Source: Zhihengliuella sp. ISTPL4 (GTDB lineage Bacteria; Actinomycetota; Actinomycetes; Actinomycetales; Microbacteriaceae). From it: a DNA stretch of 64,000 bases. The stretch spans positions 3,068,727-3,132,726 of the forward strand of contig NZ_CP025422.1 in NCBI RefSeq assembly GCF_002848265.1. The letters run 5' to 3'. Each line of letters starts with the position of its first letter. Position 1 is the first letter of the stretch. Made by a program: the position numbers and the translations under genes. Below are positions 1 through 64,000 of this stretch, one piece after another. The notes beneath the pieces were generated by a model. That model saw nothing but the letters and a program-made list of their open reading frames with translations. It had not been told where the DNA came from and did no database searches.

Positions 1-92
1 ACGCCCGGCACGAGATCTTCCAGGAGCTCCAGCAGGACGAGGTACGCGCCGACGTCCTCGCCTGGCTCGACGCCCACATCCCCGCCCGCTGA
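1..92 (+). CDS. C-terminal end of an alpha/beta hydrolase (partial)
   Basis: Only the last 29 codons are inside the window (codons begin at base 3, TGA at 90-92), so the start and the catalytic serine are missing. The tail has an ARHEIFQEL block followed by VLAWLDAHIPAR. An R-H-E-(I/V)-F-x-E block just before the end is typical of S33 aminopeptidase or monoacylglycerol-lipase-like hydrolases, and its histidine would be the catalytic one. Assignment rests on this short tail only, so the substrate is unknown. Confidence 0.6.
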   Translation, partial: ARHEIFQELQQDEVRADVLAWLDAHIPAR

Positions 93-131
93 TCCCGTCC
101 CGGTCCCGGTCCGTCCGGTCCGTCCGGGATC
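91..131. terminator. Possible hairpin after the hydrolase gene
   Basis: GATCCCG at 91-97 pairs with CGGGATC at 125-131 around a GC-rich stretch of repeated GGTCC/GTCCG. It directly follows the stop codon at 90-92. No T tract follows, so termination is inferred. Confidence 0.35.
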
Positions 132-364
132 ACTTCCCCCCCTTCCTTCCGCGACGCGGGATCACTTTGGTGCCCGAGACAGGCCCCGTGGGAGCGTTTT
201 CGAACACGCACCGTGAGTGAGCGCATCGGCGATTCGGCGCGCCGGGGGCAGTGTGACGCGGGATGACGCGGAGTGAAGGCGTGTGACGGACGGGGATCAC
301 GGCGGACGAGGGCGGGCCTAGATTCGGGGCACATCCGCACGAGCGAGGGGGAGGGCCCGCGGCG
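132..364 (+). other. Gene-free stretch upstream of the DUF1684 gene
   Basis: No gene is visible. The word GCGGGATCACTTT occurs near 155-167 and related GGGATCAC or GGGATGAC words recur at about 126, 260 and 293. A TAGATT hexamer at 319-324 could be the -10 of the next gene, and GAGGGGGAGGG at about 344-356 is a purine-rich ribosome site before the ATG at 365. Confidence 0.4.
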
Positions 365-1102
365 ATGAGCTTCCTGACGGACTGGCACGAGTGGCATGCG
401 GCGCGCGAACGCTACGCGGGGTCGGAGTACGGGCCCTCCGCACTGGAGTCGACGAACTGGCTCATCACCGAGTCGGCGGCGGTCGACGGCATTCCGGGGC
501 TCTGGGCCCTCACCGGCGACGGGGGCATCCGCGGCAGCGAACTCGGGCGGTCCGGGTCGGTGGTCACCCTCCGTGGCACCCAGACCCTGCGCCTCGGGCG
601 GCGGGAGCTGCGCGTGTTCGACCGCAACGGACTGCTGGCCCTCCGCGTCTGGAACCCCGCGCGTGCGCAGCGGGAGTGGTTCACCGCGATCGACGCCTAC
701 GCCCCCGACGAACGCTGGCGGCTCCCCGCCACGTTCGAGCCCGCGCCCGACGAGCGGATCGTGGTCACGGCGGTGGACGGCGAGGAACGCGAGACCGCGA
801 TCGCCGGACGCCTGCGGTTCGAGCTTGCCGGCGCCCCGCACGAGCTCACGGTCACCCGCAGCGGGAGCGGAGCGCTGAGCGCGGTCTTCGCCGACGGGAC
901 GAACGGGCCGGAGACGTACCGGTTCCGGTTCCTCTCGATCGACGAGCCCGCTGCCGACGGTTCCGCCGTGATCGACTTCAACCGGGCGTACCTGCCGCCC
1001 TGCGCGTTCTCGGACCAGTTCATCTGTCCCCTGCCCACGCCCGGCAACCGCTACTCCACGCCGATCAGGGCCGGGGAACGCGTGGTCGTGCTCGGCGGCT
1101 GA
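365..1102 (+). CDS. DUF1684 family protein
   Basis: This 245-residue protein has no signal peptide or membrane segment and is probably cytoplasmic. The C-terminal half carries the block that marks DUF1684: VIDFNRAYLPPCAFSDQF followed by ICPLPTPGNR, close to the usual DFN-AYNPPCA...CPLPPxxNxL pattern with two conserved cysteines. The N-terminal part reads as beta-rich. The biochemical role of the family is not established. The ATG at 365 follows a purine-rich stretch and is the first good start. The next gene is 33 bases downstream but has its own promoter-like hexamer, so this gene is probably monocistronic. Confidence 0.75.
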   Translation: MSFLTDWHEWHAARERYAGSEYGPSALESTNWLITESAAVDGIPGLWALTGDGGIRGSELGRSGSVVTLRGTQTLRLGRRELRVFDRNGLLALRVWNPARAQREWFTAIDAYAPDERWRLPATFEPAPDERIVVTAVDGEERETAIAGRLRFELAGAPHELTVTRSGSGALSAVFADGTNGPETYRFRFLSIDEPAADGSAVIDFNRAYLPPCAFSDQFICPLPTPGNRYSTPIRAGERVVVLGG

Positions 1103-1123
1103 CCACGGCGGCAGCGTGCGCCT

Positions 1124-1129
1124 TAAGCT
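1124..1129 (+). promoter_or_regulatory. -10 hexamer TAAGCT, leaderless start
   Basis: TAAGCT ends six bases before the GTG at 1136, so transcription would begin on or next to the start codon. Confidence 0.5.
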
Positions 1130-1135
1130 GGATCC

Positions 1136-2185
1136 GTGCACGGTGAATACAAGGTTCCTGGGGGCAAGCTCGTCGTCGTCGACCTGGAGGTCGAGAACGA
1201 CCGGATCACGCGGTTCCGACTCGCCGGGGACTTCTTCCTCGAACCCGACTCCGCGCTCGACGACATCAACGCCGCCGTCGAGGGCCTTCCCGCCGAATCC
1301 GACGCCACGGCGATCGCCGCTGCCGTCCGCGGCGCCCTTCCCGAGGGGGCCCAGCTGCTCGGCTTCAGCCCCGAGGCCGTGGGCACCGCCGTGCGTCGCG
1401 CGCTGGTCACCGCGCCCGGGTGGCGCGACTTCGACTGGGAGATCGTCCACGAGAAGGCGGTCTCGCCGCGCATGAACCTCGCCCTCGACGAGGTGCTCAC
1501 CTCGCGGGTCGGCGAGGGCCGCCGTCGCCCGACGCTGCGCATCTGGGAATGGGACGAGTCGGCCGTCGTCATCGGCTCCTTCCAGTCGTACCGCAACGAG
1601 GTCGACCCCGAAGGCGCCGCGAAGCACGGCTTCGACGTCGTCCGTCGCATCTCCGGGGGCGGGGCGATGCTCATGGCCGCCGGACAGATCATCACCTACT
1701 CGCTGTACGTCCCCGCCTCGCTCGTCGCCGGCATGACCTTCGCCGACTCCTATGCGTTCCTCGACGACTGGGTGCTGCAGGCGCTGCGCTCGCTCGGCAT
1801 CGACGCGGTCTACCAGCCGCTCAACGACATCGCGAGCCCGTCCGGCAAGATCGGCGGCGCGGCGCAGAAGCGCCTCGCGAACGGTGGCGTGCTGCACCAC
1901 GCCACCCTCTCCTACGACATCGACGGCCAGATGATGACCGAGGTGCTGCGGATCGGACGGGAGAAGCTCAGCGACAAGGGCACGACGTCCGCCGCCAAGC
2001 GCGTCGATCCGCTGCGCAGCCAGACCGGACTGGAGCGCGCCGAGATCATCGAGCGCTTCAAGGACACGTTCCGCTCGCTCACCTCCGCCGAGGACGGCGG
2101 CATCACGCCGGACGAGTACGCCGACGCGCAGGCCCTCGTGGAGGCGAAGTTCTCCACCGACGCGTGGCTGCATCGGGTTCCGTGA
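1136..2185 (+). CDS. lplA: Lipoate-protein ligase A-like protein with N-terminal accessory domain
   Basis: Predicted to attach lipoate (or octanoate) to carrier domains of 2-oxoacid dehydrogenases or GcvH, or to be an amidotransferase of that fold. Residues 1-90 resemble the small LplA accessory domain (GGKLVVVDLEVE, LAGDFFLEP). Residues 100-340 are the catalytic BPL/LplA fold with RRISGGGAM at 170-178 and the lysine of SGKIGG at 238. In E. coli LplA the accessory domain is C-terminal, so the order here is swapped. GTG 1136 is used because a TAAGCT hexamer lies six bases upstream. The TGA overlaps a GTG (2182) in the frame of the next gene, the methyltransferase. Confidence 0.8.
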   Translation: MHGEYKVPGGKLVVVDLEVENDRITRFRLAGDFFLEPDSALDDINAAVEGLPAESDATAIAAAVRGALPEGAQLLGFSPEAVGTAVRRALVTAPGWRDFDWEIVHEKAVSPRMNLALDEVLTSRVGEGRRRPTLRIWEWDESAVVIGSFQSYRNEVDPEGAAKHGFDVVRRISGGGAMLMAAGQIITYSLYVPASLVAGMTFADSYAFLDDWVLQALRSLGIDAVYQPLNDIASPSGKIGGAAQKRLANGGVLHHATLSYDIDGQMMTEVLRIGREKLSDKGTTSAAKRVDPLRSQTGLERAEIIERFKDTFRSLTSAEDGGITPDEYADAQALVEAKFSTDAWLHRVP

Positions 2186-2190
2186 GCTCT

Positions 2191-2244
2191 TCGACGGGCT
2201 CGGGCCCCTCGACGGGCTCAGGCCCTTCGACGGGCTCAGGGGCC
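2191..2244 (+). repeat. Three tandem 18-bp units (TCGACGGGCTCAGG-type)
   Basis: Units begin at 2191, 2209 and 2227, each starting TCGACGGGCTC. The sequence resembles the short TTCGACAGGCTCAGG element I recall as common between genes in high-GC bacteria. As 18 is a multiple of three, the array stays open and would encode STGSGP twice, then STGSGA, in the methyltransferase frame. Confidence 0.8.
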
Positions 2245-2280
2245 CAAGGTGGCGGCTCAGAGACTCCGGTTCCAGGGCGG

Positions 2281-3198
2281 GTGTCGGTGATCGAGGGAGA
2301 CAACCTCGTCGTCGCGGCGACCCTGCCGTCCGGGTCCTTCACGCTCGTCTACCTCGACCCGCCGTTCAACACCGGCCGGGTGCGGGAGCGGCAGGTGGTC
2401 ACCGCCCGCCGCACGTTCCCACCGCAGGACGAGTCGGCGGATCCGGACGGCGGCAGCCCCGAACCGGCCGAGCCTGCGGTGGAGGGCCGGAGTCCTGAAC
2501 GGGTGCCCGGCGAGCCCGAGGTGCGGCACGGCTTCCACGGGCACCGGTATGAGCGGGTGCGCGGCATGCTGCGCGCGTACGACGACAGCTTCGACGACTA
2601 CGGCGCCTTCCTCATGCCGCGGCTGGAGGAGGCCTGGCGCCTGCTCGCCGACGACGGCACCCTCTATCTGCACCTCGACTACCGCGAGGCGCACTACGCC
2701 AAGGTCATGCTCGATGCGGTGTTCGGGCGGGACTGCTTCCTCAACGAGCTCATCTGGGCGTACGACTACGGCGCGAAGTCCCGGCGGCGGTGGCCCACCA
2801 AGCACGACACGATCCTCGTGTACGTGAAGAACCCGCGGACGTACGTGTTCAACTCCGACGACGTCGACCGGGAGCCGTACATGGCGCCGGGACTCGTGAC
2901 CGCGGAGAAGGCCGCGCGCGGCAAGCTGCCCACCGACGTGTGGTGGCACACGATCGTCCCGACCACCGGGCGCGAGAAGACGGGGTATCCGACGCAGAAG
3001 CCCGAGGGCATCCTGCGGCGCATCGTGACCGCGTCCAGCCGGCCGGGCGACCGCGTGCTCGACCTCTTCGCGGGCAGCGGCACGACCGGAGCCGTGGCCT
3101 CCGCGCTCGGTCGGGAGGCGGTGCTCGTCGACGACAACCCGGAGGCGGTGCGGGTCATGGCCGCGCGCATCCCGCACGCGGAGGTCCGCCGGGCCTGA
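2281..3198 (+). CDS. Site-specific DNA methyltransferase, beta class, orphan
   Basis: An S-adenosylmethionine-dependent DNA methyltransferase. Motif IV is DPPFN at residues 26-30 and motif I is FAGSGTT at about 263-269. Motif IV preceding motif I defines the beta class, and DPPF favours N6-adenine over N4-cytosine. WWHTIVPTTG and TGYPTQKPEGILRRIV are typical late blocks. No restriction endonuclease gene is adjacent, so it is probably solitary. The start is uncertain. GTG 2281 gives a compact 305-residue enzyme. GTG 2182 overlaps the lplA stop and would add a 33-residue leader encoded by the tandem repeat. The recognition sequence cannot be read from the protein. Confidence 0.8.
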   Translation: MSVIEGDNLVVAATLPSGSFTLVYLDPPFNTGRVRERQVVTARRTFPPQDESADPDGGSPEPAEPAVEGRSPERVPGEPEVRHGFHGHRYERVRGMLRAYDDSFDDYGAFLMPRLEEAWRLLADDGTLYLHLDYREAHYAKVMLDAVFGRDCFLNELIWAYDYGAKSRRRWPTKHDTILVYVKNPRTYVFNSDDVDREPYMAPGLVTAEKAARGKLPTDVWWHTIVPTTGREKTGYPTQKPEGILRRIVTASSRPGDRVLDLFAGSGTTGAVASALGREAVLVDDNPEAVRVMAARIPHAEVRRA

Positions 3199-3220
3199 GC
3201 GCGCCTTCCGGGCCGAGGGG

Positions 3221-3571
3221 TCAGAGACCGAGCGAGATCTTTCGCAGCGTCTCGGTGACGGTCCAGATCGTGCGCATGCCCGCCGTGAGCCGCATCACCG
3301 AGCCGGGGCCGATCTCCACCGGCGCGAGCGCAGGAGTGGCGAACGTCACGGTCGCGCGACCGGAGAGCACGACGAACACCTCGTCCTCCTCGACGTCCAC
3401 CGCGGTTCCCGGCGTCATCTCCCAGACACCGACCTCGATGCCGCTCGCGTCGTCGAGCACCGTGTAGGCCGTGGTCGGGGCGCCGTCGCGGACGGCCTCG
3501 TCGGGCAGCGGGGCGTGCGTCAGCGGGAGGTTCCCCGCGTCGACGACGGCCCCCGGGGCGAGCGCCGTCAC
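3221..3571 (-). CDS. Small cupin-domain protein
   Basis: A 116-residue single-domain cupin. The core runs from about residue 47 to 95 (GVWEMTPGTAVDV, EEDEVFVVLSGRATVTF, PVEIGPGSVMRL), which fits the two cupin motifs although the metal ligands are incompletely conserved. The GTG at 3571 overlaps the stop of the upstream FAD oxidoreductase (GTGA at 3568-3571), so the two are translationally coupled. Small cupins of this kind often accompany amine or amino acid oxidation genes. Function beyond that is unknown. Confidence 0.75.
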   Translation of the reverse strand: MTALAPGAVVDAGNLPLTHAPLPDEAVRDGAPTTAYTVLDDASGIEVGVWEMTPGTAVDVEEDEVFVVLSGRATVTFATPALAPVEIGPGSVMRLTAGMRTIWTVTETLRKISLGL

Positions 3572-4971
3572 GAGTCGAAGCCCATGCCGAGGGCGTCCAG
3601 CGTCTTCAGGAACAGGTTCCGGCGTCCCTCGTTGTGATCCGCCCTGTCCATCGCGGCACGGACGAGGTTGATGCCGACGGACGCGGCCGGCTCCGGCGGG
3701 AACGGGATCGGCTTCTCGCGCACCATCCGCAGCTGCGTGCGCACGGTCTCCTCGCCGGCGAGCTTGTCGAGCATGACATCGGCCGCGAACCGGGCGGCCC
3801 CGACCCCGAGTCCGGTGAACCCCGTGGCGTAGGCGACCCGACCGCCGCGGGCGGTGCCGAAGAACGCGCAGAACCGGCTCGAGGAGTCGATCGCCCCGGC
3901 CCAGCGATGCGTGAAGCGGAGGCCGGCGAGCTGCGGGAACGTGGTGAAGAAGTGCGAGGCCAGGCGCCGGTGGCTCTCCATCCGGTCCTCGTAGGCGGGG
4001 CGCACCTTGCCGCCGAAATGGTACACCGCGTCGTAGCCGCCGAACAGGATCCGGTCGTCCGCGGTGAGCCGGTAGTAGTGGAACTGGTTGGCGCTGTCGG
4101 CGAGCCCCTGACGGTTCTGCCAGCCGATGGATGCGAGCTGTTCCGCCGACAGCGGCTCCGTCATCAGCACGTAGTCGTAGACCGGCACCGTCATGAGGCG
4201 GTTGCGCTTCAGGAGCGAGGGGAACACGTTCGTCGCGAGCGCCACGGCGTCGGCGGTCACCCGGCCGTGTTCCGTGACGAGGGTCACCGGGCCGGAGTCT
4301 GCGCCCTCGATCCGCCGGACGAGGCTGTGCTCGTGGATCTCCACGCCGAGTTCGACGGCCACTCGCGCGAGCTCCAGGCCCAGCTTCGCGGGGTGCACGA
4401 GGGCGCAGCCGTCCCGATCCCAGGCGCCGGCGAGGAACGTGGGGGAATGCACTTCCGCCTGCACCGCCTCGCGGTCGAGAAAGCCCTCCTCCTCGCGCAG
4501 CCACTCGACCTGATGCGGCTCCACGGCGACCGCGAGCTGGCCCGTCCGCTCGAACTCGGCATCCATGTCGTACCGCCGCACGGTCTCGGCGATGCCGTCG
4601 AGGTTCTCGTGCCCCAGCTCCTCGAGGCGGTCGATCTCCTCGGGCCAGCGGTTCACGCCGTTCTCGTGACCGTGGGTGAGGCTGGATTCGCAGAAGCCGC
4701 CGTTCCGGCCCGAGGCGGCCCAAGAGACACGGGATGCCTCGAGGAGCACCACCTTCCGCTCCGGGTCCCGCTCCTTCGCGCGCACGGCCGTCCAGAGTCC
4801 GGTGTAGCCGCCGCCGACGACCACGAGGTCCGTGTGCACGGTGCCGCGGAGCGGCGGGTGCGCGGGACGCTCGACGTCGTCGAGCCAGAAGACCGACAGG
4901 GCCGTGTCGCGCAGGGCGTCGTCGATGACGGACTGCGGAGGACGCCGGCGTTCGAAGACCGTGGTGCCCAT
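3568..4971 (-). CDS. FAD-dependent amine oxidoreductase (DAO / PuuB-like)
   Basis: A 467-residue flavoprotein of the D-amino-acid oxidase superfamily, likely oxidising a primary or secondary amine such as gamma-glutamylputrescine or a polyamine. The dinucleotide-binding motif VVVGGGYTGLW is at 50-60, and GRNGGFCESSL is typical of the family. YATGFTGLGVG near the C-terminus is the second FAD contact. The ATG at 4971 has GGAG five bases upstream. It is coupled to the cupin gene downstream, and an Lrp regulator and an aldehyde dehydrogenase lie next door. That context supports oxidation of an amine to an aldehyde which the dehydrogenase then removes. Confidence 0.8.
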   Translation of the reverse strand: MGTTVFERRRPPQSVIDDALRDTALSVFWLDDVERPAHPPLRGTVHTDLVVVGGGYTGLWTAVRAKERDPERKVVLLEASRVSWAASGRNGGFCESSLTHGHENGVNRWPEEIDRLEELGHENLDGIAETVRRYDMDAEFERTGQLAVAVEPHQVEWLREEEGFLDREAVQAEVHSPTFLAGAWDRDGCALVHPAKLGLELARVAVELGVEIHEHSLVRRIEGADSGPVTLVTEHGRVTADAVALATNVFPSLLKRNRLMTVPVYDYVLMTEPLSAEQLASIGWQNRQGLADSANQFHYYRLTADDRILFGGYDAVYHFGGKVRPAYEDRMESHRRLASHFFTTFPQLAGLRFTHRWAGAIDSSSRFCAFFGTARGGRVAYATGFTGLGVGAARFAADVMLDKLAGEETVRTQLRMVREKPIPFPPEPAASVGINLVRAAMDRADHNEGRRNLFLKTLDALGMGFDS

Positions 4972-4997
4972 GTTCACTCCGATGCGAGGGGAGCGCG

Positions 4998-5465
4998 TCA
5001 GCGCGTTCCCCAGTTGTAGAGGTCTTTGTAGAGGCCGGCGTAGAGCAGGCTCTCCGTCTGGATGATGCCGGGGATGGTGCGGATGCGGGTGGCGATGAGG
5101 TCGAGCAGATGGTCGTCGTCCTCGCACACCGCCTCGACGAGGATGTCGAACGTCCCGAGGGTGACCACGACGTACGCGAGCTCGGGGATCGCCGTGAGCT
5201 CCTCCGCGATCGCGCGGGGGTCGCCCGACACCCGGATGCCGATCATCGACATGCGGTGGAAGCCGAGCTGCAGCGGATCGGTCACCGCGACGATCTGGAT
5301 CAGGCCCGATTCGGTCAGCCGCTGCACCCGCTGGCGGGCGGCGGCCTCGCTGAGACCGACCTCCCGGGCGATCTCCGCGTAGGGACGCCGCCCGTCCTCC
5401 TGCAGCAGCTCGACGATGCGCTTCGAGATGTCGTCGAGTGCGGGGGGAGGCGTCTTCGGACTCAT
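4998..5465 (-). CDS. Lrp/AsnC family transcriptional regulator
   Basis: A 155-residue protein with an N-terminal winged helix (residues 10-58: LDDISKRIVELLQEDGR, YAEIAREVGLSEAAARQRV) and a C-terminal RAM/ACT-like ligand domain (about 70-150, AYVVVTLGTFDILVEAV). It sits between the amine oxidoreductase and the divergent aldehyde dehydrogenase. It probably controls both in response to an amine or amino acid. An inverted repeat at 5513-5536 in the divergent promoter is a candidate binding site. Confidence 0.85.
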   Translation of the reverse strand: MSPKTPPPALDDISKRIVELLQEDGRRPYAEIAREVGLSEAAARQRVQRLTESGLIQIVAVTDPLQLGFHRMSMIGIRVSGDPRAIAEELTAIPELAYVVVTLGTFDILVEAVCEDDDHLLDLIATRIRTIPGIIQTESLLYAGLYKDLYNWGTR

Positions 5466-5512
5466 GTACCGATCGTGACATTCCGACGGGTGCTGCGCAA
5501 CTGAATCCGTCG

Positions 5513-5536
5513 ATCTGTGGACGAAAAGCTACAGAT
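5513..5536. promoter_or_regulatory. Inverted repeat ATCTGT-N12-ACAGAT, candidate Lrp-family operator
   Basis: ATCTGT at 5513-5518 is exactly mirrored by ACAGAT at 5531-5536. It lies about 30-50 bases upstream of the predicted leaderless start at 5565, covering the -35 region, between the regulator and the dehydrogenase. Confidence 0.5.
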
Positions 5537-5552
5537 TCCGCGTTCGGATGGC

Positions 5553-5558
5553 TACCAT
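5553..5558 (+). promoter_or_regulatory. -10 hexamer TACCAT, leaderless start
   Basis: TACCAT is followed by exactly six bases and then the ATG at 5565. Confidence 0.55.
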
Positions 5559-5564
5559 GGCGCT

Positions 5565-7013
5565 ATGTCCTCACCGTCGACGATGACCGTGTCCCTGCAG
5601 AACTTCATCGGCGGTCGCGCCGTCACCGCATCGGGGAGCGGGCGCCTGCCGCTCATCGATCCGGTGACGGAAGAAGCCTACGGCGAGATCCCGATCTCCG
5701 ACCGTACCGACGTGGATGCCGCGTACGCCGCGGCCGCGGCGGCGTTCCCGATCTGGCGGGACACCCCGCCGTCTGCGCGCCAGCTCGCGCTGTTCCGCAT
5801 CGCCGAGGAGATGGCCGCGCGGGCCGAGGAGTTCGCCGACCTCGAGTCGAAGGACACCGGCAAGCCGCGGGCGACGCTCGTCGCCGACGAGATCCTGCAG
5901 TCGGTGGACCAGCTGCGGTTCTTCGCCGGGGCCGCACGGAGCCTCGAGGGTCGAGCTGCCGCGGAGTACCTCCCCGGGCACACCTCCTTCGTGCGCCGGG
6001 AGCCGATCGGCGTGATCGGGCAGGTGACGCCGTGGAACTACCCCCTGAACATGGCGGTGTGGAAGATCGCTCCCGCGCTCGCCGCCGGGAACACGGTCGT
6101 GCTGAAGCCGGCGGAGTCCACGCCGCTCACCACGCTGCTGCTCGCGGAGATCGTCGCGCGCCACACTCCCGCTGGCACGCTCAACGTGGTGCTCGGCGAC
6201 CGCGAGACCGGAGCAGCGCTCGTCGAGCATCCGACGCCGCAGATGGTTGCCATCACCGGCTCGGTGCGCGCGGGCATGGCCGTGGCCCACTCGGCGGCCG
6301 ACGACGTCAAGCGCGTGCACCTGGAGCTGGGCGGCAAGGCGCCCGCGATCGTGTTCCCGGATGCGGCGATCGCGAAGGCGGTCGATGGCATCGTCACCGG
6401 CGCTTTCTTCAACGCGGGGCAGGACTGTACTGCCGCGACCCGGGTGCTCGTGCACACCTCGGTGCACGACGAGTTCGTCGCCGCATTGGTGGAGCGGGCG
6501 CGAACGCACGCGCGGACCGGGGCGCCCGACGAGGATGGCGTGCTCTACGGCCCCCTGAGCAGTGCGTCTCAGCTCGCCCAGGTGCAGGGCTTCATCGACC
6601 GGCTCCCGGCGCACGCCACCATCGCGACCGGTGGGAGGCGACAGGGCGACCGCGGCTACTTCTGGGAGGCGACCGTCGTGACCGGGGTGCGGCAGGACGA
6701 CGAGGTCGTGCAGGGCGAGATCTTCGGGCCCGTGCTCACCGTGCAGCCCTTCGATACCGAGGCGGAGGCGCTGGCGATGGCGAACGACGTCCCGTACGCG
6801 CTCGCCGCCTCGGTGTGGACGCGCGACCACGCCAGGGCGATGCGCTTCTCCCGCGATCTGGACTTCGGCTGTGTCTGGATCAACACCCACATCCCGTTCG
6901 TGTCGGACATGCCGCACGGCGGGTTCAAGCACTCCGGATACGGGAAGGACCTGTCGCAGTACGGCTTCGACGACTACACCCGCATCAAGCACGTGATGAC
7001 CGCGCTCGACTGA
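5565..7013 (+). CDS. Aldehyde dehydrogenase, aminobutyraldehyde dehydrogenase type
   Basis: A 482-residue NAD(P)-dependent aldehyde dehydrogenase of full length. Visible catalytic residues are N159 in TPWNYPLN, E254 in LELGGKAP and the nucleophile C288 in NAGQDCTAATR. The GQDCTAA context is typical of gamma-aminobutyraldehyde dehydrogenases. It likely oxidises the aldehyde produced by the nearby FAD amine oxidoreductase, for example 4-aminobutanal to GABA. ATG 5565 is chosen because TACCAT lies six bases upstream. An upstream in-frame GTG at 5517 falls inside the inverted repeat and is rejected as the start. Confidence 0.85.
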   Translation: MSSPSTMTVSLQNFIGGRAVTASGSGRLPLIDPVTEEAYGEIPISDRTDVDAAYAAAAAAFPIWRDTPPSARQLALFRIAEEMAARAEEFADLESKDTGKPRATLVADEILQSVDQLRFFAGAARSLEGRAAAEYLPGHTSFVRREPIGVIGQVTPWNYPLNMAVWKIAPALAAGNTVVLKPAESTPLTTLLLAEIVARHTPAGTLNVVLGDRETGAALVEHPTPQMVAITGSVRAGMAVAHSAADDVKRVHLELGGKAPAIVFPDAAIAKAVDGIVTGAFFNAGQDCTAATRVLVHTSVHDEFVAALVERARTHARTGAPDEDGVLYGPLSSASQLAQVQGFIDRLPAHATIATGGRRQGDRGYFWEATVVTGVRQDDEVVQGEIFGPVLTVQPFDTEAEALAMANDVPYALAASVWTRDHARAMRFSRDLDFGCVWINTHIPFVSDMPHGGFKHSGYGKDLSQYGFDDYTRIKHVMTALD

Positions 7014-7022
7014 CTGCGGGAG

Positions 7023-7511
7023 TCAGGCCGTCGGGGAACGGAGACCGTACGTGCCCAGTTCCGCGAAGAAGCGCTCGTCGACGATGGCGTCCACGGTCCG
7101 ATAGTCGAAGAAGGAGCCGTCCGTGAAGGTGAGTCGGATGAGACGCCCACCCAGGACGCGCTTCAGTTCGCGGATCGATGCGACGTGCTTCCGGGCGAGG
7201 CGGTGGCTGAGGACGAAGTCGGAGGAGCGCGCGGAACTCACCACCCACCAGGACAGATACCGCCTACCGAGAACGAGGAAACTCTGTTCCGCGTCCCGTG
7301 GGAGTCCCCTGGCGAGAGAACCGGGCGGGCCCCCGATGTGTCGCCGCGCGCTCACCGTGTTGCTGATCAGCCCGATCACCGCGTTCATCACGTTGCCGCC
7401 GGGCCCGATACTCGTGTCCCTGGCGAAGGCGACCGGCGTGACATGACCGTGCGACAGGTAATCGTCGCCCGACTCGAGGCGCGCGGCGAGAAGTGCTCGG
7501 TGATCGGGCAT
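7023..7511 (-). CDS. Hypothetical protein
   Basis: A 162-residue protein not recognised as a known family. It has no convincing signal peptide, though a moderately hydrophobic stretch (NVMNAVIGLISNTV, about residues 40-53) follows a polar N-terminus. The middle is basic (SARRHIGG, SHRLARKHV). The C-terminal part (GRLIRLTFTDGSFFDYR) reads as a small beta-rich segment. ATG 7511 is the most plausible start, but internal starts are possible. The membrane-protein gene 51 bases upstream on the same strand may be cotranscribed. Confidence 0.5.
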   Translation of the reverse strand: MPDHRALLAARLESGDDYLSHGHVTPVAFARDTSIGPGGNVMNAVIGLISNTVSARRHIGGPPGSLARGLPRDAEQSFLVLGRRYLSWWVVSSARSSDFVLSHRLARKHVASIRELKRVLGGRLIRLTFTDGSFFDYRTVDAIVDERFFAELGTYGLRSPTA

Positions 7512-7561
7512 CCGTCCGCGCTGCTCGGCGCGGCCCTGGGCGTCGCCGGCCGCTTCCCGGT

Positions 7562-7870
7562 TCACTTCTCGTCCTTCGAGCCGGCCTTCGACTTCTCCCA
7601 CCATCCGACCAGGACGAAGACGACAGCCAGCGATCCCAGAATGGCCGCGACGCCACCCGGGCCGAGGTCGAGCAGCAGGTTGTTGAACCAGGCGCGGCGC
7701 CCCGAGGAGCGATGGGAATCGGGAGCCACCATGTCCCATACCGGGGTGAAACAGAGGATCGCCGCGACGGCGGCCGCAGCGCCGGCGAGGAAGAAGCCGA
7801 GCGCCCCACTGCCCTCGTCCGCTCGCTCGAAGGTCTCGACTCGAGGTGTGTCGTCATGTTCCTGATGCAT
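7562..7870 (-). CDS. Small two-helix membrane protein, hypothetical
   Basis: A 102-residue protein with two predicted membrane helices, at about 23-47 (ALGFFLAGAAAAVAAILCF) and 71-91 (GVAAILGSLAVVFVLVGWW). They are joined by a polar loop rich in Arg and Ser. The N-terminus is acidic and the C-terminus is basic. GGAG lies eight bases before the ATG at 7870. No function is recognised. Confidence 0.6.
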   Translation of the reverse strand: MHQEHDDTPRVETFERADEGSGALGFFLAGAAAAVAAILCFTPVWDMVAPDSHRSSGRRAWFNNLLLDLGPGGVAAILGSLAVVFVLVGWWEKSKAGSKDEK

Positions 7871-7996
7871 CTGATTCTCTCCGTGGTCGCTGATGGACGA
7901 GGCGACGGCTCCATGCGAACTCGACGCGCCGGTCCGGATCGCCTCCGTATGGTCGACGAGGCGCGGGGAAGAATCTGACGGGGTGCGGATCCGCCG

Positions 7997-8524
7997 TCAG
8001 CGGTGGGCGAGGGGCTTCACGCGGCGATGCTCCCGGAGCGTGAACTGCGGGCGTTGATCGATCTTCGTGGCCCCGTCGAGCTCCCACCCATGCCGGGCGT
8101 AGAAGCCGTCGGCCCTGTCGTTGCCGTCGAGCACCCAGAGATACGCGCGGGTGTGGCCGGCGTCGATCATCCGCTGCTCAGCGGCGTCGAGGAGAGCGTG
8201 CCCCGCCCCCGTCGACCACGCGGCCGGGTCGGCGTAGATGCCGTAGAGCTCGGCGTCGTCCAGACCGTCAGGGTCCCGACCGGAGCCGAACGACGCCCAG
8301 CCGACGACGGTGCCGTCGCGCTCGGCGACCAGCGTCCCCAGGCTCGTGGGCAGCGGGTCGGCGAAGATGCGGCGCCACCCGTCGGCCCGCTCCGACACGG
8401 AGAGCCCGTCCAGCACCTCCTGGTCGATGAGCCCCGCGTAGGCCGCCTGCCAGGAGCGCACGTGCACCCCGGCCACGGCCTCGGCATCGTCGGCGACGGC
8501 GTCTCGGATCACCAGGGGTGTCAT
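7997..8524 (-). CDS. GNAT family N-acetyltransferase
   Basis: A 175-residue acetyl-CoA-dependent acetyltransferase. The opening LVIRDAVADDAEAVAGVHV is the usual first strand and helix, and VRSWQAAYAGLID is frequent in this subgroup. The acetyl-CoA loop is degenerate (AWSTGAGHALLDAAE, about 113-127), but LWVLDGNDRADGFYARHGWE is the classic final block. The substrate is unknown. The ATG at 8524 is preceded by a purine run and by TAGGGT six bases upstream, so it could be leaderless or use the run as a ribosome site. Confidence 0.8.
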   Translation of the reverse strand: MTPLVIRDAVADDAEAVAGVHVRSWQAAYAGLIDQEVLDGLSVSERADGWRRIFADPLPTSLGTLVAERDGTVVGWASFGSGRDPDGLDDAELYGIYADPAAWSTGAGHALLDAAEQRMIDAGHTRAYLWVLDGNDRADGFYARHGWELDGATKIDQRPQFTLREHRRVKPLAHR

Positions 8525-8530
8525 CCCTCC

Positions 8531-8536
8531 ACCCTA
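8531..8536 (-). promoter_or_regulatory. -10 hexamer TAGGGT, leaderless start
   Basis: Read on the minus strand, TAGGGT is followed by six bases and the ATG at 8524. Confidence 0.4.
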
Positions 8537-8590
8537 TGCGGCCCCTCGGACGGCTCCGGTCCTGTCCCCCCTCCTGTTACCCCGATCACA

Positions 8591-8663
8591 TCTGCACGAC
8601 CTCGGGGCGTGTGGGGCACCGGAACCCGGGTTTCGTCGTGCGGCTGTGGCCGGGTCGTGCACG
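8591..8663. repeat. TGCACGACC-type dyad repeat, copy 1
   Basis: TCTGCACGACC at 8591-8601 and GGTCGTGC at 8653-8660 form the ends of an imperfect dyad of about 73 bases, with GGAACCCGGGTTTC in the middle. Related units occur at 24272-24345, 24410-24463 and inside cydD at 51777-51850. Confidence 0.65.
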
Positions 8664-8766
8664 TGGTGCGGGGAGGGGGAGGACGGGTCGACGGGTGCGC
8701 CGCGATGTGGCAGGCTGGCGGGCACTGAGTTCGCACGAGCATCGACCCCTCAGAGGTTTTCGCCGC

Positions 8767-9912
8767 ATGTCACGACCCCTCGCAGGACCGCAGACCCTGC
8801 TCCGCACGCTCAACGGCCGCGCGATCCTGGAGCGCCTCGCCCGGAGCGGACCGCAGACCAGGGCTGAGCTCATGGCCGCAACCGGTTTGTCCCGCACAGC
8901 CGTGACTCAGGTGCTGCGGATGCTCGACGGGGCCGGGGCGGTCACCGCGGCCGGGGTCGACCGTGACACCCGCGGACCCGCGGCCGGGCGCGTCGCGCTG
9001 AACCCCGCCCTCGGCTGCGCGGCCGCCGTGCACGTCGACCACCACGCCGCCCATGTCGTCCTCGTCGACGCCACCGGCACCATCAGAGCCGAGCGGCACG
9101 GCGCCTTCCCCGCCGGTGAGGAGCGGGTCGCGCACATCGCCGCCCTCGTCGCGGCCTGCCGTCGATCCGTGAAAGGCGCGCTCCACCTCGCCGTCGTCGG
9201 GGTGCCAGGCATCGTCGCCGCCGACGGCGCGATCCGCGACGATCAGGGGCCGGACGGCGGAGCCTTCCGCTCGGCTCTCGCGGCCGTTCTCGACTGCCCG
9301 GTGCGCGTCGAGAACGACGTCAACCTCGCCGCTCTCGCCGAGTCGACCACCGGCGTCGGCGTCGATCTCGCGAGCTTCGCGCTGCTGCTGCTCGACGACG
9401 ACCTCGGGGCCGGCATCGTGATCGACGGGGCGCTGCACCGCGGGTTCTCCGGCGTGGCAGGCGAGGTCATGTACATCCCGCAGACGCCGGTGCCCATCGG
9501 CGCCCCGGTCGCGGGCGCCGCGGTGGTGCGCGACCTCGCCCTCGGCCTCGGGTTGGATGTCGATGCGCCGCTCCTCGCCCACCTGGAGGCGGCGCGGCAC
9601 GGGGACGAGGCGGCGCAGGCTCTTGTCGCCGAGATCGGACGACGGCTCTTCCTCGCGGCGGGAAGCGTCGCCCTCGTGCTCGATCCCGAGGCCTTCATCC
9701 TCGGCGGGGAGGCGGTGCACCCGGCACTCCTGGACGCGATCGAGCGGGTCGCGGACGAGTTCGCCGCGCAGCTTCCGCTCCGCTTCCTCGCCTCGGCGTT
9801 CGGTCCGGAGGCACCGCTCGTCGGAGCCGTGGGCGAGGCGGCCTCCGCGCTCCGTGCCGACGTCTTCACCCGCATCCTCACGCCCTCCCGCGCACCCGCC
9901 ACCGGCCGCTGA
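8767..9912 (+). CDS. ROK family transcriptional regulator
   Basis: A 381-residue protein with an N-terminal winged helix (residues 10-60: NGRAILERLARSGPQ, TRAELMAATGLSRTAVTQV) joined to a ROK sugar-kinase-like domain. The usual catalytic or zinc part of ROK proteins (GEIGHxxV, CxCGxxGCxE) is replaced by GEVMYIPQTPVPIG with no cysteine cluster. It is therefore a regulator rather than a kinase. It precedes a deacetylase and an MFS sugar transporter with close spacing, and probably controls them in response to a sugar. ATG 8767 follows an AGAGG stretch. Confidence 0.85.
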   Translation: MSRPLAGPQTLLRTLNGRAILERLARSGPQTRAELMAATGLSRTAVTQVLRMLDGAGAVTAAGVDRDTRGPAAGRVALNPALGCAAAVHVDHHAAHVVLVDATGTIRAERHGAFPAGEERVAHIAALVAACRRSVKGALHLAVVGVPGIVAADGAIRDDQGPDGGAFRSALAAVLDCPVRVENDVNLAALAESTTGVGVDLASFALLLLDDDLGAGIVIDGALHRGFSGVAGEVMYIPQTPVPIGAPVAGAAVVRDLALGLGLDVDAPLLAHLEAARHGDEAAQALVAEIGRRLFLAAGSVALVLDPEAFILGGEAVHPALLDAIERVADEFAAQLPLRFLASAFGPEAPLVGAVGEAASALRADVFTRILTPSRAPATGR

Positions 9913-9931
9913 CCGACCCACAGGACACGCC

Positions 9932-10858
9932 ATGACCGCCTCCTCCGCCCTCGCCGACCGACTCGGGCTGCCGTCCGGTGCCAGGGCGGTCATCCTCAAC
10001 GCCGACGACTTCGGGATGTGCCATGCCGCGAACGCCGCGATCTCCGGACTCCTCGTCCGTGACCGCATCGACTCGGCCACGGTGATGGTGCCCTGCGCCT
10101 GGTCGCCGGAGGCGCTCGCCTTCGCGGCGTCGCATCCTGACCTCGACGTGGGCGTGCACCTCGTGCTCACGAGCGAGTGGAGCCGGTATCGGTGGCGCCC
10201 GCTCACCGGCGCCTCGACTCTCGTCGACGCCGACGGCTATTTCCCCGCCGATGTCGCGACCGTGGAGCAGCACGCGTCGGAAGAGGATGTCACCGCCGAG
10301 ATCGCTGCGCAGCTGCAGGTGGCCCTCGATGCCGGCGTCGACGTGACCCACCTCGACAACCACATGGGCTCCGTCTACGGACTGCTGACCGGCCGGGACT
10401 TCCTGCGCGCCGTCTTCGAGCTCGCCGCCCGGCACGGACTCCCCTTCCGCCTGCCCCGCGAGATGGAAGGGGCGGACGCCGATCCGATGCTGCAGGCGAA
10501 GCTCACCGAGGCCGCGGCGGTGGCCGACGCGTTCGGCGTGGAGATCGTCGACCGACTGTGGACGCATCCGTTCGAGCTGCGCGGCGAGGGCACCGCCGAC
10601 GAGGAGTCGTACGAGCAGGTCCGAGACGGCTTCCTCGCGGTGCTGCGCGCCGTCCCGCCCGGGGTCACCGAGATCTACCTGCATCCGATGGCCGACGGCG
10701 AGGAGCTGCGCGCGGCGGTGGACTTCGCGGCGGCCAAGCGCGGCTACGAGCTGCGGCTGCTCGACGATCCTCTCGTGCAGCGGACGATCGCCGAGGAGAG
10801 CCTGGTGCGCGTCGGCTGGCGCGCGCTGCGGGAGCTGCAGCGGGGAGACGCCCGGTGA
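9932..10858 (+). CDS. ChbG/HpnK (YdjC) family carbohydrate deacetylase
   Basis: A 308-residue metal-dependent deacetylase of the YdjC fold, which removes N-acetyl groups from chito-oligosaccharides or related sugars. The metal site is visible as NADDFGMCH (about 24-32), HLDNHMG in the middle and YLHPMAD late in the protein. It lies 19 bases after the ROK regulator, and its stop overlaps the GTG of the MFS transporter. The three genes therefore form a small sugar uptake and deacetylation operon. The exact substrate is not deducible. Confidence 0.85.
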   Translation: MTASSALADRLGLPSGARAVILNADDFGMCHAANAAISGLLVRDRIDSATVMVPCAWSPEALAFAASHPDLDVGVHLVLTSEWSRYRWRPLTGASTLVDADGYFPADVATVEQHASEEDVTAEIAAQLQVALDAGVDVTHLDNHMGSVYGLLTGRDFLRAVFELAARHGLPFRLPREMEGADADPMLQAKLTEAAAVADAFGVEIVDRLWTHPFELRGEGTADEESYEQVRDGFLAVLRAVPPGVTEIYLHPMADGEELRAAVDFAAAKRGYELRLLDDPLVQRTIAEESLVRVGWRALRELQRGDAR

Positions 10859-12180
10859 CGGCGCTCAGAGAGCGGCTGCGGGACCGCCGGCTCGACGCCG
10901 CGCCGTCCCGCGCCCAGACCATCGCCTTCGGGGCCTCGGGGTTCCCGACGCAGCTGATGACGCAGACGTTCTCGGCGTTCGTCGTGTACTTCTATGTGTC
11001 GCACCTCGCCGTCCCCGCGGGATGGGTCGCGGCGGCGATGATCGCCCACGGGATCCTCAACGCGGCGCTCAACCCGGTCGTCGGCGCGCTCTCCGATCGC
11101 ATCCGGACCCCGTGGGGCCGCCGCATCCCCTGGATCGGGCTCGGCATCGTGCCGCTCGTCGTCGCGTTCGCCCTCGTCTGGATGCCGCCCGCGCTCCCGG
11201 CGGCCGGGCTCATCGTGTGGTTCCTCGTCGTCGTCGCGGTCTACGACATCGCCTTCGTCGTGGTGGTGCTGAACATCTCGGCGCTGTTCCCGGAGATCTT
11301 CCGGACCACGGAGGAACGCGCCCGCGGGAACGTGCCGCGGCAGATCTTCGCGATCCTCGGCATGGTCCTCGGCACGGCAGGGGCCCCCGCGCTCTACGAC
11401 GCGATCGGCTGGCCCGGGATGGCCCTCGTGCTGTCCGGCGTCTGTCTCGTGCTGCTCGCCTGGTCTTTCCTCGGCGGGATGATCGAGCGCCGGGTGCCCG
11501 AGGCCGCCTCCGAGGCGATGCGCTGGCGGGACCAGCTCGTCTACACGTTCCGCAACCGCGCCTTCGTGCCGTATGTGCTGGGCTCCCTCTGCGTGCAGAC
11601 CTCGATCGCCGTGATCCTCGCCGCCGTCCCCTTCTACGTCCGCTACTCGTTGGGGGCGGCCGAGGGCGAGGGCAGCCTCCTGCTCGGCGCCATCTTCCTC
11701 ACGGCCATCCCGTCGATCGTGCTGTGGAGCGCGGTGGTCCGGCGCACCTCGCCGCGTACGGCGCTGCTGTGGAGCGTCGCGGTGTTCGGGCTGGCGGTGC
11801 TCGGCTACCTGATCCCGACCTCCGTGGGGGCGGCCGCTCTCGTCGGGATCGCGGTCGGCGTCGGCGTCGGCGGGCTGCTGCAGCTGCTCGAGGTCGTGCT
11901 CGCCCAGATCATCGACGACGACGCGCACCGCACGGGCCACCGCCGCGAGGGCGCTTACTTCGGCGTGAACGGCTTCGTCGTGCGCGGCTCCGTGGTCCTC
12001 CAGGCGATCGTCGCCGCGGCCGTGCTGACGGCGACCGGGTTCGACGCGGACCTCGGTGACGCCCAGCCGGAGGCCGTCGACGGCGGCATCCGGCTCATGC
12101 TGGCGGTCATCCCGCTGGCGTTCACCGCCGTCGGGTGGCTGTGCTTCTGGCTCTACCCGCTCCGCACGCGCGACGTCTGA
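10855..12180 (+). CDS. MFS transporter, GPH (MelB-like) family
   Basis: A 441-residue integral membrane protein with about 12 helices. VVGALSDRIRTPWGRR after helix 2 is the loop typical of glycoside-pentoside-hexuronide cation symporters, and FFxxPA-like arrangements are replaced by FPTQLMTQTFSAF near the N-terminus. The GTG at 10855 overlaps the deacetylase stop (GTGA). Its operon partners suggest import of an acetylated sugar or glycoside coupled to H+ or Na+. It ends two bases from the convergent galE stop. Confidence 0.8.
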   Translation: MTALRERLRDRRLDAAPSRAQTIAFGASGFPTQLMTQTFSAFVVYFYVSHLAVPAGWVAAAMIAHGILNAALNPVVGALSDRIRTPWGRRIPWIGLGIVPLVVAFALVWMPPALPAAGLIVWFLVVVAVYDIAFVVVVLNISALFPEIFRTTEERARGNVPRQIFAILGMVLGTAGAPALYDAIGWPGMALVLSGVCLVLLAWSFLGGMIERRVPEAASEAMRWRDQLVYTFRNRAFVPYVLGSLCVQTSIAVILAAVPFYVRYSLGAAEGEGSLLLGAIFLTAIPSIVLWSAVVRRTSPRTALLWSVAVFGLAVLGYLIPTSVGAAALVGIAVGVGVGGLLQLLEVVLAQIIDDDAHRTGHRREGAYFGVNGFVVRGSVVLQAIVAAAVLTATGFDADLGDAQPEAVDGGIRLMLAVIPLAFTAVGWLCFWLYPLRTRDV

Positions 12181-12182
12181 GG

Positions 12183-13160
12183 TCAGCCGGCGGCGCGGCG
12201 GGCCTCCCAGCCCGTGCGCACCATCTCGTCGACCGTGTAGCGCATCGTCCAGTCGAGGTCGCGCGCCGCGAGTTCGCCGGTCGCCACGATCCGATCCGGG
12301 TCGCCGGGGCGCCGAGGGCCGATCTCCGGGAGGAAGTCGATGCCGGTGACGCGGGCGACCGCATCCATGATCTGCTTCACGCTGAGGCCGTCGCCGGAGC
12401 CGAGGTTGTACGCCGGCTCGATCGCCGCGCCCGAGGCCAGCCGCTGTGCCGCGGCGACGTGGGCGGCGGCGATGTCGCCCACGTGCACGTAGTCGCGGAC
12501 GTTCGTACCGTCCGGGGTGTCGTAGTCGTCACCGAAGATCTTCGGGGTGCGCCCCTCGATCAGCGCCTCGAAGACGATGGGGAAGAGGTTGTGCGGGCTG
12601 ACGTCGTAGACCGTCGGATCGGCCGAGCCGACGACGTTGAAGTACCGCAGCGAGGTGTGGCGCAGCGGGCGGTCGGAGGCGGCGGTGGCGATCGCCTGAT
12701 CGCGGAGCAGCCATTCGCCGATGAGCTTGGACTCGCCGTACGGGCTCGCGGGCCGCTTGGCGGTGTCCTCGACGACGAGCGACACGTCCGGCGTGCCGAA
12801 CACGGCCGCCGAAGAGGAGAAGACGATGTTCGCGACGCCCGCCGCCGCCATCGCCTCGAGGATGATCCGCGTCCCCTCGACGTTCTGGGCGTAGGTGTGC
12901 AGCGGGCGCTGGACCGAGACGCCGGCGTACTTGTAGCCCGCGACGTGGATCACGCCCTCCACCTCGTGCGTGCGCAGGGTCTCCTCGACGAGGGCGCGGT
13001 CGAGGATGCTGCCCCGCACGAACGGCACGCCCTCCGGCACGAAGGAGGCCACGCCGCTGGAGAGGTCGTCCAGGACGACGGGGGAGAGGTCGGCTTCCGC
13101 CAGGGCGCGGACGACGTGGGCACCGATGTAGCCGGCGCCGCCGGTGACGATCCAGGACAT
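12183..13160 (-). CDS. galE: UDP-glucose 4-epimerase
   Basis: A 325-residue short-chain dehydrogenase-type epimerase of the Leloir pathway. The NAD-binding motif TGGAGYIG is at 6-13, SSS at 115-117, and the catalytic YGESK gives Y141 and K145. LRYFNVVGSADPT and VRDYVHVGDIAAAH are family signatures. The start at 13160 has a strong AGGAGAGGAACGC ribosome site. It is the last gene of galTKE on the minus strand, 46 bases after galK. Confidence 0.92.
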   Translation of the reverse strand: MSWIVTGGAGYIGAHVVRALAEADLSPVVLDDLSSGVASFVPEGVPFVRGSILDRALVEETLRTHEVEGVIHVAGYKYAGVSVQRPLHTYAQNVEGTRIILEAMAAAGVANIVFSSSAAVFGTPDVSLVVEDTAKRPASPYGESKLIGEWLLRDQAIATAASDRPLRHTSLRYFNVVGSADPTVYDVSPHNLFPIVFEALIEGRTPKIFGDDYDTPDGTNVRDYVHVGDIAAAHVAAAQRLASGAAIEPAYNLGSGDGLSVKQIMDAVARVTGIDFLPEIGPRRPGDPDRIVATGELAARDLDWTMRYTVDEMVRTGWEARRAAG

Positions 13161-13206
13161 GCGTTCCTCTCCTGCCGCAGCGGTGGCGGCTCGACCCTTC
13201 ATTGTG

Positions 13207-14387
<1,181 letters not shown>

Positions 14388-14391
<4 letters not shown>

Positions 14392-15575
14392 GCGGAGGCT
14401 TCCTGGTCGGCGCGGGCGAGGGCTTCGCGGAGCCGGGCGGCACCCTGCTCGGGCGCGACCTCGGCGGCCCACGCCCACATCGCGGCCTCGGAACCCGCGA
14501 GGAACTTGAGCTTGTCGGCAGCGCGCCGCGGGCTCGTGAGCTGCAGGTGCAGGCGCACGGTGTCGCGGCCGACGTGGACCGGAGCCTGATGCCAGGCGGC
14601 GATGTACGGCGTCGGGCTGTCATAGAGAGCGTCCACTCCGCGAAGGAGGCGGAGGTAGAGCGGGGCGAGCTCGTCACGTTCGGCCGTCGTCGTCTCCGCG
14701 AGGTCCGGCACGTGCCGATGCGGCATGAGGTGGACCTCGAGCGGCCACCGCGCCGCGAACGGCACGAACGCCGTCCAGTGTTCACCACGGAACACCACCC
14801 GCTCGGATGCCTGTTCCTCCGCGAGGATCCGCGCGAAGAGGTCGGGGGCGGTGCGCTCGACGGCGTCCAGTGTCCGGGCGGTGCGCGGGGTCACGTAGGG
14901 GTACGCGTAGATCTGGCCGTGCGGGTGCGGGAGCGTCACGCCGATCGCCTCACCGCGGTTCTCGAACGGGAAGACCTGCTGGATGCCGGGGAGCGCGGAC
15001 AGGGCGGCCGTGCGGTCGGCCCAGGCCTCGATCACGGTGCGCGCGCGCGTCACGGTCTGGGTGCCGAAGGAGCCGGAATGCTCGGGGCTGAAGCACACGA
15101 CCTCGCAGCGGCCGACGGCGGTGCGGGCGCGCCCGAGTCCGAGAGCGGCGAGGTCGTCGAGGCCGCGCGGGGCGTTCGTCGCCCCGGGGGCGGCGCCGAC
15201 GGGCTCGGCGAGAGCGGGGCCGAACGCGGGGGAGCGGTTCTCGAACACCGCCACGTCGTATCGAGACGGCACCTCGGACGGGTTCCCCGGTGTCTGCGGC
15301 GCGAGCGGGTCGGCGTCGGCTCCCGGCATCATGACCCGGTTCTGGCGGTTGGCGGCGACGGTGATCCAGTCGCCCGTGAGGACGTCGAGCCGCATGGTCG
15401 CCGTCTCCGGTCGCGGGGCCAGCGTGCGGGCGTCGACCGACCGCTCGGCACCGAGGGCGGTGTCCGGATCGTCGTAGTAGAAGAGGTCGCGGCCGTCCGC
15501 GAGAGTGGTCGCGCGCTTGACGACACCGGCGCCGAGACGCTCCGTGCGTACCTCAGGAGATTCGGGCGTGTTCAC
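14388..15575 (-). CDS. galT: Galactose-1-phosphate uridylyltransferase
   Basis: A 395-residue GalT that exchanges UMP between UDP-glucose and galactose-1-phosphate. The nucleophilic histidine lies in LPHPHGQIYAYP, and the second HIT-type block is WPLEVHLMPHRHV. The GTG at 15575 is chosen because the minus-strand hexamer TACCAT ends six bases upstream, with TTGACG 18 bases further up. The message would then start at the start codon without a leader. One of the two gal operators overlaps this start. Confidence 0.92.
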
Positions 15576-15613
15576 GTCAACATGGTAGGTCGGGCCGCGT
15601 GCTAACGTCAACA
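15569..15613. promoter_or_regulatory. Pair of LacI-type operators between galT and its regulator
   Basis: Two related 14-mers, TGTTCACGTCAACA (15569-15582) and TGCTAACGTCAACA (15600-15613), share the palindrome TGyTnACGTnAACA. Their centres are 31 bases apart, about three helical turns. The first covers the galT start codon. The second covers the TTGACG (-35) of galT and a TAACGT (-10 candidate, 15603-15608) of the divergent regulator. Confidence 0.65.
15582..15587 (-). promoter_or_regulatory. galT -10 hexamer TACCAT, leaderless
   Basis: On the minus strand TTGACG, 18 bases, TACCAT, six bases and GTG (15575) follow one another. Confidence 0.6.
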
Positions 15614-15639
15614 CGACGGAGTTGTGAACGGAGGATCCC

Positions 15640-16644
15640 GTGTCCAGGAAGCCCCCGACGGGAGAGTCCGCCCGCGTGTCCATGGCGACCGTCGCGGCCC
15701 GAGCCGGCGTCTCCGGGCAGACGGTCTCCCGCGTGGTCAACGGCAGTCCGCGTGTGGACCCACGGACGCGGGCGCGGGTCGAGGCTGCGATGACCGAACT
15801 GGGGTACCGGCCGCATCGGGCGGCGCGGGCCCTGCGCACCGGCCGCAGCCACACGCTCGGTCTCGTCGTGACCACGCTGGCGACGGTCGGCAACTCCCGG
15901 ATGCTGCAGGCCACGGCCGAGGCGGCGGCCGAGCGGGGCTACGCGCTCACCGTCGTCACCGCCGCCGGCGGCCTCGACGACGCCTTCACCCGCCTCACCG
16001 ATCAGGGCGTGGACGGGGCCCTGGTGCTGAACGAGGCCTCCGCGCTCGTCCCCGCTGCGACCCTGCCGCCGGAACTGCAGCTCGTCGTCGTGGATGCGCC
16101 GGCGGCATCCGGAGCGACGGTGGTGCACAGCGATCATGCCGCGGGAGCGGAGGTGGCCACCCGCCACCTGCTCACCCTGGGGCACGCGACGGTTCACCAC
16201 CTCGCGGGCCCTGCGGACTCTTTCGCGGCCGCCGAACGCGAGCGCGGCTGGCGGGAGGCCCTGACGGCGGCCGGCCTCACCGTGCCGGCGGTCGCGCGCG
16301 GCGACTGGAGCGCGGAGTCGGGCTTCGCCGCGGCGGCGGCCCTGCGCGAGGCGACCGCGGTGTTCTGCGCGAACGACCAGATGGCGCTCGGACTGCTGCG
16401 GGCGGTGGCCGAGTCCGGGCGCACGGTCCCCGACGACGTCAGCGTGGTCGGCTTCGACGATGTCCCTGAGGCGGCGAACTTCCTCCCGCCGCTCACCACC
16501 ATCCGGCAGGACTTCGCGGCGCTCGCGCAGCAGGCGGTCACGGCGCTCATCGCGGCCGTGGAGGGTGAGGGGACGGCGAGCGAGCCCACCGCGTCCGTGG
16601 TGCCGACCGAGCTGGTGGAGCGGGCGAGCGCGACGCGACGCTGA
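15640..16644 (+). CDS. LacI family regulator, probable galactose repressor
   Basis: A 334-residue LacI/GalR protein. The helix-turn-helix is at about 14-40 (SMATVAARAGVSGQTVSRVV) with the hinge helix at RAARALRTGRS, followed by a periplasmic-binding-type sugar domain (AVFCANDQMALGLL, VSVVGFDDVPEAANF). GGAGG lies six bases before the GTG. It is divergent from galTKE with two matching operators between them, so it most likely represses both directions until galactose or a derivative binds. Confidence 0.88.
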   Translation: MSRKPPTGESARVSMATVAARAGVSGQTVSRVVNGSPRVDPRTRARVEAAMTELGYRPHRAARALRTGRSHTLGLVVTTLATVGNSRMLQATAEAAAERGYALTVVTAAGGLDDAFTRLTDQGVDGALVLNEASALVPAATLPPELQLVVVDAPAASGATVVHSDHAAGAEVATRHLLTLGHATVHHLAGPADSFAAAERERGWREALTAAGLTVPAVARGDWSAESGFAAAAALREATAVFCANDQMALGLLRAVAESGRTVPDDVSVVGFDDVPEAANFLPPLTTIRQDFAALAQQAVTALIAAVEGEGTASEPTASVVPTELVERASATRR

Positions 16645-16646
16645 GG

Positions 16647-18605
16647 TCACACCGGCGGGAGGAACTCCTCGGGGTGGACGCGGGTCGTGACGCCGTCCGG
16701 CCAGGACACGTCGCCTTCCTCGTCCTGCAGAGTGATCCGCGGCACCCCCGTCGAGTTCCCCAGGAGCACGCCGACGGCCATCCAGGCGTTCGGGCGTATC
16801 ACGGCCGAGAGCCAGGGGGTGGCGGTCTGCCGGCCGAGCGGCGTCACGTCCCGCTCCCGTCGGACACCCGTGGTCGCGCCGTCGAGTCCGAGAAGCCCGA
16901 TGAGCCGGCTCTGTGTACCGCCGCCGAGGGCGAGGGCGGTGGTGACGGCCGCGGGGCCGGTCTCGGCGACCTCCGGGGCGGACAGCGCCCAGCCGCCGAT
17001 GCGCACGATGTCGCCGTCGCGGATCGCCCCGTCCGTCCCCGCGCCCGGACGGACCCGCACGAGCCGCACCTCCCACGGTCCGCGCAGGACCGACACCACG
17101 TCGACCACCGGCCCGACCATGGGCCCGGCGGCCGTACCACCGCCACCGACGTCGAACTCCGCGAGGTAGCCATCGTGCCAGTGAGCGGGACCGGAGGAGC
17201 CTCCGAACGCCGTGCCGTCGACCTCCTGCAGCACTCCCGTCGTGAAGCCGGACCGGTGGCTCGCTCGGCCGCCGCGCACCACGGCGACCGCGCCGTCGAG
17301 GGGATCGCGCACGCCGGGGCCGGCGAGCACGGGTGCGGTCGCGGTCGAGTATCCGAGCTTGGCGTACAGCGGACCGTCCGGCTGGTACGCTCCCGGCGTC
17401 CGGTGGTCGGTGCCGTGGTTGACCACGCGCACGATGCCGTCCGTGGTGCCCGTCGCGAGCCATCCCGGGGCGAGGAAGACGCGGGCGAACGGACCACGAT
17501 CGATCGGCAGGGGCTGTTCGCCGGCTGTCCAGAACGGATGGGCGGCGGGCAGCGCGAGCGGCAGGAGGCCCTTCGACGCCCAGTACGGCGAACCAGGACC
17601 GGAGTAGTCCTGGGCGAGGTGGCGCCAGGGGCCATGCCAGCCGAGCGGCAGCACTCCTGTCGCATCCGGCGCGCCCCGATCGGTGAAGTGTTGGACCTGG
17701 CCGCTCACCGCCCGCCGCAGGAGGCCGAGGTCGTGCCGGGAGGTGCCGGAGAACGCCGCCACCCCGGCCGCGGCCGCGGTGGCGAAGCGGTAGGTGAGGC
17801 TGCGGCCCTGGAGGAGCGGCCCGCCGTCGGTGCCGACGAGGTGCAGCGCATCGTCGAGGAAGGCGTCCAGCCGAATGCGATACCGGGCGATGCGATCCGC
17901 GTGGCGCGGCTCCTCGCCGACCATGTCCGCCCAGAGCAGCGGGTAGAAGGACAGTGCCCACCCTGCGTAGTGGTCGAAGGACCGGGCGGCGCCGTCCGCG
18001 CTCCAGCCGTCTTGCCGCTCGAAGCTGTCGAGCAGGGCCAGGTCGGCGGCGCGATCTGCGGTGGAGGACGGCCCGCCGACGCTCTCCAGGAACTGCTCGA
18101 CGAGCACCCGGAACCAGGCCCAGTTGTTCGGTGGGTAGCTGCCGCCGACGAACGCCGCGAGATAGTCCACGGCGTGGGTGCGGGCGGCGTCGTCCAGGCG
18201 GACCCACACCGTGTCGCGCGTGAGGTGGAGGCCGAGGGCGAGCGCCGCCGCCTCGACCTTCGCCTGGTCGACCTCGTCGGGGCGCGGCCACCGTTCGGCT
18301 CCGGCCGGGTCGACACCCGCCGCGAGCCCCTTGGCGTACCGGTCGGCCAGCGACGTGGTGCCGAGGGGATCGCCGGCAATGCGGAATGCCGCGAGGAGGA
18401 ACGTGCGGCTGAATCCCTCGAGCGCATCGACCGCGGAGCCGAAACCCCCGGGGGCGCCGGGGTAGCGGATGACGGCGCCCGCGGGGCTCGCGTGACGAGC
18501 GGCCCCGTCGAGGATCGTGTCGGCCACCGTCACCAGGTGGGCGCGGGTCCACCCCGTGTACGGCGAGAGCACGCGGTTCTCGGGCGGGAGAGTCAGAAGC
18601 GTCAT
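16647..18605 (-). CDS. DUF2264 domain protein, putative glycoside hydrolase
   Basis: A 652-residue protein with no signal peptide. The first 380 residues match the alpha/alpha-barrel DUF2264 domain (ENRVLSPYTGWTRAHL, EGFSRTFLLAAFRIAG, NNWAWFRVLVEQFLE, DGWSADGAARSFDHYAGWA). The C-terminal part is beta-rich. As I recall, CAZy family GH154 (beta-glucuronidases) comes from this group, so release of a uronate or similar sugar in the cytoplasm is plausible but inferred. The ATG at 18605 overlaps the stop of the hydroxyacid dehydrogenase gene (ATGA), making a coupled pair. Confidence 0.75.
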   Translation of the reverse strand: MTLLTLPPENRVLSPYTGWTRAHLVTVADTILDGAARHASPAGAVIRYPGAPGGFGSAVDALEGFSRTFLLAAFRIAGDPLGTTSLADRYAKGLAAGVDPAGAERWPRPDEVDQAKVEAAALALGLHLTRDTVWVRLDDAARTHAVDYLAAFVGGSYPPNNWAWFRVLVEQFLESVGGPSSTADRAADLALLDSFERQDGWSADGAARSFDHYAGWALSFYPLLWADMVGEEPRHADRIARYRIRLDAFLDDALHLVGTDGGPLLQGRSLTYRFATAAAAGVAAFSGTSRHDLGLLRRAVSGQVQHFTDRGAPDATGVLPLGWHGPWRHLAQDYSGPGSPYWASKGLLPLALPAAHPFWTAGEQPLPIDRGPFARVFLAPGWLATGTTDGIVRVVNHGTDHRTPGAYQPDGPLYAKLGYSTATAPVLAGPGVRDPLDGAVAVVRGGRASHRSGFTTGVLQEVDGTAFGGSSGPAHWHDGYLAEFDVGGGGTAAGPMVGPVVDVVSVLRGPWEVRLVRVRPGAGTDGAIRDGDIVRIGGWALSAPEVAETGPAAVTTALALGGGTQSRLIGLLGLDGATTGVRRERDVTPLGRQTATPWLSAVIRPNAWMAVGVLLGNSTGVPRITLQDEEGDVSWPDGVTTRVHPEEFLPPV

Positions 18606-19615
18606 GCGCTGTGCGCGAGATCGGTGCGGTGCACGGGGTGCCGTGGGGGGCGTCCGTCGGCCCACGCCTCCAGCTCGTCGAGGGCGGCGTCGGCCAGCCG
18701 GTGCGCCTCGGTACCGAGAGACCCGGCGAGGTGCGGAGTGACCGCGACGTTCGGCAGGCGCAGCAGGGGGTGGTCGGGGGGAAGCGGCTCCGGATCGGTG
18801 ACGTCGAGGATGGCGTCGAGACGACCGGAGGCGCACTCCGCGAGCAGCGCATCGTGGTCGAGGAGAGTTCCTCGTGCGGTGTTGAGGAGGGTGGCACCAT
18901 CGCGCAGGGCGGCGAGCTGCGGGGCGCCGATCATCCGCTCCGTCGACGGCAGGGCGGGCGCGTGCAGAGAGAGCACGTCGACGGCGGGGAGCAGCGCGTC
19001 GAGCCGGACAAGTCGGGCGCCCGCCGCGGCCACCGCATCGGGGTCGGCGTAGGGGTCCGCGACGAGCACCTCCAGTCCGGGGAAGGGGCGCAGGAGCTCG
19101 ACGACCCGGCGCCCGATCCGCGAGAACCCGACGATGCCGACTGTGCGGTCGAGATTTCCGATGCGGCCGCCGACGCGGGGCCCGACGCGCAGGTCGTACT
19201 GCGCATCGTCCTCGCGGAGCGGGAGGAGCGCACGCTTGCCGGACAACAGGATCATCGCCAGCGTGTACTCGGCGACCGGGGCTGCGTTCGCCTCGGCCGC
19301 GGAGGTGAGCAGGATGTCCCGCTCCCAGAACGCGCCGGACACGAGGCTGCGCACGCTGCCCGCCGCATGGAACACCGCGCGCAGCCGGGGGAGCCGGTCG
19401 AGCAAGGGGGCGTCCAGAGCGGGAGCCCCCCAGCCCGTCACCAGGACCTCCACGCGGGAGAGGTGATCGTCGACGACGGGATCATCGAGGCTCGGTACGT
19501 GCAGCCGGCCGTCGGCGGCGACGAGGGCGTGCAGACGCGCGCGCCGGGGTGCGTCGAACACGAGCTCCCATGCGTCGGTGGAGAGCGCGGCGAGGGCGGA
19601 AGGGCGGTGGGGCAT
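18602..19615 (-). CDS. D-isomer-specific 2-hydroxyacid dehydrogenase
   Basis: A 337-residue NAD-dependent dehydrogenase. The nucleotide-binding loop is VGIVGFSRIGRRVVE (about 158-172). Catalytic residues are the Arg of LNTARGTLLDHDAL, an acidic residue in DVTDPEPLPPDHPL and the His of VTPHLAGSLG. It may reduce hydroxypyruvate or glyoxylate, which would link to the glycerate kinase further along, but the substrate is not visible. GGAG lies six bases before the ATG. It is divergent from a DeoR/LacI hybrid regulator, with a GCGCTT operator near its start. Confidence 0.8.
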   Translation of the reverse strand: MPHRPSALAALSTDAWELVFDAPRRARLHALVAADGRLHVPSLDDPVVDDHLSRVEVLVTGWGAPALDAPLLDRLPRLRAVFHAAGSVRSLVSGAFWERDILLTSAAEANAAPVAEYTLAMILLSGKRALLPLREDDAQYDLRVGPRVGGRIGNLDRTVGIVGFSRIGRRVVELLRPFPGLEVLVADPYADPDAVAAAGARLVRLDALLPAVDVLSLHAPALPSTERMIGAPQLAALRDGATLLNTARGTLLDHDALLAECASGRLDAILDVTDPEPLPPDHPLLRLPNVAVTPHLAGSLGTEAHRLADAALDELEAWADGRPPRHPVHRTDLAHSA

Positions 19616-19631
19616 GATTCTCCGGAACGTC

Positions 19632-19653
19632 GGGTATGCGCTTGCCGAAGCGC
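19632..19653. promoter_or_regulatory. GCGCTT-type operator, site 1
   Basis: GGGTATGCGCTTGCCGA (19632-19648) matches the LacI-type sites at 20887 and 27581. GCGCTT (19638-19643) and AAGCGC (19648-19653) also form a second dyad. It lies just upstream of the hydroxyacid dehydrogenase start. Confidence 0.55.
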
Positions 19654-19677
19654 GTGCTCCCAGTGAAGACTGTGCGT

Positions 19678-19700
19678 TCGAGCGCCCGCAATGCGCTCGA
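19678..19700. promoter_or_regulatory. Inverted repeat TCGAGCGC-N7-GCGCTCGA
   Basis: Perfect eight-base arms at 19678-19685 and 19693-19700 in the centre of the divergent promoter region. It could be a regulator site or a hairpin. Confidence 0.45.
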
Positions 19701-19714
19701 GCAGAAGCCATCGA

Positions 19715-19734
19715 GATCGAACAAGATCGAACAA
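19715..19734 (+). promoter_or_regulatory. Tandem 10-bp repeats GATCGAACAA, candidate DeoR-type operator
   Basis: GATCGAACAA occurs twice head to tail, ending 13 bases before the GTG of the DeoR-type regulator. DeoR-family proteins often bind tandem GTTCGA-like repeats (read on the minus strand). Confidence 0.55.
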
Positions 19735-19747
19735 CGAGAGGTGTCGT

Positions 19748-20848
19748 GTGACCGAGGAGCCGTCGACCCCGCGTTTCGGCCTCTCCCGCCGAGAGCGCAT
19801 TCTGGACGAGCTGCGCCGCACCGGTGCCGTGCGCGTCGCCGACCTCGCGAGGGAGTTCGGGGTCGCTGAGCTCACGATCCGTCGCGACATCACGACCCTT
19901 GCCGATCGCGGACTCCTGACCCGCGTGCACGGCGGGGCGGTGCTGCGAAGCGTGCTGGACACCACCGTGCCCCGCACCGTCGTCGCCGCACCGCAGTTCC
20001 GGGTCGGGATGGTCGTACCGTCGCTGAGCTACTACTGGCCCCAGGTCGTCGCCGGTGCCCGGAGCGCGGGGATCGACGCCGGGGTGCAGCTCGTCCTGCG
20101 CGGGGCGAGCTATGCCGCGGCGGATCAGCGCCGCCAGATCACGGCGCTTCTGGAGGCAGGGACCGTGCACGGGCTCATCGTGGCTCCGGAGACCGAGGGC
20201 GCAGACGGGCACGCCCTGCTCGCCTGGCTCGACGCGCTTCCGGTCCCCGTCGTGCTCGTGGAGCGACGGACCCCGGCCGCGCTCGCGCTCACCCGGATGC
20301 AGACCGTGGCGACCGATCACGCCTTCGGCGGTGCGCTTGCCGCAGGGCATCTCGCCGCGCTCGGCCACCGCCGCGTCGGGGTGCTCACGTCACCGCAGTC
20401 GCCCACCTCCGCCGGGCTGCGGCACGGCTGGTCGCGGACGGTCGCCGAGCTCGGGCTGACGGTGGACGTGGACCGGGATGCCGCGCTGGACCGGATGGAA
20501 GCACCCGCGCGGGCCGCGTTCCTCGCGGCACTGCTTCGGGAGATCCGCGACACGAGCACGACCGCGCTGCTCGTGCACTCCGACCCGCAGGCGCTCCTGC
20601 TCCAGCAGCACCTGCAGGACGAGGGGTGGCGCCTGCCGGACGACCTCTCTCTCATCGCCTACGACGATGAGGTCGCAGAGCACGGTTCCCCACCGCTGAC
20701 GGCGCTGCGGCCGCCGAAGCAGCACGTCGGGCGCCGTGCGGTCGAGCTCATCCGCGACCGCCTGCGCGAGGGCCCGAACCGGCCCGCGGAGCGCGTGGAA
20801 GTGGCCCCGGCCTTGCATGTGCGGGCGAGCACGACCGCTCCGCGCTAG
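19748..20848 (+). CDS. Hybrid regulator: DeoR-type HTH with LacI-type sugar-binding domain
   Basis: A 366-residue regulator. Residues 12-68 are a DeoR winged helix (SRRERILDELRRTGAVRV, DLAREFGVAELTIRRDITTL, LTRVHGGAV). Residues 85-360 are a periplasmic-binding-protein-like effector domain as in LacI (RVGMVVPSLSYYWPQV, HRRVGVLTSPQSP, DDLSLIAYDDEVAEHG). Classic DeoR proteins instead carry a sugar-phosphate isomerase-like domain. It is divergent from the dehydrogenase/DUF2264 pair and upstream of the Gfo/Idh operon, so it probably controls both. GTG 19748 follows GAGAGG; GTG 19741 is an alternative. Confidence 0.82.
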   Translation: MTEEPSTPRFGLSRRERILDELRRTGAVRVADLAREFGVAELTIRRDITTLADRGLLTRVHGGAVLRSVLDTTVPRTVVAAPQFRVGMVVPSLSYYWPQVVAGARSAGIDAGVQLVLRGASYAAADQRRQITALLEAGTVHGLIVAPETEGADGHALLAWLDALPVPVVLVERRTPAALALTRMQTVATDHAFGGALAAGHLAALGHRRVGVLTSPQSPTSAGLRHGWSRTVAELGLTVDVDRDAALDRMEAPARAAFLAALLREIRDTSTTALLVHSDPQALLLQQHLQDEGWRLPDDLSLIAYDDEVAEHGSPPLTALRPPKQHVGRRAVELIRDRLREGPNRPAERVEVAPALHVRASTTAPR

Positions 20849-20854
20849 GTGCGG

Positions 20855-20900
20855 TTGCGAGGTCGTGCATCTCATGCCATGATCTCGGAAAGCGCTTACC
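20855..20900 (+). promoter_or_regulatory. Promoter and GCGCTT-type operator, site 2
   Basis: TTGCGA (20855-20860), 17 bases and CATGAT (20878-20883) form a fair promoter. The palindrome GGAAAGCGCTTACC (20887-20900) sits at the expected transcription start, an ideal place for a LacI-type repressor. Confidence 0.6.
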
Positions 20901-20951
20901 GATACATGACCGTCAGCGCCGACAGCTTCCACCGAGAGGAAACGGATCGAG

Positions 20952-22121
20952 ATGGCTCAGCCCCCCACCCGCGAGATCGGGATCATCATGAACGGCGTCT
21001 CCGGACGCATGGGATACCGGCAGCACCTGGTGCGGTCGATCCTCGCGATCCGCGACGAGGGCGGGATCGAGCTCCCGGACGGCACGCGCGTGACCGTGCG
21101 GCCGATCCTCGTCGGACGCAGCGAGGCCAAGCTCGCCGAACTGGCCGCGAAGCACGGCATCGAGGACTGGACGACCGACCTCGACGCCGCCCTCGCCGAC
21201 CCGCGATGGGAGATCTACGCCGACTTCCTCGTCACGAAGGCCCGGGCGTCCGCGATCCGCAAGGCCATCGCCGCCGGCAAGGCGATCTACACCGAGAAGC
21301 CCACCGCCGAGTCGCTGGACGAGGCGCTGGAGCTCGCGCGGTTGGCGCGCGACGCCGGTGTGAAGACCGGCGTCGTCCACGACAAGCTCTACCTCCCGGG
21401 CCTGCAGAAGCTCAAGCGGCTCATCGACTCCGGCTTCTTCGGCCGCATCCTCTCCGTCCGCGGCGAGTTCGGCTACTGGGTGTTCGAGGGCGACTGGCAG
21501 CCCGCGCAGCGTCCGAGCTGGAACTACCGGACGGAGGACGGCGGCGGCATCATCACCGACATGTTCCCGCACTGGAACTACGTGCTGGAGAACCTCTTCG
21601 GCGAGGTGAAGAGCGTCTATGCCCAGGCCGCCGTGCACATCGCCGACCGCTGGGACGAGAAGGGCGAGCACTACACGGCCACGGCCGAGGACGCCGCGTA
21701 CGGCATCTTCGAGCTCGATGGCGGGGCGATCGCCGAGATCAACTCCTCGTGGACCGTGCGGGTGAACCGCGACGAGCTCGTGGAGTTCCAGGTCGACGGC
21801 ACGCACGGCTCCGCCGTCGTGGGGTTGTTCGGCGCCAAGATCCAGCCGCGCAACGCCACGCCCAAGCCCGTGTGGAACCCCGACCTGGAGGACAGCCACG
21901 ACTACGACGCCGACTGGCAGCAGGTGCCGACGAACGACGTGTTCCAGAACGGCTTCCGGCAGCAGTGGGAGGAGTACCTCACCTCGTTCGTCCTCGGCAC
22001 CGACTATCCGTTCGACCTGCTCGCCGGCGCGCGCGGGGTCCAGTTCGCCGAGGCCGGACTCGCGTCCAGCGCCGAGGGGCGGAAGATCGTGCTCGAGCCG
22101 CTGACCCTGGACGAGGCATGA
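20952..22121 (+). CDS. Gfo/Idh/MocA family oxidoreductase
   Basis: A 389-residue NAD(P)-dependent sugar dehydrogenase-like protein. The N-terminal Rossmann segment contains GIIMNGVSGRMGYRQHL, and the family EKP motif is YTEKPTAESL (about 116-125). The C-terminal domain has KTGVVHDKLYLPGLQKL, with a histidine in the usual catalytic area, and GGGIITDMFPHWNYVLE. It opens an operon with the DUF993 and isomerase genes (ATGA overlap at 22118). Likely an oxidation of a sugar or inositol-like ring; the substrate is unknown. Confidence 0.82.
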   Translation: MAQPPTREIGIIMNGVSGRMGYRQHLVRSILAIRDEGGIELPDGTRVTVRPILVGRSEAKLAELAAKHGIEDWTTDLDAALADPRWEIYADFLVTKARASAIRKAIAAGKAIYTEKPTAESLDEALELARLARDAGVKTGVVHDKLYLPGLQKLKRLIDSGFFGRILSVRGEFGYWVFEGDWQPAQRPSWNYRTEDGGGIITDMFPHWNYVLENLFGEVKSVYAQAAVHIADRWDEKGEHYTATAEDAAYGIFELDGGAIAEINSSWTVRVNRDELVEFQVDGTHGSAVVGLFGAKIQPRNATPKPVWNPDLEDSHDYDADWQQVPTNDVFQNGFRQQWEEYLTSFVLGTDYPFDLLAGARGVQFAEAGLASSAEGRKIVLEPLTLDEA

Positions 22122-23335
22122 CCACGCTCCGCCTCCTCGCCGCCGACGGCCGGACCGCCGACACGGAGCTCCGCGAGGCCGACGCCGTCACGCGGCCGGA
22201 CGGCCCGCTGCGCAGTCGCGTCGCGTACGCCGCCGCGCACGTCGTGCCGAAGGTCCACGCGGACAACACCCCGGGACAGCCGGCCGACATCGACTGGGAC
22301 GCGACCCTCGCGTTCCGTCGCAACGTCTACTCGTGGGGACTCGGCGTGGCCGACGCGATGGACACGGCGCAGCGCAACATGGGTCTGGACGCGACGGCGG
22401 TGCGCGAGCTCATCGCCCGCAGCGCCGAGGTCGCCCGCGAGGAGGGCGGCACGGTCGTGGTCGGGGTCAACACCGACCACATCGACGAGGCGCGCATCTC
22501 GCTCGATCAGGTGATCGCCGCCTATCTCGAGCAGCTGCACTTCGCCGAGGAGCAGGGGGCGGGACCGGTGCTCATGGCCTCGCGGCACCTGGCTCGGGTC
22601 GCAGAGAGCGCCGACGACTATCGCCGCGTCTACCGCGAGGTGCTCTCCCGCGCGACGGTCCCCGTCGTGCTGCACTGGCTCGGCACCGCGTTCGATCCGG
22701 AGCTGGCGGGGTACTTCGCGCCCTCGTCGTCCGAGGGCGCTGTTCCCGCGTGGCAGGAGGCCGCCGAGGTGCTGCTCGACATCATCGGCGAGAACCGCGA
22801 CGCGGTCGCCGGGGTGAAGATGAGTCTGCTCGACGCGGAGTCCGAGGTCTGGGTGCGCGAACGGCTGCCGGAGGGCGTGCGCATGTTCACCGGCGACGAC
22901 TTCCACTACGTCGGCCTCATCGGCGGGGACAGCCTGACCGGGGCGGCCGCGCCCGAGGGGTCCGCATCGCGCGGCCATTCGGATGCGCTGCTCGGCGCGT
23001 TCGCCGCTCTCGCCCCTGTGGCCTCCGCCGCGATCCAGGCGCTCGACGCGGACGACCCCGATCGGTACCTCACCTTCCTGGGGCCGACGGAGGAGTTGAG
23101 TCGGCAGGTGTTCGCGGCGCCGACGTATTACTACAAGACCGGGGTCGCGTTCCTGTCCTGGCTCAACGGGCATCAGCCCGCGTTCCAGATGGTCGGGGGG
23201 CTGCACTCCGCACGGAGCCTGCCGCACCTCAGCCGCATCGTCGAGCTGGCCAACGGGGCGCTCGCCCTGGAGCGGCCGGAGCTCGCGCGGGAGCGCTGGC
23301 ACGGCCTGCTCCGGCTGAACGGGGTGGACGCATGA
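22118..23335 (+). CDS. DUF993 family protein, dihydrodipicolinate-synthase-like aldolase fold
   Basis: A 405-residue protein matching DUF993, a TIM-barrel relative of the dihydrodipicolinate synthase/N-acetylneuraminate lyase group. Visible blocks are RVAYAAAHVVPKVHADN, DTAQRNMGLD, VVVGVNTDHID and AVAGVKMSLLDAESE. VKMSLLD has a lysine where Schiff-base lysines sit in these aldolases. It overlaps its neighbours at both ends, so all three proteins are made together. It would be the carbon-carbon cleaving (or forming) step of the pathway, which is inference. Confidence 0.75.
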   Translation: MTTLRLLAADGRTADTELREADAVTRPDGPLRSRVAYAAAHVVPKVHADNTPGQPADIDWDATLAFRRNVYSWGLGVADAMDTAQRNMGLDATAVRELIARSAEVAREEGGTVVVGVNTDHIDEARISLDQVIAAYLEQLHFAEEQGAGPVLMASRHLARVAESADDYRRVYREVLSRATVPVVLHWLGTAFDPELAGYFAPSSSEGAVPAWQEAAEVLLDIIGENRDAVAGVKMSLLDAESEVWVRERLPEGVRMFTGDDFHYVGLIGGDSLTGAAAPEGSASRGHSDALLGAFAALAPVASAAIQALDADDPDRYLTFLGPTEELSRQVFAAPTYYYKTGVAFLSWLNGHQPAFQMVGGLHSARSLPHLSRIVELANGALALERPELARERWHGLLRLNGVDA

Positions 23336-24249
23336 CCGCTCCCCGGAGCCTGGCGGCGGAGCGCGAGTCCCGGACAGCCGACGTCGGGATCGTGCCGCAC
23401 CCGCGTCTCTCGATCAACCAGGCCACCGTGAAGCACGCGGACCTCGCGACGGCCCTGCGCGTCACGGCGGCGGCGGGAGTCGAGGCCATCGGCCTGTGGC
23501 GGGAGCCCGTGCAGGCGGTGGGACTCGATGTCGCCGCCCGCATGCTGACCGATTCCGGGCTGCGTTTCACGACGCACTGCCGCGGGGGTTTCTTCACCCT
23601 TCCGGTCGGTCCGGAGCGCGAGGCCGCGCTCGACGACAACCGCCGCGCCATCGAGGAGACGGCCGCCCTCGCGGCAGCCGGTGCGGAGGGCTCGACCGCG
23701 GTGCTGGTCCTCGTCGCCGGGGGCCTGCCTGAGGGGTCGCGCGACCTCATCGGGGCACGGGAGCGCGTCCGCGACGCCATCGGCACCCTCGCGGACGACG
23801 CTCGAGCCGCCGGAGTCACCCTCGCGATCGAGCCGCTGCATCCGATGTACGCCTCCGACCGCGCCGTGGTCTCCACCCTCGGTCAGGCGCTCGACATCGC
23901 GGCGGACTTCGACCCCGCCGTGGTCGGCGCCGCGGTGGACACGTTCCACATCTGGTGGGATCCGCAGGTCCTCGACCAGATCGCCCGCGCGGGACGCGAG
24001 GGCCGCATCGCCACGTATCAGGTCTGCGACTGGAAGACGCCCCTCGCCGCCGACCCCCTCCTCTCCCGGCACTATCCGGGGGACGGCGTGATCGACTTCA
24101 GCGCTCTCACCCGGGCCGTCCAGAACACCGGTTACGACCGCGACATCGAGGTGGAGATCTTCCACGCCGACGTCTGGGCCGACGACCCGGCCCGTGTGGT
24201 CCGCCGCACGGCCGAGGCCTTCGCGACGGCGGTCGCCCCCCACCTGTGA
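23332..24249 (+). CDS. Sugar phosphate isomerase/epimerase family TIM barrel
   Basis: A 305-residue xylose-isomerase-like TIM barrel (AP endonuclease 2 family). Likely metal ligands are the Glu of LAIEPLHPMY, the Asp and His of AAVDTFHIWWDPQV, the Asp of VCDWKTPL and the Glu of DIEVEIFHADVW. The ATG at 23332 overlaps the DUF993 stop. Such proteins isomerise or epimerise keto sugars in inositol and rare-sugar pathways. It is the last gene of the tight three-gene operon. Confidence 0.8.
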   Translation: MTAPRSLAAERESRTADVGIVPHPRLSINQATVKHADLATALRVTAAAGVEAIGLWREPVQAVGLDVAARMLTDSGLRFTTHCRGGFFTLPVGPEREAALDDNRRAIEETAALAAAGAEGSTAVLVLVAGGLPEGSRDLIGARERVRDAIGTLADDARAAGVTLAIEPLHPMYASDRAVVSTLGQALDIAADFDPAVVGAAVDTFHIWWDPQVLDQIARAGREGRIATYQVCDWKTPLAADPLLSRHYPGDGVIDFSALTRAVQNTGYDRDIEVEIFHADVWADDPARVVRRTAEAFATAVAPHL

Positions 24250-24271
24250 GCCCCGTTCCCGTCCCGGTCAC

Positions 24272-24345
24272 GCATGCACGACCCGGTTCCGCGCGTACGA
24301 CCGATCCTGGGTTCGCATCGTGCAGACGTGTCCAGGCCGTGCATC
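24272..24345. repeat. TGCACGACC-type dyad repeat, copy 2
   Basis: ATGCACGACC at 24274-24283 and GGCCGTGCAT at 24335-24344 bound an imperfect dyad, with GGTTCC and GGGTTCG words inside. It lies in the 259-base gap between the two isomerase genes. Confidence 0.55.
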
Positions 24346-24409
24346 CGTGGCGGGTCCCGGTCGTCCCGTGTGGGGGCCAGCGGGCGACACCTCCACGGCT
24401 CGGGTCCGT

Positions 24410-24463
24410 GTGCACGGCCGGAACCGGGTTCCGATCGTGCGGGCGGAACGAGGTCGTGCGGAT
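24410..24463. repeat. TGCACGACC-type dyad repeat, copy 3
   Basis: GTGCACGGCC at 24410-24419 and GGTCGTGCGGAT at 24452-24463 flank GGAACCGGGTTCC, a perfect inner palindrome (24420-24432). It is the second unit in the same gap. Confidence 0.55.
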
Positions 24464-24508
24464 GGGACTCGACGACGGGGGAAACCGGAGGACTGAGAGG
24501 ATGACGGG

Positions 24509-25273
24509 ATGACGGGGATCCGTGCGGGACTGTGTTCGGTGACGTTCCGCGCCCTGCCGCCGGAGCGGATCGTCGCGCTCGCAGCCGCCGCGGGTCTCGA
24601 CGTGATCGAGTGGGGCGGAGATGTGCATGTGCCGCCCGGCGACGTCGCGCGGGCGGCGGAGATCGCGCGGATGACGACGGATGCCGGGCTCGCCGTCGCC
24701 TCCTACGGGTCGTACTTCCGTGCGGGGACGGAGGAGTCGCTGACCGCGGTCCTCGACAGCGCCGCGGCCCTCGGTGCCGACCGGGTACGGGTGTGGGCGG
24801 GTGCTCACGGCTCCGCGGAGGTGTCCGAGGAGGAGCGTGCCCGCGTCGTGGCGCGGCTCCGTGCCGCGGCGATCGAGGCGGCCGCTCGGGGTATCGGGCT
24901 CGCCCTGGAGTTCCACGGAGGCACGCTCGCCGACACCGCTCCGGCCACGCGACAGGTGCTGCGCGAGGTCGACCACCCGGCACTGTCGACATACTGGCAG
25001 CCCACGGTCGGTGCCGCCGTCCCTGCGGCGCTCGACGAGTTCCGACAGCTCGGGCCCCACGTCTCCGCCGCTCACGTCTTCTCCTGGTGGCCGCGCACCG
25101 AGCGTCACCCGCTCCGCTCCCGGTCCGCGCTCTGGACCCGGTTCCTCGCGGAAGCGGCCGCCGCGCCGCACCCGCTCCGCGACGCGCTGCTGGAGTTCGT
25201 GCCCGACGACGCCCCCGAACTCCTCGCTGGTGAGGCCGCCGCCCTGCTCGGTTTTCTCGGGCGGCGGCCGTGA
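24509..25273 (+). CDS. Second sugar phosphate isomerase/epimerase family TIM barrel
   Basis: A 254-residue TIM-barrel protein distinct from the one just upstream. IRAGLCSVTFRAL opens the barrel, and GLDVIEWGGDVHV and ALEFHGGTLADT carry likely metal-binding Glu and His residues. HVFSWWPRTERHPL replaces the last strand. It is separated from the first isomerase by repeat units, so it may have its own promoter. GAGAGG precedes the ATG at 24509. It probably acts in the same sugar pathway; the substrate is unknown. Confidence 0.75.
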   Translation: MTGIRAGLCSVTFRALPPERIVALAAAAGLDVIEWGGDVHVPPGDVARAAEIARMTTDAGLAVASYGSYFRAGTEESLTAVLDSAAALGADRVRVWAGAHGSAEVSEEERARVVARLRAAAIEAAARGIGLALEFHGGTLADTAPATRQVLREVDHPALSTYWQPTVGAAVPAALDEFRQLGPHVSAAHVFSWWPRTERHPLRSRSALWTRFLAEAAAAPHPLRDALLEFVPDDAPELLAGEAAALLGFLGRRP

Positions 25274-25304
25274 GCGCCCCTCGAAGCGGTTCCGGCCCCG
25301 TCGG

Positions 25305-25310
25305 TAGGCT
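25305..25310 (+). promoter_or_regulatory. -10 hexamer TAGGCT, leaderless start
   Basis: TAGGCT, six bases, then the ATG at 25317. Confidence 0.55.
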
Positions 25311-25316
25311 CGGAGC

Positions 25317-26384
25317 ATGACCCCGTCAGCCACACCGGCAGAGCCGCCGGCCGCGCGTCGCCCCCGTCACGCTCGGGGACCGGCGCCCACGCTGCATGAC
25401 GTCGCGCTCGAGGCCGGGGTCTCGCTGGCCACCGCCTCTCGGGTGCTCAACGGTTCCGAACGCAAGGTCGCGGCGCCCTTCCGGGAACGTGTGGAGGCGG
25501 CTGCCGAGGCCCTCGGCTACACCGCCAACGTCTCCGCGCAGGCGACCGCCCGCGGACGCTCGCCGGTGATCGCGCTGCTCGTCGCGGACATCGCCGACCC
25601 GTACTTCGGCCTCATCGCCTCGGGGGTCGCGCGCGGCGCCGACGAGCAGGGTCTCGTCGTGACGGTGGCCATCACCGAACGTGACCCGTCGCGGGAGGCG
25701 CGCATCGTCCGTGCCCTGCGCGGACAGCGTCCGCAGGGCCTCATCCTCGCCGCGTCCCGCACGCAGGAGGAAGGCCAGGCGGAGACCACCCGCGAGCTCG
25801 CCGAGTTCACGCGCCTCGGGGGCCGCGTCGTGGCCTTCGGTGCGGACGGCGCCGGCGATCGCCGCGTGGAGATCGACAACCGGGCCGGGGCTGCCGCGCT
25901 CGGCCGCCGCATGGCGGAGCTCGGCTATCGCTCGGCGGTGCTCGTCGGGGCCGCGGAGGGCGTGCGGACCTCGGACGACCGCCTGGCGGGCTTCCGCGCC
26001 GGATTCGCGGAGGGCGGTGGCCAGGTCGCGCAGACCGTCCGCGGAGACTTCCGCCGGGAATCGGGGGCGGCGGCGATGACCGAAGCCCTCGCCACCGGGG
26101 TCCCCGAAGGCACCGTGGTGTTCGGCATCAGCGACGTCGTCGCGATCGGTGCGATGGCGGCCATCCGCGCAGCGGGCCGTGAGGTCGGCGCGGACATCGC
26201 GGTCTGCGGCTTCGACGACGTGCCCTCGAGCCGCGACGTGACCCCGGCGCTCACCACGGTCTGCGTCCCGTTGAGCGATGCCGGCTACCAGGCCTTCCGC
26301 GCGATCGTCGACGAGGACTGGCAGCAACCCGCGCTCCCGCTCGAGGTGGTCGTGCGTGCGAGCACGCCGGGGCTCCGGGCATGA
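25317..26384 (+). CDS. LacI family transcriptional regulator
   Basis: A 355-residue LacI protein. The helix-turn-helix is at about 25-46 (TLHDVALEAGVSLATASRVL) with hinge AQATARGRSPV, then a sugar-binding effector domain (IALLVADIADPYFGLI, VFGISDVVAIGAM, VCGFDDVPSSRD). It is followed without a gap by glycerate kinase. It is the best candidate to bind the GCGCTT palindromes at 19632, 20887 and 27581, because those are typical LacI half-sites. This pairing is inferred. Confidence 0.85.
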   Translation: MTPSATPAEPPAARRPRHARGPAPTLHDVALEAGVSLATASRVLNGSERKVAAPFRERVEAAAEALGYTANVSAQATARGRSPVIALLVADIADPYFGLIASGVARGADEQGLVVTVAITERDPSREARIVRALRGQRPQGLILAASRTQEEGQAETTRELAEFTRLGGRVVAFGADGAGDRRVEIDNRAGAAALGRRMAELGYRSAVLVGAAEGVRTSDDRLAGFRAGFAEGGGQVAQTVRGDFRRESGAAAMTEALATGVPEGTVVFGISDVVAIGAMAAIRAAGREVGADIAVCGFDDVPSSRDVTPALTTVCVPLSDAGYQAFRAIVDEDWQQPALPLEVVVRASTPGLRA

Positions 26385-27484
26385 CCCGCGTCGTCATCGC
26401 TCCGGACAGTTTCAAGGGCACGATCACGGCGGCGGACGCTGCCGCGGCGCTCGCTGCCGGGTGGACCGAGGTGGAGCCGGCGGCGGAGGTCGTGCTCCGC
26501 CCGATGGCCGACGGCGGGGAGGGAACTGTCGCCGCCTTCGCCACGGCGGTGCCCGACGCGCGACGGATGCCCATCACGGTCGACGGACCGGCGGGCGTTC
26601 CCGTCGAGACCTCATGGCTGCTGCTGTCGAGCACGACGGATGCTCCCGGTGGCACGGGTGTCGTCGACATCGCCTCGACCTCGGGTATCGAGCTCCTCGA
26701 TGATCTGCGTCCCTGGGACGCCGACACCACCGGCTTCGGGCAGGCGATCGCGGCGGCCCTCGATCACGGGGTCTCACGCCTGATCCTCGGCATCGGCTCC
26801 AGTGCCTCCACAGACGGAGGCACCGGCCTGCTCACCGCCCTCGGGGCACGCTTCCTCGACGCGGACGGCGATCCGGTCGCGCGGGGCGCGCGCGGTCTGG
26901 CGGACATCGTCACGGCGGATCTCGGGGCGTTGCGGACGGCACCCGATGTCCGCGTGCTGACCGATGTCACGAACCCGCTCACCGGGCCGCGCGGCGCGGC
27001 GGCCGTGTTCGGTCCGCAGAAGGGTCTCACGGCGCCGGAGGACATCGCCCGCGTCGACGACGCGCTCGCACATCTCGCCGCCCTCTTGCCCGTCGACCCG
27101 GAGCAGCCCGGCGCGGGTGCCGCCGGCGGGACGGGAGCAGCGCTCGTCCGCTGGGGCGGGGGCCTCGCTCCGGGGGCGGCCGAGGTGGCCGCGCTCATCG
27201 ACCTCGCGGGGGCCGTCCGGGGCGCCGACGTCGTGATCACAGGCGAGGGGTCCTACGACGGACAGTCGGGTGACGGGAAGGTGCCGTCGTTCCTTGCGGC
27301 GCTCGCCGTCGAGGCGGGGGTGCAGCCCCTGCTCGCGGCCGGCCGGATCACGGACGACGCCGACACCGGCCTGTTCGCCGAGGCCCTGTCGCTGACCGTG
27401 CTGGCAGGGTCGCCGACGGCCGCGCTGTCGGACCCCGCCCGATGGTTGCGGGTGGCTGGCGCGGAGCTGGCCCGGGCACGGTGA
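26381..27484 (+). CDS. Glycerate kinase
   Basis: A 367-residue glycerate kinase of the GlxK/GarK family, which phosphorylates D-glycerate, usually to 2-phosphoglycerate. The N-terminus VVIAPDSFKGTITAADAA is diagnostic, and PMADGGEGTVAAF, LGIGSSASTDGGTGLL and VITGEGSYDGQS are further family blocks. The ATG overlaps the stop of the LacI gene (ATGA). With the 2-hydroxyacid dehydrogenase upstream it suggests that the sugar pathway ends in hydroxypyruvate or tartronate semialdehyde, then glycerate. Confidence 0.9.
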   Translation: MTRVVIAPDSFKGTITAADAAAALAAGWTEVEPAAEVVLRPMADGGEGTVAAFATAVPDARRMPITVDGPAGVPVETSWLLLSSTTDAPGGTGVVDIASTSGIELLDDLRPWDADTTGFGQAIAAALDHGVSRLILGIGSSASTDGGTGLLTALGARFLDADGDPVARGARGLADIVTADLGALRTAPDVRVLTDVTNPLTGPRGAAAVFGPQKGLTAPEDIARVDDALAHLAALLPVDPEQPGAGAAGGTGAALVRWGGGLAPGAAEVAALIDLAGAVRGADVVITGEGSYDGQSGDGKVPSFLAALAVEAGVQPLLAAGRITDDADTGLFAEALSLTVLAGSPTAALSDPARWLRVAGAELARAR

Positions 27485-27538
27485 TCGGTCCAGAAGCCGC
27501 GCGTCGGTCGCCGATCGCGGCGCGGGCACGCCCATGCG

Positions 27539-27596
27539 TTGACACGGCAGAACGGTCGGCATAGACTCGCAGCACCGCTCGGGAATGCGCTTTCCC
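27539..27596 (+). promoter_or_regulatory. Consensus promoter and GCGCTT-type operator, site 3
   Basis: TTGACA (27539-27544), exactly 17 bases, then TAGACT (27562-27567). The palindrome GGGAATGCGCTTTCCC (27581-27596) begins about seven bases after the expected start point, so a bound repressor would block this strong promoter. Confidence 0.7.
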
Positions 27597-27625
27597 GAAT
27601 CCTTCACGAAGATGTCGAGGACCCC

Positions 27626-28477
27626 ATGTCGTCTGCCCCCTCCGCGACCATGACCCTGGCGATCGCCGCCGACCGCCCCGAGCCTCCCGGCATCGTCCGC
27701 TGGTGGAGCCGCCACTGGCACCCGCTCGTCTTCGTGCTCGCGGTGCTCGCCCTCTGGTGGGTCTCGACGAGCCTCGGGTGGGTCCCGGCCTTCATCATCC
27801 CTTCGCCCGCCGACACGTGGGCCGCCTTCACCGACAACGCCGCCTACCTGGCGCAGAACACGTGGGTCACCACCTACGAGACCGTGATCGGGTTCGTCAT
27901 CGCGGTCGTCGTCGGCGTCCTCGTCGCCGTGCTCATGGTGTACTCGCGGGGCCTCGAGCAGACGCTCTACCCCGTCATCCTCTTCGCCCAGGTCATCCCG
28001 AAGATCGCGATCGCGCCGCTGTTCGTCGTGTGGCTCGGGTTCGGCGCGGAGCCGAAGATCCTCGTGGCCGTGCTCATGGCGTTCTTCCCGGTCGTCATCT
28101 CGGGCCTCGCGGGCCTGCGCACCGTCGACCCGGAGATCCTCCAGCTCGCGTCGACGATGGGCGCGAGCCGCTTCAAGACGTTCCTCAAGGTGCGGCTGCC
28201 CGCGGCGCTGCCCGAGCTCCTCTCCGGCCTCAAGGTCGCCGCGACGCTCGCGGTCACCGGTGCCGTCGTCGGCGAGTTCGTCGGCGCGAACGAGGGCCTC
28301 GGTTACGTGATCCTCCAGGCCAACGGCAACCTCGATACCGCCATGCTCTTCGCCGCGCTCATCATCATGTCGCTGCTCGGCGTCATCCTCTTCGGGATCA
28401 TCCAGATCGCCGAGCGCTTCCTCATCCCGTGGCACGCCTCGAAACGCGACGTCGCCGCCGCCACCGTCCGACTCTGA
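27626..28477 (+). CDS. ABC transporter permease, SsuC/TauC/ThiX type
   Basis: A 283-residue permease with about six membrane helices. The cytoplasmic EAA loop is ASTMGASRFKTFLKVRLPAA (about 172-191), the contact to the ATPase. It has the usual BPD_transp_1 layout of importers for sulfonates, taurine, nitrate or pyrimidines. It is the first gene of a three-gene importer operon behind a strong promoter with the GCGCTT operator. That regulation ties it to the sugar region rather than to sulfur or thiamine genes. Confidence 0.85.
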   Translation: MSSAPSATMTLAIAADRPEPPGIVRWWSRHWHPLVFVLAVLALWWVSTSLGWVPAFIIPSPADTWAAFTDNAAYLAQNTWVTTYETVIGFVIAVVVGVLVAVLMVYSRGLEQTLYPVILFAQVIPKIAIAPLFVVWLGFGAEPKILVAVLMAFFPVVISGLAGLRTVDPEILQLASTMGASRFKTFLKVRLPAALPELLSGLKVAATLAVTGAVVGEFVGANEGLGYVILQANGNLDTAMLFAALIIMSLLGVILFGIIQIAERFLIPWHASKRDVAAATVRL

Positions 28478-28508
28478 ACCCCCTCGTCCCCCACGAAAGA
28501 AGGCACTG

Positions 28509-29546
28509 ATGAAGAAGTCAGGCACCATCCTCAGCTCGATCGCCCTCGCGTCCGTCGCAGCGCTCGCCCTCTCCGGCTGCGGAGGGTCGACGGCCCCGGC
28601 GAGCTCCGGCGGAGGCGACGCCGACGGCGAGCTCACCCCGGTCACCCTCATGCTGAACTGGTACCCCTACGGCGAGCACGCGGCCTTCTACTACGGCGTC
28701 GACCAGGGCATCTTCGAGGAGCACGGCATCGACCTCACGATCAAGGCCGGCCAGGGCTCGACGAAGACCGCGCAGGCCGTCGGGCAGGGACAGGTCGACT
28801 TCGGCTGGGCGGACACCCCCGCCGTCCTCGCGAACATCGACAAGGGCGTCGGCATCAAGAGCGTCGGCGTCTTCCTGCAGACCACGCCGTCGGCCGTGCA
28901 GGTCTTCGCCGACTCCGGCATCTCCAGCCCCGAAGACCTCAAGGGCAAGACCATCGCGGTCTCCGCGGGCGACGCCCCGACCACGACCTTCCCGATGTAC
29001 CTCGAGGCCGTGGGCCTGGAGGAGGGCGACGTGACCCAGCAGAACCTGGACGCTGCGGGGAAGATCGCCGCCATGCTGTCCGGGAAGGTCGACGGGCTCA
29101 TCGGCTTCGCGCACGACCAGGGTCCGACCATCGCCGACAAGAGCGGCAAGGACGTCGAGTACCTGCGCTACTCCGACGCCGGCCTGAACTTCTTCAGCAA
29201 CGGCCTCATCGCGCCGACCGACACGATCGAGGGCGACCCCGAGCTCGTCGAGGCGCTCGTCGCGGCGACCTCCGAGGCCTTCGCGGCGGCCCAGGAGGAC
29301 CCCGAGGCCGCGGTGGCCGCGATGGAGGGCAAGGACCCGCAGATGCCATCGCAGGAGGTCCTGCTGCACCAGTGGGAGGAGACCATCGAGCTGCTCCACA
29401 CCGACGCCACCGAGGGAGAGGCTCCCGGCGCGAACGCGACCGAGGACTGGGAGTCCACCCTGGAGGTGCTGTCCGAGGCCGGGCTCATCTCGGGCGACGG
29501 CGACGTGGACACCTACTTCGACGACTCCTTCACCCCCGGGAAGTGA
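28509..29546 (+). CDS. ABC transporter substrate-binding lipoprotein, NMT1/SsuA type
   Basis: A 345-residue lipoprotein. The signal peptide ends in the lipobox ALSGC with the lipidated cysteine at position 24, followed by a Ser/Gly-rich linker. The domain starts with TPVTLMLNWYPYGEHAAFYY and GVDQGIFEEHGIDLTI, typical of NMT1/THI5-like binding proteins, and continues with QGQVDFGWADTPAVL and LKGKTIAVSAGDAPT. Ligands of this family include HMP-type pyrimidines, sulfonates and aromatic acids. The ligand here is unknown. It is the second gene of the importer operon. Confidence 0.85.
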   Translation: MKKSGTILSSIALASVAALALSGCGGSTAPASSGGGDADGELTPVTLMLNWYPYGEHAAFYYGVDQGIFEEHGIDLTIKAGQGSTKTAQAVGQGQVDFGWADTPAVLANIDKGVGIKSVGVFLQTTPSAVQVFADSGISSPEDLKGKTIAVSAGDAPTTTFPMYLEAVGLEEGDVTQQNLDAAGKIAAMLSGKVDGLIGFAHDQGPTIADKSGKDVEYLRYSDAGLNFFSNGLIAPTDTIEGDPELVEALVAATSEAFAAAQEDPEAAVAAMEGKDPQMPSQEVLLHQWEETIELLHTDATEGEAPGANATEDWESTLEVLSEAGLISGDGDVDTYFDDSFTPGK

Positions 29547-29557
29547 GACCGATCGTC

Positions 29558-30376
29558 ATGGACACTCACGTTCAGCAGGAGCGCGGACCCGCGACCACGA
29601 GCACCGCTCCGGCGCTCGAGGTCTCGGATCTCGCGATCACCTTCGCCTCCAAGCGGCGCCAGGTCACGGCTCTCGAGGGCGTCGACCTGCGCGTCGAGGA
29701 GGGGGAGTTCCTCTCCATCGCCGGGCCCTCCGGCTGCGGCAAGTCGACCCTCCTGAAGGCCGTCGCCGGACTCACCGCGCCGAGCCGCGGCAGCATCCGC
29801 CTCCGCGGGGACGAGGTCCGCGGTCCGCGGCAGGATATCGGCTACGTGTTCCAGCGAGCGGCGCTCCTGGAGTGGCGCAGCGTCCGCGGCAACATCCTTC
29901 TGCAGGCCGAGATGCGCGGGATGGACATGCGCAAGGCCCAGGCCCGTGCCGATGAGCTCATCGAGATGACCGGTCTCACCGGTTTCGAGAAGTCGCTGCC
30001 GCATGAGCTGTCGGGCGGCATGCAGCAGCGGGTGTCGCTGTGTCGTGCGCTGCTGCACGAGCCGCGGGTGCTGCTCATGGACGAGCCGTTCGGCGCCCTC
30101 GACGCCCTCACGCGTGAGCGCATGAACGTCGAGCTCAACCGCATCTGGAGCGCCACCGGGACGACCGTGCTGCTCGTGACCCACTCGGTCGCGGAGGCCG
30201 TCTATCTCGCCAGCCGCGTCATCGTGATGGGCCCGCGACCGGGGCGGATCCTGGAGGAGCACCGCGTCGACCTCCCGGCCCGCCGCGGTTACGCCGACGT
30301 CCTGGAGACGGAGGAGTTCCACCGCGTCTCCAGCCGCGTCCGCGAGCTCCTCGGCTCCTCCACCGACGCCGACTGA
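29558..30376 (+). CDS. ABC transporter ATP-binding protein
   Basis: A 272-residue ATPase energising the importer above. Walker A is GPSGCGKST (about 60-68), the Q-loop is YVFQRAALLEW, the signature is LSGGMQQRVSLCRALL, Walker B is VLLMDEPFGALD and the switch histidine lies in LLVTHSVAEAV. It belongs to the SsuB/TauB/ThiZ group, matching the permease and binding protein. The ATG at 29558 is 12 bases after the binding-protein stop. It is the last gene of the operon, followed by two large dyads. Confidence 0.9.
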   Translation: MDTHVQQERGPATTSTAPALEVSDLAITFASKRRQVTALEGVDLRVEEGEFLSIAGPSGCGKSTLLKAVAGLTAPSRGSIRLRGDEVRGPRQDIGYVFQRAALLEWRSVRGNILLQAEMRGMDMRKAQARADELIEMTGLTGFEKSLPHELSGGMQQRVSLCRALLHEPRVLLMDEPFGALDALTRERMNVELNRIWSATGTTVLLVTHSVAEAVYLASRVIVMGPRPGRILEEHRVDLPARRGYADVLETEEFHRVSSRVRELLGSSTDAD

Positions 30377-30416
30377 CCCGTCCCGCTCCCGCCCCAGGTA
30401 CTGTCCCCCGTCCCGT

Positions 30417-30470
30417 GCGGGATCGAAACCGCCCCTCCCCGACGTCCCTCAGGGACGTTCTCGATCCCGC
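30417..30470. repeat. 54-bp dyad GCGGGATCGA...TCGATCCCGC, unit 1
   Basis: Ten-base perfect arms at 30417-30426 and 30461-30470. Inside is a second dyad ACGTCCCT-C-AGGGACGT (30442-30458). It lies between two convergent genes and may act as a bidirectional terminator. Confidence 0.7.
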
Positions 30471-30489
30471 GCGAGGTGGGCACCGGGGC

Positions 30490-30543
30490 GCGGGATCGAA
30501 AACTCCCCCCGGCGCTGGCCGAGGGGAGCGTTGTCGATCCCGC
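30490..30543. repeat. 54-bp dyad GCGGGATCGA...TCGATCCCGC, unit 2
   Basis: Identical ten-base arms and identical total length to unit 1, 19 bases further on, but a different inner stem (CTCCCC and GGGGAG). Confidence 0.7.
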
Positions 30544-30563
30544 GACACCCGCGGGAGTGGGAA

Positions 30564-32207
30564 TCAGTCGCCGAGGGCGGCGGACACCACGGCGCGGGCT
30601 TCGGCCTGCACCTCGGCGAGGTGCTCCGGACCGCGCAGGCTCTCGGCGTAGAGCTTGTAGACGTCTTCAGTGCCGGACGGCCGCGCGGCGAACCACGCGT
30701 GCGGGGTCTGCACCTTGAGGCCGCCGATCGCTGCACCGTTGCCGGGAGCATGCGAGAGCTTGGCGATGATGTCTTCGCCGGCGAGCGTGGTCGCCGTCAC
30801 CGACTCCGGAGTCAGCTTGCCGAGCGTCGCCTTCTGCTCCGGGGTGGCCGGAGCGTCGACCCGCTGGTAGGCGGACGAACCGAAGGCGTCCTCCAGCTCC
30901 GCGTAGCGCTGCGACGGGGTCTTGCCGGTCACCGCGAGGATCTCCGCCGCGAGCAGGCAGAGGATGATGCCGTCCTTGTCGGTGGACCACACGGAGCCGT
31001 CGTGACGGAGGAAGGAGGCACCCGCCGACTCCTCGCCGCCGAATGCGACGGAGCCGTCGAGCAGTCCGGGCACGAACCACTTGAACCCGACCGGAACCTC
31101 CAGCAGCTGCCGACCGAGCGACTCCGCCACGCGGTCGATGATCATCGACGAGACGAGCGTCTTGCCGACCGCAGCCTCACGCGGCCAGTGCTCCCGGTGC
31201 GAGAAGAGGTAGTCGATAGCCACGGCGAGGAAGTGGTTCGGGTTCATGAGCCCCGCGTCGGGGGTGACGATCCCGTGTCGGTCGGCATCCGCGTCGTTCC
31301 CGGTGAGGATGTCGTAGTCGCCCTTCTTCGCCACGAGCGAGGCCATGGCTGACGGGGACGATGGATCCATCCGGATCTTCTCGTCCCAGTCGAGGGTCAT
31401 GAAGCGCCACGTGGGATCGACCTCGGGGTTCACGACGGTGAGGTCGATGTCGTGCATCTCAGAGATCAGCGACCAGTACTCCACCGAGGCGCCGCCCAAC
31501 GGGTCGGCGCCGATGCGCACACCGGCCCTGCGGATCGCCTCGAGGTCGATGATCGACGGAAGGTCGCGCACATAGGCGTCGCGGAAGTCGTATCCGGTGA
31601 TCGCGTCCCAGTCGACGTCGGCGAAGCGCTCGCGCCGCACCTCGGTCAGGCCGTCGGCGATGAGCCGGTTGGCGCGGTCGGCGATCCAACCGGTGGCGTC
31701 GGTGTCGGCGGGGCCGCCGTGGGGAGGGTTGTACTTGAAGCCGCCGTCGCGGGGAGGGTTGTGCGAGGGGGTCACGACGATGCCGTCCGCCCGGCCCGGG
31801 TCGTCGGCGGCGCGGTCACGGTTGTAGGTGAGGATCGCGTGGCTCAGTGCCGGGGTCGGCACCCACGAGTCCCGGGCGTCGACGCGCACATCCACCCCGT
31901 TCGCGAGCAGGACCTCGATGGCGCTGCGCTCTGCAGGAAGAGAAAGGGCGTGGGTGTCGCGGCCCAGGAAGAGGGGACCGGTGATGCCCTGCGCCGCGCG
32001 GTAATCCACGATGGCCTGCGTCGTGGCGAGGATGTGGTTCTCGTTGAAGCTCTTGGTGAGCGACGAGCCGCGATGGCCGCTGGTGCCGAACACGACCCGC
32101 TCGCTGGCGACATCCGGGTTCGGCACGCGGTCGTAGTAGGCGGCGATCAGCTCGTCGACGTCGATCAGGTCACTTTCCTCCGCGGGGAGGCCGGCACGGC
32201 TGCTCAT
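30564..32207 (-). CDS. pgm: Phosphoglucomutase, alpha-D-glucose specific
   Basis: A 547-residue phosphohexomutase interconverting glucose-1- and glucose-6-phosphate. The phosphoserine lies in VVTPSHNPPRDGG, the Mg2+ loop is GNDADADRHG, the sugar-binding loop is GGEESAGASF and the phosphate-binding tail is ARPSGTEDVYKLY. FGTSGHRG opens domain 1. Length and motifs match the standard bacterial Pgm. It links the Leloir products made by galTKE to central metabolism, although it is not in that operon. A weak CAGACT hexamer lies six bases before the ATG at 32207. Confidence 0.93.
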   Translation of the reverse strand: MSSRAGLPAEESDLIDVDELIAAYYDRVPNPDVASERVVFGTSGHRGSSLTKSFNENHILATTQAIVDYRAAQGITGPLFLGRDTHALSLPAERSAIEVLLANGVDVRVDARDSWVPTPALSHAILTYNRDRAADDPGRADGIVVTPSHNPPRDGGFKYNPPHGGPADTDATGWIADRANRLIADGLTEVRRERFADVDWDAITGYDFRDAYVRDLPSIIDLEAIRRAGVRIGADPLGGASVEYWSLISEMHDIDLTVVNPEVDPTWRFMTLDWDEKIRMDPSSPSAMASLVAKKGDYDILTGNDADADRHGIVTPDAGLMNPNHFLAVAIDYLFSHREHWPREAAVGKTLVSSMIIDRVAESLGRQLLEVPVGFKWFVPGLLDGSVAFGGEESAGASFLRHDGSVWSTDKDGIILCLLAAEILAVTGKTPSQRYAELEDAFGSSAYQRVDAPATPEQKATLGKLTPESVTATTLAGEDIIAKLSHAPGNGAAIGGLKVQTPHAWFAARPSGTEDVYKLYAESLRGPEHLAEVQAEARAVVSAALGD

Positions 32208-32281
32208 GCTCTCAGTCTGCCCCGTGCAGCCGATGCTCGCATCCGCCTTGACATGCGGGATGGCGATGAGTCACTGAGGGA

Positions 32282-32287
32282 TAGGCT
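32282..32287 (+). promoter_or_regulatory. -10 hexamer TAGGCT, leaderless start
   Basis: TAGGCT, seven bases, then the GTG at 32295. Confidence 0.5.
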
Positions 32288-32294
32288 GAACGCC

Positions 32295-33236
32295 GTGAGT
32301 GAACGCCGCACCTACAGCTATCTCGGACCAGCCGGAACCTTCACGGAGGCGGCGCTCGACCAGGTGGCCGAGGCTCGCGGCCAGACCTGGCGACCGGTGC
32401 ACAACGTGGGCGAGGCGCTCGCCGACGTGCTCGAAGGACGCAGCGACGCAGCCATGATCGCGATCGAGAACTCCATCGAGGGTGGTGTCTCCACCACGCA
32501 GGACGCGCTGGCGACGCTGCCGGGTCTTCGGATCATCGGCGAATACCTCGTGCGGGTGAACTTCGTCCTCGTCGCTCCACGCGGCACCACTCTCGATCAG
32601 GTCGAGGTCATCGCCGCGCATCCCGTTGCCTACGCGCAGTGCCACGGCTGGCTCGGCGAACACCTCCCGACCCATTCGCATGTGCCGGCGGCGAGCAACG
32701 TCGCCTCGGCCATCGGCGTTCTCGACGGCACCTCGCCCGCCCAGGCCGCGATCGCCGCGCCCGGGATCGTGCAGCATTACGACGTGGATGTGCTGGCTGA
32801 GGGCATCGGCGACAACGCGGCGGCCGTGACCCGATTCGTCCTCGTCACTCGCACCCGGCGTTCACCCGCGCCGACCGGTGCCGACAAGACCTCGTTGATC
32901 GTGGAGCTCCCGCACGACCACCCCGGTTCGCTGCTGGAGATGCTGGAACAGTTCTCGACGCGGGGCATCAACCTCTCACTCATCGAGTCCCGGCCCATCG
33001 GCGATGAGCTCGGCCGGTACCGGTTCGTGATCGACGCGGACGGTCACATCGAGCACGAGCGGATGGCGGATGCCCTGCTCGGCATCCGCCGCTTCAGCCC
33101 TCGCGTGGTGTTCCTCGGTTCGTACCCGCGAGCCGACCGGCAGATCGTGCAGTATCCCGACCGCTACTCCGACGAGATCTTCATCGAGGCCCGCGACTGG
33201 CTCCGCGGCATCCTCTCCGGCGAACCCGAGTCCTGA
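32295..33236 (+). CDS. pheA: Prephenate dehydratase
   Basis: A 313-residue monofunctional prephenate dehydratase of phenylalanine biosynthesis. The catalytic domain spans about 1-190 (YLGPAGTFTEAAL, AIENSIEGGVSTT, VTRFVLVTR with the essential T-R-F). A regulatory ACT domain follows at about 200-275 (TSLIVELPHDHPGSLLEML, INLSLIESRP, the phenylalanine site). GTG 32295 is used because TAGGCT lies seven bases upstream. No chorismate mutase domain is fused. It is probably inhibited by phenylalanine, as in relatives. Confidence 0.92.
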   Translation: MSERRTYSYLGPAGTFTEAALDQVAEARGQTWRPVHNVGEALADVLEGRSDAAMIAIENSIEGGVSTTQDALATLPGLRIIGEYLVRVNFVLVAPRGTTLDQVEVIAAHPVAYAQCHGWLGEHLPTHSHVPAASNVASAIGVLDGTSPAQAAIAAPGIVQHYDVDVLAEGIGDNAAAVTRFVLVTRTRRSPAPTGADKTSLIVELPHDHPGSLLEMLEQFSTRGINLSLIESRPIGDELGRYRFVIDADGHIEHERMADALLGIRRFSPRVVFLGSYPRADRQIVQYPDRYSDEIFIEARDWLRGILSGEPES

Positions 33237-33299
33237 CCCTCGCCGGCCTCGCGCGCCGCGCGCCGCGCGCCCTCCATCCCGCACGGCGCGGTGGGGTAC

Positions 33300-33506
33300 T
33301 CAGTGCTCCTGGAACCGCGGCCAGGCACTGCCGGGCAACATGCGGGCATGCAGCGCGCCCTTCGCGGAGGCGAGGCTGGGATAGGTGCCGGCCGCCGCGT
33401 CCGCTCCCGCCATGGTCACCACATAGCCGTCCTCATCATGGCGGATGCTCCCCACCACTCCGTTCGTCCCGTAGGCGACCCACAGTGCGAGTGTCTTGGT
33501 GCTCAT
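33300..33506 (-). CDS. Small hypothetical protein
   Basis: A 68-residue protein with no membrane segment. It reads like one small alpha/beta unit: LALWVAYGTNGVVGSIRHD, then DGYVVTMAGADAAAG and SLASAKGALHARMLPG. AGAGGGG lies about seven bases before the ATG at 33506, so translation is plausible. I do not recognise a named family. Confidence 0.55.
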   Translation of the reverse strand: MSTKTLALWVAYGTNGVVGSIRHDEDGYVVTMAGADAAAGTYPSLASAKGALHARMLPGSAWPRFQEH

Positions 33507-33566
33507 CGTCGAACCCCTCTCTCTGCGGCCGAGGCTACGCCTCAGAGCGGCCGGGGGCCAGCCCCT

Positions 33567-33773
33567 TCACGGGACCCTGGCGCGGAAGCGTCCGCTCGCG
33601 GAGACGACGTGCTGGACAACGGGCTCCGGCAGTCCGAAGCTCACGAGCAGCAGGCGGGCCTCCGTCTCCTTCGGAGATTCGACACCCGGGCGCGCGAGCG
33701 GCAGCCCCTCTCGGATGCGGCCGCACCCGGGAAAGCGTCCGTTATCGGCCCCGCGACGCGAGACGCGACTCAC
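33567..33773 (-). pseudogene. Truncated remnant of a DUF559/AbiEi-type gene
   Basis: The frame reads RPGVESPKETEARLLLVSF then GLPEPVVQHVV. This closely resembles the segment before the nuclease-like DUF559 domain in actinobacterial AbiEi/DUF559 proteins (SPxETxLRLxLVxAGLPEP). The frame stops shortly after, at 33567, where about 100 residues carrying the DUF559 core should follow. The N-terminal half is also missing. It is a leftover of a once larger gene and is unlikely to be functional. Confidence 0.5.
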
Positions 33774-34807
33774 GCGCCTGCGACGAGCTCCAGCGTCTGG
33801 GTGCGGCCCGCGGCCGAGTCCTTCGGCTCCGCGTCGTAGGCGCCGGCGACGGGGGACAGCATGACCTCATCCACTCCGTAGGTCGTGGCGAAGGAGCGGA
33901 CCTCCGCGGCGACAGACTCCCCGGTGCCGACGAACCACCGTGACCGGGCGGCCTCGACCACCTGCTCCGTCGCGACGTCGTGTACCGCGGCGAGGGCCTG
34001 CTCGACCGTCTCCAGCGCGACGAGCGGCTGGTTGAGTCGGAGCCGCGCCATCATCCGCAGCTGTGGGAGGGCACGGGCCTCCGCCTCCTCCGCGGTCGGA
34101 GCCGCGACGGCGTTCACGGTGAGGAAGGTCCGCGGTTCCGGGTGCTCCTCGCTCGGACGGTAGTTCGTGCGGTAGAGGTCGAGGGCGCGTTCCAGGCCCT
34201 GTCCGGAGAAGTGGTTCGCGAATACGTACGGCAGGCCGAGGGAGGCGGCGAGCTGGGCGGAGTAGTCGCTCGACCCCAGCAGCCACACCTCGGGTACCCC
34301 GGTCGCGGCAGGGGTGGCTCGCACGGTGTACTCGCCGCCGGAGGTGAAGCGCACGGTGGCGCCGTCGGCGGTGAAGAGCGCCGCGATGTCCTGCACGTGG
34401 CGGGGGAACTGCTCGACGTCGCTGGTCGTCCCCGACCCACGGAGCAGCTGGGTGATCACGGGGTCGCTGCCGGGGGCGCGACCGAGACCGAGGTCGATAC
34501 GCCCGGGTGCGATGGCCTCGAGGGCGGCGAACTGCTCGGCCACGATGAGGGGCGCGTGGTTCGGCAGCATCACGCCGCCGGAGCCGAGGCGGATACGGGA
34601 GGTGCGCGTGGCGGCGGCCGCGATGAGGACCGGCGGCGTGGTCGAGGCGACCGCGGGCATGTTGTGGTGCTCGGCGAACCAGTACCGGCGATAGCCGAGC
34701 CGGTCGGCGGTCGCGGCGAGGGAGAGGGAGGCGGTGATGGCCTCGGCACTGGTCTGGCCGGAGCGGACCGGCACGAGGTCGAGGACGGAGAGGGCGACGT
34801 CGTTCAT
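33770..34807 (-). CDS. LLM class flavin-dependent oxidoreductase
   Basis: A 345-residue luciferase-like monooxygenase using FMNH2 or F420. The start region MNDVALSVLDLVPVRSGQ, RYWFAEHHNMPAVASTTP and LGSGGVMLPNHAPLIVAEQF are characteristic of the MsnO8-like/YhbW subgroup. APGRIDLGLGRAPGSDP and VWLLGSSDYSAQLAASLGLP follow. ATG 34807 fits the family start; ATG 34840, three bases after the upstream stop, is an alternative adding 11 residues. The substrate is unknown. Confidence 0.82.
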   Translation of the reverse strand: MNDVALSVLDLVPVRSGQTSAEAITASLSLAATADRLGYRRYWFAEHHNMPAVASTTPPVLIAAAATRTSRIRLGSGGVMLPNHAPLIVAEQFAALEAIAPGRIDLGLGRAPGSDPVITQLLRGSGTTSDVEQFPRHVQDIAALFTADGATVRFTSGGEYTVRATPAATGVPEVWLLGSSDYSAQLAASLGLPYVFANHFSGQGLERALDLYRTNYRPSEEHPEPRTFLTVNAVAAPTAEEAEARALPQLRMMARLRLNQPLVALETVEQALAAVHDVATEQVVEAARSRWFVGTGESVAAEVRSFATTYGVDEVMLSPVAGAYDAEPKDSAAGRTQTLELVAGA

Positions 34808-34843
34808 CTCCGGATGCAACCTCGGCGGCCGCTCCGGCATTCC

Positions 34844-35071
34844 CTAGGCGGCGAGACGCGAGGCGGGAGTGAGCGCGTCGGCGAGGGCGTTCTTGGCGAG
34901 GCGGTAGCGGATGAGCCACGCGGCGCTGTAGCTCTGCTCGGGCAAGTCGCGCAGCACCGCACGATCTTCCGCCGGCAGTCCGTCCCGCGCGGCTTCGCGC
35001 AGGAGGTCGTCGCGGGTCGCCGGGTACTCCATGTCGGCGAGGAACCGGTCGAGGGTCGAGGAGAGTGCCAT
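34844..35071 (-). CDS. DUF2795-like small protein
   Basis: A 75-residue protein. FLADMEYPATRDDLLREAAR, then GLPAEDRAVLRDLPEQSY, matches the DUF2795 pattern (FPAxKxxLLxxAxxxGAxxxVxxxLxxLPDxxY). The family is common in actinobacteria and has no settled function. It sits just upstream of the flavin-dependent oxidoreductase on the same strand and 68 bases downstream of hsp20, so all three may share stress-linked expression. Confidence 0.7.
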   Translation of the reverse strand: MALSSTLDRFLADMEYPATRDDLLREAARDGLPAEDRAVLRDLPEQSYSAAWLIRYRLAKNALADALTPASRLAA

Positions 35072-35139
35072 GGTCCGTCCTTTCCGTGAGAAGAAGAGGA
35101 GAAGAACGGGGGCGGTGCGACGGCACCGCCCCCGGCTGA

Positions 35140-35562
35140 TCAGGCGTCGATCGCCTGGCGCTGTTCGCCGGACTCGACGACGATCTTGCGCGGCTTCGCC
35201 CGCTCGCTGACGGGGATCACGACCGACAGGACACCGCTCTCGTACGAGGCGCTGATGTTGTCGAGGTCGACGCCCTCGCCGAGCGAGAACTGGCGCAGGA
35301 ATGACCCGGCTCCGCGCTCGCGGGCGAGCCAGCGCACGCCTTCGCGGGTGTCGGCCGTGCGCTGGGCGCGGATCGTGAGCTGCCCACCGTCGAGGTCGAC
35401 GTCGATGGAACCGGGATCGGCGCCGGGGAGGTCGGCGTGCAGGATGTAGCGGTCCCCGTCGCGGTACAGGTCCACCGGCATCGACCGGGGCGCGCGCACG
35501 GAGTCCAGCACACTCGCGGCGAAGCGGTCGAGCTGGCTGAAGGGATCGAAGGTCAGTGCCAT
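35140..35562 (-). CDS. hsp20: Hsp20/alpha-crystallin family small heat-shock protein
   Basis: A 140-residue ATP-independent holdase chaperone. The alpha-crystallin domain spans about 38-130: YILHADLPGADPGSIDVDL, LTIRAQRTADT, then GSFLRQFSLGEGVD, ending with the conserved ASYESGVLSVVIP motif (A-x-x-x-n-G-V-L). The ATG at 35562 has a strong AAGGAGAAACCCTC ribosome site. A minus-strand promoter TTGCAA-17-TATAAC lies upstream, with a perfect 17-bp palindrome downstream of its start point. The divergent MerR gene is the likely repressor. Confidence 0.92.
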   Translation of the reverse strand: MALTFDPFSQLDRFAASVLDSVRAPRSMPVDLYRDGDRYILHADLPGADPGSIDVDLDGGQLTIRAQRTADTREGVRWLARERGAGSFLRQFSLGEGVDLDNISASYESGVLSVVIPVSERAKPRKIVVESGEQRQAIDA

Positions 35563-35605
35563 GAGGGTTTCTCCTTTCGTGCGGCCCTGCAAGGGCTGAG
35601 GTGGT

Positions 35606-35622
35606 GTGCAGATTATCTGCAC
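35606..35622. promoter_or_regulatory. 17-bp perfect palindrome GTGCAGATTATCTGCAC
   Basis: Eight-base arms around one central T. It lies between the hsp20 transcription start (about 35631) and the hsp20 coding region, and is probably the operator of the adjacent MerR-type regulator. It does not match the HAIR consensus (CTTGAGT-N7-ACTCAAG) of HspR. Confidence 0.6.
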
Positions 35623-35637
35623 CTGAGGTATAGATTT

Positions 35638-35666
35638 GTTATAGAACACGAGCAGGAATCTTGCAA
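35638..35666 (-). promoter_or_regulatory. hsp20 promoter, TTGCAA-17-TATAAC
   Basis: On the minus strand -35 TTGCAA (35661-35666), 17 bases, -10 TATAAC (35638-35643). Near-consensus spacing. Confidence 0.6.
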
Positions 35667-35691
35667 CCCCGATCAGGAGACGAGGGCATCC

Positions 35692-36000
35692 ATGACCGCA
35701 CGCGACTCGCGCACCCCGCTCTACGGCATCGCGGTGGCCGCGCAGCTCGTCGACCTGCCCGAGGCGACGATCCGGCTCTTCGAGAGCAAGGGGCTGCTCG
35801 CGCCCGCCCGGAGCGACGGCGGCACCCGTCGGTACAGCGATGACGACATCACCCGTCTGCGTCGCGCCGCCGAGCTCCGCGGCGACGGCATCAACATTGC
35901 AGGAATCGCCCGGGTCCTCGACCTGCAGGACGAGAACGCGGGCCTCCGGGAAGCTCTCGATGCGGAGGGGCCGGGACGACAGCGTCCCGACCGCGACTGA
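35692..36000 (+). CDS. MerR family regulator, HspR-like
   Basis: A 102-residue MerR protein divergent from hsp20. The DNA-binding part is YGIAVAAQLVDLPEATIRLF, ESKGLLAPARSDGGTRRYSD and DDITRLRRAAEL, the layout of HspR (YVISVAAELSGMHPQTLRxYE-like). It ends soon after a short coiled segment, as HspR proteins do. It most likely represses hsp20 and itself through the palindrome at 35606-35622, with release on heat or protein stress. That control is inferred from position. Confidence 0.8.
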   Translation: MTARDSRTPLYGIAVAAQLVDLPEATIRLFESKGLLAPARSDGGTRRYSDDDITRLRRAAELRGDGINIAGIARVLDLQDENAGLREALDAEGPGRQRPDRD

Positions 36001-36033
36001 CACCCGGCGGGCAGCCGGCATGGAGGACGCCGC

Positions 36034-36039
36034 TACGCT
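36034..36039 (+). promoter_or_regulatory. -10 hexamer TACGCT, leaderless start
   Basis: TACGCT, six bases, then the ATG at 36046. Confidence 0.5.
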
Positions 36040-36045
36040 TTCCGC

Positions 36046-37776
36046 ATGGAAGCCGGGATCTTCTACGTCCTCGTCGGAGCTGTCGCCGTCGCTGCTGTGG
36101 CGCGCTGGCGCGGCTGGCCCGCCCCGCTGCTCGTCACCGTCGTGGCGCTCGCCGCCTCGTTCCTGCCGTTCGTGCCGGAGCTGGAGATCGACGGACATCT
36201 GCTGCTCGGGCTCGTGCTGCCGCCGCTGCTGTATTCCGCCGCCCTCGACGTCTCCTTCGTCGGGTTCAAGCGCAGCCTGCCGCAGATCCGCCGTCTCGGC
36301 ATCTGGCTGGTGCTGCTCACCGCGTTCGCCGTGGGACTCGTGGCCTGGTGGATCCTGCCGTCGCTCACGCTGCCCGGCGCGCTGCTGCTCGGCGCCATCG
36401 TCGCCCCGCCGGACGCGGTGTCGGCGGCGGCGATCGGCCGTCGTCTCGGTCTGCCCCGCCGGATCATGACGGTGCTGTCGGGCGAGAGCCTCATCAACGA
36501 CGCGACCTCGCTCACGCTCTACCGGGTGTTCGCCGCCATCCTCGCCGGGGCGACGCTGACCGTCTGGGATGGGGTCTGGCAGTTCCTCCTCGCGGTCGGT
36601 GTGGGCGTGGGGATCGGGCTCGTGTTCGGGATCGTGCTGCACCAGCTCCGCATGCGCATCGGCGACCCCGTCGTGATCGGCACGTTCGGCCTGCTCGCTC
36701 CGTTCGGCGCGTATAACATCGCGGAACATCTGCTCGGCTCCGGCGTCCTCGCGGTCGTGGCCATGGGCCTCTTCGTCGGCTTCAACGCCCCGCGCACCGA
36801 CTACACGACCCGGCAGCAGGAGGCGCCGCTGTGGCTCTCAGCCGATCTGCTGCTGGAGAGCTTCGTGTTCGCCTACATCGGCCTGCAGTTCCCGCGGGTG
36901 CTCAGCGATCTCGGCAGCGAGTCGGTGGGGCACATCCTCCTGCTCTCCGGCGCCGTGCTGCTCGTGGTGCTCGTCGTGCGGCCGCTCTACATCTACCCGA
37001 TCAGCGCGTGGTCGAACTTCCAGGACCGTCGCCGGCTCGCCCGCATGGATCGCGGCATCGCATCCGGGGAGTTCGACGAACGGCGACGGCGGTCCCGGCG
37101 GTGGCGTGACCAGAGCACGGATGAGCTGCGGACGCAGATCGTCCGGGAGCGCATGGCGGGCCTGCGGCTCACGTGGAAGGACAACGCGGTCATCTCGTGG
37201 GCGGGGATGCGCGGCGTGGTGACCCTTGCGATCGCGGTTGCTGCCGCGGATCTGGCAGGGCTCGACACCGAGGCCGCGCATGCCATCGTCGTCGTCGCGT
37301 TCATCGTCACGGTGGGCACGCTCCTGCTGCAGGGGCTCACGCTTCCGCTGCTCATCCGGCGTCTGGAGATCGCGGGGGATGAGGAGCACGAGGAGGATGT
37401 GGCGGCCCTGGAGATGGTGAAAGCCAAGAGCCGCGAGGCCGGCAAGGCGTACCTCGCGGAGAAGCGCCGGGAGTGGGAGCAGAAGCACGGCGAGGTCGAC
37501 CTCGGGATGTTCGATGCCTTCACCCAGCGCATGACCCGGGTGGAGAAGGACACCGACGATGCGCAGCAGGTCGAGGACACCGTCGCCCGTCCGTCCTACG
37601 ACGACCTCGTCGCCCTGACGAAGGGATGGTTGCAGGTGCGGAGGGAGATCCTCGTCGCGGAGCGGGATGCCGGAGAGCTCGACGAGGAGGTCATGCGGGA
37701 GCTGCTGGCCGCGATGGACGCCGAGGAGCTCGCACTCGACACCCGCGGCGCGACTCGCCCCCTGAGCCGCAACTGA
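36046..37776 (+). CDS. Na+/H+ antiporter, CPA1 (NhaP/NhaK-like)
   Basis: A 576-residue antiporter with about 12 membrane helices in the first 440 residues. The ion-binding segment APPDAVSAAAIGRRLGLPRR and the following VLSGESLINDATSLTLYR contain the conserved acidic and Asn-Asp residues of cation-proton antiporters. ISWAGMRGVVTLAIAVAAA matches the late conserved helix. A cytoplasmic tail of about 140 residues is charged and helical. It exports Na+ (or K+/Li+) in exchange for protons and supports pH and salt tolerance. Confidence 0.9.
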   Translation: MEAGIFYVLVGAVAVAAVARWRGWPAPLLVTVVALAASFLPFVPELEIDGHLLLGLVLPPLLYSAALDVSFVGFKRSLPQIRRLGIWLVLLTAFAVGLVAWWILPSLTLPGALLLGAIVAPPDAVSAAAIGRRLGLPRRIMTVLSGESLINDATSLTLYRVFAAILAGATLTVWDGVWQFLLAVGVGVGIGLVFGIVLHQLRMRIGDPVVIGTFGLLAPFGAYNIAEHLLGSGVLAVVAMGLFVGFNAPRTDYTTRQQEAPLWLSADLLLESFVFAYIGLQFPRVLSDLGSESVGHILLLSGAVLLVVLVVRPLYIYPISAWSNFQDRRRLARMDRGIASGEFDERRRRSRRWRDQSTDELRTQIVRERMAGLRLTWKDNAVISWAGMRGVVTLAIAVAAADLAGLDTEAAHAIVVVAFIVTVGTLLLQGLTLPLLIRRLEIAGDEEHEEDVAALEMVKAKSREAGKAYLAEKRREWEQKHGEVDLGMFDAFTQRMTRVEKDTDDAQQVEDTVARPSYDDLVALTKGWLQVRREILVAERDAGELDEEVMRELLAAMDAEELALDTRGATRPLSRN

Positions 37777-37789
37777 CTCCTCCTTCCCT

Positions 37790-37870
37790 TCGACCCACCC
37801 CCTTCCGGTCGACCCACCCCCTTCCGCCCGTCCGCAACGGGCCGGGGCGCACGCAAAGGGGTGGCTCGAC
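37790..37870. repeat. GACCCACCCC-type hairpin repeat, copy 1
   Basis: TCGACCCACCCCCTTCCG occurs twice in tandem (37790-37807 and 37809-37826). AAGGGGTGGCTCGA near 37856-37869 is its partial reverse complement. GGGCCGGGGCGCAC (37839-37852) is shared exactly with the copy at 39926-40011. Confidence 0.65.
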
Positions 37871-37892
37871 AGGGGAGGGAGAGGGAGACGAA

Positions 37893-37930
37893 GAGCGCCC
37901 CACCTCCTGGATACAGGAGGTGGGGCGCTC
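37893..37930. terminator. Strong bidirectional stem-loop
   Basis: A perfect 17-bp stem (GAGCGCCCCACCTCCTG at 37893-37909, mirrored at 37914-37930) with a GATA loop. It lies between the convergent antiporter and symporter genes and can end both transcripts. Confidence 0.8.
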
Positions 37931-37945
37931 GTGAAGGAGACGGGA

Positions 37946-39367
37946 TCAGCGGGCGCCGGCGGGCTCCGGGGTGGAGGTGGCGTCCGTCTCGGGAGCATCG
38001 TCACCGGAGTCATCGGCGAAGGGCAGGCCCTCGCGAGGCGCGTTGTAGAGCTCCTCGTTCAAGATGCCCTCGCGCTTCGCGACGATCGCGGGGACGAGCG
38101 CCTGGCCGGCGACGTTCACGGCCGTGCGGCCCATGTCGAGGATCGGGTCGATCGCGAGCAGCAGGCCGACGCCCTCGAGCGGCAGGCCCAGGGTCGACAG
38201 CGTCAGCGTGAGCATGACGACCGCGCCCGTCGTGCCGGCGGTGGCGGCGGAGCCGACGACCGACACGATCACGATGAGCAGGTACTGCACGAAGTTCAGC
38301 TCGATGCCGAAGAACTGCGCGACGAAGATCGCGGCGATGGCCGGGTAGATCGCGGCGCAGCCGTCCATCTTCGTCGTCGCGCCCAGCGGCACGGCGAAGG
38401 AAGCGTACGAGCGGGGCACGCCGAGGTTGCGCTCGGTCACGCGCTCCGTGAGGGGCAGGGTGCCGATGGAGGAACGGCTCACGAAGGCGAGCTGCACCGC
38501 CGGCCACACACCCGAGAAGTACTGCTTGATGGAGAGACCGTGCGTGCGCACCAGGATCGGGTACACGACGAACAGCACGAGCGCGAGGCCGATGTAGACG
38601 GCCGCGGCGAACCAGCCGAGCGACGCCAGCTTCTCCCAGCCGTACTTGATGACGGCCGAGCCGATGAGGCCGAACGTGCCGAGCGGAGCGATACGGATGA
38701 TCCACCACAGCACGCGCTGGATGACCTTGAGCAGCGACTCGGTGAAGACGAGGAACGGCTCGGCCTTCTTGCCGGCCTTGAGTGCCGCGATGCCGACGAC
38801 GGCCGCGACCACGATCACCTGGAGGATGTTGAAGCCGACGCTCGAGGTAAACGTGCCCTCGGTGGCTCCGGGGGAGGTGCTGACGGTCAGGCCGAGGAAG
38901 TTCTGCGGGATGAGGCCGAGGAGGAAGTTCCACCACGTGCCGACCGTGTACGGCTCGCCCGGCTCCAGGCCCTCGCCGGCACGGCTGCCCGGCTGGATCA
39001 CGAGGCCGAGGACGATGCCGATGATGACCGCGATGAAAGCGGTGATCGCGAACCACAGGATCGTCTGCCCGGCGAGGCGGGCGGCGTTCTGTACGCGACG
39101 GAGGTTCGAGATGCTCGCGACGATCGCGGTGAAGATCAGCGGGACGACGGCTGCGCGGAGCAGCGTGACGTAGGAGCTGCCGATCGTGTCGAGGGTGGCC
39201 GACAGTCCGGTCGGGTTCTCGGCCGTGGCGCCGAGCTGGCGGCCGATGAGACCGGCGGCGATGCCGAGAACGAGGGCGGCGATGATCTGGAAGCCGAACG
39301 AGGTCAGCAGCTTCCGGACCGGCCCGCGGGTGTCTGGCGCCTTCTGGGCGCGTGCGGTGGTGCTCAT
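37946..39367 (-). CDS. Dicarboxylate/amino acid:cation symporter (DAACS family)
   Basis: A 473-residue secondary transporter for dicarboxylates or acidic or neutral amino acids, coupled to Na+ or H+. It has about eight helices plus re-entrant loops. Diagnostic blocks are the serine-rich FVSRSSIGTLPLTE (hairpin 1), VPLGATTKMDGCAAIYPAIA (helix 7 with the cation-binding motif in variant form) and ILDMGRTAVNVAGQALV (helix 8). ATG 39367 is chosen; GTG 39406 would add 13 residues. The N- and C-termini are polar extensions. Confidence 0.88.
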   Translation of the reverse strand: MSTTARAQKAPDTRGPVRKLLTSFGFQIIAALVLGIAAGLIGRQLGATAENPTGLSATLDTIGSSYVTLLRAAVVPLIFTAIVASISNLRRVQNAARLAGQTILWFAITAFIAVIIGIVLGLVIQPGSRAGEGLEPGEPYTVGTWWNFLLGLIPQNFLGLTVSTSPGATEGTFTSSVGFNILQVIVVAAVVGIAALKAGKKAEPFLVFTESLLKVIQRVLWWIIRIAPLGTFGLIGSAVIKYGWEKLASLGWFAAAVYIGLALVLFVVYPILVRTHGLSIKQYFSGVWPAVQLAFVSRSSIGTLPLTERVTERNLGVPRSYASFAVPLGATTKMDGCAAIYPAIAAIFVAQFFGIELNFVQYLLIVIVSVVGSAATAGTTGAVVMLTLTLSTLGLPLEGVGLLLAIDPILDMGRTAVNVAGQALVPAIVAKREGILNEELYNAPREGLPFADDSGDDAPETDATSTPEPAGAR

Positions 39368-39457
39368 TGAGGTGGGGACTCCAGAATCGCGGCGCGCCGG
39401 GTGCACGCCATGAGGCTCAACGCTAGGAGAGCCTGAGAATTCCCTGGGCGGATATGA

Positions 39458-39497
39458 CGAAGGATGACGGCCACCCTCCCACGGCCGTCATCCTTCG
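39458..39497. terminator. 15-bp stem-loop
   Basis: CGAAGGATGACGGCC (39458-39472) is mirrored perfectly at 39483-39497 around a ten-base loop. It lies just after the minus-strand lipoprotein stop at 39511, so it most likely terminates that gene. Confidence 0.75.
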
Positions 39498-39510
39498 CTG
39501 CGATCCGCCG

Positions 39511-39852
39511 TCAGGGCGTGACGCAGTTCTGAAGGTTGTCCTGGATGATCTGGGTCGTGAGGGCCTTGTCGGCCTCGTCCCGCTGCTTGTCCTCGCCGTC
39601 GGCGATGTAGCCGAGGGTCTCGTCGCTGAGGTCGGAGTCGACGAGCGCTTCGGCCAGACAGGTGGCGGCGTCGTCGGTCATGGCCTCCTCCTGTGCGGTG
39701 CCCTCGAAGACCTTCTGGATGCCGTCGGCGACGTCGTCGACCGAGGGGCGGCTGTCTCCCGCGCAGGCGGCGAGGGAGAAGGCGAGGGCAGCGGCCGGGA
39801 CGATCGCCAGAAGGCGGAGGCCGCGACGCGAAGGGATGCGGGTGCTGGTCAT
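39511..39852 (-). CDS. Small lipoprotein, hypothetical
   Basis: A 113-residue secreted lipoprotein. The positively charged start (RIPSRRGLRL) is followed by a hydrophobic core and the lipobox LAAC (residues 26-29). The mature part is acidic, contains two further cysteines (DDAATCLAEAL and NLQNCVTP) that may form a disulfide, and reads as all-helical. Its role is unknown. On the minus strand TAGCGT lies seven bases before the ATG, suggesting a leaderless message. Confidence 0.65.
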   Translation of the reverse strand: MTSTRIPSRRGLRLLAIVPAAALAFSLAACAGDSRPSVDDVADGIQKVFEGTAQEEAMTDDAATCLAEALVDSDLSDETLGYIADGEDKQRDEADKALTTQIIQDNLQNCVTP

Positions 39853-39859
39853 GCGGGTG

Positions 39860-39865
39860 ACGCTA
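39860..39865 (-). promoter_or_regulatory. -10 hexamer TAGCGT, leaderless start
   Basis: On the minus strand TAGCGT, seven bases, then the ATG at 39852. Confidence 0.4.
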
Positions 39866-39925
39866 TCCACTCACAGCCGACTCATAGAAGGGGCTTGCGG
39901 CGCGTCATGTTTTCATGCACGCCCG

Positions 39926-40011
39926 CCGCCGACCCACCCCTTTGCGCGCGCCCCGGCCCCTTACGTGCGTCCGTAGGGGGCCGGGGCGCACAGAAGGGGG
40001 TGGGTCGGCGG
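39926..40011. repeat. GACCCACCCC-type hairpin repeat, copy 2
   Basis: An 86-base near-perfect hairpin. CCGCCGACCCACCCCTT at its left end is mirrored by AAGGGGGTGGGTCGGCGG at its right end with one bulged G, and GCGCCCCGGCCCC / GGGGCCGGGGCGC continue the stem. It begins two bases after the minus-strand Xre gene stop, so it doubles as a terminator. Confidence 0.75.
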
Positions 40012-40012
40012 A

Positions 40013-40249
40013 TCACCGGTCGGCGAGGACGAGCAGGTCGCCGACCTCGCAGTCGAGCGCGTCGCAGATGGCCCGCAGGGTGGAGTAGCGGATCGCGCGG
40101 GCGCGGTCGTTCTTCAGGACGGACAGGTTCACGATGCTGACGCCGACGGCGGCGCTCAGCTCCGTCAGCGTCATCCCGCGAGCCGCCAGCAGCTCGTCCA
40201 GACGGCAGTGGATGCCCGTGAACTCGTCGTCGCTCTCCGCCGGGCTCAC
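40013..40249 (-). CDS. Xre-type helix-turn-helix regulator (YozG-like)
   Basis: A 78-residue single-domain regulator. The HTH_26-like core is RLDELLAARGMTLTELSAAV, GVSIVNLSVLKNDRARAIR and YSTLRAICDALDCEVGDLL. The GTG at 40249 overlaps the stop of the upstream membrane gene (GTGA). In many bacteria such small regulators pair with DUF2975 membrane proteins, as here. It is the last gene of a three-gene operon and may control it through the palindrome at 41526-41564. Confidence 0.85.
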   Translation of the reverse strand: MSPAESDDEFTGIHCRLDELLAARGMTLTELSAAVGVSIVNLSVLKNDRARAIRYSTLRAICDALDCEVGDLLVLADR

Positions 40250-40881
40250 ACCAGCCCCTCCGTCTCCTTCTCCAGCACGACCTTCTCCTGTTGCAGCCGG
40301 ATGCCGCGACGGAAGGCGACGGCGATCAACCCGACGGTGACCCCGGTGGCGAAGATCGGCGCGATCGCCCAGAACTCGATCGGGTGCACGGGTTCCCCGT
40401 CGCCGAGTCCGAGCGCCGCGGTCACGCCGTTGCGCCCCATGGTCTCGAGCATCACGATCGCGATCGGCGCGAGCACGAGCGTCCAGCCGATCACGTCGAA
40501 GGCGCGTGCGTTGCCCGGTACGAAGAACCGGCCGCGGAGGAAGTTCCAGGCGACGAGCGTCACCGCGCCGATGATGGCGACGGCGGCCAGGGCCCACAGT
40601 GCGATGGCCGCGACGATGGCGGCGATCGAGACGCCGTTCACCCCGGTCGCGAAGACCATCGCCTCCTGCGCGATGCCCTCGACGGAGATCTGCCCGGAGT
40701 CGGTGGTCGCCGAGATCGGCTGTTCGTCGATGGGGATCGACCGCGCGATCCCGGCGTCCCGGAAGGTGCTGCCGACGCGCAGTGTCGTCGCGAGGCCGAC
40801 GGTCACGAGGGCCGCCGCCGCATAGAGGATGACGGTGATCGCATCGGCCCGCTCGGAGCGGGTGGCGGTGTCGGTGGCCAT
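40246..40881 (-). CDS. DUF2975-like membrane protein
   Basis: A 211-residue protein with four predicted membrane helices (ITVILYAAAALVTVGLATTL, IAAIVAAIALWALAAVAII, IGWTLVLAPIAIVML, WAIAPIFATGVTVGLIAVAF). An extracytoplasmic loop follows helix 1, and the C-terminal tail RGIRLQQEKVVLEKETEGLV is charged. Layout and the neighbouring Xre gene fit DUF2975. The tail ends in TEGLV, like the paralogous upstream protein. Its start overlaps the upstream stop by one base (TGATG). Function unknown. Confidence 0.7.
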   Translation of the reverse strand: MATDTATRSERADAITVILYAAAALVTVGLATTLRVGSTFRDAGIARSIPIDEQPISATTDSGQISVEGIAQEAMVFATGVNGVSIAAIVAAIALWALAAVAIIGAVTLVAWNFLRGRFFVPGNARAFDVIGWTLVLAPIAIVMLETMGRNGVTAALGLGDGEPVHPIEFWAIAPIFATGVTVGLIAVAFRRGIRLQQEKVVLEKETEGLV

Positions 40882-41504
40882 CAGACCAGTCCTTCCGTGT
40901 CGCGCTGCAGGCGGCGGCCGATCGTGAACACGCCCGCCACGAGGGCCAGGGCGAACGCCCACCCCACCGGCGCGAGGTCGAACTGCACGAGGAGCGTCCA
41001 CAGCACGTCCTCCACGGCGCGGTCCGTCGCGGCCAGATCCTTCACGATCTCGGCCCGGCCGATGCCACCGGCGAGCTGCCCGAACAGCGTGCCCGCCATG
41101 AGCAGGCAGGCGGCGACGGCGAACATCCACCCGAGGGAGGCGCGGAATGGGCGGGAGCGGATGAGGGAGACGCCGAGCCACCAGACCACCGCGCAGAGGG
41201 CGATCGTGGCGAGCGCGGGGAGCGCCGTCTCGAGCAGCAGCAGCCAGCGGGCAGCCGCGGGCGGCGCAGTGAGCGTGACGAGGGCGGAGTCGACGGCGGC
41301 TCCCTCGATTCCGGCCACGCCGTCGAGCGCGGAGAGGTCGACGTCGTGCACCGGCATCACGACCGTCGGCGACGGGGCGAACAGAGCACCGGCGGCCTGC
41401 GCGACGGCGACGACGGCGCCGATCCCGACGCTGACGGCGCCGGTCGCGATGAGCCCGAGCGCGATGCCGTCGACGAGCGAAGGACGTCTTTCCGTGGCGA
41501 GCAT
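40881..41504 (-). CDS. Membrane protein, DUF2975-like paralogue
   Basis: A 207-residue protein with four predicted helices (IALGLIATGAVSVGIGAVVA, ALPALATIALCAVVWWLGV, LGWMFAVAACLLMAGTLF, VGWAFALALVAGVFTIG) and a large loop after the first. The end RRLQRDTEGLV mirrors the end of the next protein (KETEGLV), so the two are probably tandem paralogues. AGGAGGAGCTC before the ATG is a strong ribosome site. It is the first gene of the operon behind a 39-bp palindrome. Confidence 0.65.
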   Translation of the reverse strand: MLATERRPSLVDGIALGLIATGAVSVGIGAVVAVAQAAGALFAPSPTVVMPVHDVDLSALDGVAGIEGAAVDSALVTLTAPPAAARWLLLLETALPALATIALCAVVWWLGVSLIRSRPFRASLGWMFAVAACLLMAGTLFGQLAGGIGRAEIVKDLAATDRAVEDVLWTLLVQFDLAPVGWAFALALVAGVFTIGRRLQRDTEGLV

Positions 41505-41525
41505 GAGCTCCTCCTGAGAGTCTGA

Positions 41526-41564
41526 GTTTATCGACTTTCGTTAACATAACGACTGTCGATAAAC
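41526..41564. promoter_or_regulatory. 39-bp near-perfect palindrome upstream of the DUF2975/Xre operon
   Basis: GTTTATCGAC (41526-41535) is mirrored exactly by GTCGATAAAC (41555-41564), and TCGTTA / TAACGA continue the dyad inward. It is unusually AT-rich for the region. Probable operator and promoter core. Confidence 0.65.
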
Positions 41565-41679
41565 CCGTCAAGGCCTCGCTATGCCCACGGCGAACACGGG
41601 CATACCCGCCATTCCTGGTCGTTACTCTCGATGTACAAGCGCTTCATGCGTCTTCGCCCCGTGCGAATAAGGAGTCAAC

Positions 41680-44211
<2,532 letters not shown>

Positions 44212-44227
44212 TCCTCGACACGGTCAC

Positions 44228-44261
44228 CGAAGGGGCGGATGCGACAGCATCCGCCCCTTCG
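44228..44261. terminator. clpC terminator stem-loop
   Basis: A perfect 15-bp stem, CGAAGGGGCGGATGC at 44228-44242 mirrored at 44247-44261, with a GACA loop, 16 bases after the clpC stop. Confidence 0.8.
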
Positions 44262-44322
44262 TCGTCTCCCCGGGATCTCCGAAGCTGTGCCGCGTCTGAG
44301 AGTCGTCGGGAGAGGCGGGTCC

Positions 44323-44328
44323 TAGGCT
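44323..44328 (+). promoter_or_regulatory. -10 hexamer TAGGCT, leaderless start
   Basis: TAGGCT, six bases, then the GTG at 44335. Confidence 0.55.
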
Positions 44329-44334
44329 GGTCGG

Positions 44335-44835
44335 GTGAGCGCGTACATCGTCCGGCCGGCCCGCAGCGCCGACATCGTCAGCATCCGGAACCTGCTCCAG
44401 CCGATGGTGGAGCAGCGCATCCTGCTCGGCAAGGATCTCGCCGTGCTCTACGGCGCCGTGCAGGAGTTCGTCGTCGCCGAGGCGGACGGGGAGCTGATCG
44501 GCTGCGGCGCGCTGCACGTGATCTGGGAGGACCTCGGCGAGGTGCGTACCCTGCTCGTCCGCGACTACTGGCTCCATCACGGCGTCGGTCGGGCGATCGT
44601 CGAGCGGCTGGAGGAGAACGCGCGGGCGCTCGGGCTCACGCGCCTGTTCTGCCTCACGTTCGAGGTCGACTTCTTCGGACGTCGCGGGTTCACGCCCATC
44701 GGGGAGCAGGTCGTCGATCCCGACGTGTACTCGCAGCTCCTGCGCAGCGGTGACGCCGGCGTCGAGGAGTTCCTCGACCTCGCGCACGTGAAGCCGAACA
44801 CCCTCGGCAACACCCGCATGCTCAAGGTGCTCTGA
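44335..44835 (+). CDS. argA: Amino-acid N-acetyltransferase (short N-acetylglutamate synthase)
   Basis: A 166-residue GNAT enzyme that acetylates glutamate in the first step of arginine synthesis. It lacks the N-acetylglutamate-kinase-like domain of E. coli ArgA and matches the short actinobacterial form. LLGKDLAVLYGAVQEFVVAE, IGCGALHVIWEDLGEVRTL, HGVGRAIVERLEENAR and EFLDLAHVKPNTLGNTRML are characteristic. The GTG is placed by the TAGGCT hexamer six bases upstream. No other arg genes are adjacent. Confidence 0.9.
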   Translation: MSAYIVRPARSADIVSIRNLLQPMVEQRILLGKDLAVLYGAVQEFVVAEADGELIGCGALHVIWEDLGEVRTLLVRDYWLHHGVGRAIVERLEENARALGLTRLFCLTFEVDFFGRRGFTPIGEQVVDPDVYSQLLRSGDAGVEEFLDLAHVKPNTLGNTRMLKVL

Positions 44836-44884
44836 GCCCCGGGCCACGACCTCGCGCCTCCCAGGCTCGCAGAGGGGGATCGCT

Positions 44885-44890
44885 TAACCT
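44885..44890 (+). promoter_or_regulatory. -10 hexamer TAACCT, leaderless start
   Basis: TAACCT, six bases, then the ATG at 44897. Confidence 0.5.
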
Positions 44891-44896
44891 GGAGGC

Positions 44897-45547
44897 ATGC
44901 CCCGTCAGTCCCCCGCCGTATACCGTCGTCGGCGGCTGGCCGTGCTGCTGGGGCTGATCCTCGTCCTCGCGATCGTCGGAGCCACCGTGTGGCTCCTCGT
45001 CGCCCGGCCGTGGGCGGCCACCGGTGGGCCGGAGTCCGGCCCGGCGCCGACCTCTTCGGTTACCACCGCCCCCACACCTTCCGATTCCGCCTCCCCGGGT
45101 CCCTCGCCGTCGCCCTCCGTTGATGCCACTCCGGCCGTCGTCGCCTGTGAAGCGAAGGACGTCGAGGTGAAGGCCGTGACGGACGCCGAGTCGTACGCGG
45201 ACGGCGCCTCGCCGCAGCTCTCGATCTCCCTCACCAACAAAGGCGCCACGGACTGCACGCTCGATGTCGGCTCCGCGACGCAGGTGTTCACCATCTCCAG
45301 CGGCTCCGACGTGTGGTGGCGCTCGACGGACTGCCAGGAGAACCCGAGCAGCATGATCGCCACGCTCACCGCGGGGTCCACCGTCGTGAGCAAGGAGCCG
45401 GTCGTCTGGGATCGGACGCGCTCCAGCGTCGAGACGTGCGCGCAGGAGAACCGGCAACGCGCGCCGGGCGGAGGAGCGTCGTACCACGTGGGCGTCTCGA
45501 TCGGCGGCTTCCCGGCTGCGTCCACCACGCAGATCCTGCTGTACTGA
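44897..45547 (+). CDS. Membrane-anchored extracytoplasmic protein, DUF4232-like
   Basis: A 216-residue protein with one N-terminal anchor helix (LAVLLGLILVLAIVGATVWL, about 13-32) after a basic start. A Pro/Ser/Thr-rich linker (about 40-75) leads to an outer domain of about 135 residues. The domain begins ACEAKDVEVKAVTDA and continues as a beta-sandwich-like fold with several cysteines (TDCTLDVG, STDCQENP, VETCAQEN), resembling DUF4232. The function is unknown, presumably at the cell surface. It is followed by the small-RNA locus. Confidence 0.65.
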   Translation: MPRQSPAVYRRRRLAVLLGLILVLAIVGATVWLLVARPWAATGGPESGPAPTSSVTTAPTPSDSASPGPSPSPSVDATPAVVACEAKDVEVKAVTDAESYADGASPQLSISLTNKGATDCTLDVGSATQVFTISSGSDVWWRSTDCQENPSSMIATLTAGSTVVSKEPVVWDRTRSSVETCAQENRQRAPGGGASYHVGVSIGGFPAASTTQILLY

Positions 45548-45566
45548 GTCCCGACCGGGATCTGTG

Positions 45567-45595
45567 CTGACAGGGGTCATTCTTTGGGATACCAT
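45567..45595 (+). promoter_or_regulatory. Small-RNA promoter, CTGACA-17-TACCAT
   Basis: -35 CTGACA (45567-45572), exactly 17 bases, -10 TACCAT (45590-45595). The predicted start point near 45602 has no open reading frame of note behind it. Confidence 0.6.
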
Positions 45596-45601
45596 AGAGG
45601 T

Positions 45602-45745
45602 GACTCTCCGCCTATGCGGCAACATGCCATCCCCAGTGGCGTCGAATCACAGCGTCCCCAGCGCTTCGACACCGCCGCTCGAGAGTCCGAGGGCCCTCTC
45701 GAGTACCCCAGTCCCCAATGGAGGACTCGAGAGGGCCCCAATCTT
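45602..45745 (+). ncRNA. Candidate structured small RNA with C-rich hairpin loops (6C-like)
   Basis: A gene-free 240-base gap holds a promoter, a foldable transcript and a terminator. GACTCTC (45602-45608) at the predicted 5' end pairs with GAGAGTC (45681-45687) and closes a branched structure. Inside are CCGC-CTAT-GCGG (45608-45619), GCCA-TCCCCAG-TGGC (45626-45640) and GTCGAA/TTCGAC (45641-45646, 45665-45670), which encloses GCG-TCCCCAG-CGC. A 14-bp stem (45691-45704, 45725-45738) with another CCCC-bearing loop is followed by ATCTTTCTCC. Repeated exposed TCCCCAG loops recall the actinobacterial 6C RNA, but the loops are shorter in C, so identity is uncertain. Confidence 0.6.
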
Positions 45746-45746
45746 T
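45691..45746 (+). terminator. Terminator of the small RNA
   Basis: GGGCCCTCTCGAGT and its mirror ACTCGAGAGGGCCC make a perfect 14-bp stem, followed by CAATCTTTC. Confidence 0.7.
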
Positions 45747-45775
45747 CTCCGGCGCCGTCGCGCCGCGCCGATGCC

Positions 45776-45781
45776 TAAGCT
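45776..45781 (+). promoter_or_regulatory. -10 hexamer TAAGCT, leaderless start
   Basis: TAAGCT, six bases, then the ATG at 45788. Confidence 0.55.
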
Positions 45782-45787
45782 GGAAGC

Positions 45788-46207
45788 ATGGCAGCGAAGA
45801 AGGCGAAGTCCGGGAAGAGCGCGAAGAAGAAGCCGGCCCCCGAGGACTTCCGGTCCGAGGCGCTGGCTCTCGCGCTCGAGAAGCAGGACGTCGCCGCCGT
45901 CGCCCTCGCGCTCCGGCACGGCACCATCGTCGTCCCGCTCATCAAGCCGGGGGCGCGCGACAATCCGCTCGACAGCGGTGAGGTGTGGACCTATCGGGAC
46001 CCGAACTCGGGCGACCTCGCCCTGCTGCTGTTCAGCGATGCGAAGAACAAGCCGGCGAACCTCCCGCCGGGCGTCGGCATCTACGACGCGACCTGGCTGC
46101 GCACTTTCCTGTCGGCGCACCCGATCACGACCGTGTTCCTCGACATCGCCGGGCCGCACCCGATGCAGGCCGACCCCGTGGAGCTCCTCAAGGCGCTCGA
46201 CGCCTGA
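45788..46207 (+). CDS. SseB-like small protein
   Basis: A 139-residue soluble protein with a lysine-rich start (AAKKAKSGKSAKKKPAPEDF). The rest resembles the SseB N-terminal fold: RSEALALALEKQDVAAVALA, then VPLIKPGARDNPLDS, DLALLLFSDAKNKPANLP and HPITTVFLDIAGPHPMQADP. Its function is not established. It is placed between the small-RNA locus and convergent radA, with its own leaderless promoter. Confidence 0.55.
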   Translation: MAAKKAKSGKSAKKKPAPEDFRSEALALALEKQDVAAVALALRHGTIVVPLIKPGARDNPLDSGEVWTYRDPNSGDLALLLFSDAKNKPANLPPGVGIYDATWLRTFLSAHPITTVFLDIAGPHPMQADPVELLKALDA

Positions 46208-46224
46208 CCTGGCGTCCCTCCGGC

Positions 46225-47592
46225 TCAGAACGGCGGGATGTCGCGATCAGGGCGACGGGAGCTGTTGCGTGCCCTGACGTCTCCCAGTGCCGCACGCAGG
46301 GTCTTCGAGCGGTCGTCCACGACCTGCTCGTAGCCGAGGCGCGCCGCCTCCGAGCGCCGCTGCGCCGCCTGCGTCACCGGCCGCACCTCACCGGCGAGGC
46401 TGAGCTCGCCGACAGCGGCGACCGTGCGCGGAACCGAGATCATCTGGATGGACCCGGCGACGGCGATCGCGATCGCGAGGTCGGCCGCGGGCTCCGTGAA
46501 CCGCACCCCGCCCACCGTGGACACGTAGACGTCGAGGCTGCCGGTGGGCACCCCCGCCCGGCGCTCGAGGATCGCCAGCACCATGGCCACCCGCGAGGAG
46601 TCGAGGCCGTGCACGATGCGTCGGGGGTTCGGGGCGTTGCTCGGCACGGTGAGCGCCTGCACCTCGACGGGGAGTGCCCGACGGCCCTCGAGGGAGATGG
46701 CCACGCAGGTCCCGGGTTCGGAGGCGCCCTGCGACAGGAACAGGCCGGAGGGGTCGGGGACCTCGGCGATGCCGTCTCCGGTCATCTCGAAGCAGCCGAC
46801 CTCGTCGGTGGGGCCGAAGCGGTTCTTGAGCGCACGGATGAAGCGCAGCGAGGTCTGCCGGTCGCCCTCGAAGTGGCAGACGACGTCGACGAGATGCTCC
46901 AGCACCCGGGGACCCGCCACCTGACCGTCCTTGGTGACGTGCCCGACGATGATGATCGGCAGGTCGCGCTCCTTCGCCACTCTGATCAGGGTCGCAGCGA
47001 CCTCCCGCACCTGGCTGGGCTGACCGGCCGCGCCGTCCGTGAGGGAGGAGGACACGGTCTGCACGGAGTCGACGATGACGAGCTGCGGCTGCACCTCGTC
47101 GATGTGCCCGAGGATGGTGGCGAGGTCGGTCTCGCTCGCGAGGTAGAGCTCGTCATGCAGGGCGCCCGTCCGCTCCGCCCGCAGGCGCACCTGGGCCGGC
47201 GACTCCTCGGCGCTCGCGTACAGCACTCGTCGCCCGCTCCGCGCCGCCTGCGCGGCGACTTCCAGAAGCAGGGTCGACTTGCCCACGCCGGGCTCGCCGC
47301 TGAGGAGGATCGCGGCCCCCGGCACGATGCCGCCGCCGAGCACGCGGTCGAACTCACCGACGCCGCTCGTGCGCCGCGGAGCGTCCTGCGTGGTGATCTG
47401 CGTGATCGGCCGGGCGGCGCGATCGGCGGTCGGGGCGAGGGCGTTCACACGGCGGAGGATGCCGGTCTGCGTGGTCTGCTCCTGGACCGTGCCCCACTGC
47501 TGGCACTCCCCGCAGCGGCCGACCCACTTGGCCGTCGTCCACCCGCACTCGGTGCAGACATAGGCGGGGGGAGCGGGTTTCCGGGTGGCCAT
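46225..47592 (-). CDS. radA: DNA repair protein RadA
   Basis: A 455-residue RecA-like branch-migration helicase. An N-terminal C4 zinc finger (YVCTECGWTT, RCGECQQWG, residues 11-32), Walker A GEPGVGKSTLLLE, the RadA-specific KNRFGPTDEVG motif and a C-terminal Lon-like domain (DVYVSTVGGVRFTEPAADLA) are all present. It acts in recombination and stalled-fork repair. On the minus strand TAGCCT lies six bases before the ATG, so the message is probably leaderless. Confidence 0.96.
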   Translation of the reverse strand: MATRKPAPPAYVCTECGWTTAKWVGRCGECQQWGTVQEQTTQTGILRRVNALAPTADRAARPITQITTQDAPRRTSGVGEFDRVLGGGIVPGAAILLSGEPGVGKSTLLLEVAAQAARSGRRVLYASAEESPAQVRLRAERTGALHDELYLASETDLATILGHIDEVQPQLVIVDSVQTVSSSLTDGAAGQPSQVREVAATLIRVAKERDLPIIIVGHVTKDGQVAGPRVLEHLVDVVCHFEGDRQTSLRFIRALKNRFGPTDEVGCFEMTGDGIAEVPDPSGLFLSQGASEPGTCVAISLEGRRALPVEVQALTVPSNAPNPRRIVHGLDSSRVAMVLAILERRAGVPTGSLDVYVSTVGGVRFTEPAADLAIAIAVAGSIQMISVPRTVAAVGELSLAGEVRPVTQAAQRRSEAARLGYEQVVDDRSKTLRAALGDVRARNSSRRPDRDIPPF

Positions 47593-47598
47593 GCCCCC

Positions 47599-47604
47599 AG
47601 GCTA
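47599..47604 (-). promoter_or_regulatory. radA -10 hexamer TAGCCT, leaderless start
   Basis: On the minus strand TAGCCT, six bases, then the ATG at 47592. Confidence 0.5.
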
Positions 47605-47680
47605 TCGGCGGGATCAGACATCCCTATCGACCGGGGGATTATTCACGGCCCGGAGCCCCCGGCAGCCACCGGTCCCGACC

Positions 47681-47686
47681 GATAAT
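47681..47686 (+). promoter_or_regulatory. -10 hexamer GATAAT, leaderless start of the cyd operon
   Basis: GATAAT, six bases, then the ATG at 47693. Confidence 0.5.
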
Positions 47687-47692
47687 TGAGTC

Positions 47693-48367
47693 ATGTCCAA
47701 CGGCGGGTCCGTCTGCGGGCCGATCTCCAGCTACTCCCGGGTGCGCATCCTGCACCTCCTCTTCGAGGCCGGGCACTCACATGCCTCCGGGGAACTCGCG
47801 ATCGGCGATCTGTGCGAGGCCACCGGTCTCCACCCGAACACCGTGCGGGAGCACCTCCAGCGGTTGATCGAGGGCGGCTACGTCATCCCGACCGTCGAGC
47901 ACCGCACTACCCGGGGCCGTCCGCGCACGCTGTACCGCGCCGCCACCGGGGCTCCCGAAGCCTCCAGTCCGGTCGCGCGGAACAAGGCCAAGGCCGCGGC
48001 CCGTCGGGGAGACCTCCTGCGCAGCGTGCTCCCCGGCACCGGAACGGCCCTCGGGAAGGACGCCACCTACCAGCTCGACGCCCTCGTCGAGCACCTGGAG
48101 GAAAGCGGCTTCGAGCCGGTCGTGGACGACCGCGGCCTGACCGTCGACCTGAGTCCGTGCCCCCACGCGGCGGGCCGGCCGGAGGACCGCCCCATGCTGT
48201 GCCAGGTGCATCTCGGCCTGATGCAGGGCATCCTGGCGGAAGCGGGGGGTCCGCTCGAGGCCGAGTGCGTGCGCGAGGCCGCGCTGCCCTCCGAATGCAC
48301 CGTGCAGCTGCGCGACATCACCGCGCCGGCGTCGAACAGAACGGGAGTCGCTCATGGAATGGCTTGA
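47693..48367 (+). CDS. Winged-helix regulator with C-terminal cysteines, probable cyd regulator
   Basis: A 224-residue ArsR/DeoR-like regulator. The winged helix is at 15-75 (SRVRILHLLFEAGHSHASGE, AIGDLCEATGLHPNTVREHL, TTRGRPRTLYRA). The C-terminal domain has four cysteines in a C-x13-C-x21-C-x9-C pattern (LSPCPH, MLCQVHLGLMQG, AECVRE, SECTVQL), a layout seen in families suspected to bind an Fe-S cluster or other redox group. The gene overlaps cydA by 14 bases, so it is cotranscribed with the bd oxidase and probably adjusts it to oxygen or redox state. Confidence 0.78.
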   Translation: MSNGGSVCGPISSYSRVRILHLLFEAGHSHASGELAIGDLCEATGLHPNTVREHLQRLIEGGYVIPTVEHRTTRGRPRTLYRAATGAPEASSPVARNKAKAAARRGDLLRSVLPGTGTALGKDATYQLDALVEHLEESGFEPVVDDRGLTVDLSPCPHAAGRPEDRPMLCQVHLGLMQGILAEAGGPLEAECVREAALPSECTVQLRDITAPASNRTGVAHGMA

Positions 48368-49769
48368 TCCGCTCGCCCTGGCCCGATGGCAGTTCGGCCT
48401 GACGACCGTCTACCACTACCTCTTCGTCCCGCTGACGATCGGCATGGCGCTCGTCGCCGCGATCTTCCAGACCGCGTGGGTGAGGACGGCCAAGGTCCAG
48501 TACCTGCACCTCACGCGATTCTTCGGGAAGATCTTCCTCATCAACTTCGCGATGGGGGTGGTCACCGGCATCGTGCAGGAGTTCCAGTTCGGCATGAACT
48601 GGTCGGACTACTCCCGCTTCGTCGGCGACGTCTTCGGCGCCCCGCTCGCGTTCGAGGGCCTGCTGGCCTTCTTCTTCGAGGCGACCTTCATCGGCCTCTG
48701 GATCTTCGGCTGGGACAAGCTGCCGCAGAAGCTCCACCTCGCCACCATCTGGTGCGTCTCGATCGGCAGCATCCTGTCGGCGTACTTCATCATCGCCGCC
48801 AACGCGTTCATGCAGAACCCGGTCGGCTACACGTACAACGAGGTGACCAACCGCGCCGAGCTCACCGACTTCTGGGCGCTGCTGACCAACCCCGTCGCCC
48901 TCGCCGCGTTCCCGCACACCATCTTCGGCGCGCTCATGTTCGCCGCCGGTGTCGTCATCTCGGTGTCGGCGTGGCACCTCGCCCGTGGCCAGCACTTCGA
49001 CACCATGCGCGTCTCGCTGAAGTTCGGCCTCTGGGCGATGATCTTCTCCACCGCGGGCGTCGTGCTCACCGGCGACCAGCTGGGTCTGGCGATGTACGCC
49101 GCGCAGCCGATGAAGATGGCCGCCGCCGAGGCCACGTTCAATACCGTCTGCGGTGCCGACGCCTCCTTCAGCATCTTCACGCTGGGGACGCCGGACGGCA
49201 GCTCGGAGCTGTTCTCGATCCGGGTGCCGTACCTGCTGTCGCTGCTGTCGACCCACACGCTCGACGCCTGTGTGCACGGCATCAACGACCTGAACGCCGA
49301 GTACGCCCAGACGTACGCGAGCACCGGCCTCACCGACTTCGCCCCGGTCCTGTGGATCACGTACTGGTCGTTCCGCTGGATGATCGGCCTCGGCATGGCC
49401 GCCGCCCTCGTCGCCGTCGCCGGCCTCTGGGTCACCCGCAAGAAGGCGACCAAGCCGGTCGCGCCGTGGATGTGGAAGGTCGCGATCTGGTCGTTCCCGC
49501 TCGCCCTCGCCGCCAACATCATGGGCTGGGTGTTCACCGAGATGGGTCGACAGCCCTGGATCGTGTTCGGCCTGATGTCCACCCGCGACGGCGTCTCGCC
49601 CGGCGTGAGCGGGCTCGAGGTCCTGATCTCGCTGATCGCCTTCACCGCGATCTACGCCGCGCTCGCCGTGGTCGAGGTCAAGCTGATCGTCAAGGCCGCC
49701 CAGAAGGGGCCCGACACCGACGAACAGCCCCATGAGGAGACGGCTCAGCTGCCGTCGGTCGTGTACTGA
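48354..49769 (+). CDS. cydA: Cytochrome bd ubiquinol/menaquinol oxidase subunit I
   Basis: A 471-residue quinol oxidase subunit with about nine membrane helices, carrying hemes b558, b595 and d. ARWQFGLTTVYHYLFVPLTI holds the heme ligand H21 (E. coli H19). GRQPWIVFGLM follows the quinol loop, and WITYWSFRWMIGLGM contains a conserved late block. The Q-loop is of the short actinobacterial type. It reduces O2 to water with high affinity and without proton pumping. The start is inside the regulator gene. It is followed by cydB, cydD and cydC. Confidence 0.95.
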   Translation: MEWLDPLALARWQFGLTTVYHYLFVPLTIGMALVAAIFQTAWVRTAKVQYLHLTRFFGKIFLINFAMGVVTGIVQEFQFGMNWSDYSRFVGDVFGAPLAFEGLLAFFFEATFIGLWIFGWDKLPQKLHLATIWCVSIGSILSAYFIIAANAFMQNPVGYTYNEVTNRAELTDFWALLTNPVALAAFPHTIFGALMFAAGVVISVSAWHLARGQHFDTMRVSLKFGLWAMIFSTAGVVLTGDQLGLAMYAAQPMKMAAAEATFNTVCGADASFSIFTLGTPDGSSELFSIRVPYLLSLLSTHTLDACVHGINDLNAEYAQTYASTGLTDFAPVLWITYWSFRWMIGLGMAAALVAVAGLWVTRKKATKPVAPWMWKVAIWSFPLALAANIMGWVFTEMGRQPWIVFGLMSTRDGVSPGVSGLEVLISLIAFTAIYAALAVVEVKLIVKAAQKGPDTDEQPHEETAQLPSVVY

Positions 49770-49783
49770 GAGGAACGAGCATC

Positions 49784-50812
49784 ATGGATCTCGCAACGAT
49801 CTGGTTCTGGGTGGTCGCCTTCCTGTTCGTCGGCTACTTCGTCCTCGACGGGTTCGACTTCGGCGTCGGCATGTCGCTGCCTTTCCTCGGCAAGGACGAC
49901 GTGTCCCGCCGGCAGGTCATCAACACGATCGGCCCTGTGTGGGACCTCAACGAGACCTGGGTCATCGTGGCCGGGGCCTCGCTGTTCGCCTCGTTCCCGG
50001 AGTGGTACGCCACCCTGTTCAGCGGGTTCTACCTGCCGCTGCTGCTCATCCTGCTGGCGCTCATCCTCCGCGGCGTCTCGTTCGAGTACCGCCACCAGCG
50101 GGAGAGCCGCAAGTGGAAGCAGGGCTTCGATCGGATGATCGTGATCGGCTCGGTCGTGCCGGCGCTGCTCTGGGGCGTCGCCTTCGGCAACATCGTGCAG
50201 GGCGTCGCGATCGATGAGAACCACATCTACGTCGGCGGCTTCTTCTCGCTGCTCAACCCGTACGCGCTGCTGGTCGGCGTGACGACCCTGCTGCTCTTCT
50301 TCCTGCACGGCGTGCTGTTCGTCGCGCTGAAGACGGACGGCCAGGTGCACGAGGACGCGCAGAAGCTCGCCAAGAAGGCCGCCATCCCGACGATCCTCGT
50401 CGCCGCCGCGACCGTGATCTGGACGGTCGCGATCGCGATGGGCCGCGAGGCTCCGCTGCTCTGGCTGGTCATCGGTGCCGGTGCGCTCGCGGCGGTCAGC
50501 CTGATCGCGGCGGTCGGCTTCTCGCTCGTCCGCCGTGAAGGGTGGGCGTTCTTCGCCGGCATGCTCACGGTCATGTTCGCCGTGGTCATGCTCTTCTCGG
50601 CGCTGTTCCCGTTCGTCATGCCGTCGACGATCGACCCGGCGTACAGCCTCACGATCGCCAACGCGTCCAGTACTCCGTATACGCTGCAGATCATGAGCTG
50701 GACCGCGCTGATCGCCCTCCCGCTGGTCATCGCGTACCAGACATGGACCTACTGGGTGTTCCGCAAGCGTGTCACGCGCCGGTCGATCGAGGGGGCTCCG
50801 GCGCACGCGTGA
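49784..50812 (+). CDS. cydB: Cytochrome bd oxidase subunit II
   Basis: A 342-residue partner of CydA with about eight helices. The N-terminus ATIWFWVVAFLFVGYFVLDG then FDFGVGMSLPFLGK is diagnostic, followed by RRQVINTIGPVWDLNETWVI. AGASLFASFPEWYATLFSGF is another conserved block. It starts 14 bases after cydA and its stop overlaps the cydD GTG, so the four cyd genes form one tight operon. Confidence 0.95.
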   Translation: MDLATIWFWVVAFLFVGYFVLDGFDFGVGMSLPFLGKDDVSRRQVINTIGPVWDLNETWVIVAGASLFASFPEWYATLFSGFYLPLLLILLALILRGVSFEYRHQRESRKWKQGFDRMIVIGSVVPALLWGVAFGNIVQGVAIDENHIYVGGFFSLLNPYALLVGVTTLLLFFLHGVLFVALKTDGQVHEDAQKLAKKAAIPTILVAAATVIWTVAIAMGREAPLLWLVIGAGALAAVSLIAAVGFSLVRREGWAFFAGMLTVMFAVVMLFSALFPFVMPSTIDPAYSLTIANASSTPYTLQIMSWTALIALPLVIAYQTWTYWVFRKRVTRRSIEGAPAHA

Positions 50813-52470
50813 AACCCGTCGATCCGAGGCTGCTCCGATACGCGGCCGCCGCCCGGGGGTTCCTCCTGGCGTCGGCCGCGATCGGCGTCTTCCAGACCGC
50901 GGTGACGATCGCCTTCGCGTGGCTGCTGACCGAAGCGATCGTCGGCGCCATCGCGGGGCGCGACGTCACGGTCACGCTGCTCTGGCTGCTCGGGACGGCA
51001 CTGCTGCGCGGTCTGCTCATCGCCGCCTCCGACGCCGCGGGCACGCAGGCCGCGGCCCGCACCGGGATGCAGCTGCGTGCGGCCCTCGTCGCGGCCGTCG
51101 GGCGGCTCGGGCCGGGCTGGCTCGCGCAGCGGAATCAGACGCAGATCGCCGTCACCGCCGGTCACGGCCTGGAAGCCCTGGACGCGTACTTCGCGCGGTA
51201 CATCCCGCAGCTCGTGCTCACCGTCATCGCGACGCCCGTGCTCGTCGCGGTCATGTGGTGGCAGGACTGGCCGAGCGGACTCACGGCCGTCATCACCCTG
51301 CCGCTCATCCCGCTGTTCCTCATCCTCATCGGCATCGCGACCCGGACGGTGCAGAAGAAGCAGTGGCAGACGCTGCAGCACCTCGCCGCCCGGTTCGCCG
51401 ACACGGTGCAGGGGCTGTCGACGTTGCGGCTTTTCGGCCGGGATCGTCGGGCGGCCGACCGCATCGAGGTGACCGCCGACGAGTACCGCCGCGAGACCAT
51501 GAAGGTGCTCCGGTTCTCGTTCCTCTCCGGCTTCGCGATGGAGCTGCTGTCGTCGCTCGCGGTCGCGCTCATCGCGGTCGCGGTCGGTTTCCGGCTGCTG
51601 TCGGGTGACCTGAGCCTGGAGGTCGGGCTCTTCGTGCTGCTGCTCGCGCCCGAGGCCTTCCTCCCCATCCGTCAGGTCGGCGTGCAGTTCCACGCCGCAG
51701 CCGAGGGGGTCGCGGCCACGGAGGACGTGTTCGACGTGCTGGATGCGGCGCGCGACCGCGACCGGGGCAGGGTGCGTCTGCACGACCCGGACCCGGATGC
51801 ACGACCGAACCGCGGGGATTCGGCCGGCAGCCGTGCCGAGGTCGTGCGGACGGATCGGCGGGGACTCGTGGTCCAGGGGCTGCGGGTACGGGATCTGCCG
51901 CCGGTGTCGTTCGTCGCGGAGCCGGGGACGGTGACCCTGATCGAAGGGCCGAGCGGGTCAGGGAAGTCGAGTCTGCTCGCCGCCCTGCGGGGAGCGGTGG
52001 ACTACACGGGCACGGCGACCTGGGGCGGACGGGACGTCGTCGAGCTCGCGCCGTCCGACTGGCTCGCCTGGGCAGGACAGACGCCAGGGCTGATGCGCGG
52101 CACGGTCGCGGAGAACGTCGCCCTCGGGGATGCGGCTCCCGACCTCGCCCGTGTGCGCCGAGCCCTCGACGCCGCGTGCGCCGAAGGGATCGACGCTGAC
52201 CGCGCGCTGGGCGTGCAGGGCGCAGGGTTGTCGGGAGGGCAGGCGCAGCGCGTCGCGGTGGCCAGGGCCCTGTACCGCCACGACGGCGCGCCGGACCGGA
52301 TGCTCGCGCTCGATGAGCCCTCCAGTGCCCTCGACGCCGACACCGAGGAGTGGCTGTGGCGGTCGCTGCGCGCACGGGCGGATGCCGGCGCCACCGTCCT
52401 CCTTATTTCGCACCGCCGCTCGGCGAGAGACATCGCCGACCGGATCGTGGCGATGGGGGTGAGCGCATGA
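50809..52470 (+). CDS. cydD: Thiol reductant ABC exporter subunit CydD
   Basis: A 553-residue half-transporter. CydDC exports cysteine and glutathione-type reductants needed for bd oxidase assembly. About six helices occupy residues 1-300 and the ATPase follows from about 355 (Walker A EGPSGSGKSSLL, signature GLSGGQAQRVAVARAL, Walker B MLALDEPSSALD). The linker, residues about 323-348 (LHDPDPDARPNRGDSAG), is encoded by a copy of the TGCACGACC-type dyad repeat found elsewhere between genes. That is unusual inside a coding region. The GTG overlaps the cydB stop. Confidence 0.92.
   Translation: MKPVDPRLLRYAAAARGFLLASAAIGVFQTAVTIAFAWLLTEAIVGAIAGRDVTVTLLWLLGTALLRGLLIAASDAAGTQAAARTGMQLRAALVAAVGRLGPGWLAQRNQTQIAVTAGHGLEALDAYFARYIPQLVLTVIATPVLVAVMWWQDWPSGLTAVITLPLIPLFLILIGIATRTVQKKQWQTLQHLAARFADTVQGLSTLRLFGRDRRAADRIEVTADEYRRETMKVLRFSFLSGFAMELLSSLAVALIAVAVGFRLLSGDLSLEVGLFVLLLAPEAFLPIRQVGVQFHAAAEGVAATEDVFDVLDAARDRDRGRVRLHDPDPDARPNRGDSAGSRAEVVRTDRRGLVVQGLRVRDLPPVSFVAEPGTVTLIEGPSGSGKSSLLAALRGAVDYTGTATWGGRDVVELAPSDWLAWAGQTPGLMRGTVAENVALGDAAPDLARVRRALDAACAEGIDADRALGVQGAGLSGGQAQRVAVARALYRHDGAPDRMLALDEPSSALDADTEEWLWRSLRARADAGATVLLISHRRSARDIADRIVAMGVSA
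51777..51850. repeat. TGCACGACC-type dyad repeat, copy 4, inside cydD
   Basis: TCTGCACGACC (51777-51787) and GGTCGTGCGGA (51840-51850) are mirrored arms with one mismatch, 74 bases end to end. The frame of cydD stays open through it. Further TGCACGACC (51798-51806) and GATTCGGCCGG words lie inside. Confidence 0.65.
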
Positions 52471-54134
52471 CCGAGACGACCCGCGGCGACCGGGTCCGGG
52501 AGGTGCTCCGGCTCGCGCAGCCGCCGTTCCGACGGTTCCTCCCCGGGCTGATCTGGGGCGTGCTGTCGGCGGCCGCCGCGGTGAGCCTCCTCGCGGTGAG
52601 CGGCTGGCTGATCGTGAGCGCGTCGATCGTCGACTCCCTCGTGCCGCTGTCCATCGCGGTCGTCGGAGTGCGGTTCTTCGCCGTGACCAGGGCCGTCACG
52701 CGGTATCTGGAGCGGCTGAGCGGTCACGACGCCGCGCTCCGGCAGCTCGCGACGACCCGGTCCGACATGGTGCGCCGCCTCATCCCGCTCTCGCCGGCGG
52801 GGCTCGGCGCGACGGACCGGGGCCAGGTGCTCGCGGCGCTCGTCGACGACGTGGAGAACCTGCAGAACCTCCCGCTCCGGGTCGTGCAGCCGCTCGCGGT
52901 CTCGGGCGTCGTCGCCCTGGGGGCCGTCGGCTTCCTCGCCTTCGTCTCGCCGCCTGCCGCCCTCACCCTCGCGGTCTGCCTCCTCGTCGCCGCGCTCGCC
53001 GCCGTCGGGCTCGGCTGGATCTTCGGCTCTCGCGCGGAGGCCGCCGTGTCGGCGCGGCGGGCCGAGGTCTCCGCCGCCCTCGTCGACTACTTCGGCAGCC
53101 TCGACGTGCTCCTCGCGTTCGGTGCGGAGGCGCAGGCGCGGGAGCGGATCCGCGTCGCGGACGCCGCCCTGCGTCGGGTCGTCGGCCGGGCGTCGCTCGC
53201 ACAGGCCGTCGCCGCCGGAGTCGTCTCGCTGATGGCCGGGGTCGCGTCCGTCTGGGCGCTCGCGGTGGCAGCCCCCGGCCTCGCCACCGGAGCCATCGAC
53301 GCCCCGTGGCTCGCGGTCGCGGTGCTCGTGCCGATGGTCGTGTTCGAGGTGTTCGGTGCCGTGCCCATCGCGGCGGCGTCGTGGCGCAGCGTCCGCGCGA
53401 GTGCGGAGCGCATCGTGGACGTGCTGCCCGAACGGATGCCGCCGGAGCTGCGGACCGACGCGGGGGCGGATGTCGAGGTGAAGGGTGTGCCCGCCCTCAC
53501 CCTGCGCGGTGCCACGGCGCATTGGCCCGGCGGCGCGGCGGCGTTGACCGGCGTCGACCTCGACCTCGCGCCGGGGGAGCGGGTGCTGGTCTCCGGAGCG
53601 AGCGGGGCGGGCAAGAGCTCTCTCGCAGCCGCGCTCGTCGGCTTCCTACGCGTGGACGGCGAATACCGGATCGGCGACCACGACGCGGCGGCGCTGTCCG
53701 GACCGGCGCTGCGCCGCGTCGTCGGTCTGTGCGAGCAGCAGCCGCAGCTGTTCGACGAGGACGTACGGCAGAACCTGCTCTTCGCCAGGGACACCGCCAC
53801 CGACGACGAACTCCTCGCCGTCCTCGACCGCGTAGGGCTTGCGGCATGGGTCCGGGAGCGCGGGGGCCTCGATGCCCGAGTGGGCGACCGCGGTGCGCTG
53901 GTGTCCGGCGGTCAGGCGCAGCGGATCGCTCTGGCTCGCGCGCTGCTGCGGGGATTCCCGGTGCTCGTGCTGGACGAGCCGACGGCGGGCGTGGATCCCG
54001 AGGCCTCGGACGCCCTGCTGCGCGACCTGCTGGAGGCGACGGGGGAGCAGTCGGTGCTGCTCATCTCGCACGTGGCGCCGCCCGCGGGGACGGTCGACCG
54101 GGTCGTGCGGATCGAGGGCGGCCGGACGGTCTGA
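52467..54134 (+). CDS. cydC: Thiol reductant ABC exporter subunit CydC
   Basis: A 555-residue half-transporter pairing with CydD. Helices fill residues 20-300 (AVSLLAVSGWLIVSASIVDS is typical of CydC). The ATPase holds Walker A SGASGAGKSSLAAAL, signature ALVSGGQAQRIALARALL and Walker B PVLVLDEPTAGVDP. The ATG at 52467 overlaps the cydD stop (ATGA). It is the last gene of the operon and ends three bases from the next, convergent gene. Confidence 0.92.
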   Translation: MTETTRGDRVREVLRLAQPPFRRFLPGLIWGVLSAAAAVSLLAVSGWLIVSASIVDSLVPLSIAVVGVRFFAVTRAVTRYLERLSGHDAALRQLATTRSDMVRRLIPLSPAGLGATDRGQVLAALVDDVENLQNLPLRVVQPLAVSGVVALGAVGFLAFVSPPAALTLAVCLLVAALAAVGLGWIFGSRAEAAVSARRAEVSAALVDYFGSLDVLLAFGAEAQARERIRVADAALRRVVGRASLAQAVAAGVVSLMAGVASVWALAVAAPGLATGAIDAPWLAVAVLVPMVVFEVFGAVPIAAASWRSVRASAERIVDVLPERMPPELRTDAGADVEVKGVPALTLRGATAHWPGGAAALTGVDLDLAPGERVLVSGASGAGKSSLAAALVGFLRVDGEYRIGDHDAAALSGPALRRVVGLCEQQPQLFDEDVRQNLLFARDTATDDELLAVLDRVGLAAWVRERGGLDARVGDRGALVSGGQAQRIALARALLRGFPVLVLDEPTAGVDPEASDALLRDLLEATGEQSVLLISHVAPPAGTVDRVVRIEGGRTV

Positions 54135-54137
54135 GCC

Positions 54138-54920
54138 TCAGCCGACGAGGTTCATGTCGGCGGGCGGCTCCATCACGATGCCCTGCGCCTCGAACGCGCG
54201 ACGACGCTCCTCGATCCGGCGGTGCATCTCGACCTGCGCCTCGTCGACCAGACGCGGGTCGAGGTCGACGGTCGGCGGGTGCGGATCGCCGTGGTTCGCG
54301 GCGATGTACGCGTCGAGCTCGGGGCCGCTCGTCCAGGAGGTGATGAGCGCGTACCGCGGGCCCGTGCCGCGGTGCCACACGGCGTGCCAGAAGCGCTGCG
54401 TGTCGACGATGATCCGCGAGCCGGCGCGCAGCGGCAGCCGGACCTCGGTGGCCGGGTCGAACCGGTCGGAGCGGAGGATGAGCATCGAGTCGGTGTCGTC
54501 GGTGAGGTTGTCATACCCGCGCACCACCCAGCCGGTGCCGGGCTCGTTCAGGCGGTTGTTGTCGTCCTGGTGGAGGTTGTAGATCGCGTCGGCGTAGTCG
54601 TTCGGCTGGAGCTCGATCACGCGGCAGCGGCCGACGCCGGCGCCGGGGGCCAGGGCGCGACGCTGCAGGGTCGGGGCGATCGCGACCTGTGAAGGGATCC
54701 AGACGCCGTCCTTGTCGGTGCGCGGGGGCGTGTGGTTCCAGAAGCCGTTGCAGTCGATGTCGCCCGCGTAGCTCGTCAGGGGTGCGAACCGGGTGATGCC
54801 GGAGGAGCGCCAGCCGACGTACTCGAGGTCCTGCCACTCGGACGGGTCCACCGGGGTGCTCTCGTCGTCGAGGACCACGTATCCGGTCTCGGCGAGTGCC
54901 GCGGAGGTGATGAATCCCAT
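54138..54920 (-). CDS. Putative double-stranded beta-helix (2OG-Fe(II)-oxygenase-like) protein
   Basis: A 260-residue soluble protein of unnamed family. The middle reads like a jelly-roll oxygenase: AIYNLHQDDNNRLN has a His-x-Asp (HQD), and IIVDTQRFWHAVWHRGTGPR has the distal His with a downstream Arg, as in iron/2-oxoglutarate enzymes. GWVVRGYDNLTDDTDSM lies between. The N-terminus (GFITSAALAETGYVVLDD) resembles the first strand of such folds. It is divergent from the MetE-like gene (88 bases apart), so the two may share control. The assignment is tentative and rests on this pattern. Confidence 0.5.
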   Translation of the reverse strand: MGFITSAALAETGYVVLDDESTPVDPSEWQDLEYVGWRSSGITRFAPLTSYAGDIDCNGFWNHTPPRTDKDGVWIPSQVAIAPTLQRRALAPGAGVGRCRVIELQPNDYADAIYNLHQDDNNRLNEPGTGWVVRGYDNLTDDTDSMLILRSDRFDPATEVRLPLRAGSRIIVDTQRFWHAVWHRGTGPRYALITSWTSGPELDAYIAANHGDPHPPTVDLDPRLVDEAQVEMHRRIEERRRAFEAQGIVMEPPADMNLVG

Positions 54921-54995
54921 GCTGCGTGCATCCTTCCCGTCGTTCTGCCCCCGGAGGCGGCGGGTTCTTAGGCAATCCTAATCCCGACCGAGGGA

Positions 54996-55001
54996 TATTC
55001 T
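54996..55001 (+). promoter_or_regulatory. -10 hexamer TATTCT, leaderless start
   Basis: TATTCT, six bases, then the ATG at 55008. Confidence 0.5.
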
Positions 55002-55007
55002 GAGGGC

Positions 55008-56054
55008 ATGACGCAGCCCCAGGGTGCCCTTCTCGTGGGCAGTGTGAACTTCGACGACGCCGAGACCACGATGCGCACCGCTGCGGAGCTGCTCGGCGAC
55101 CGGTTGCGCCGCATCCCGGACGGCGAGGTGGGCAAACGGTTCCACTGGATCATGTTCCAGCCCGACGTCATCGGCCAGGCGGACGGTATCGAGCGGATCG
55201 GCGACGAGCCCATCCCGTTCCCCGCCGGCATCGACGCCCGCGGCCTCCGCATCGCCGACGGTGTGGACCCTTCGGTGATCGCGCTGCCTCCGCTGGGGTA
55301 CGCCTCCGCCGCCATCGAGTCGTACCGGCTGTTCGCGCGCTTGCGCGCCGAGGGGGCCGTTCCGGCGGGCACCCGGTTCCAGGTGTCGCTGCCGACCCCG
55401 CTCGCCGTCATCTCCTCCTTCTTCCATGGCGACGACCGGGCCGCGATCGAGCCCGTATACACCGCCGCGATGCGCCGCGAGCTCGATGAGATCCTCGCCG
55501 CGATCCCGCACGATGACCTTGCCCTGCAGTGGGATGTCGCCAGCGAGATGGGCATCATCGAGGGGGCCTCCGGCTACGGCGCCGTCATGGAGGCGTGGTG
55601 GCCCGGTGACCCGTTCGACGGGCTTGTCTCGCGTCTGGCCGCGCTCGTCGACGCCGTCCCGGACGACGTCGAGGTGGGTGTGCACCTCTGCTACGGCGAC
55701 GCGGGGGAGAAGCACTTCTTCGAACCGACGGACGCCGGCTCCCTCGTCCGCTACGCCAACGCCGTCATCGCGGCGGCCCACCGTCCGCTCACCTGGCTGC
55801 ACCTGCCCGTGCCGATCGGCCACGACGACGAGGCCTACTTCGCCCCGCTCGCGGACCTCGCCCCTGTCGAGGAGCTCTACCTCGGTCTCGTGCACCGGGA
55901 GGACGGTGCGGAGGGCGCCCGCCGCCGGATCGCCGCGGCGGCCCGGTTCGCCCCGGACTTCGGCGTCGCGACGGAGTGCGGCATCGGCCGTGCCCCCGCC
56001 GGCTCCACGGAGGGCATCCTCCGCGCCCACGCCGAGGTCGCCACCGCCTGGTGA
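55008..56054 (+). CDS. MetE/UROD-superfamily protein, cobalamin-independent methionine-synthase-like
   Basis: A 348-residue single-domain TIM barrel related to the C-terminal half of MetE. The zinc ligands of MetE have visible counterparts: His and Cys in VGVHLCYGDAG and Cys in VATECGIGRAP. LLVGSVNFDDAETTMRTAAE, LRRIPDGEVGKRFHW and FQVSLPTPLAVI are family-like blocks. It lacks the N-terminal MetE half, so it would transfer a methyl group from an unknown donor or do a different zinc-thiol reaction. The gene is divergent from a putative oxygenase. Confidence 0.65.
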   Translation: MTQPQGALLVGSVNFDDAETTMRTAAELLGDRLRRIPDGEVGKRFHWIMFQPDVIGQADGIERIGDEPIPFPAGIDARGLRIADGVDPSVIALPPLGYASAAIESYRLFARLRAEGAVPAGTRFQVSLPTPLAVISSFFHGDDRAAIEPVYTAAMRRELDEILAAIPHDDLALQWDVASEMGIIEGASGYGAVMEAWWPGDPFDGLVSRLAALVDAVPDDVEVGVHLCYGDAGEKHFFEPTDAGSLVRYANAVIAAAHRPLTWLHLPVPIGHDDEAYFAPLADLAPVEELYLGLVHREDGAEGARRRIAAAARFAPDFGVATECGIGRAPAGSTEGILRAHAEVATAW

Positions 56055-56099
56055 CCCGTCGATTCGCGCGCTCGGCCCCGGTGTCGTAAACTGATCCGC

Positions 56100-56190
56100 G
56101 GTGACGTGTCCGAGCGGCCGAAGGTGCAACTCTCGAAAAGTTGTGTAGGGTAACCCCCTACCGTGGGTTCAAATCCCACCGTCACCGCCA
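56100..56190 (+). tRNA. tRNA-Ser(CGA)
   Basis: A complete class II tRNA of 91 bases with encoded CCA. The acceptor stem is GGTGACG / CGTCACC, the anticodon stem is CAACT / AGTTG with loop CTCGAAA (anticodon CGA), a long variable arm follows (GTAGGGTAACCCCCTAC) and the T arm is GTGGG-TTCAAAT-CCCAC. Discriminator G at 56187 fits serine. A rho-independent terminator follows immediately. Its 3' end recurs, decayed, at 60243-60264. Confidence 0.95.
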
Positions 56191-56193
56191 TGG

Positions 56194-56220
56194 AAACCCC
56201 CTCTTCGCGAGGGGGTTTTT
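56194..56220 (+). terminator. tRNA-Ser terminator
   Basis: AAACCCCCTC (56194-56203), loop TTCGC, GAGGGGGTTT (56209-56218) and further Ts. Confidence 0.85.
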
Positions 56221-56298
56221 CCGTATCTCCGCGAGCGGCGTCATCGCTCACCGGCCTCCTGGACACCGACCACCTTGTCGATGAGGGTCGGGTCCCCG

Positions 56299-56333
56299 CC
56301 GAGGCGAGGATCGGTAGGAGTTCCTCGCCTCGG
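56299..56333. terminator. 12-bp stem-loop downstream of the isochorismatase gene
   Basis: CCGAGGCGAGGA (56299-56310) is mirrored exactly at 56322-56333 around 11 bases. It lies about 70 bases past the minus-strand stop at 56402. No T tract is present. Bases 56221-56401 otherwise show no convincing gene. Confidence 0.5.
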
Positions 56334-56401
56334 TTGAGCTGCAGCGGAACGGGTTCATGTCGGCCGCTGAAGGAGGAGCGGCCCATCGGGATCGTCGTCT
56401 T

Positions 56402-57028
56402 TCAGCTGGCGTGCTGGAGTCCGGTGATTGCGGAGGTGCCCAGGTCGCTCTTGGGGAGAAGTTCGCCCATGGGCGCGGAGGCGATCCACGATGCAGTGGT
56501 GCCGACGGCGGCCCAGTTGGAGTTGAGCAGCGTGAGGAGCGCGGTGTGCAGGGTCTTCGCGTCGACGGCCCCCGCCTCGTTAGCGAGGTTGACGGCTCCG
56601 GTGGCGTCGGAGAGGACTTCAACGCTGAATCCCAGACCCTCGGCCTCGACAGCGGATGCGAGGACGCAGTTGTTGGTCATGTAGCCGATGAGCGTGATGG
56701 CGTCGATGTCGTTCTCGCGCAGCCACTCTGCCAGGTCGGTGCCGGCGAAGACCGACCCGTGCTGCTTGATGATGCGCTTCCAGCTGTCGCGATCGCGGCG
56801 TTCCACCTCGGGGTGCAGACGGAAGCCGGGAGATCCCGGATCGAAGACAGGGGCGCCCTCGCCCATCGAGTGCTGGATGACAGCGACGGGCAGGCCTGCT
56901 TCGGCGGCGGTGTCGATCGCCTCCGCGATACGGGGCAGAGACTCCTCGTGAGGGGGGTATTGGATTTCGAGCGGACCACCGAAGTAGTCCTGCTGAACGT
57001 CGATGACGATGAGTGCGCGATTGGCCAT
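56402..57028 (-). CDS. Isochorismatase family cysteine hydrolase
   Basis: A 208-residue hydrolase of the nicotinamidase/isochorismatase superfamily. The catalytic triad is visible as the Asp of ALIVIDVQQDYF (D9), a Lys in DSWKRIIKQHGSVF and the Cys of YMTNNCVLASAVEAE. HSMGEGAPVFDPG and GSVFAGTDLAEWLREND are family blocks. The substrate could be an amide or a vinyl ether. GGAG precedes the ATG at 57028. It is divergent from a GlxA-type regulator, the usual partner arrangement for such hydrolases. Confidence 0.85.
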   Translation of the reverse strand: MANRALIVIDVQQDYFGGPLEIQYPPHEESLPRIAEAIDTAAEAGLPVAVIQHSMGEGAPVFDPGSPGFRLHPEVERRDRDSWKRIIKQHGSVFAGTDLAEWLRENDIDAITLIGYMTNNCVLASAVEAEGLGFSVEVLSDATGAVNLANEAGAVDAKTLHTALLTLLNSNWAAVGTTASWIASAPMGELLPKSDLGTSAITGLQHAS

Positions 57029-57100
57029 GATGTCTCCGGGTCGGGTCCTCGCGGGTTCGAGGATCGGCATCCAGTCTTCGCTTCGCGTCGGTCGCGTACC

Positions 57101-57139
57101 ATTGGCCTGAAGGCGCAATATCGATGACTTTGGGCCAAT
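57101..57139. promoter_or_regulatory. Inverted repeat ATTGGCC-N25-GGCCAAT, candidate GlxA-regulator operator
   Basis: ATTGGCC at 57101-57107 and GGCCAAT at 57133-57139 are exact mirrors with centres 32 bases apart, about three helical turns, in the divergent promoter. Confidence 0.5.
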
Positions 57140-57151
57140 CGAGAGGATTCC

Positions 57152-58111
57152 ATGCGCATCGCGATCTACGCGTTCGACGGGGTGACGATGTTCCACCTCG
57201 CGGTGCCTCAGATGGTCTTCGATGAGGTGACGCGACAGGGTCTCGATCAGTGGGATCCGGTTCTCTTCTCTGCGACGGGAGATGCTGTGGTCACCGCCGA
57301 GGGGTACGGGGTCGCAGGACTCGCCGGCCCGTCGGTGGCCGAGACGGCGGACCTCGTGGTGGTGCCTTCGTGGCATTCGGATGGCCGACCCGCGGACGCT
57401 GAGATCGTCGGCCTCTTGCAGTCGTCCCACCGCCGCGGGGCCGCGGTGGCCGGACTGTGCCTCGGTGCGATTCCTGTTGCGGATGCCGGACTGCTCGCCG
57501 GTCGTGCGGCCGTGACGCATTGGCAGGGGTTCGATCTGTTGGCCTCGCGGCACTCGGATATCCGGGTCGATCAGACCGTTCTGTACATCGATCACGGCGA
57601 TGTCCTCACGTCTGCCGGCACTGCATCGGCGCTCGACGCATGCCTCCACGTGGTTCGCTCGAGACTAGGCTCGGCGGCCGCCAATCAGGTCGCGCGTCAC
57701 CTCGTCATCGCGCCGCACCGTGACGGCGGCCAGGCTCAGTACATCGAACGCCCTCTGTCCCGGCCCGACCATGAACCGATCGCCGCTGTCCTCGACTGGG
57801 CGCTGCGGAACCTGAACGAGGATCTCTCGGTCGAGCGCTTGGCCACGCAAGCTCACATGAGCCGGCGATCGTTCGTCCGTGCCTTCCGGGTCTCGACCGG
57901 AGCGACCCCCGCAGCATGGGTGCGCTTGCGACGCCTGGACGAGGCGCGCCGGCTCCTCGAAGTCACGGACTTCTCCGTGGACCAGATCGCCAGCGAATGC
58001 GGGTTCGGCAGCCCCACCACCTTCCGCCAGCGCTTCGTCGACGCATACCGCGTCTCTCCGTCGCAGTACCGCCGACGCTTCGGGGACCCGGCCGATTCGC
58101 CGGGTCGATGA
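57152..58111 (+). CDS. GlxA family transcriptional regulator (DJ-1/PfpI plus AraC HTH)
   Basis: A 319-residue regulator. Residues 1-190 are a class I glutamine-amidotransferase-like DJ-1/PfpI domain (RIAIYAFDGVTMFHLAVPQM, AVAGLCLGAIPVADAGLLAG with the elbow cysteine, ATTHW-like AAVTHWQGFDLL). Residues 215-310 carry two AraC helix-turn-helices (LSVERLATQAHMSRRSFVRA, VDQIASECGFGSPTTFRQRF). It is divergent from the isochorismatase-type hydrolase and most likely activates it. Confidence 0.88.
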   Translation: MRIAIYAFDGVTMFHLAVPQMVFDEVTRQGLDQWDPVLFSATGDAVVTAEGYGVAGLAGPSVAETADLVVVPSWHSDGRPADAEIVGLLQSSHRRGAAVAGLCLGAIPVADAGLLAGRAAVTHWQGFDLLASRHSDIRVDQTVLYIDHGDVLTSAGTASALDACLHVVRSRLGSAAANQVARHLVIAPHRDGGQAQYIERPLSRPDHEPIAAVLDWALRNLNEDLSVERLATQAHMSRRSFVRAFRVSTGATPAAWVRLRRLDEARRLLEVTDFSVDQIASECGFGSPTTFRQRFVDAYRVSPSQYRRRFGDPADSPGR

Positions 58112-58161
58112 GCGCGGCGGCTTGAGGCGACGAGGCACGCCGACTCCGCGCCGTTCCACCG

Positions 58162-59679
58162 TCAGTGGTCGCTGCCGAGGTTGCCGGTGAGCCGGCCGTG
58201 GAACGCGGCGGCGGTGTCGTTGAGGCCTTCGATCGTCACGGTCTTGCCGTGGTGCTCGTACTTCGTGACGATCGCGTCGAGCGCGGCGACGGTCGAGGCG
58301 TCCCACACGTGCGAGCGGCTCATGTCGATGACGATGGTGTCGGGATCGTCGGCGTACTCGAACTGGGTGGTCAGGTCGTTGCTCGAGGCGAAGAACAGTT
58401 CTCCGTCGACGGCGTAGTGCGCGGCGGCGTCGTCGACGGTGCGAGTGACGCTGACGAAGTGCGCGACCCGCCGGGTGAACATGACCATCGCGGCGATCAC
58501 GCCGAGCACGACGCCGATCGCGAGGTTGTGGGTCCACACGGTCGCGACGACGGTGATGAGCATGACGGCGGTTTCGCTCTTCGGCATCCGGCGCAGGGTC
58601 GAGGGGTGGATGCTGTGCCAGTCGAACGTGGCGACCGACACGAGGATCATCACCGCGACCAGTGCGGCCATCGGGATGATCGCGACGACGTCGCCGAGCA
58701 CCAGCACGAGGATCAGCAGGAAGACGCCGGCGAGGAAGGTCGAGATGCGCGTCCGAGCCCCCGATGCCTTCACGTTGATCATGGTCTGGCCGATCATGGC
58801 GCAGCCGCCCATGCCGCCGAAGGCGCCGGAGAGGATGTTCGCGGCGCCCTGACCCCACGCTTCGCGGGTCTTCCGCGAGTGCGTATCGGTGATGTCGTCG
58901 ACGAGCTTGGCGGTCATGAGCGACTCGAGCAGGCCGACGACGGCCATAGCGAGGGCGTAGGGCGCGATGATCTGCAGCGTCTCGACGGTCAGGGGCACGT
59001 TCGGGATGAAGAGCTCGGGCAGGCTGCGGGGCAGTTCGCCCTGATCGCCCACATTCGGCACTTTCCAGCCGAACACGGCGACCGCGGCGGTCAGCAGGAT
59101 GATGGCCACCAGCGGCGCCGGGATGACCTTCGTGAACCGGGGCATCACGAACACGATGACGAGACCGACGGCCACGAGCGGGTACACCAGCCACGGGATG
59201 CTGTCACCGAAGAGTTGCGGGAGCTGCGAGGTGAAGATGAGGATCGCCAGCGCGTTGACGAAGCCGACCATGACGGACCGGGGGATGAAGCGCATGAGCT
59301 TCGCGACGCCGAGGACGGCGAGGACGACCTGGATGAGCCCGCCCAGCAGCACGGTCGCGATGAAGTAGTCCATGCCGTACTCGCGCGCCACCGGGGCGAT
59401 GACGAGGGCGATCGCACCGGTGGCGGCGGTGATCATTGCGGGCCGTCCGCCGAGGAACGCGATCGCGACCGCCATGATGAACGACGAGAACAGGCCTACG
59501 CGCGGGTCGACGCCGGCGATGATCGAGAACGCGATCGCCTCGGGGATCAGCGCGATCGCGACCACGAGGCCGGCAAGCACTTCGCGGGTGAGCAGGCGAG
59601 GATTGCGCAGCGCCTGCAGGACCGTGGGTTCGATGCGGTATCGCGATGCGGCATCGCGACGCGGGGTGACGGTGGTCAT
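58162..59679 (-). CDS. SulP family inorganic anion transporter
   Basis: A 505-residue SLC26/SulP transporter for bicarbonate, sulfate or related anions. About 12-14 helices span residues 30-390 (EVLAGLVVAIALIPEAIAFS, GGMGGCAMIGQTMINVKASG is the conserved SulP helix). A C-terminal STAS domain (about 415-500) carries IDMSRSHVWDASTVAALDAI. GGAGG lies close to the ATG at 59679. It is divergent from a MerR-type regulator with a 19-bp dyad between them, suggesting dedicated control. Confidence 0.88.
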   Translation of the reverse strand: MTTVTPRRDAASRYRIEPTVLQALRNPRLLTREVLAGLVVAIALIPEAIAFSIIAGVDPRVGLFSSFIMAVAIAFLGGRPAMITAATGAIALVIAPVAREYGMDYFIATVLLGGLIQVVLAVLGVAKLMRFIPRSVMVGFVNALAILIFTSQLPQLFGDSIPWLVYPLVAVGLVIVFVMPRFTKVIPAPLVAIILLTAAVAVFGWKVPNVGDQGELPRSLPELFIPNVPLTVETLQIIAPYALAMAVVGLLESLMTAKLVDDITDTHSRKTREAWGQGAANILSGAFGGMGGCAMIGQTMINVKASGARTRISTFLAGVFLLILVLVLGDVVAIIPMAALVAVMILVSVATFDWHSIHPSTLRRMPKSETAVMLITVVATVWTHNLAIGVVLGVIAAMVMFTRRVAHFVSVTRTVDDAAAHYAVDGELFFASSNDLTTQFEYADDPDTIVIDMSRSHVWDASTVAALDAIVTKYEHHGKTVTIEGLNDTAAAFHGRLTGNLGSDH

Positions 59680-59807
59680 GGGCCCTCCGGAGTCGGGCTC
59701 TCTCGTGAGAGCGGGGAGATGTTCGTGAGCGCGACGCTGCGCAGGCGTCGGTCAGTCCGACGCGAGAAGATGAGGGGATGTCGGACGCGAGAGCCGCGCC
59801 CGATCTG

Positions 59808-59826
59808 ACTCTAACGTAACGTGAGT
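59808..59826. promoter_or_regulatory. 19-bp dyad ACTC-N11-GAGT, candidate MerR operator
   Basis: ACTC (59808-59811) and GAGT (59823-59826) flank TAACGTAACGT. MerR-family operators are typically dyads of about this size between promoter elements. It lies between sulP and the merR gene. Confidence 0.45.
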
Positions 59827-59856
59827 GTTGCGACGAAATCCAGCGGGAGGCGGCTA

Positions 59857-60228
59857 GTGAACGACGAGAGAACCATGCGCATCGGTGAGGTGACCGACCG
59901 CACCTCGTTGTCGTTCCGCACGCTCCGCCACTGGGACGACGTCGGCTTGGTGCAGCCGTCGGCCCGTACTGACGGCGGCTTCCGCCTCTACACCGAGAAG
60001 GACGTCGAGCGAATCCTGCTCATCCGACGGATGAAGCCTCTGGGGTACACGCTCGACGAGATGCGCGAGCTTCTCGACGTCGTCGACGCGCTGACCGCCG
60101 CTCCCGGTGACCACGCGCTGCGCGCCCGCCTCGGTGACATCCGCGAAGGCGCGCAGCTGCGGCGCCAGAAGCTCACGGAACAGCTGAACATGGCCGACGA
60201 CTTCATGCAGCAACTCGATCGGCTCTGA
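59857..60228 (+). CDS. MerR family transcriptional regulator
   Basis: A 123-residue MerR protein. The winged helix is MRIGEVTDRTSLSFRTLRHW, DDVGLVQPSARTDGGFRLYT and EKDVERILLIRRMKPLGYTL, followed by a coiled-coil dimerisation helix (ARLGDIREGAQLRRQKL). No cysteine sensor or large effector domain is present. GTG 59857 is chosen because GGGAGG ends exactly six bases before it; GTG 59821 lies inside the probable operator. It is divergent from sulP and likely controls it. Confidence 0.82.
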   Translation: MNDERTMRIGEVTDRTSLSFRTLRHWDDVGLVQPSARTDGGFRLYTEKDVERILLIRRMKPLGYTLDEMRELLDVVDALTAAPGDHALRARLGDIREGAQLRRQKLTEQLNMADDFMQQLDRL

Positions 60229-60242
60229 CCCACCCCGGACGA

Positions 60243-60302
60243 GTTCAGATCCCCCGGTCGCCGCCATGGAAACCCCCTCTTCGCAAGGGGGTTTTCCCGT
60301 AT
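60243..60302 (+). repeat. Decayed second copy of the tRNA-Ser 3' end and terminator
   Basis: About 60 bases align to 56169-56228 with six mismatches: a degenerate T-loop and acceptor end (TTCAGATCCCCCGG, then TCGCCGCCA), then an identical block through CATGGAAACCCCCTCTTCGC, then the second stem half. No tRNA body precedes it. This is the form expected of an attachment-site duplication. Confidence 0.7.
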
Positions 60303-60313
60303 CCGAGGATCAC

Positions 60314-60319
60314 TAGGCT
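60314..60319 (+). promoter_or_regulatory. -10 hexamer TAGGCT, leaderless start
   Basis: TAGGCT, six bases, then the ATG at 60326. Confidence 0.55.
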
Positions 60320-60325
60320 GTTCCG

Positions 60326-60841
60326 ATGAGTGGAGTCTCTAGGAATGACGGGGCGGTCGTGGCCACCGTCGGGGGTGCGGACACGAACGGAATCGGGCAG
60401 CTTCGCCGGTCGGAGATCGCAGCGGCAGTTGCTCTGTGGGATGCGTGCGGGCTCACCCGCCCGTGGAATGATCCGATCCAGGATGCAGAGCGCGCGCTGG
60501 CGGGACCGACGTCGACGATCCTTGTCGCACGATCCGAGGCCGGCGCCGTCGTGGCGACGGTGATGGTCGGCGTCGATGGACATCGAGGCTGGGTGTACTA
60601 CCTCGCCGTGTCCCCGGACTTCCAGCGCCAGGGGTGGGGGCGCAAGCTGATGAACGCCGCGGAAGCGTGGCTGCGGGAGCAGGGTGCTCCCAAGGTGCAG
60701 CTCATGGTCCGTTCGAGCAACGCAGCGGTCGTCGGCTTCTATGCCGCGTTGGGCTACTCGGATCAGGAAACCGTCGTCCTGGGCAGATTCCTCGACCCGG
60801 AACGGGAGCGGATGAAACAGGAACTCTCCGGTCCTTCCTGA
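60326..60841 (+). CDS. GNAT family acetyltransferase, YpeA type
   Basis: A 171-residue acetyltransferase. EIAAAVALWDACGLTRPWND then PIQDAERALAG is the hallmark of YpeA, and VMVGVDGHRGWVYYLAV precedes the acetyl-CoA loop QRQGWGRKLM. SSNAAVVGFYAALGY is the last conserved block. The first 25 residues are an unconserved extension, but ATG 60326 is supported by TAGGCT six bases upstream. Substrate not known. Confidence 0.85.
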   Translation: MSGVSRNDGAVVATVGGADTNGIGQLRRSEIAAAVALWDACGLTRPWNDPIQDAERALAGPTSTILVARSEAGAVVATVMVGVDGHRGWVYYLAVSPDFQRQGWGRKLMNAAEAWLREQGAPKVQLMVRSSNAAVVGFYAALGYSDQETVVLGRFLDPERERMKQELSGPS

Positions 60842-60898
60842 CGGCGGACCGTCCGGCCTCCCTGAGCGTATCTCGCTGGAACGCGTCGGCGGAAGCCG

Positions 60899-61210
60899 TC
60901 AGCGTGCGCTCAGTGCGAAGGCCAGGACCGTTCCGAGAACGGTGCCAGCGAGCATCGCGGCAGCCGCCCAGCCGACGACGCGACCTCGGTCGACCTCGCG
61001 CTTCGTCGCGTACACGCCCGCGCCGAGGCCACCCGCCACCGCTGCTGTCATCGCCACGCCGGCGACGAGCGCCTGGACGCCGTAGTCGGGCGCCGGCGGA
61101 GGAGGGTCGACGAGCGGGATCGCGAAGCGGTACGTCATGACGACGCCGAGGACGACGAGCGAGACCGCGATCATCGCCGCGATCAGAACCCACGCTGTCG
61201 ACGTGCGCAT
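60899..61210 (-). CDS. Small three-helix membrane protein, hypothetical
   Basis: A 103-residue protein with three predicted helices (AWVLIAAMIAVSLVVLGVVM, ALVAGVAMTAAVAGGLGAGV, VVGWAAAAMLAGTVLGTVLA). A proline-rich outer loop (PLVDPPPPAPDYG) follows the first, and a charged stretch (TKREVDRGR) precedes the last. No family is recognised. Confidence 0.6.
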   Translation of the reverse strand: MRTSTAWVLIAAMIAVSLVVLGVVMTYRFAIPLVDPPPPAPDYGVQALVAGVAMTAAVAGGLGAGVYATKREVDRGRVVGWAAAAMLAGTVLGTVLAFALSAR

Positions 61211-61248
61211 CCGTTCATCGTGTCCGCTTCATCCGTGCGCTCTCGAAC

Positions 61249-61725
61249 TCAGAGGCTCGCGGTTCGCGCGGCTTCCTTCTCCGCGACGATCCTCCGGAGG
61301 CCCGAGCTGGAGAACCGGTGGTCCCGACTGTTGAAGTACAGGTCGATCCCGCTCGTCTCGCAGTAGGCGCGGCCGGTGAAGTCCCGATCACGGTATTCGT
61401 CGCCGACGATACGCACGTCGAGCTTGAAGGACCGAAGGATGTCCTCGAGGTCCTGCTCCGTCGAATACGGCACGATCTCATCGACGTACTGACAGCCGCG
61501 AAGCTGGATGTAGCGCTCCACGACCGTCTGGGTCGGCGCGTTCTTCTCCGGGCGGTCGAGGGTCGGATCCATCTGCAGACCGACGATGAGGTAATCGCAC
61601 TGCCGCTTCGCCTCCGCGAGCATCATGATGTGCCCGGCGTGCAGCAGGTCGAACGTGGAGAACGTGATCCCCACTCGTGGTCCCGGGTTGTAGTCGCGTC
61701 GTTGCACCGTGGACTCGTCAGACAA
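61249..61725 (-). CDS. Cytidylyltransferase-like protein (TagD/GCT type)
   Basis: A 158-residue nucleotidyltransferase resembling glycerol-3-phosphate cytidylyltransferase. The HxGH motif is FDLLHAGHIMMLAEAKRQCD (HAGH), the substrate loop is DRPEKNAPTQTVVERYIQL, and the RTEGISTT-like late motif is changed to FSSSGLRRIVAEK. It could make CDP-glycerol or a related activated alcohol for cell-wall polymers. No teichoic acid genes are adjacent, so the role is uncertain. Confidence 0.78.
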   Translation of the reverse strand: MSDESTVQRRDYNPGPRVGITFSTFDLLHAGHIMMLAEAKRQCDYLIVGLQMDPTLDRPEKNAPTQTVVERYIQLRGCQYVDEIVPYSTEQDLEDILRSFKLDVRIVGDEYRDRDFTGRAYCETSGIDLYFNSRDHRFSSSGLRRIVAEKEAARTASL

Positions 61726-61798
61726 TGTGCCCCCTCAGTTCTCCCGTACTCTACCGGCCCACGCTCGCGCGTCGATTCCGGTCACGAAGCTGGACGCG

Positions 61799-62446
61799 TC
61801 AGCCGCCGTCGCCGAGTACCGGAACACCCCAGATCCGCGCCGCGTCGGAGAGCAAACGGTCCACGCCGTCCGGCGACTCCCGGCGAAGCGGTGCGTCGTC
61901 CCTGGTCACCGGGACCGGGATCGTGGCCGATCCCGCTCCCTGCGAGACGACGATCACGAGGGTCGGGTAGAGGAACGCGCCCTCCTGGATGGCACCTTTC
62001 GTCACGCCCTGGATCCGCTCGCGCGGCACGCGGTACGCGGTGAGGAGACGGCGCCCGCCGCGGACCACCCGGAATCCCGAAGGGTCGATGACGCCCGTCG
62101 GGCTCGCGGTCAGCAGCCCGCGGGGTGCGGCGCCGAGCCCGAGGAGCGGGATCGTGCGTGACAGGTACGCCGCCACACCGTTGAGCGCGTAGGAGCCGAA
62201 GGCCAGCGCCTGCGGCTCGTTCTCCTGTATTGCGCGCCGCTGAGCGCGCTGCAGTCGTTGCATGCGTCCGAGCACGATCCAGATGATCAGACCGGCGAGC
62301 GCCACTCCCGTCGCGAACACCAGCGAGGTCGCCACGGGCGGCTCGCCCTTGACCAGGGGGCGCACGAGTGTCCCCCAGACGAAGAACGCCGCCAGTGCCG
62401 CAGCTATCGCGAGCATCAGGCGGTTGGCGGGCGGGTTCTGGCGCAC
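61799..62446 (-). CDS. Membrane protein with PH-like C-terminal domain, hypothetical
   Basis: A 215-residue protein with two N-terminal helices (LMLAIAAALAAFFVWGTLV, LVFATGVALAGLIIWIVL). A cytoplasmic or outer domain of about 145 residues follows, whose strand pattern (GVIDPSGFRVVRGGRRLLTA, YRVPRERIQGVTKG, YPTLVIVVSQG) resembles bacterial PH-like domains. No function is recognised. The next gene on this strand (104 residues) is also a small membrane protein. Confidence 0.5.
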   Translation of the reverse strand: MRQNPPANRLMLAIAAALAAFFVWGTLVRPLVKGEPPVATSLVFATGVALAGLIIWIVLGRMQRLQRAQRRAIQENEPQALAFGSYALNGVAAYLSRTIPLLGLGAAPRGLLTASPTGVIDPSGFRVVRGGRRLLTAYRVPRERIQGVTKGAIQEGAFLYPTLVIVVSQGAGSATIPVPVTRDDAPLRRESPDGVDRLLSDAARIWGVPVLGDGG

Positions 62447-62505
62447 GGGGGCTCACTTTCCGGAAGCAGGGGGGACTGGGGCTGGGTGCCCTCACTCGCG
62501 GCGGG

Positions 62506-62820
62506 TCAGCCGCCCATCAGGAACGCGGCGGTGGGGAGCACCGACACGGCCCCCAGCACGACGCCGATGACGGGCCACGCGTACCCGCTGCGGTCGGTGC
62601 GAGCGAAGACGAGCCCGATGATGCCGAGGATGAGGGCGATGCCACCGAAGAGGAGCGCGAGCGGCAGGGTGACGAACAGCAGCCATCCGTAGTTCGGGTC
62701 CGCCGTTCCCGCGAGGACGAAGACGATCACCGTCGGCAGGATGCCCACGAGTGCCACGGCGGTCGCCGCCACCCCGCATCCGAAGGCGCGGCGACGGGGC
62801 AACGGGGAGATCTGGGTCAC
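62506..62820 (-). CDS. Small membrane protein, hypothetical
   Basis: A 104-residue protein with three predicted helices (VAATAVALVGILPTVIVFVL, WLLFVTLPLALLFGGIALIL, PVIGVVLGAVSVLPTAAFLM) and short basic loops. This resembles the DUF4190-like proteins common in actinobacteria, but the match is weak. No promoter or partner gives a clue. Confidence 0.55.
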   Translation of the reverse strand: MTQISPLPRRRAFGCGVAATAVALVGILPTVIVFVLAGTADPNYGWLLFVTLPLALLFGGIALILGIIGLVFARTDRSGYAWPVIGVVLGAVSVLPTAAFLMGG

Positions 62821-62866
62821 GGGGCGATCCTAGCCACCGCCCGGGCCTCGACGTCGCAGCACCACT

Positions 62867-62899
62867 GTGGCGGCGCAATCCTCTGGATCGCGCCGCCAC
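62867..62899. terminator. Stem-loop after the alpha/beta hydrolase gene
   Basis: GTGGCGGCGC (62867-62876) is mirrored exactly at 62890-62899, with AATCC/GGATC words extending the stem inward. It lies 17 bases past the minus-strand stop. Confidence 0.65.
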
Positions 62900-62916
62900 C
62901 GTGGTCGCTGTCGTCG

Positions 62917-63753
62917 TTATTTCTGGATGAAGGCGAGGATGTCCGGGTTGATGACCTGAGCGTGCGTCGTCAGCATGCCGTGCGGGAAGCCCTCGTAGAT
63001 CTTGAGCTCGGAGTTCTGGAGAAGCTCGTGCTGCTTGATGGCGGCGTCCTGGTACGGGACGACCTGATCGTCGTCGCCCTGGAGGACGAGGACCGGGACC
63101 GTGATGGCCTTGAGGTCCTCGGTCTGATCCGTCTCGGAGAACGCCCTGATGCCCTCGTAGTGGGCGAGGGCACTCCCGGTCATGCCCTGTCGCCACCAGT
63201 TGGCGACGGTCGGCTCCGAGACGTCGGCCCCGGGCCGGTTGAACCCGTAGAACGGACCCGATGCGACGGCCTGGAAGAAGTCGGCGCGGTTGGCGGCGAG
63301 CGCGTCGCGGAAGCCGTCGAAGACGGAGATCGGGGTGCCCTCGGGGTTCGCCTCCGTCTGGACCATCAGGGGTGGAACCGCGGAGACGAGCACGGCTTTG
63401 GCGACGCGTCCCTGGGGTTCGCCGTACTGCGCGACATAGCGGGCGACCTGGCCGCCACCGGTCGAGTGGCCGATGTGGATCGCGTTACGCAGGTCGAGGT
63501 GTTCGACGACGGCGTTCGCGTCGCTCGCGTAGTGGTCCATATCGTGGCCGATGCCGGTCTGCGACGAGCGGCCGTGGCCGCGTCGGTCACTGGCGACGAC
63601 CCGGAATCCCTTGCTGAGGAAGTAGAGCATCTGGGCGTCCCAGTCGTCGGACGACAGAGGCCAGCCGTGGTGGAACATGATGGGCTGGGCGTCGCGAGGA
63701 CCCCAGTCCTTGAAGTAGATCTCGGTGCCGTCGTCGGTGGTCACAAAAGGCAT
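62917..63753 (-). CDS. Alpha/beta hydrolase, non-heme chloroperoxidase type
   Basis: A 278-residue hydrolase. The nucleophile elbow is HIGHSTGGGQVARY (Ser in GHSTGG), the oxyanion region is MFHHGWPLSSDDWD, and DRRGHGRSSQ is the typical cofactor-free haloperoxidase block. The catalytic Asp lies in LVLQGDDDQVVPY and the His in YEGFPHGMLTTHA. It has no signal peptide. TGGAGAAACGC precedes the ATG. Such enzymes hydrolyse esters or lactones and show perhydrolase activity; the natural substrate is unknown. Confidence 0.9.
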   Translation of the reverse strand: MPFVTTDDGTEIYFKDWGPRDAQPIMFHHGWPLSSDDWDAQMLYFLSKGFRVVASDRRGHGRSSQTGIGHDMDHYASDANAVVEHLDLRNAIHIGHSTGGGQVARYVAQYGEPQGRVAKAVLVSAVPPLMVQTEANPEGTPISVFDGFRDALAANRADFFQAVASGPFYGFNRPGADVSEPTVANWWRQGMTGSALAHYEGIRAFSETDQTEDLKAITVPVLVLQGDDDQVVPYQDAAIKQHELLQNSELKIYEGFPHGMLTTHAQVINPDILAFIQK

Positions 63754-63933
63754 GCGTTTCTCCAGGGTGTGTCGAGTGGGGGAGGGGGAGTCAGGCGACT
63801 TCGGCCGCTGCGTCGATGATGTTCCTTCCCAGGGCGGGGGTCGTTGTCCGTCACGTTATGGGAGCGGTGCCACGGCTGTCGTGTCCCTCCCAAGGTCCCT
63901 CTCCTGGCCGCGGTCATGAGGATAAAATCGGCC
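63754..63933. other. Gene-free stretch upstream of the chloroperoxidase-type gene
   Basis: No convincing gene in either direction. It holds the ribosome site of the minus-strand hydrolase gene (63755-63765) and, at 63923-63928, a TAAAAT hexamer facing the window end. Confidence 0.4.
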
Positions 63934-64000
63934 GTGGCATCCGGAGTGCGATCAGTCCGAGAGGCGAGCGTTTCCGTCGTGGGTTCGGAGGGTATGAGCG
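63934..64000 (+). CDS. Possible start of a gene running out of the window (partial)
   Basis: A TAAAAT hexamer (63923-63928) lies five bases before a GTG at 63934. The frame stays open for all 22 remaining codons and contains an ATG at 63994 with GGAGG close by. The peptide begins VASGVRSVREASVSVVGSEG and is not recognised. Either start is possible; the gene is only suspected. Confidence 0.25.
   Translation, partial: MASGVRSVREASVSVVGSEGMS

Follow-up and report, generated by a model that had tools for sequence, protein, structure and literature searches.

The 64,000 nucleotides analysed here, referred to as the window, contain a gap between two likely genes for which a sequence-only reading had proposed an unannotated structured small RNA with repeated C-rich loops, either a divergent member of the 6C family or a member of a new one. 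The locus thus raises the questions of whether the gap encodes such an RNA, to which family it belongs, and how it might act. Among the trans-acting sRNAs of actinobacteria, few are understood to our knowledge; in the literature excerpts drawn on here, 6C is the example of a widely conserved C-rich sRNA in these bacteria. Searches of the CC-licensed PMC literature listed no paper recognised as covering the RNA of the window. The gap itself is real (positions 45548–45787), and longer mechanical ORFs run across it. Within it very probably lies the gene of a conserved small RNA with a closed branched fold and three exposed CCCC loops.

Promoter and predicted fold of the RNA

The proposed pair of a −35 and a −10 box with a 17-base spacing was recovered on the plus strand (45567–45595). 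The −35 box CTGACA (45567–45572) and the −10 box TACCAT (45590–45595) form the sole sigma-70-like site in the region 45450–45850, for which shuffles gave a mean of 0.0. The sequence GGGATACCA was present at the −10 position, just 5′ of the RNA, in 79 of the 85 relatives, and GACA is frequent at the −35 position of their RNA loci as judged by eye. Conservation reaches further 5′ of the −10 hexamer than a plain −10 box needs and covers the promoter block TTTGGGATACCAT (45583–45595); a regulator or a sigma factor preference may lie behind this extended block.

The predicted transcript of approximately 140 nt (45602–45746, plus strand) folds with a minimum free energy of −72.2 kcal/mol (z = −7.65), a value as low as which was reached by none of 200 shuffles. 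The minimum free energy structure and the centroid structure are one identical fold. As described before, the predicted 5′ end GACTCTC (45602–45608) pairs with the downstream heptamer GAGAGTC (45681–45687), and this helix, termed P1, displays changes on both sides in six of its seven pairs among 81 sequences. The earlier description can be refined by a second closing helix within P1, termed P2, which is formed by GCGGC (45616–45620) and GCCGC (45674–45678) and is changed on both sides in all five pairs of the model-fitted alignment. Enclosed by these helices are two hairpins that both show TCCCCAG in the loop region (45630–45636 and 45655–45661). Hairpin 1 (GCCAT-CCCCA-GTGGC, 45626–45640) has four of five stem pairs changed on both sides. 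Hairpin 2 (45641–45670), in which the helix GTCGA/TCGAC carries AGCGT-CCCCA-GCGCT, shows changes on both sides in two of the five pairs of each of its two helices. The terminator hairpin (45691–45738) consists of the 14-bp stem noted earlier (45691–45704 and 45725–45738) and exposes the third CCCC in the loop sequence TCCCCAA (45712–45718). A second refinement concerns the T tract behind this hairpin, which is weak (AATCTTT); a simple terminator scan of the region called no terminator.

The RNA was assigned to the plus strand because the U–G pairs closing the two hairpin loops, which persist in 77 and 80 of the 81 sequences, would be C–A mismatches on the opposite strand. Protein coding was ruled out. 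The length of the RNA varies from 140 to 150 nt in the 81 relatives and occupies all three classes modulo 3 (34, 30, and 17 sequences), from which we conclude that the RNA is non-coding.

Covariation and loop conservation

The search for compensatory base changes that had been suggested to verify the structured RNA was strongly positive on two alignments and bears out this part of the sequence-only reading. The first alignment comprised 85 sequences (81 distinct), which represent 85 of the 86 matches of the covariance model described below with at least 77 bits; the sequence of genome G117 (77.8 bits), which belongs to another subtype, was omitted. In this alignment, 98.6% of the cells were standard-paired, compared to 29–48% when the partner was slid by one to three columns. 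Changes on both sides were found in 25 of 43 pairs (150 cells), whereas column shuffles gave 8.8 such pairs on average. Since this alignment had been fitted to the model, the sequences were realigned with MAFFT. The resulting alignment supports P1, the hairpins, and the terminator; the RNAalifold consensus derived from it contains 35 pairs, and P2 is absent from it. Here, 98.7% of the cells were paired, compared to 25–51% after sliding, and double changes were detected in 19 pairs. Two trees were inferred from the RNA sequences themselves. They hold 35 and 40 events of double change, most of them in P1 (21 of 35 on the all-column tree), as well as 39 and 42 events with a non-standard pair as the starting or end point.

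The loops are far more uniform. CCCCA is invariant in hairpin 1 and in hairpin 2 (81 of 81 sequences each), and the loop heptamers are TCCCCAG in 77 and 80 of the 81 sequences and TCCCCAA in the remainder. The terminator loop reads CAGTCCCCAATG in 71 of 81. In the fold model, computed for 76 of the 81 sequences, the CCCC stretches of the three loops reach mean unpaired values of 98, 99, and 99.5%, with a lowest single value of 57%; the five sequences that do not contain exactly three UCCCC were skipped in this computation. Because the stems drift and the loops stay constant, the loops are probably the working parts of the RNA. This invariance is equally compatible with the binding of a protein. 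In the terminator stem, 5 of the 14 pairs never vary among the 81 sequences.

Distribution among genomes

A DNA search of 58 genomes including that of the window recovered most of the RNA at E ≤ 1e−28 in 11 genomes, all of the same genus. When 295 genomes from the genus were searched with a covariance model built from the sequences of these 11 genomes, 172 had a match at E ≤ 1 and 167 at E ≤ 0.01. In 82 of these genomes, the score exceeded 100 bits, and the RNA of this group was named type A; the others hold sister types or weaker matches. A draw of 299 genomes from the whole family, processed with the same stricter filters as the genus-wide run, yielded four matches at E ≤ 0.01, all from the same genus, and among 293 genomes of 84 other genera there was none at E ≤ 0.01. 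Scanning named genomes with a type A pattern gave 44 records, 43 of which bear the name Microbacterium, M. maritypicum and M. hydrocarbonoxydans among them, and one the name "Microbacteriaceae bacterium." This agrees with the genus proposed in the sequence-only reading. A phage or plasmid origin was rejected, as there was no match in plasmids or phages and no exact pattern match in viral contigs.

A looser pattern describing the layout of the RNA matched in 153 of the 295 genomes of the genus, compared to 40 of 295 with a match to the reversed control, which reveals a background. Outside the genus, the pattern gave no signal (33 of 293 genomes vs. 35 of 293 with a control match). Many of the layout matches listed resemble tandem repeats.

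Relation to 6C RNA

The 6C RNA (RF01066) goes by the name B11 in mycobacteria. The RF01066 covariance model, which had been recommended for checking the affiliation, did not match at E ≤ 10 in the region 45500–45800. A scan of this region against Rfam at E ≤ 10 returned five rows, all of them microRNA models far below their cut-offs, and in the whole window only a tRNA (56100–56187) reached a cut-off, with none reached at the RNA considered here. In the complete own genome, RF01066 had no match at E ≤ 0.001. A 6C-like element was found there (L230:2485–2556), which scores 33.7 bits and hence stays below the gathering score of 47 bits. It carries hairpin loops with CCCCC and CCCCCC and is located next to the same genes that border 6C in congeners. 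Among the congeners scanned, three (G013, G016, and G020) possess a 6C RNA over the cut-off. In G016 and G020, it lies between genes that, judging from their sequences, presumably encode an acetyl-CoA-synthetase-like and a TadA-like protein; the RNA of the window is not at that position. G013 contains, in addition to its 6C RNA, a type A-like RNA elsewhere (L014). Because a 6C-like element resides at the 6C locus and G013 has both RNAs, the RNA of the window is, on the sequence evidence, best seen as a family separate from 6C. Of the two options left by the earlier reading, the new family is thus retained and the 6C affiliation is given up.

Both RNAs are actinobacterial, similar in size, and equipped with C-rich hairpin loops, and pairing of either loop with G-rich mRNA is likely a shared feature. 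They differ in architecture: in the parts of the study that describe it, 6C consists of two stem-loops with typically six C each (PMC4046766), while the RNA of the window is a multibranch structure closed by P1 with two CCCCA loops and a CCCC terminator loop.

The downstream gene

The gene following the RNA starts with the ATG at 45788. The −10-like sequence TAAGCT (45776–45781, plus strand) is located 6 bases upstream of this start codon. In 60 of the 85 relatives, TA[A/G]GCT followed by a start codon occurs downstream of the RNA at a distance of 0 to 119 nt, and most of the remaining loci have TATGCT or a similar sequence there as judged by eye. In the region from −22 to −3 of 290 crudely called starts in the own genome, TAGGCT was found 12 times (0.3 expected), and this excess next to starts suggests leaderless genes. 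Since the RNA and the next gene each have their own promoter motif, they look like separate units, and the downstream gene is apparently leaderless and part of a separate transcript. Neither its product (139 amino acids) nor that of the upstream gene (216 amino acids) matched a Pfam family at E ≤ 0.001. Genes further away encode GNAT domains and domains that we take to be of the ClpC and RadA types.

Two diverged sister RNAs in the same genome

Three TCCCCA motifs in the layout of the RNA but with free spacers occur at exactly three places in the own genome (none for the reversed-pattern control). These are the RNA of the window and two diverged siblings, type B (C1:2587033–2587169, minus strand), which scores 52.9 bits with the covariance model, and type D (C1:1498217–1498337, minus strand), which scores 21.8 bits (E = 0.198) and is unconvincing by model score alone. 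In total, the model gave six matches in this genome, including two reverse-strand matches to the terminator and a further match with 15.6 bits (E = 4.3). Both siblings fold better than all of 200 shuffles (z = −6.65 for type D and −4.11 for type B), keep the three loops, and have bodies different from that of the RNA in the window. The adjoining genes also differ from those at the window RNA. No Rfam family reached its cut-off on the sibling loci.

For type B, a filter for the terminator motif retained 21 of 26 loci for the alignment (20 distinct rows). The pairs were standard in 98.6% of the cells, and 7 of 46 pairs showed double changes. The inner loops of type B are not fully invariant, as ACCCCA replaces UCCCCA in some sequences. 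Type D was also found in 20 further congeners chosen from the list of pattern matches. All 21 loci entered the type D alignment, and since the pattern through which all of them were found requires the loops, the conservation of these loops is partly by construction. The stems of type D vary, with double changes in 7 of 21 consensus pairs and 97.3% of the cells paired; the 5′ part has no consensus structure on an independent alignment.

The window RNA has the sequence of its terminator stem, GGGCCCTCTCGAG (45691–45738 in the window), in common with type B and with other sister types, although the bodies have diverged; type D lacks this sequence.

Complementary sites at gene starts

Potential target sites of the loops were counted in 464 kb of the own genome (13%), consisting of the window and 20 further stretches with 290 crudely called genes. 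In the region from −22 to −3 of the 290 starts, neither CTGGGGA nor CTGGGG was found, and TGGGGA occurred once, compared to 0.65 expected from the region further upstream. TTGGGG occurred twice (0.2 expected), which is too few to judge. AGGAG was fivefold enriched in the same region. Loop-complementary sites are thus not clearly enriched at these 290 crude starts. The earlier suggestion that the C-rich loops bind G-rich ribosome sites is weakened as far as a general role is concerned: such anti-Shine-Dalgarno action is unsupported by the counts and unlikely. Targets, if there are any, are probably few and specific.

On both strands of the 464-kb sample, CTGGGGA, the complement of the loop heptamer, is rare: it has 35 sites, whereas permutations of its letters average 113, and it ranks 190 of 210. 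Codon bias could be the cause. The window contains 6 sites (9.4 expected), two of which lie within the RNA on the other strand.

Proposed mode of action and alternative explanations

By analogy to 6C and LhrC, we consider it reasonably probable that the RNA acts in trans as an sRNA, its loops base-pairing with G-rich sites in mRNAs. This proposal starts from features read from the sequences, namely structure, strand, promoter conservation, loop invariance, the sister RNAs, and the restriction to the genus. The RNA would be transcribed independently from its own promoter as one of three sister RNAs in the genome. The closed multibranch scaffold and the terminator hairpin would hold out three redundant UCCCCA loops, which would pair with G-rich (UGGGGA-like) sites near the starts of a limited set of mRNAs and thereby alter their translation or stability; the targets and the direction of regulation are, like transcription and pairing, part of the proposal. 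Any single loop might be sufficient, as with B11. For B11 of M. abscessus, the part of the publication drawn on here reports that either C-rich loop represses via a six-G tract in the eccB4 5′ UTR, and compensatory mutations were made for this pairing (PMC10470900). In Listeria, LhrC has three redundant CU-rich motifs, one of them in the terminator loop, according to the section consulted (PMC4132741). The RNA of the window resembles LhrC of Listeria monocytogenes, as known from that section, in having several sister copies per genome and three C-rich motifs including one in the terminator loop. It shares these traits with LhrC-like multicopy C-motif sRNAs, which form a functional class rather than a family: sibling copies are present at three loci, three C-rich motifs include the terminator loop, and redundant action is predicted. 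Phylum, sequence, and fold are different, and the UCCCCA loops contrast with the CUCCC motifs with U runs, the Hfq binding, and the LisRK-dependent expression of LhrC. A further sRNA family within one genome is formed by the csRNAs of Streptococcus pneumoniae, of which the excerpt used describes five highly similar members under CiaR (PMC4507080); the bodies of the siblings considered here are diverged, and the relation to the csRNAs was tested via Rfam.

Other explanations account for parts of these observations. A divergent 6C RNA that was moved or duplicated would agree with the C-rich hairpin loops, the actinobacterial host, and the similar size, and additional 6C copies are reported for mycobacteria in the text consulted (PMC9569102). 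However, the region gave no hit to RF01066 at E ≤ 10, the own genome has its 6C-like element (33.7 bits, cut-off 47) at the 6C position, and three four-C loops stand against two six-C loops. This origin is therefore quite improbable, and 6C membership was rejected on model score, loop make-up, and position. It speaks for a role in cis, as leader, attenuator, or riboswitch of the gene at 45788, that the RNA ends approximately 40 bases 5′ of this gene on the same strand with a terminator hairpin and that the neighbourhood is preserved in many relatives. A leader or riboswitch is unlikely, though, because the −10-like sequence beside its start at 60 of 85 loci gives the downstream gene a promoter motif of its own; moreover, the two structures computed, minimum free energy and centroid, agree on one fold, and other genes adjoin the siblings B and D. 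On the promoter evidence, cis-regulation appears disfavoured, and we regard it as very improbable.

The two hairpin loops might also act on a protein. CsrB and RsmZ are protein-sequestering RNAs with repeated identical loops presenting a GGA motif and with sibling RNAs. Much as these RNAs do with CsrA, the identical loops would titrate a different RNA-binding protein, one specific for hairpins with a different motif, UCCCCA. Repeated identical loops (CCCCA in 81 of 81 sequences in both hairpins) suit a multivalent decoy, and the siblings present the same loops on other stems. The constant loop-closing U–G pairs (77 and 80 of 81) also fit, as does the lack of clearly enriched loop-complementary sites near the starts of genes. 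Against it, no candidate protein is known to us, and none of the CsrA type is implicated; the two hairpin loops lack GGA, the motif being UCCCCA; and the C-rich loops of B11 and LhrC work by base pairing in the excerpts cited above. A decoy is conceivable but appears doubtful, and pairing with mRNA is the preferred reading.

With its C-rich loops, the molecule belongs to a kind of sRNA that is already known; what is new is the family, with its three-loop, multi-sister design. It would constitute a second, separate family of C-loop sRNAs, in which covariation is strong, one cell holds several sisters, and the loops lend themselves to tests by simple mutations. The diverged bodies with common loops would allow for a direct test of whether the loops alone define the function. 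A wider possibility, which we rate as rather unlikely, is that at least three diverged sisters per cell, with nine UCCCCA loops and specific to the genus, jointly titrate a loop-binding protein or co-regulate one shared set of G-rich mRNAs. If true, this would be an actinobacterial counterpart of the CsrB/LhrC logic that arose beside 6C.

Further elements near the RNA loci

Several minor observations were made at the loci of related RNAs. Loci of other species (L012–L014 and L016–L018) have a gene that resembles the downstream gene as judged by eye and is preceded by a diverged RNA whose loops are of the CCCCAG type. In another congener, L162 (G152:C13:5105–5201) contains three closely spaced TCCCCAG motifs that have the look of adjacent hairpin loops and are unlike types A, B, and D, which suggests that further sister types exist. 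Between type B and a gene presumably encoding a cold-shock-protein-like product, a hairpin with a CCCCCC loop was detected (G000:C1:2586896–2586956, minus strand), which scores 28.3 bits with RF01066; other congeners have equally scoring matches in the vicinity of type B. A palindrome of 22 bp without mismatches, TTGTCCCCC-AAAA-GGGGGACAA, lies just past the type B RNA (L272, G000:C1:2586985–2587006); it is the only copy in the genome and may be an operator. Similar inverted repeats were seen by eye 5′ of type A-like RNAs in other species at eight of the nine loci L136–L144, the exception being L140.
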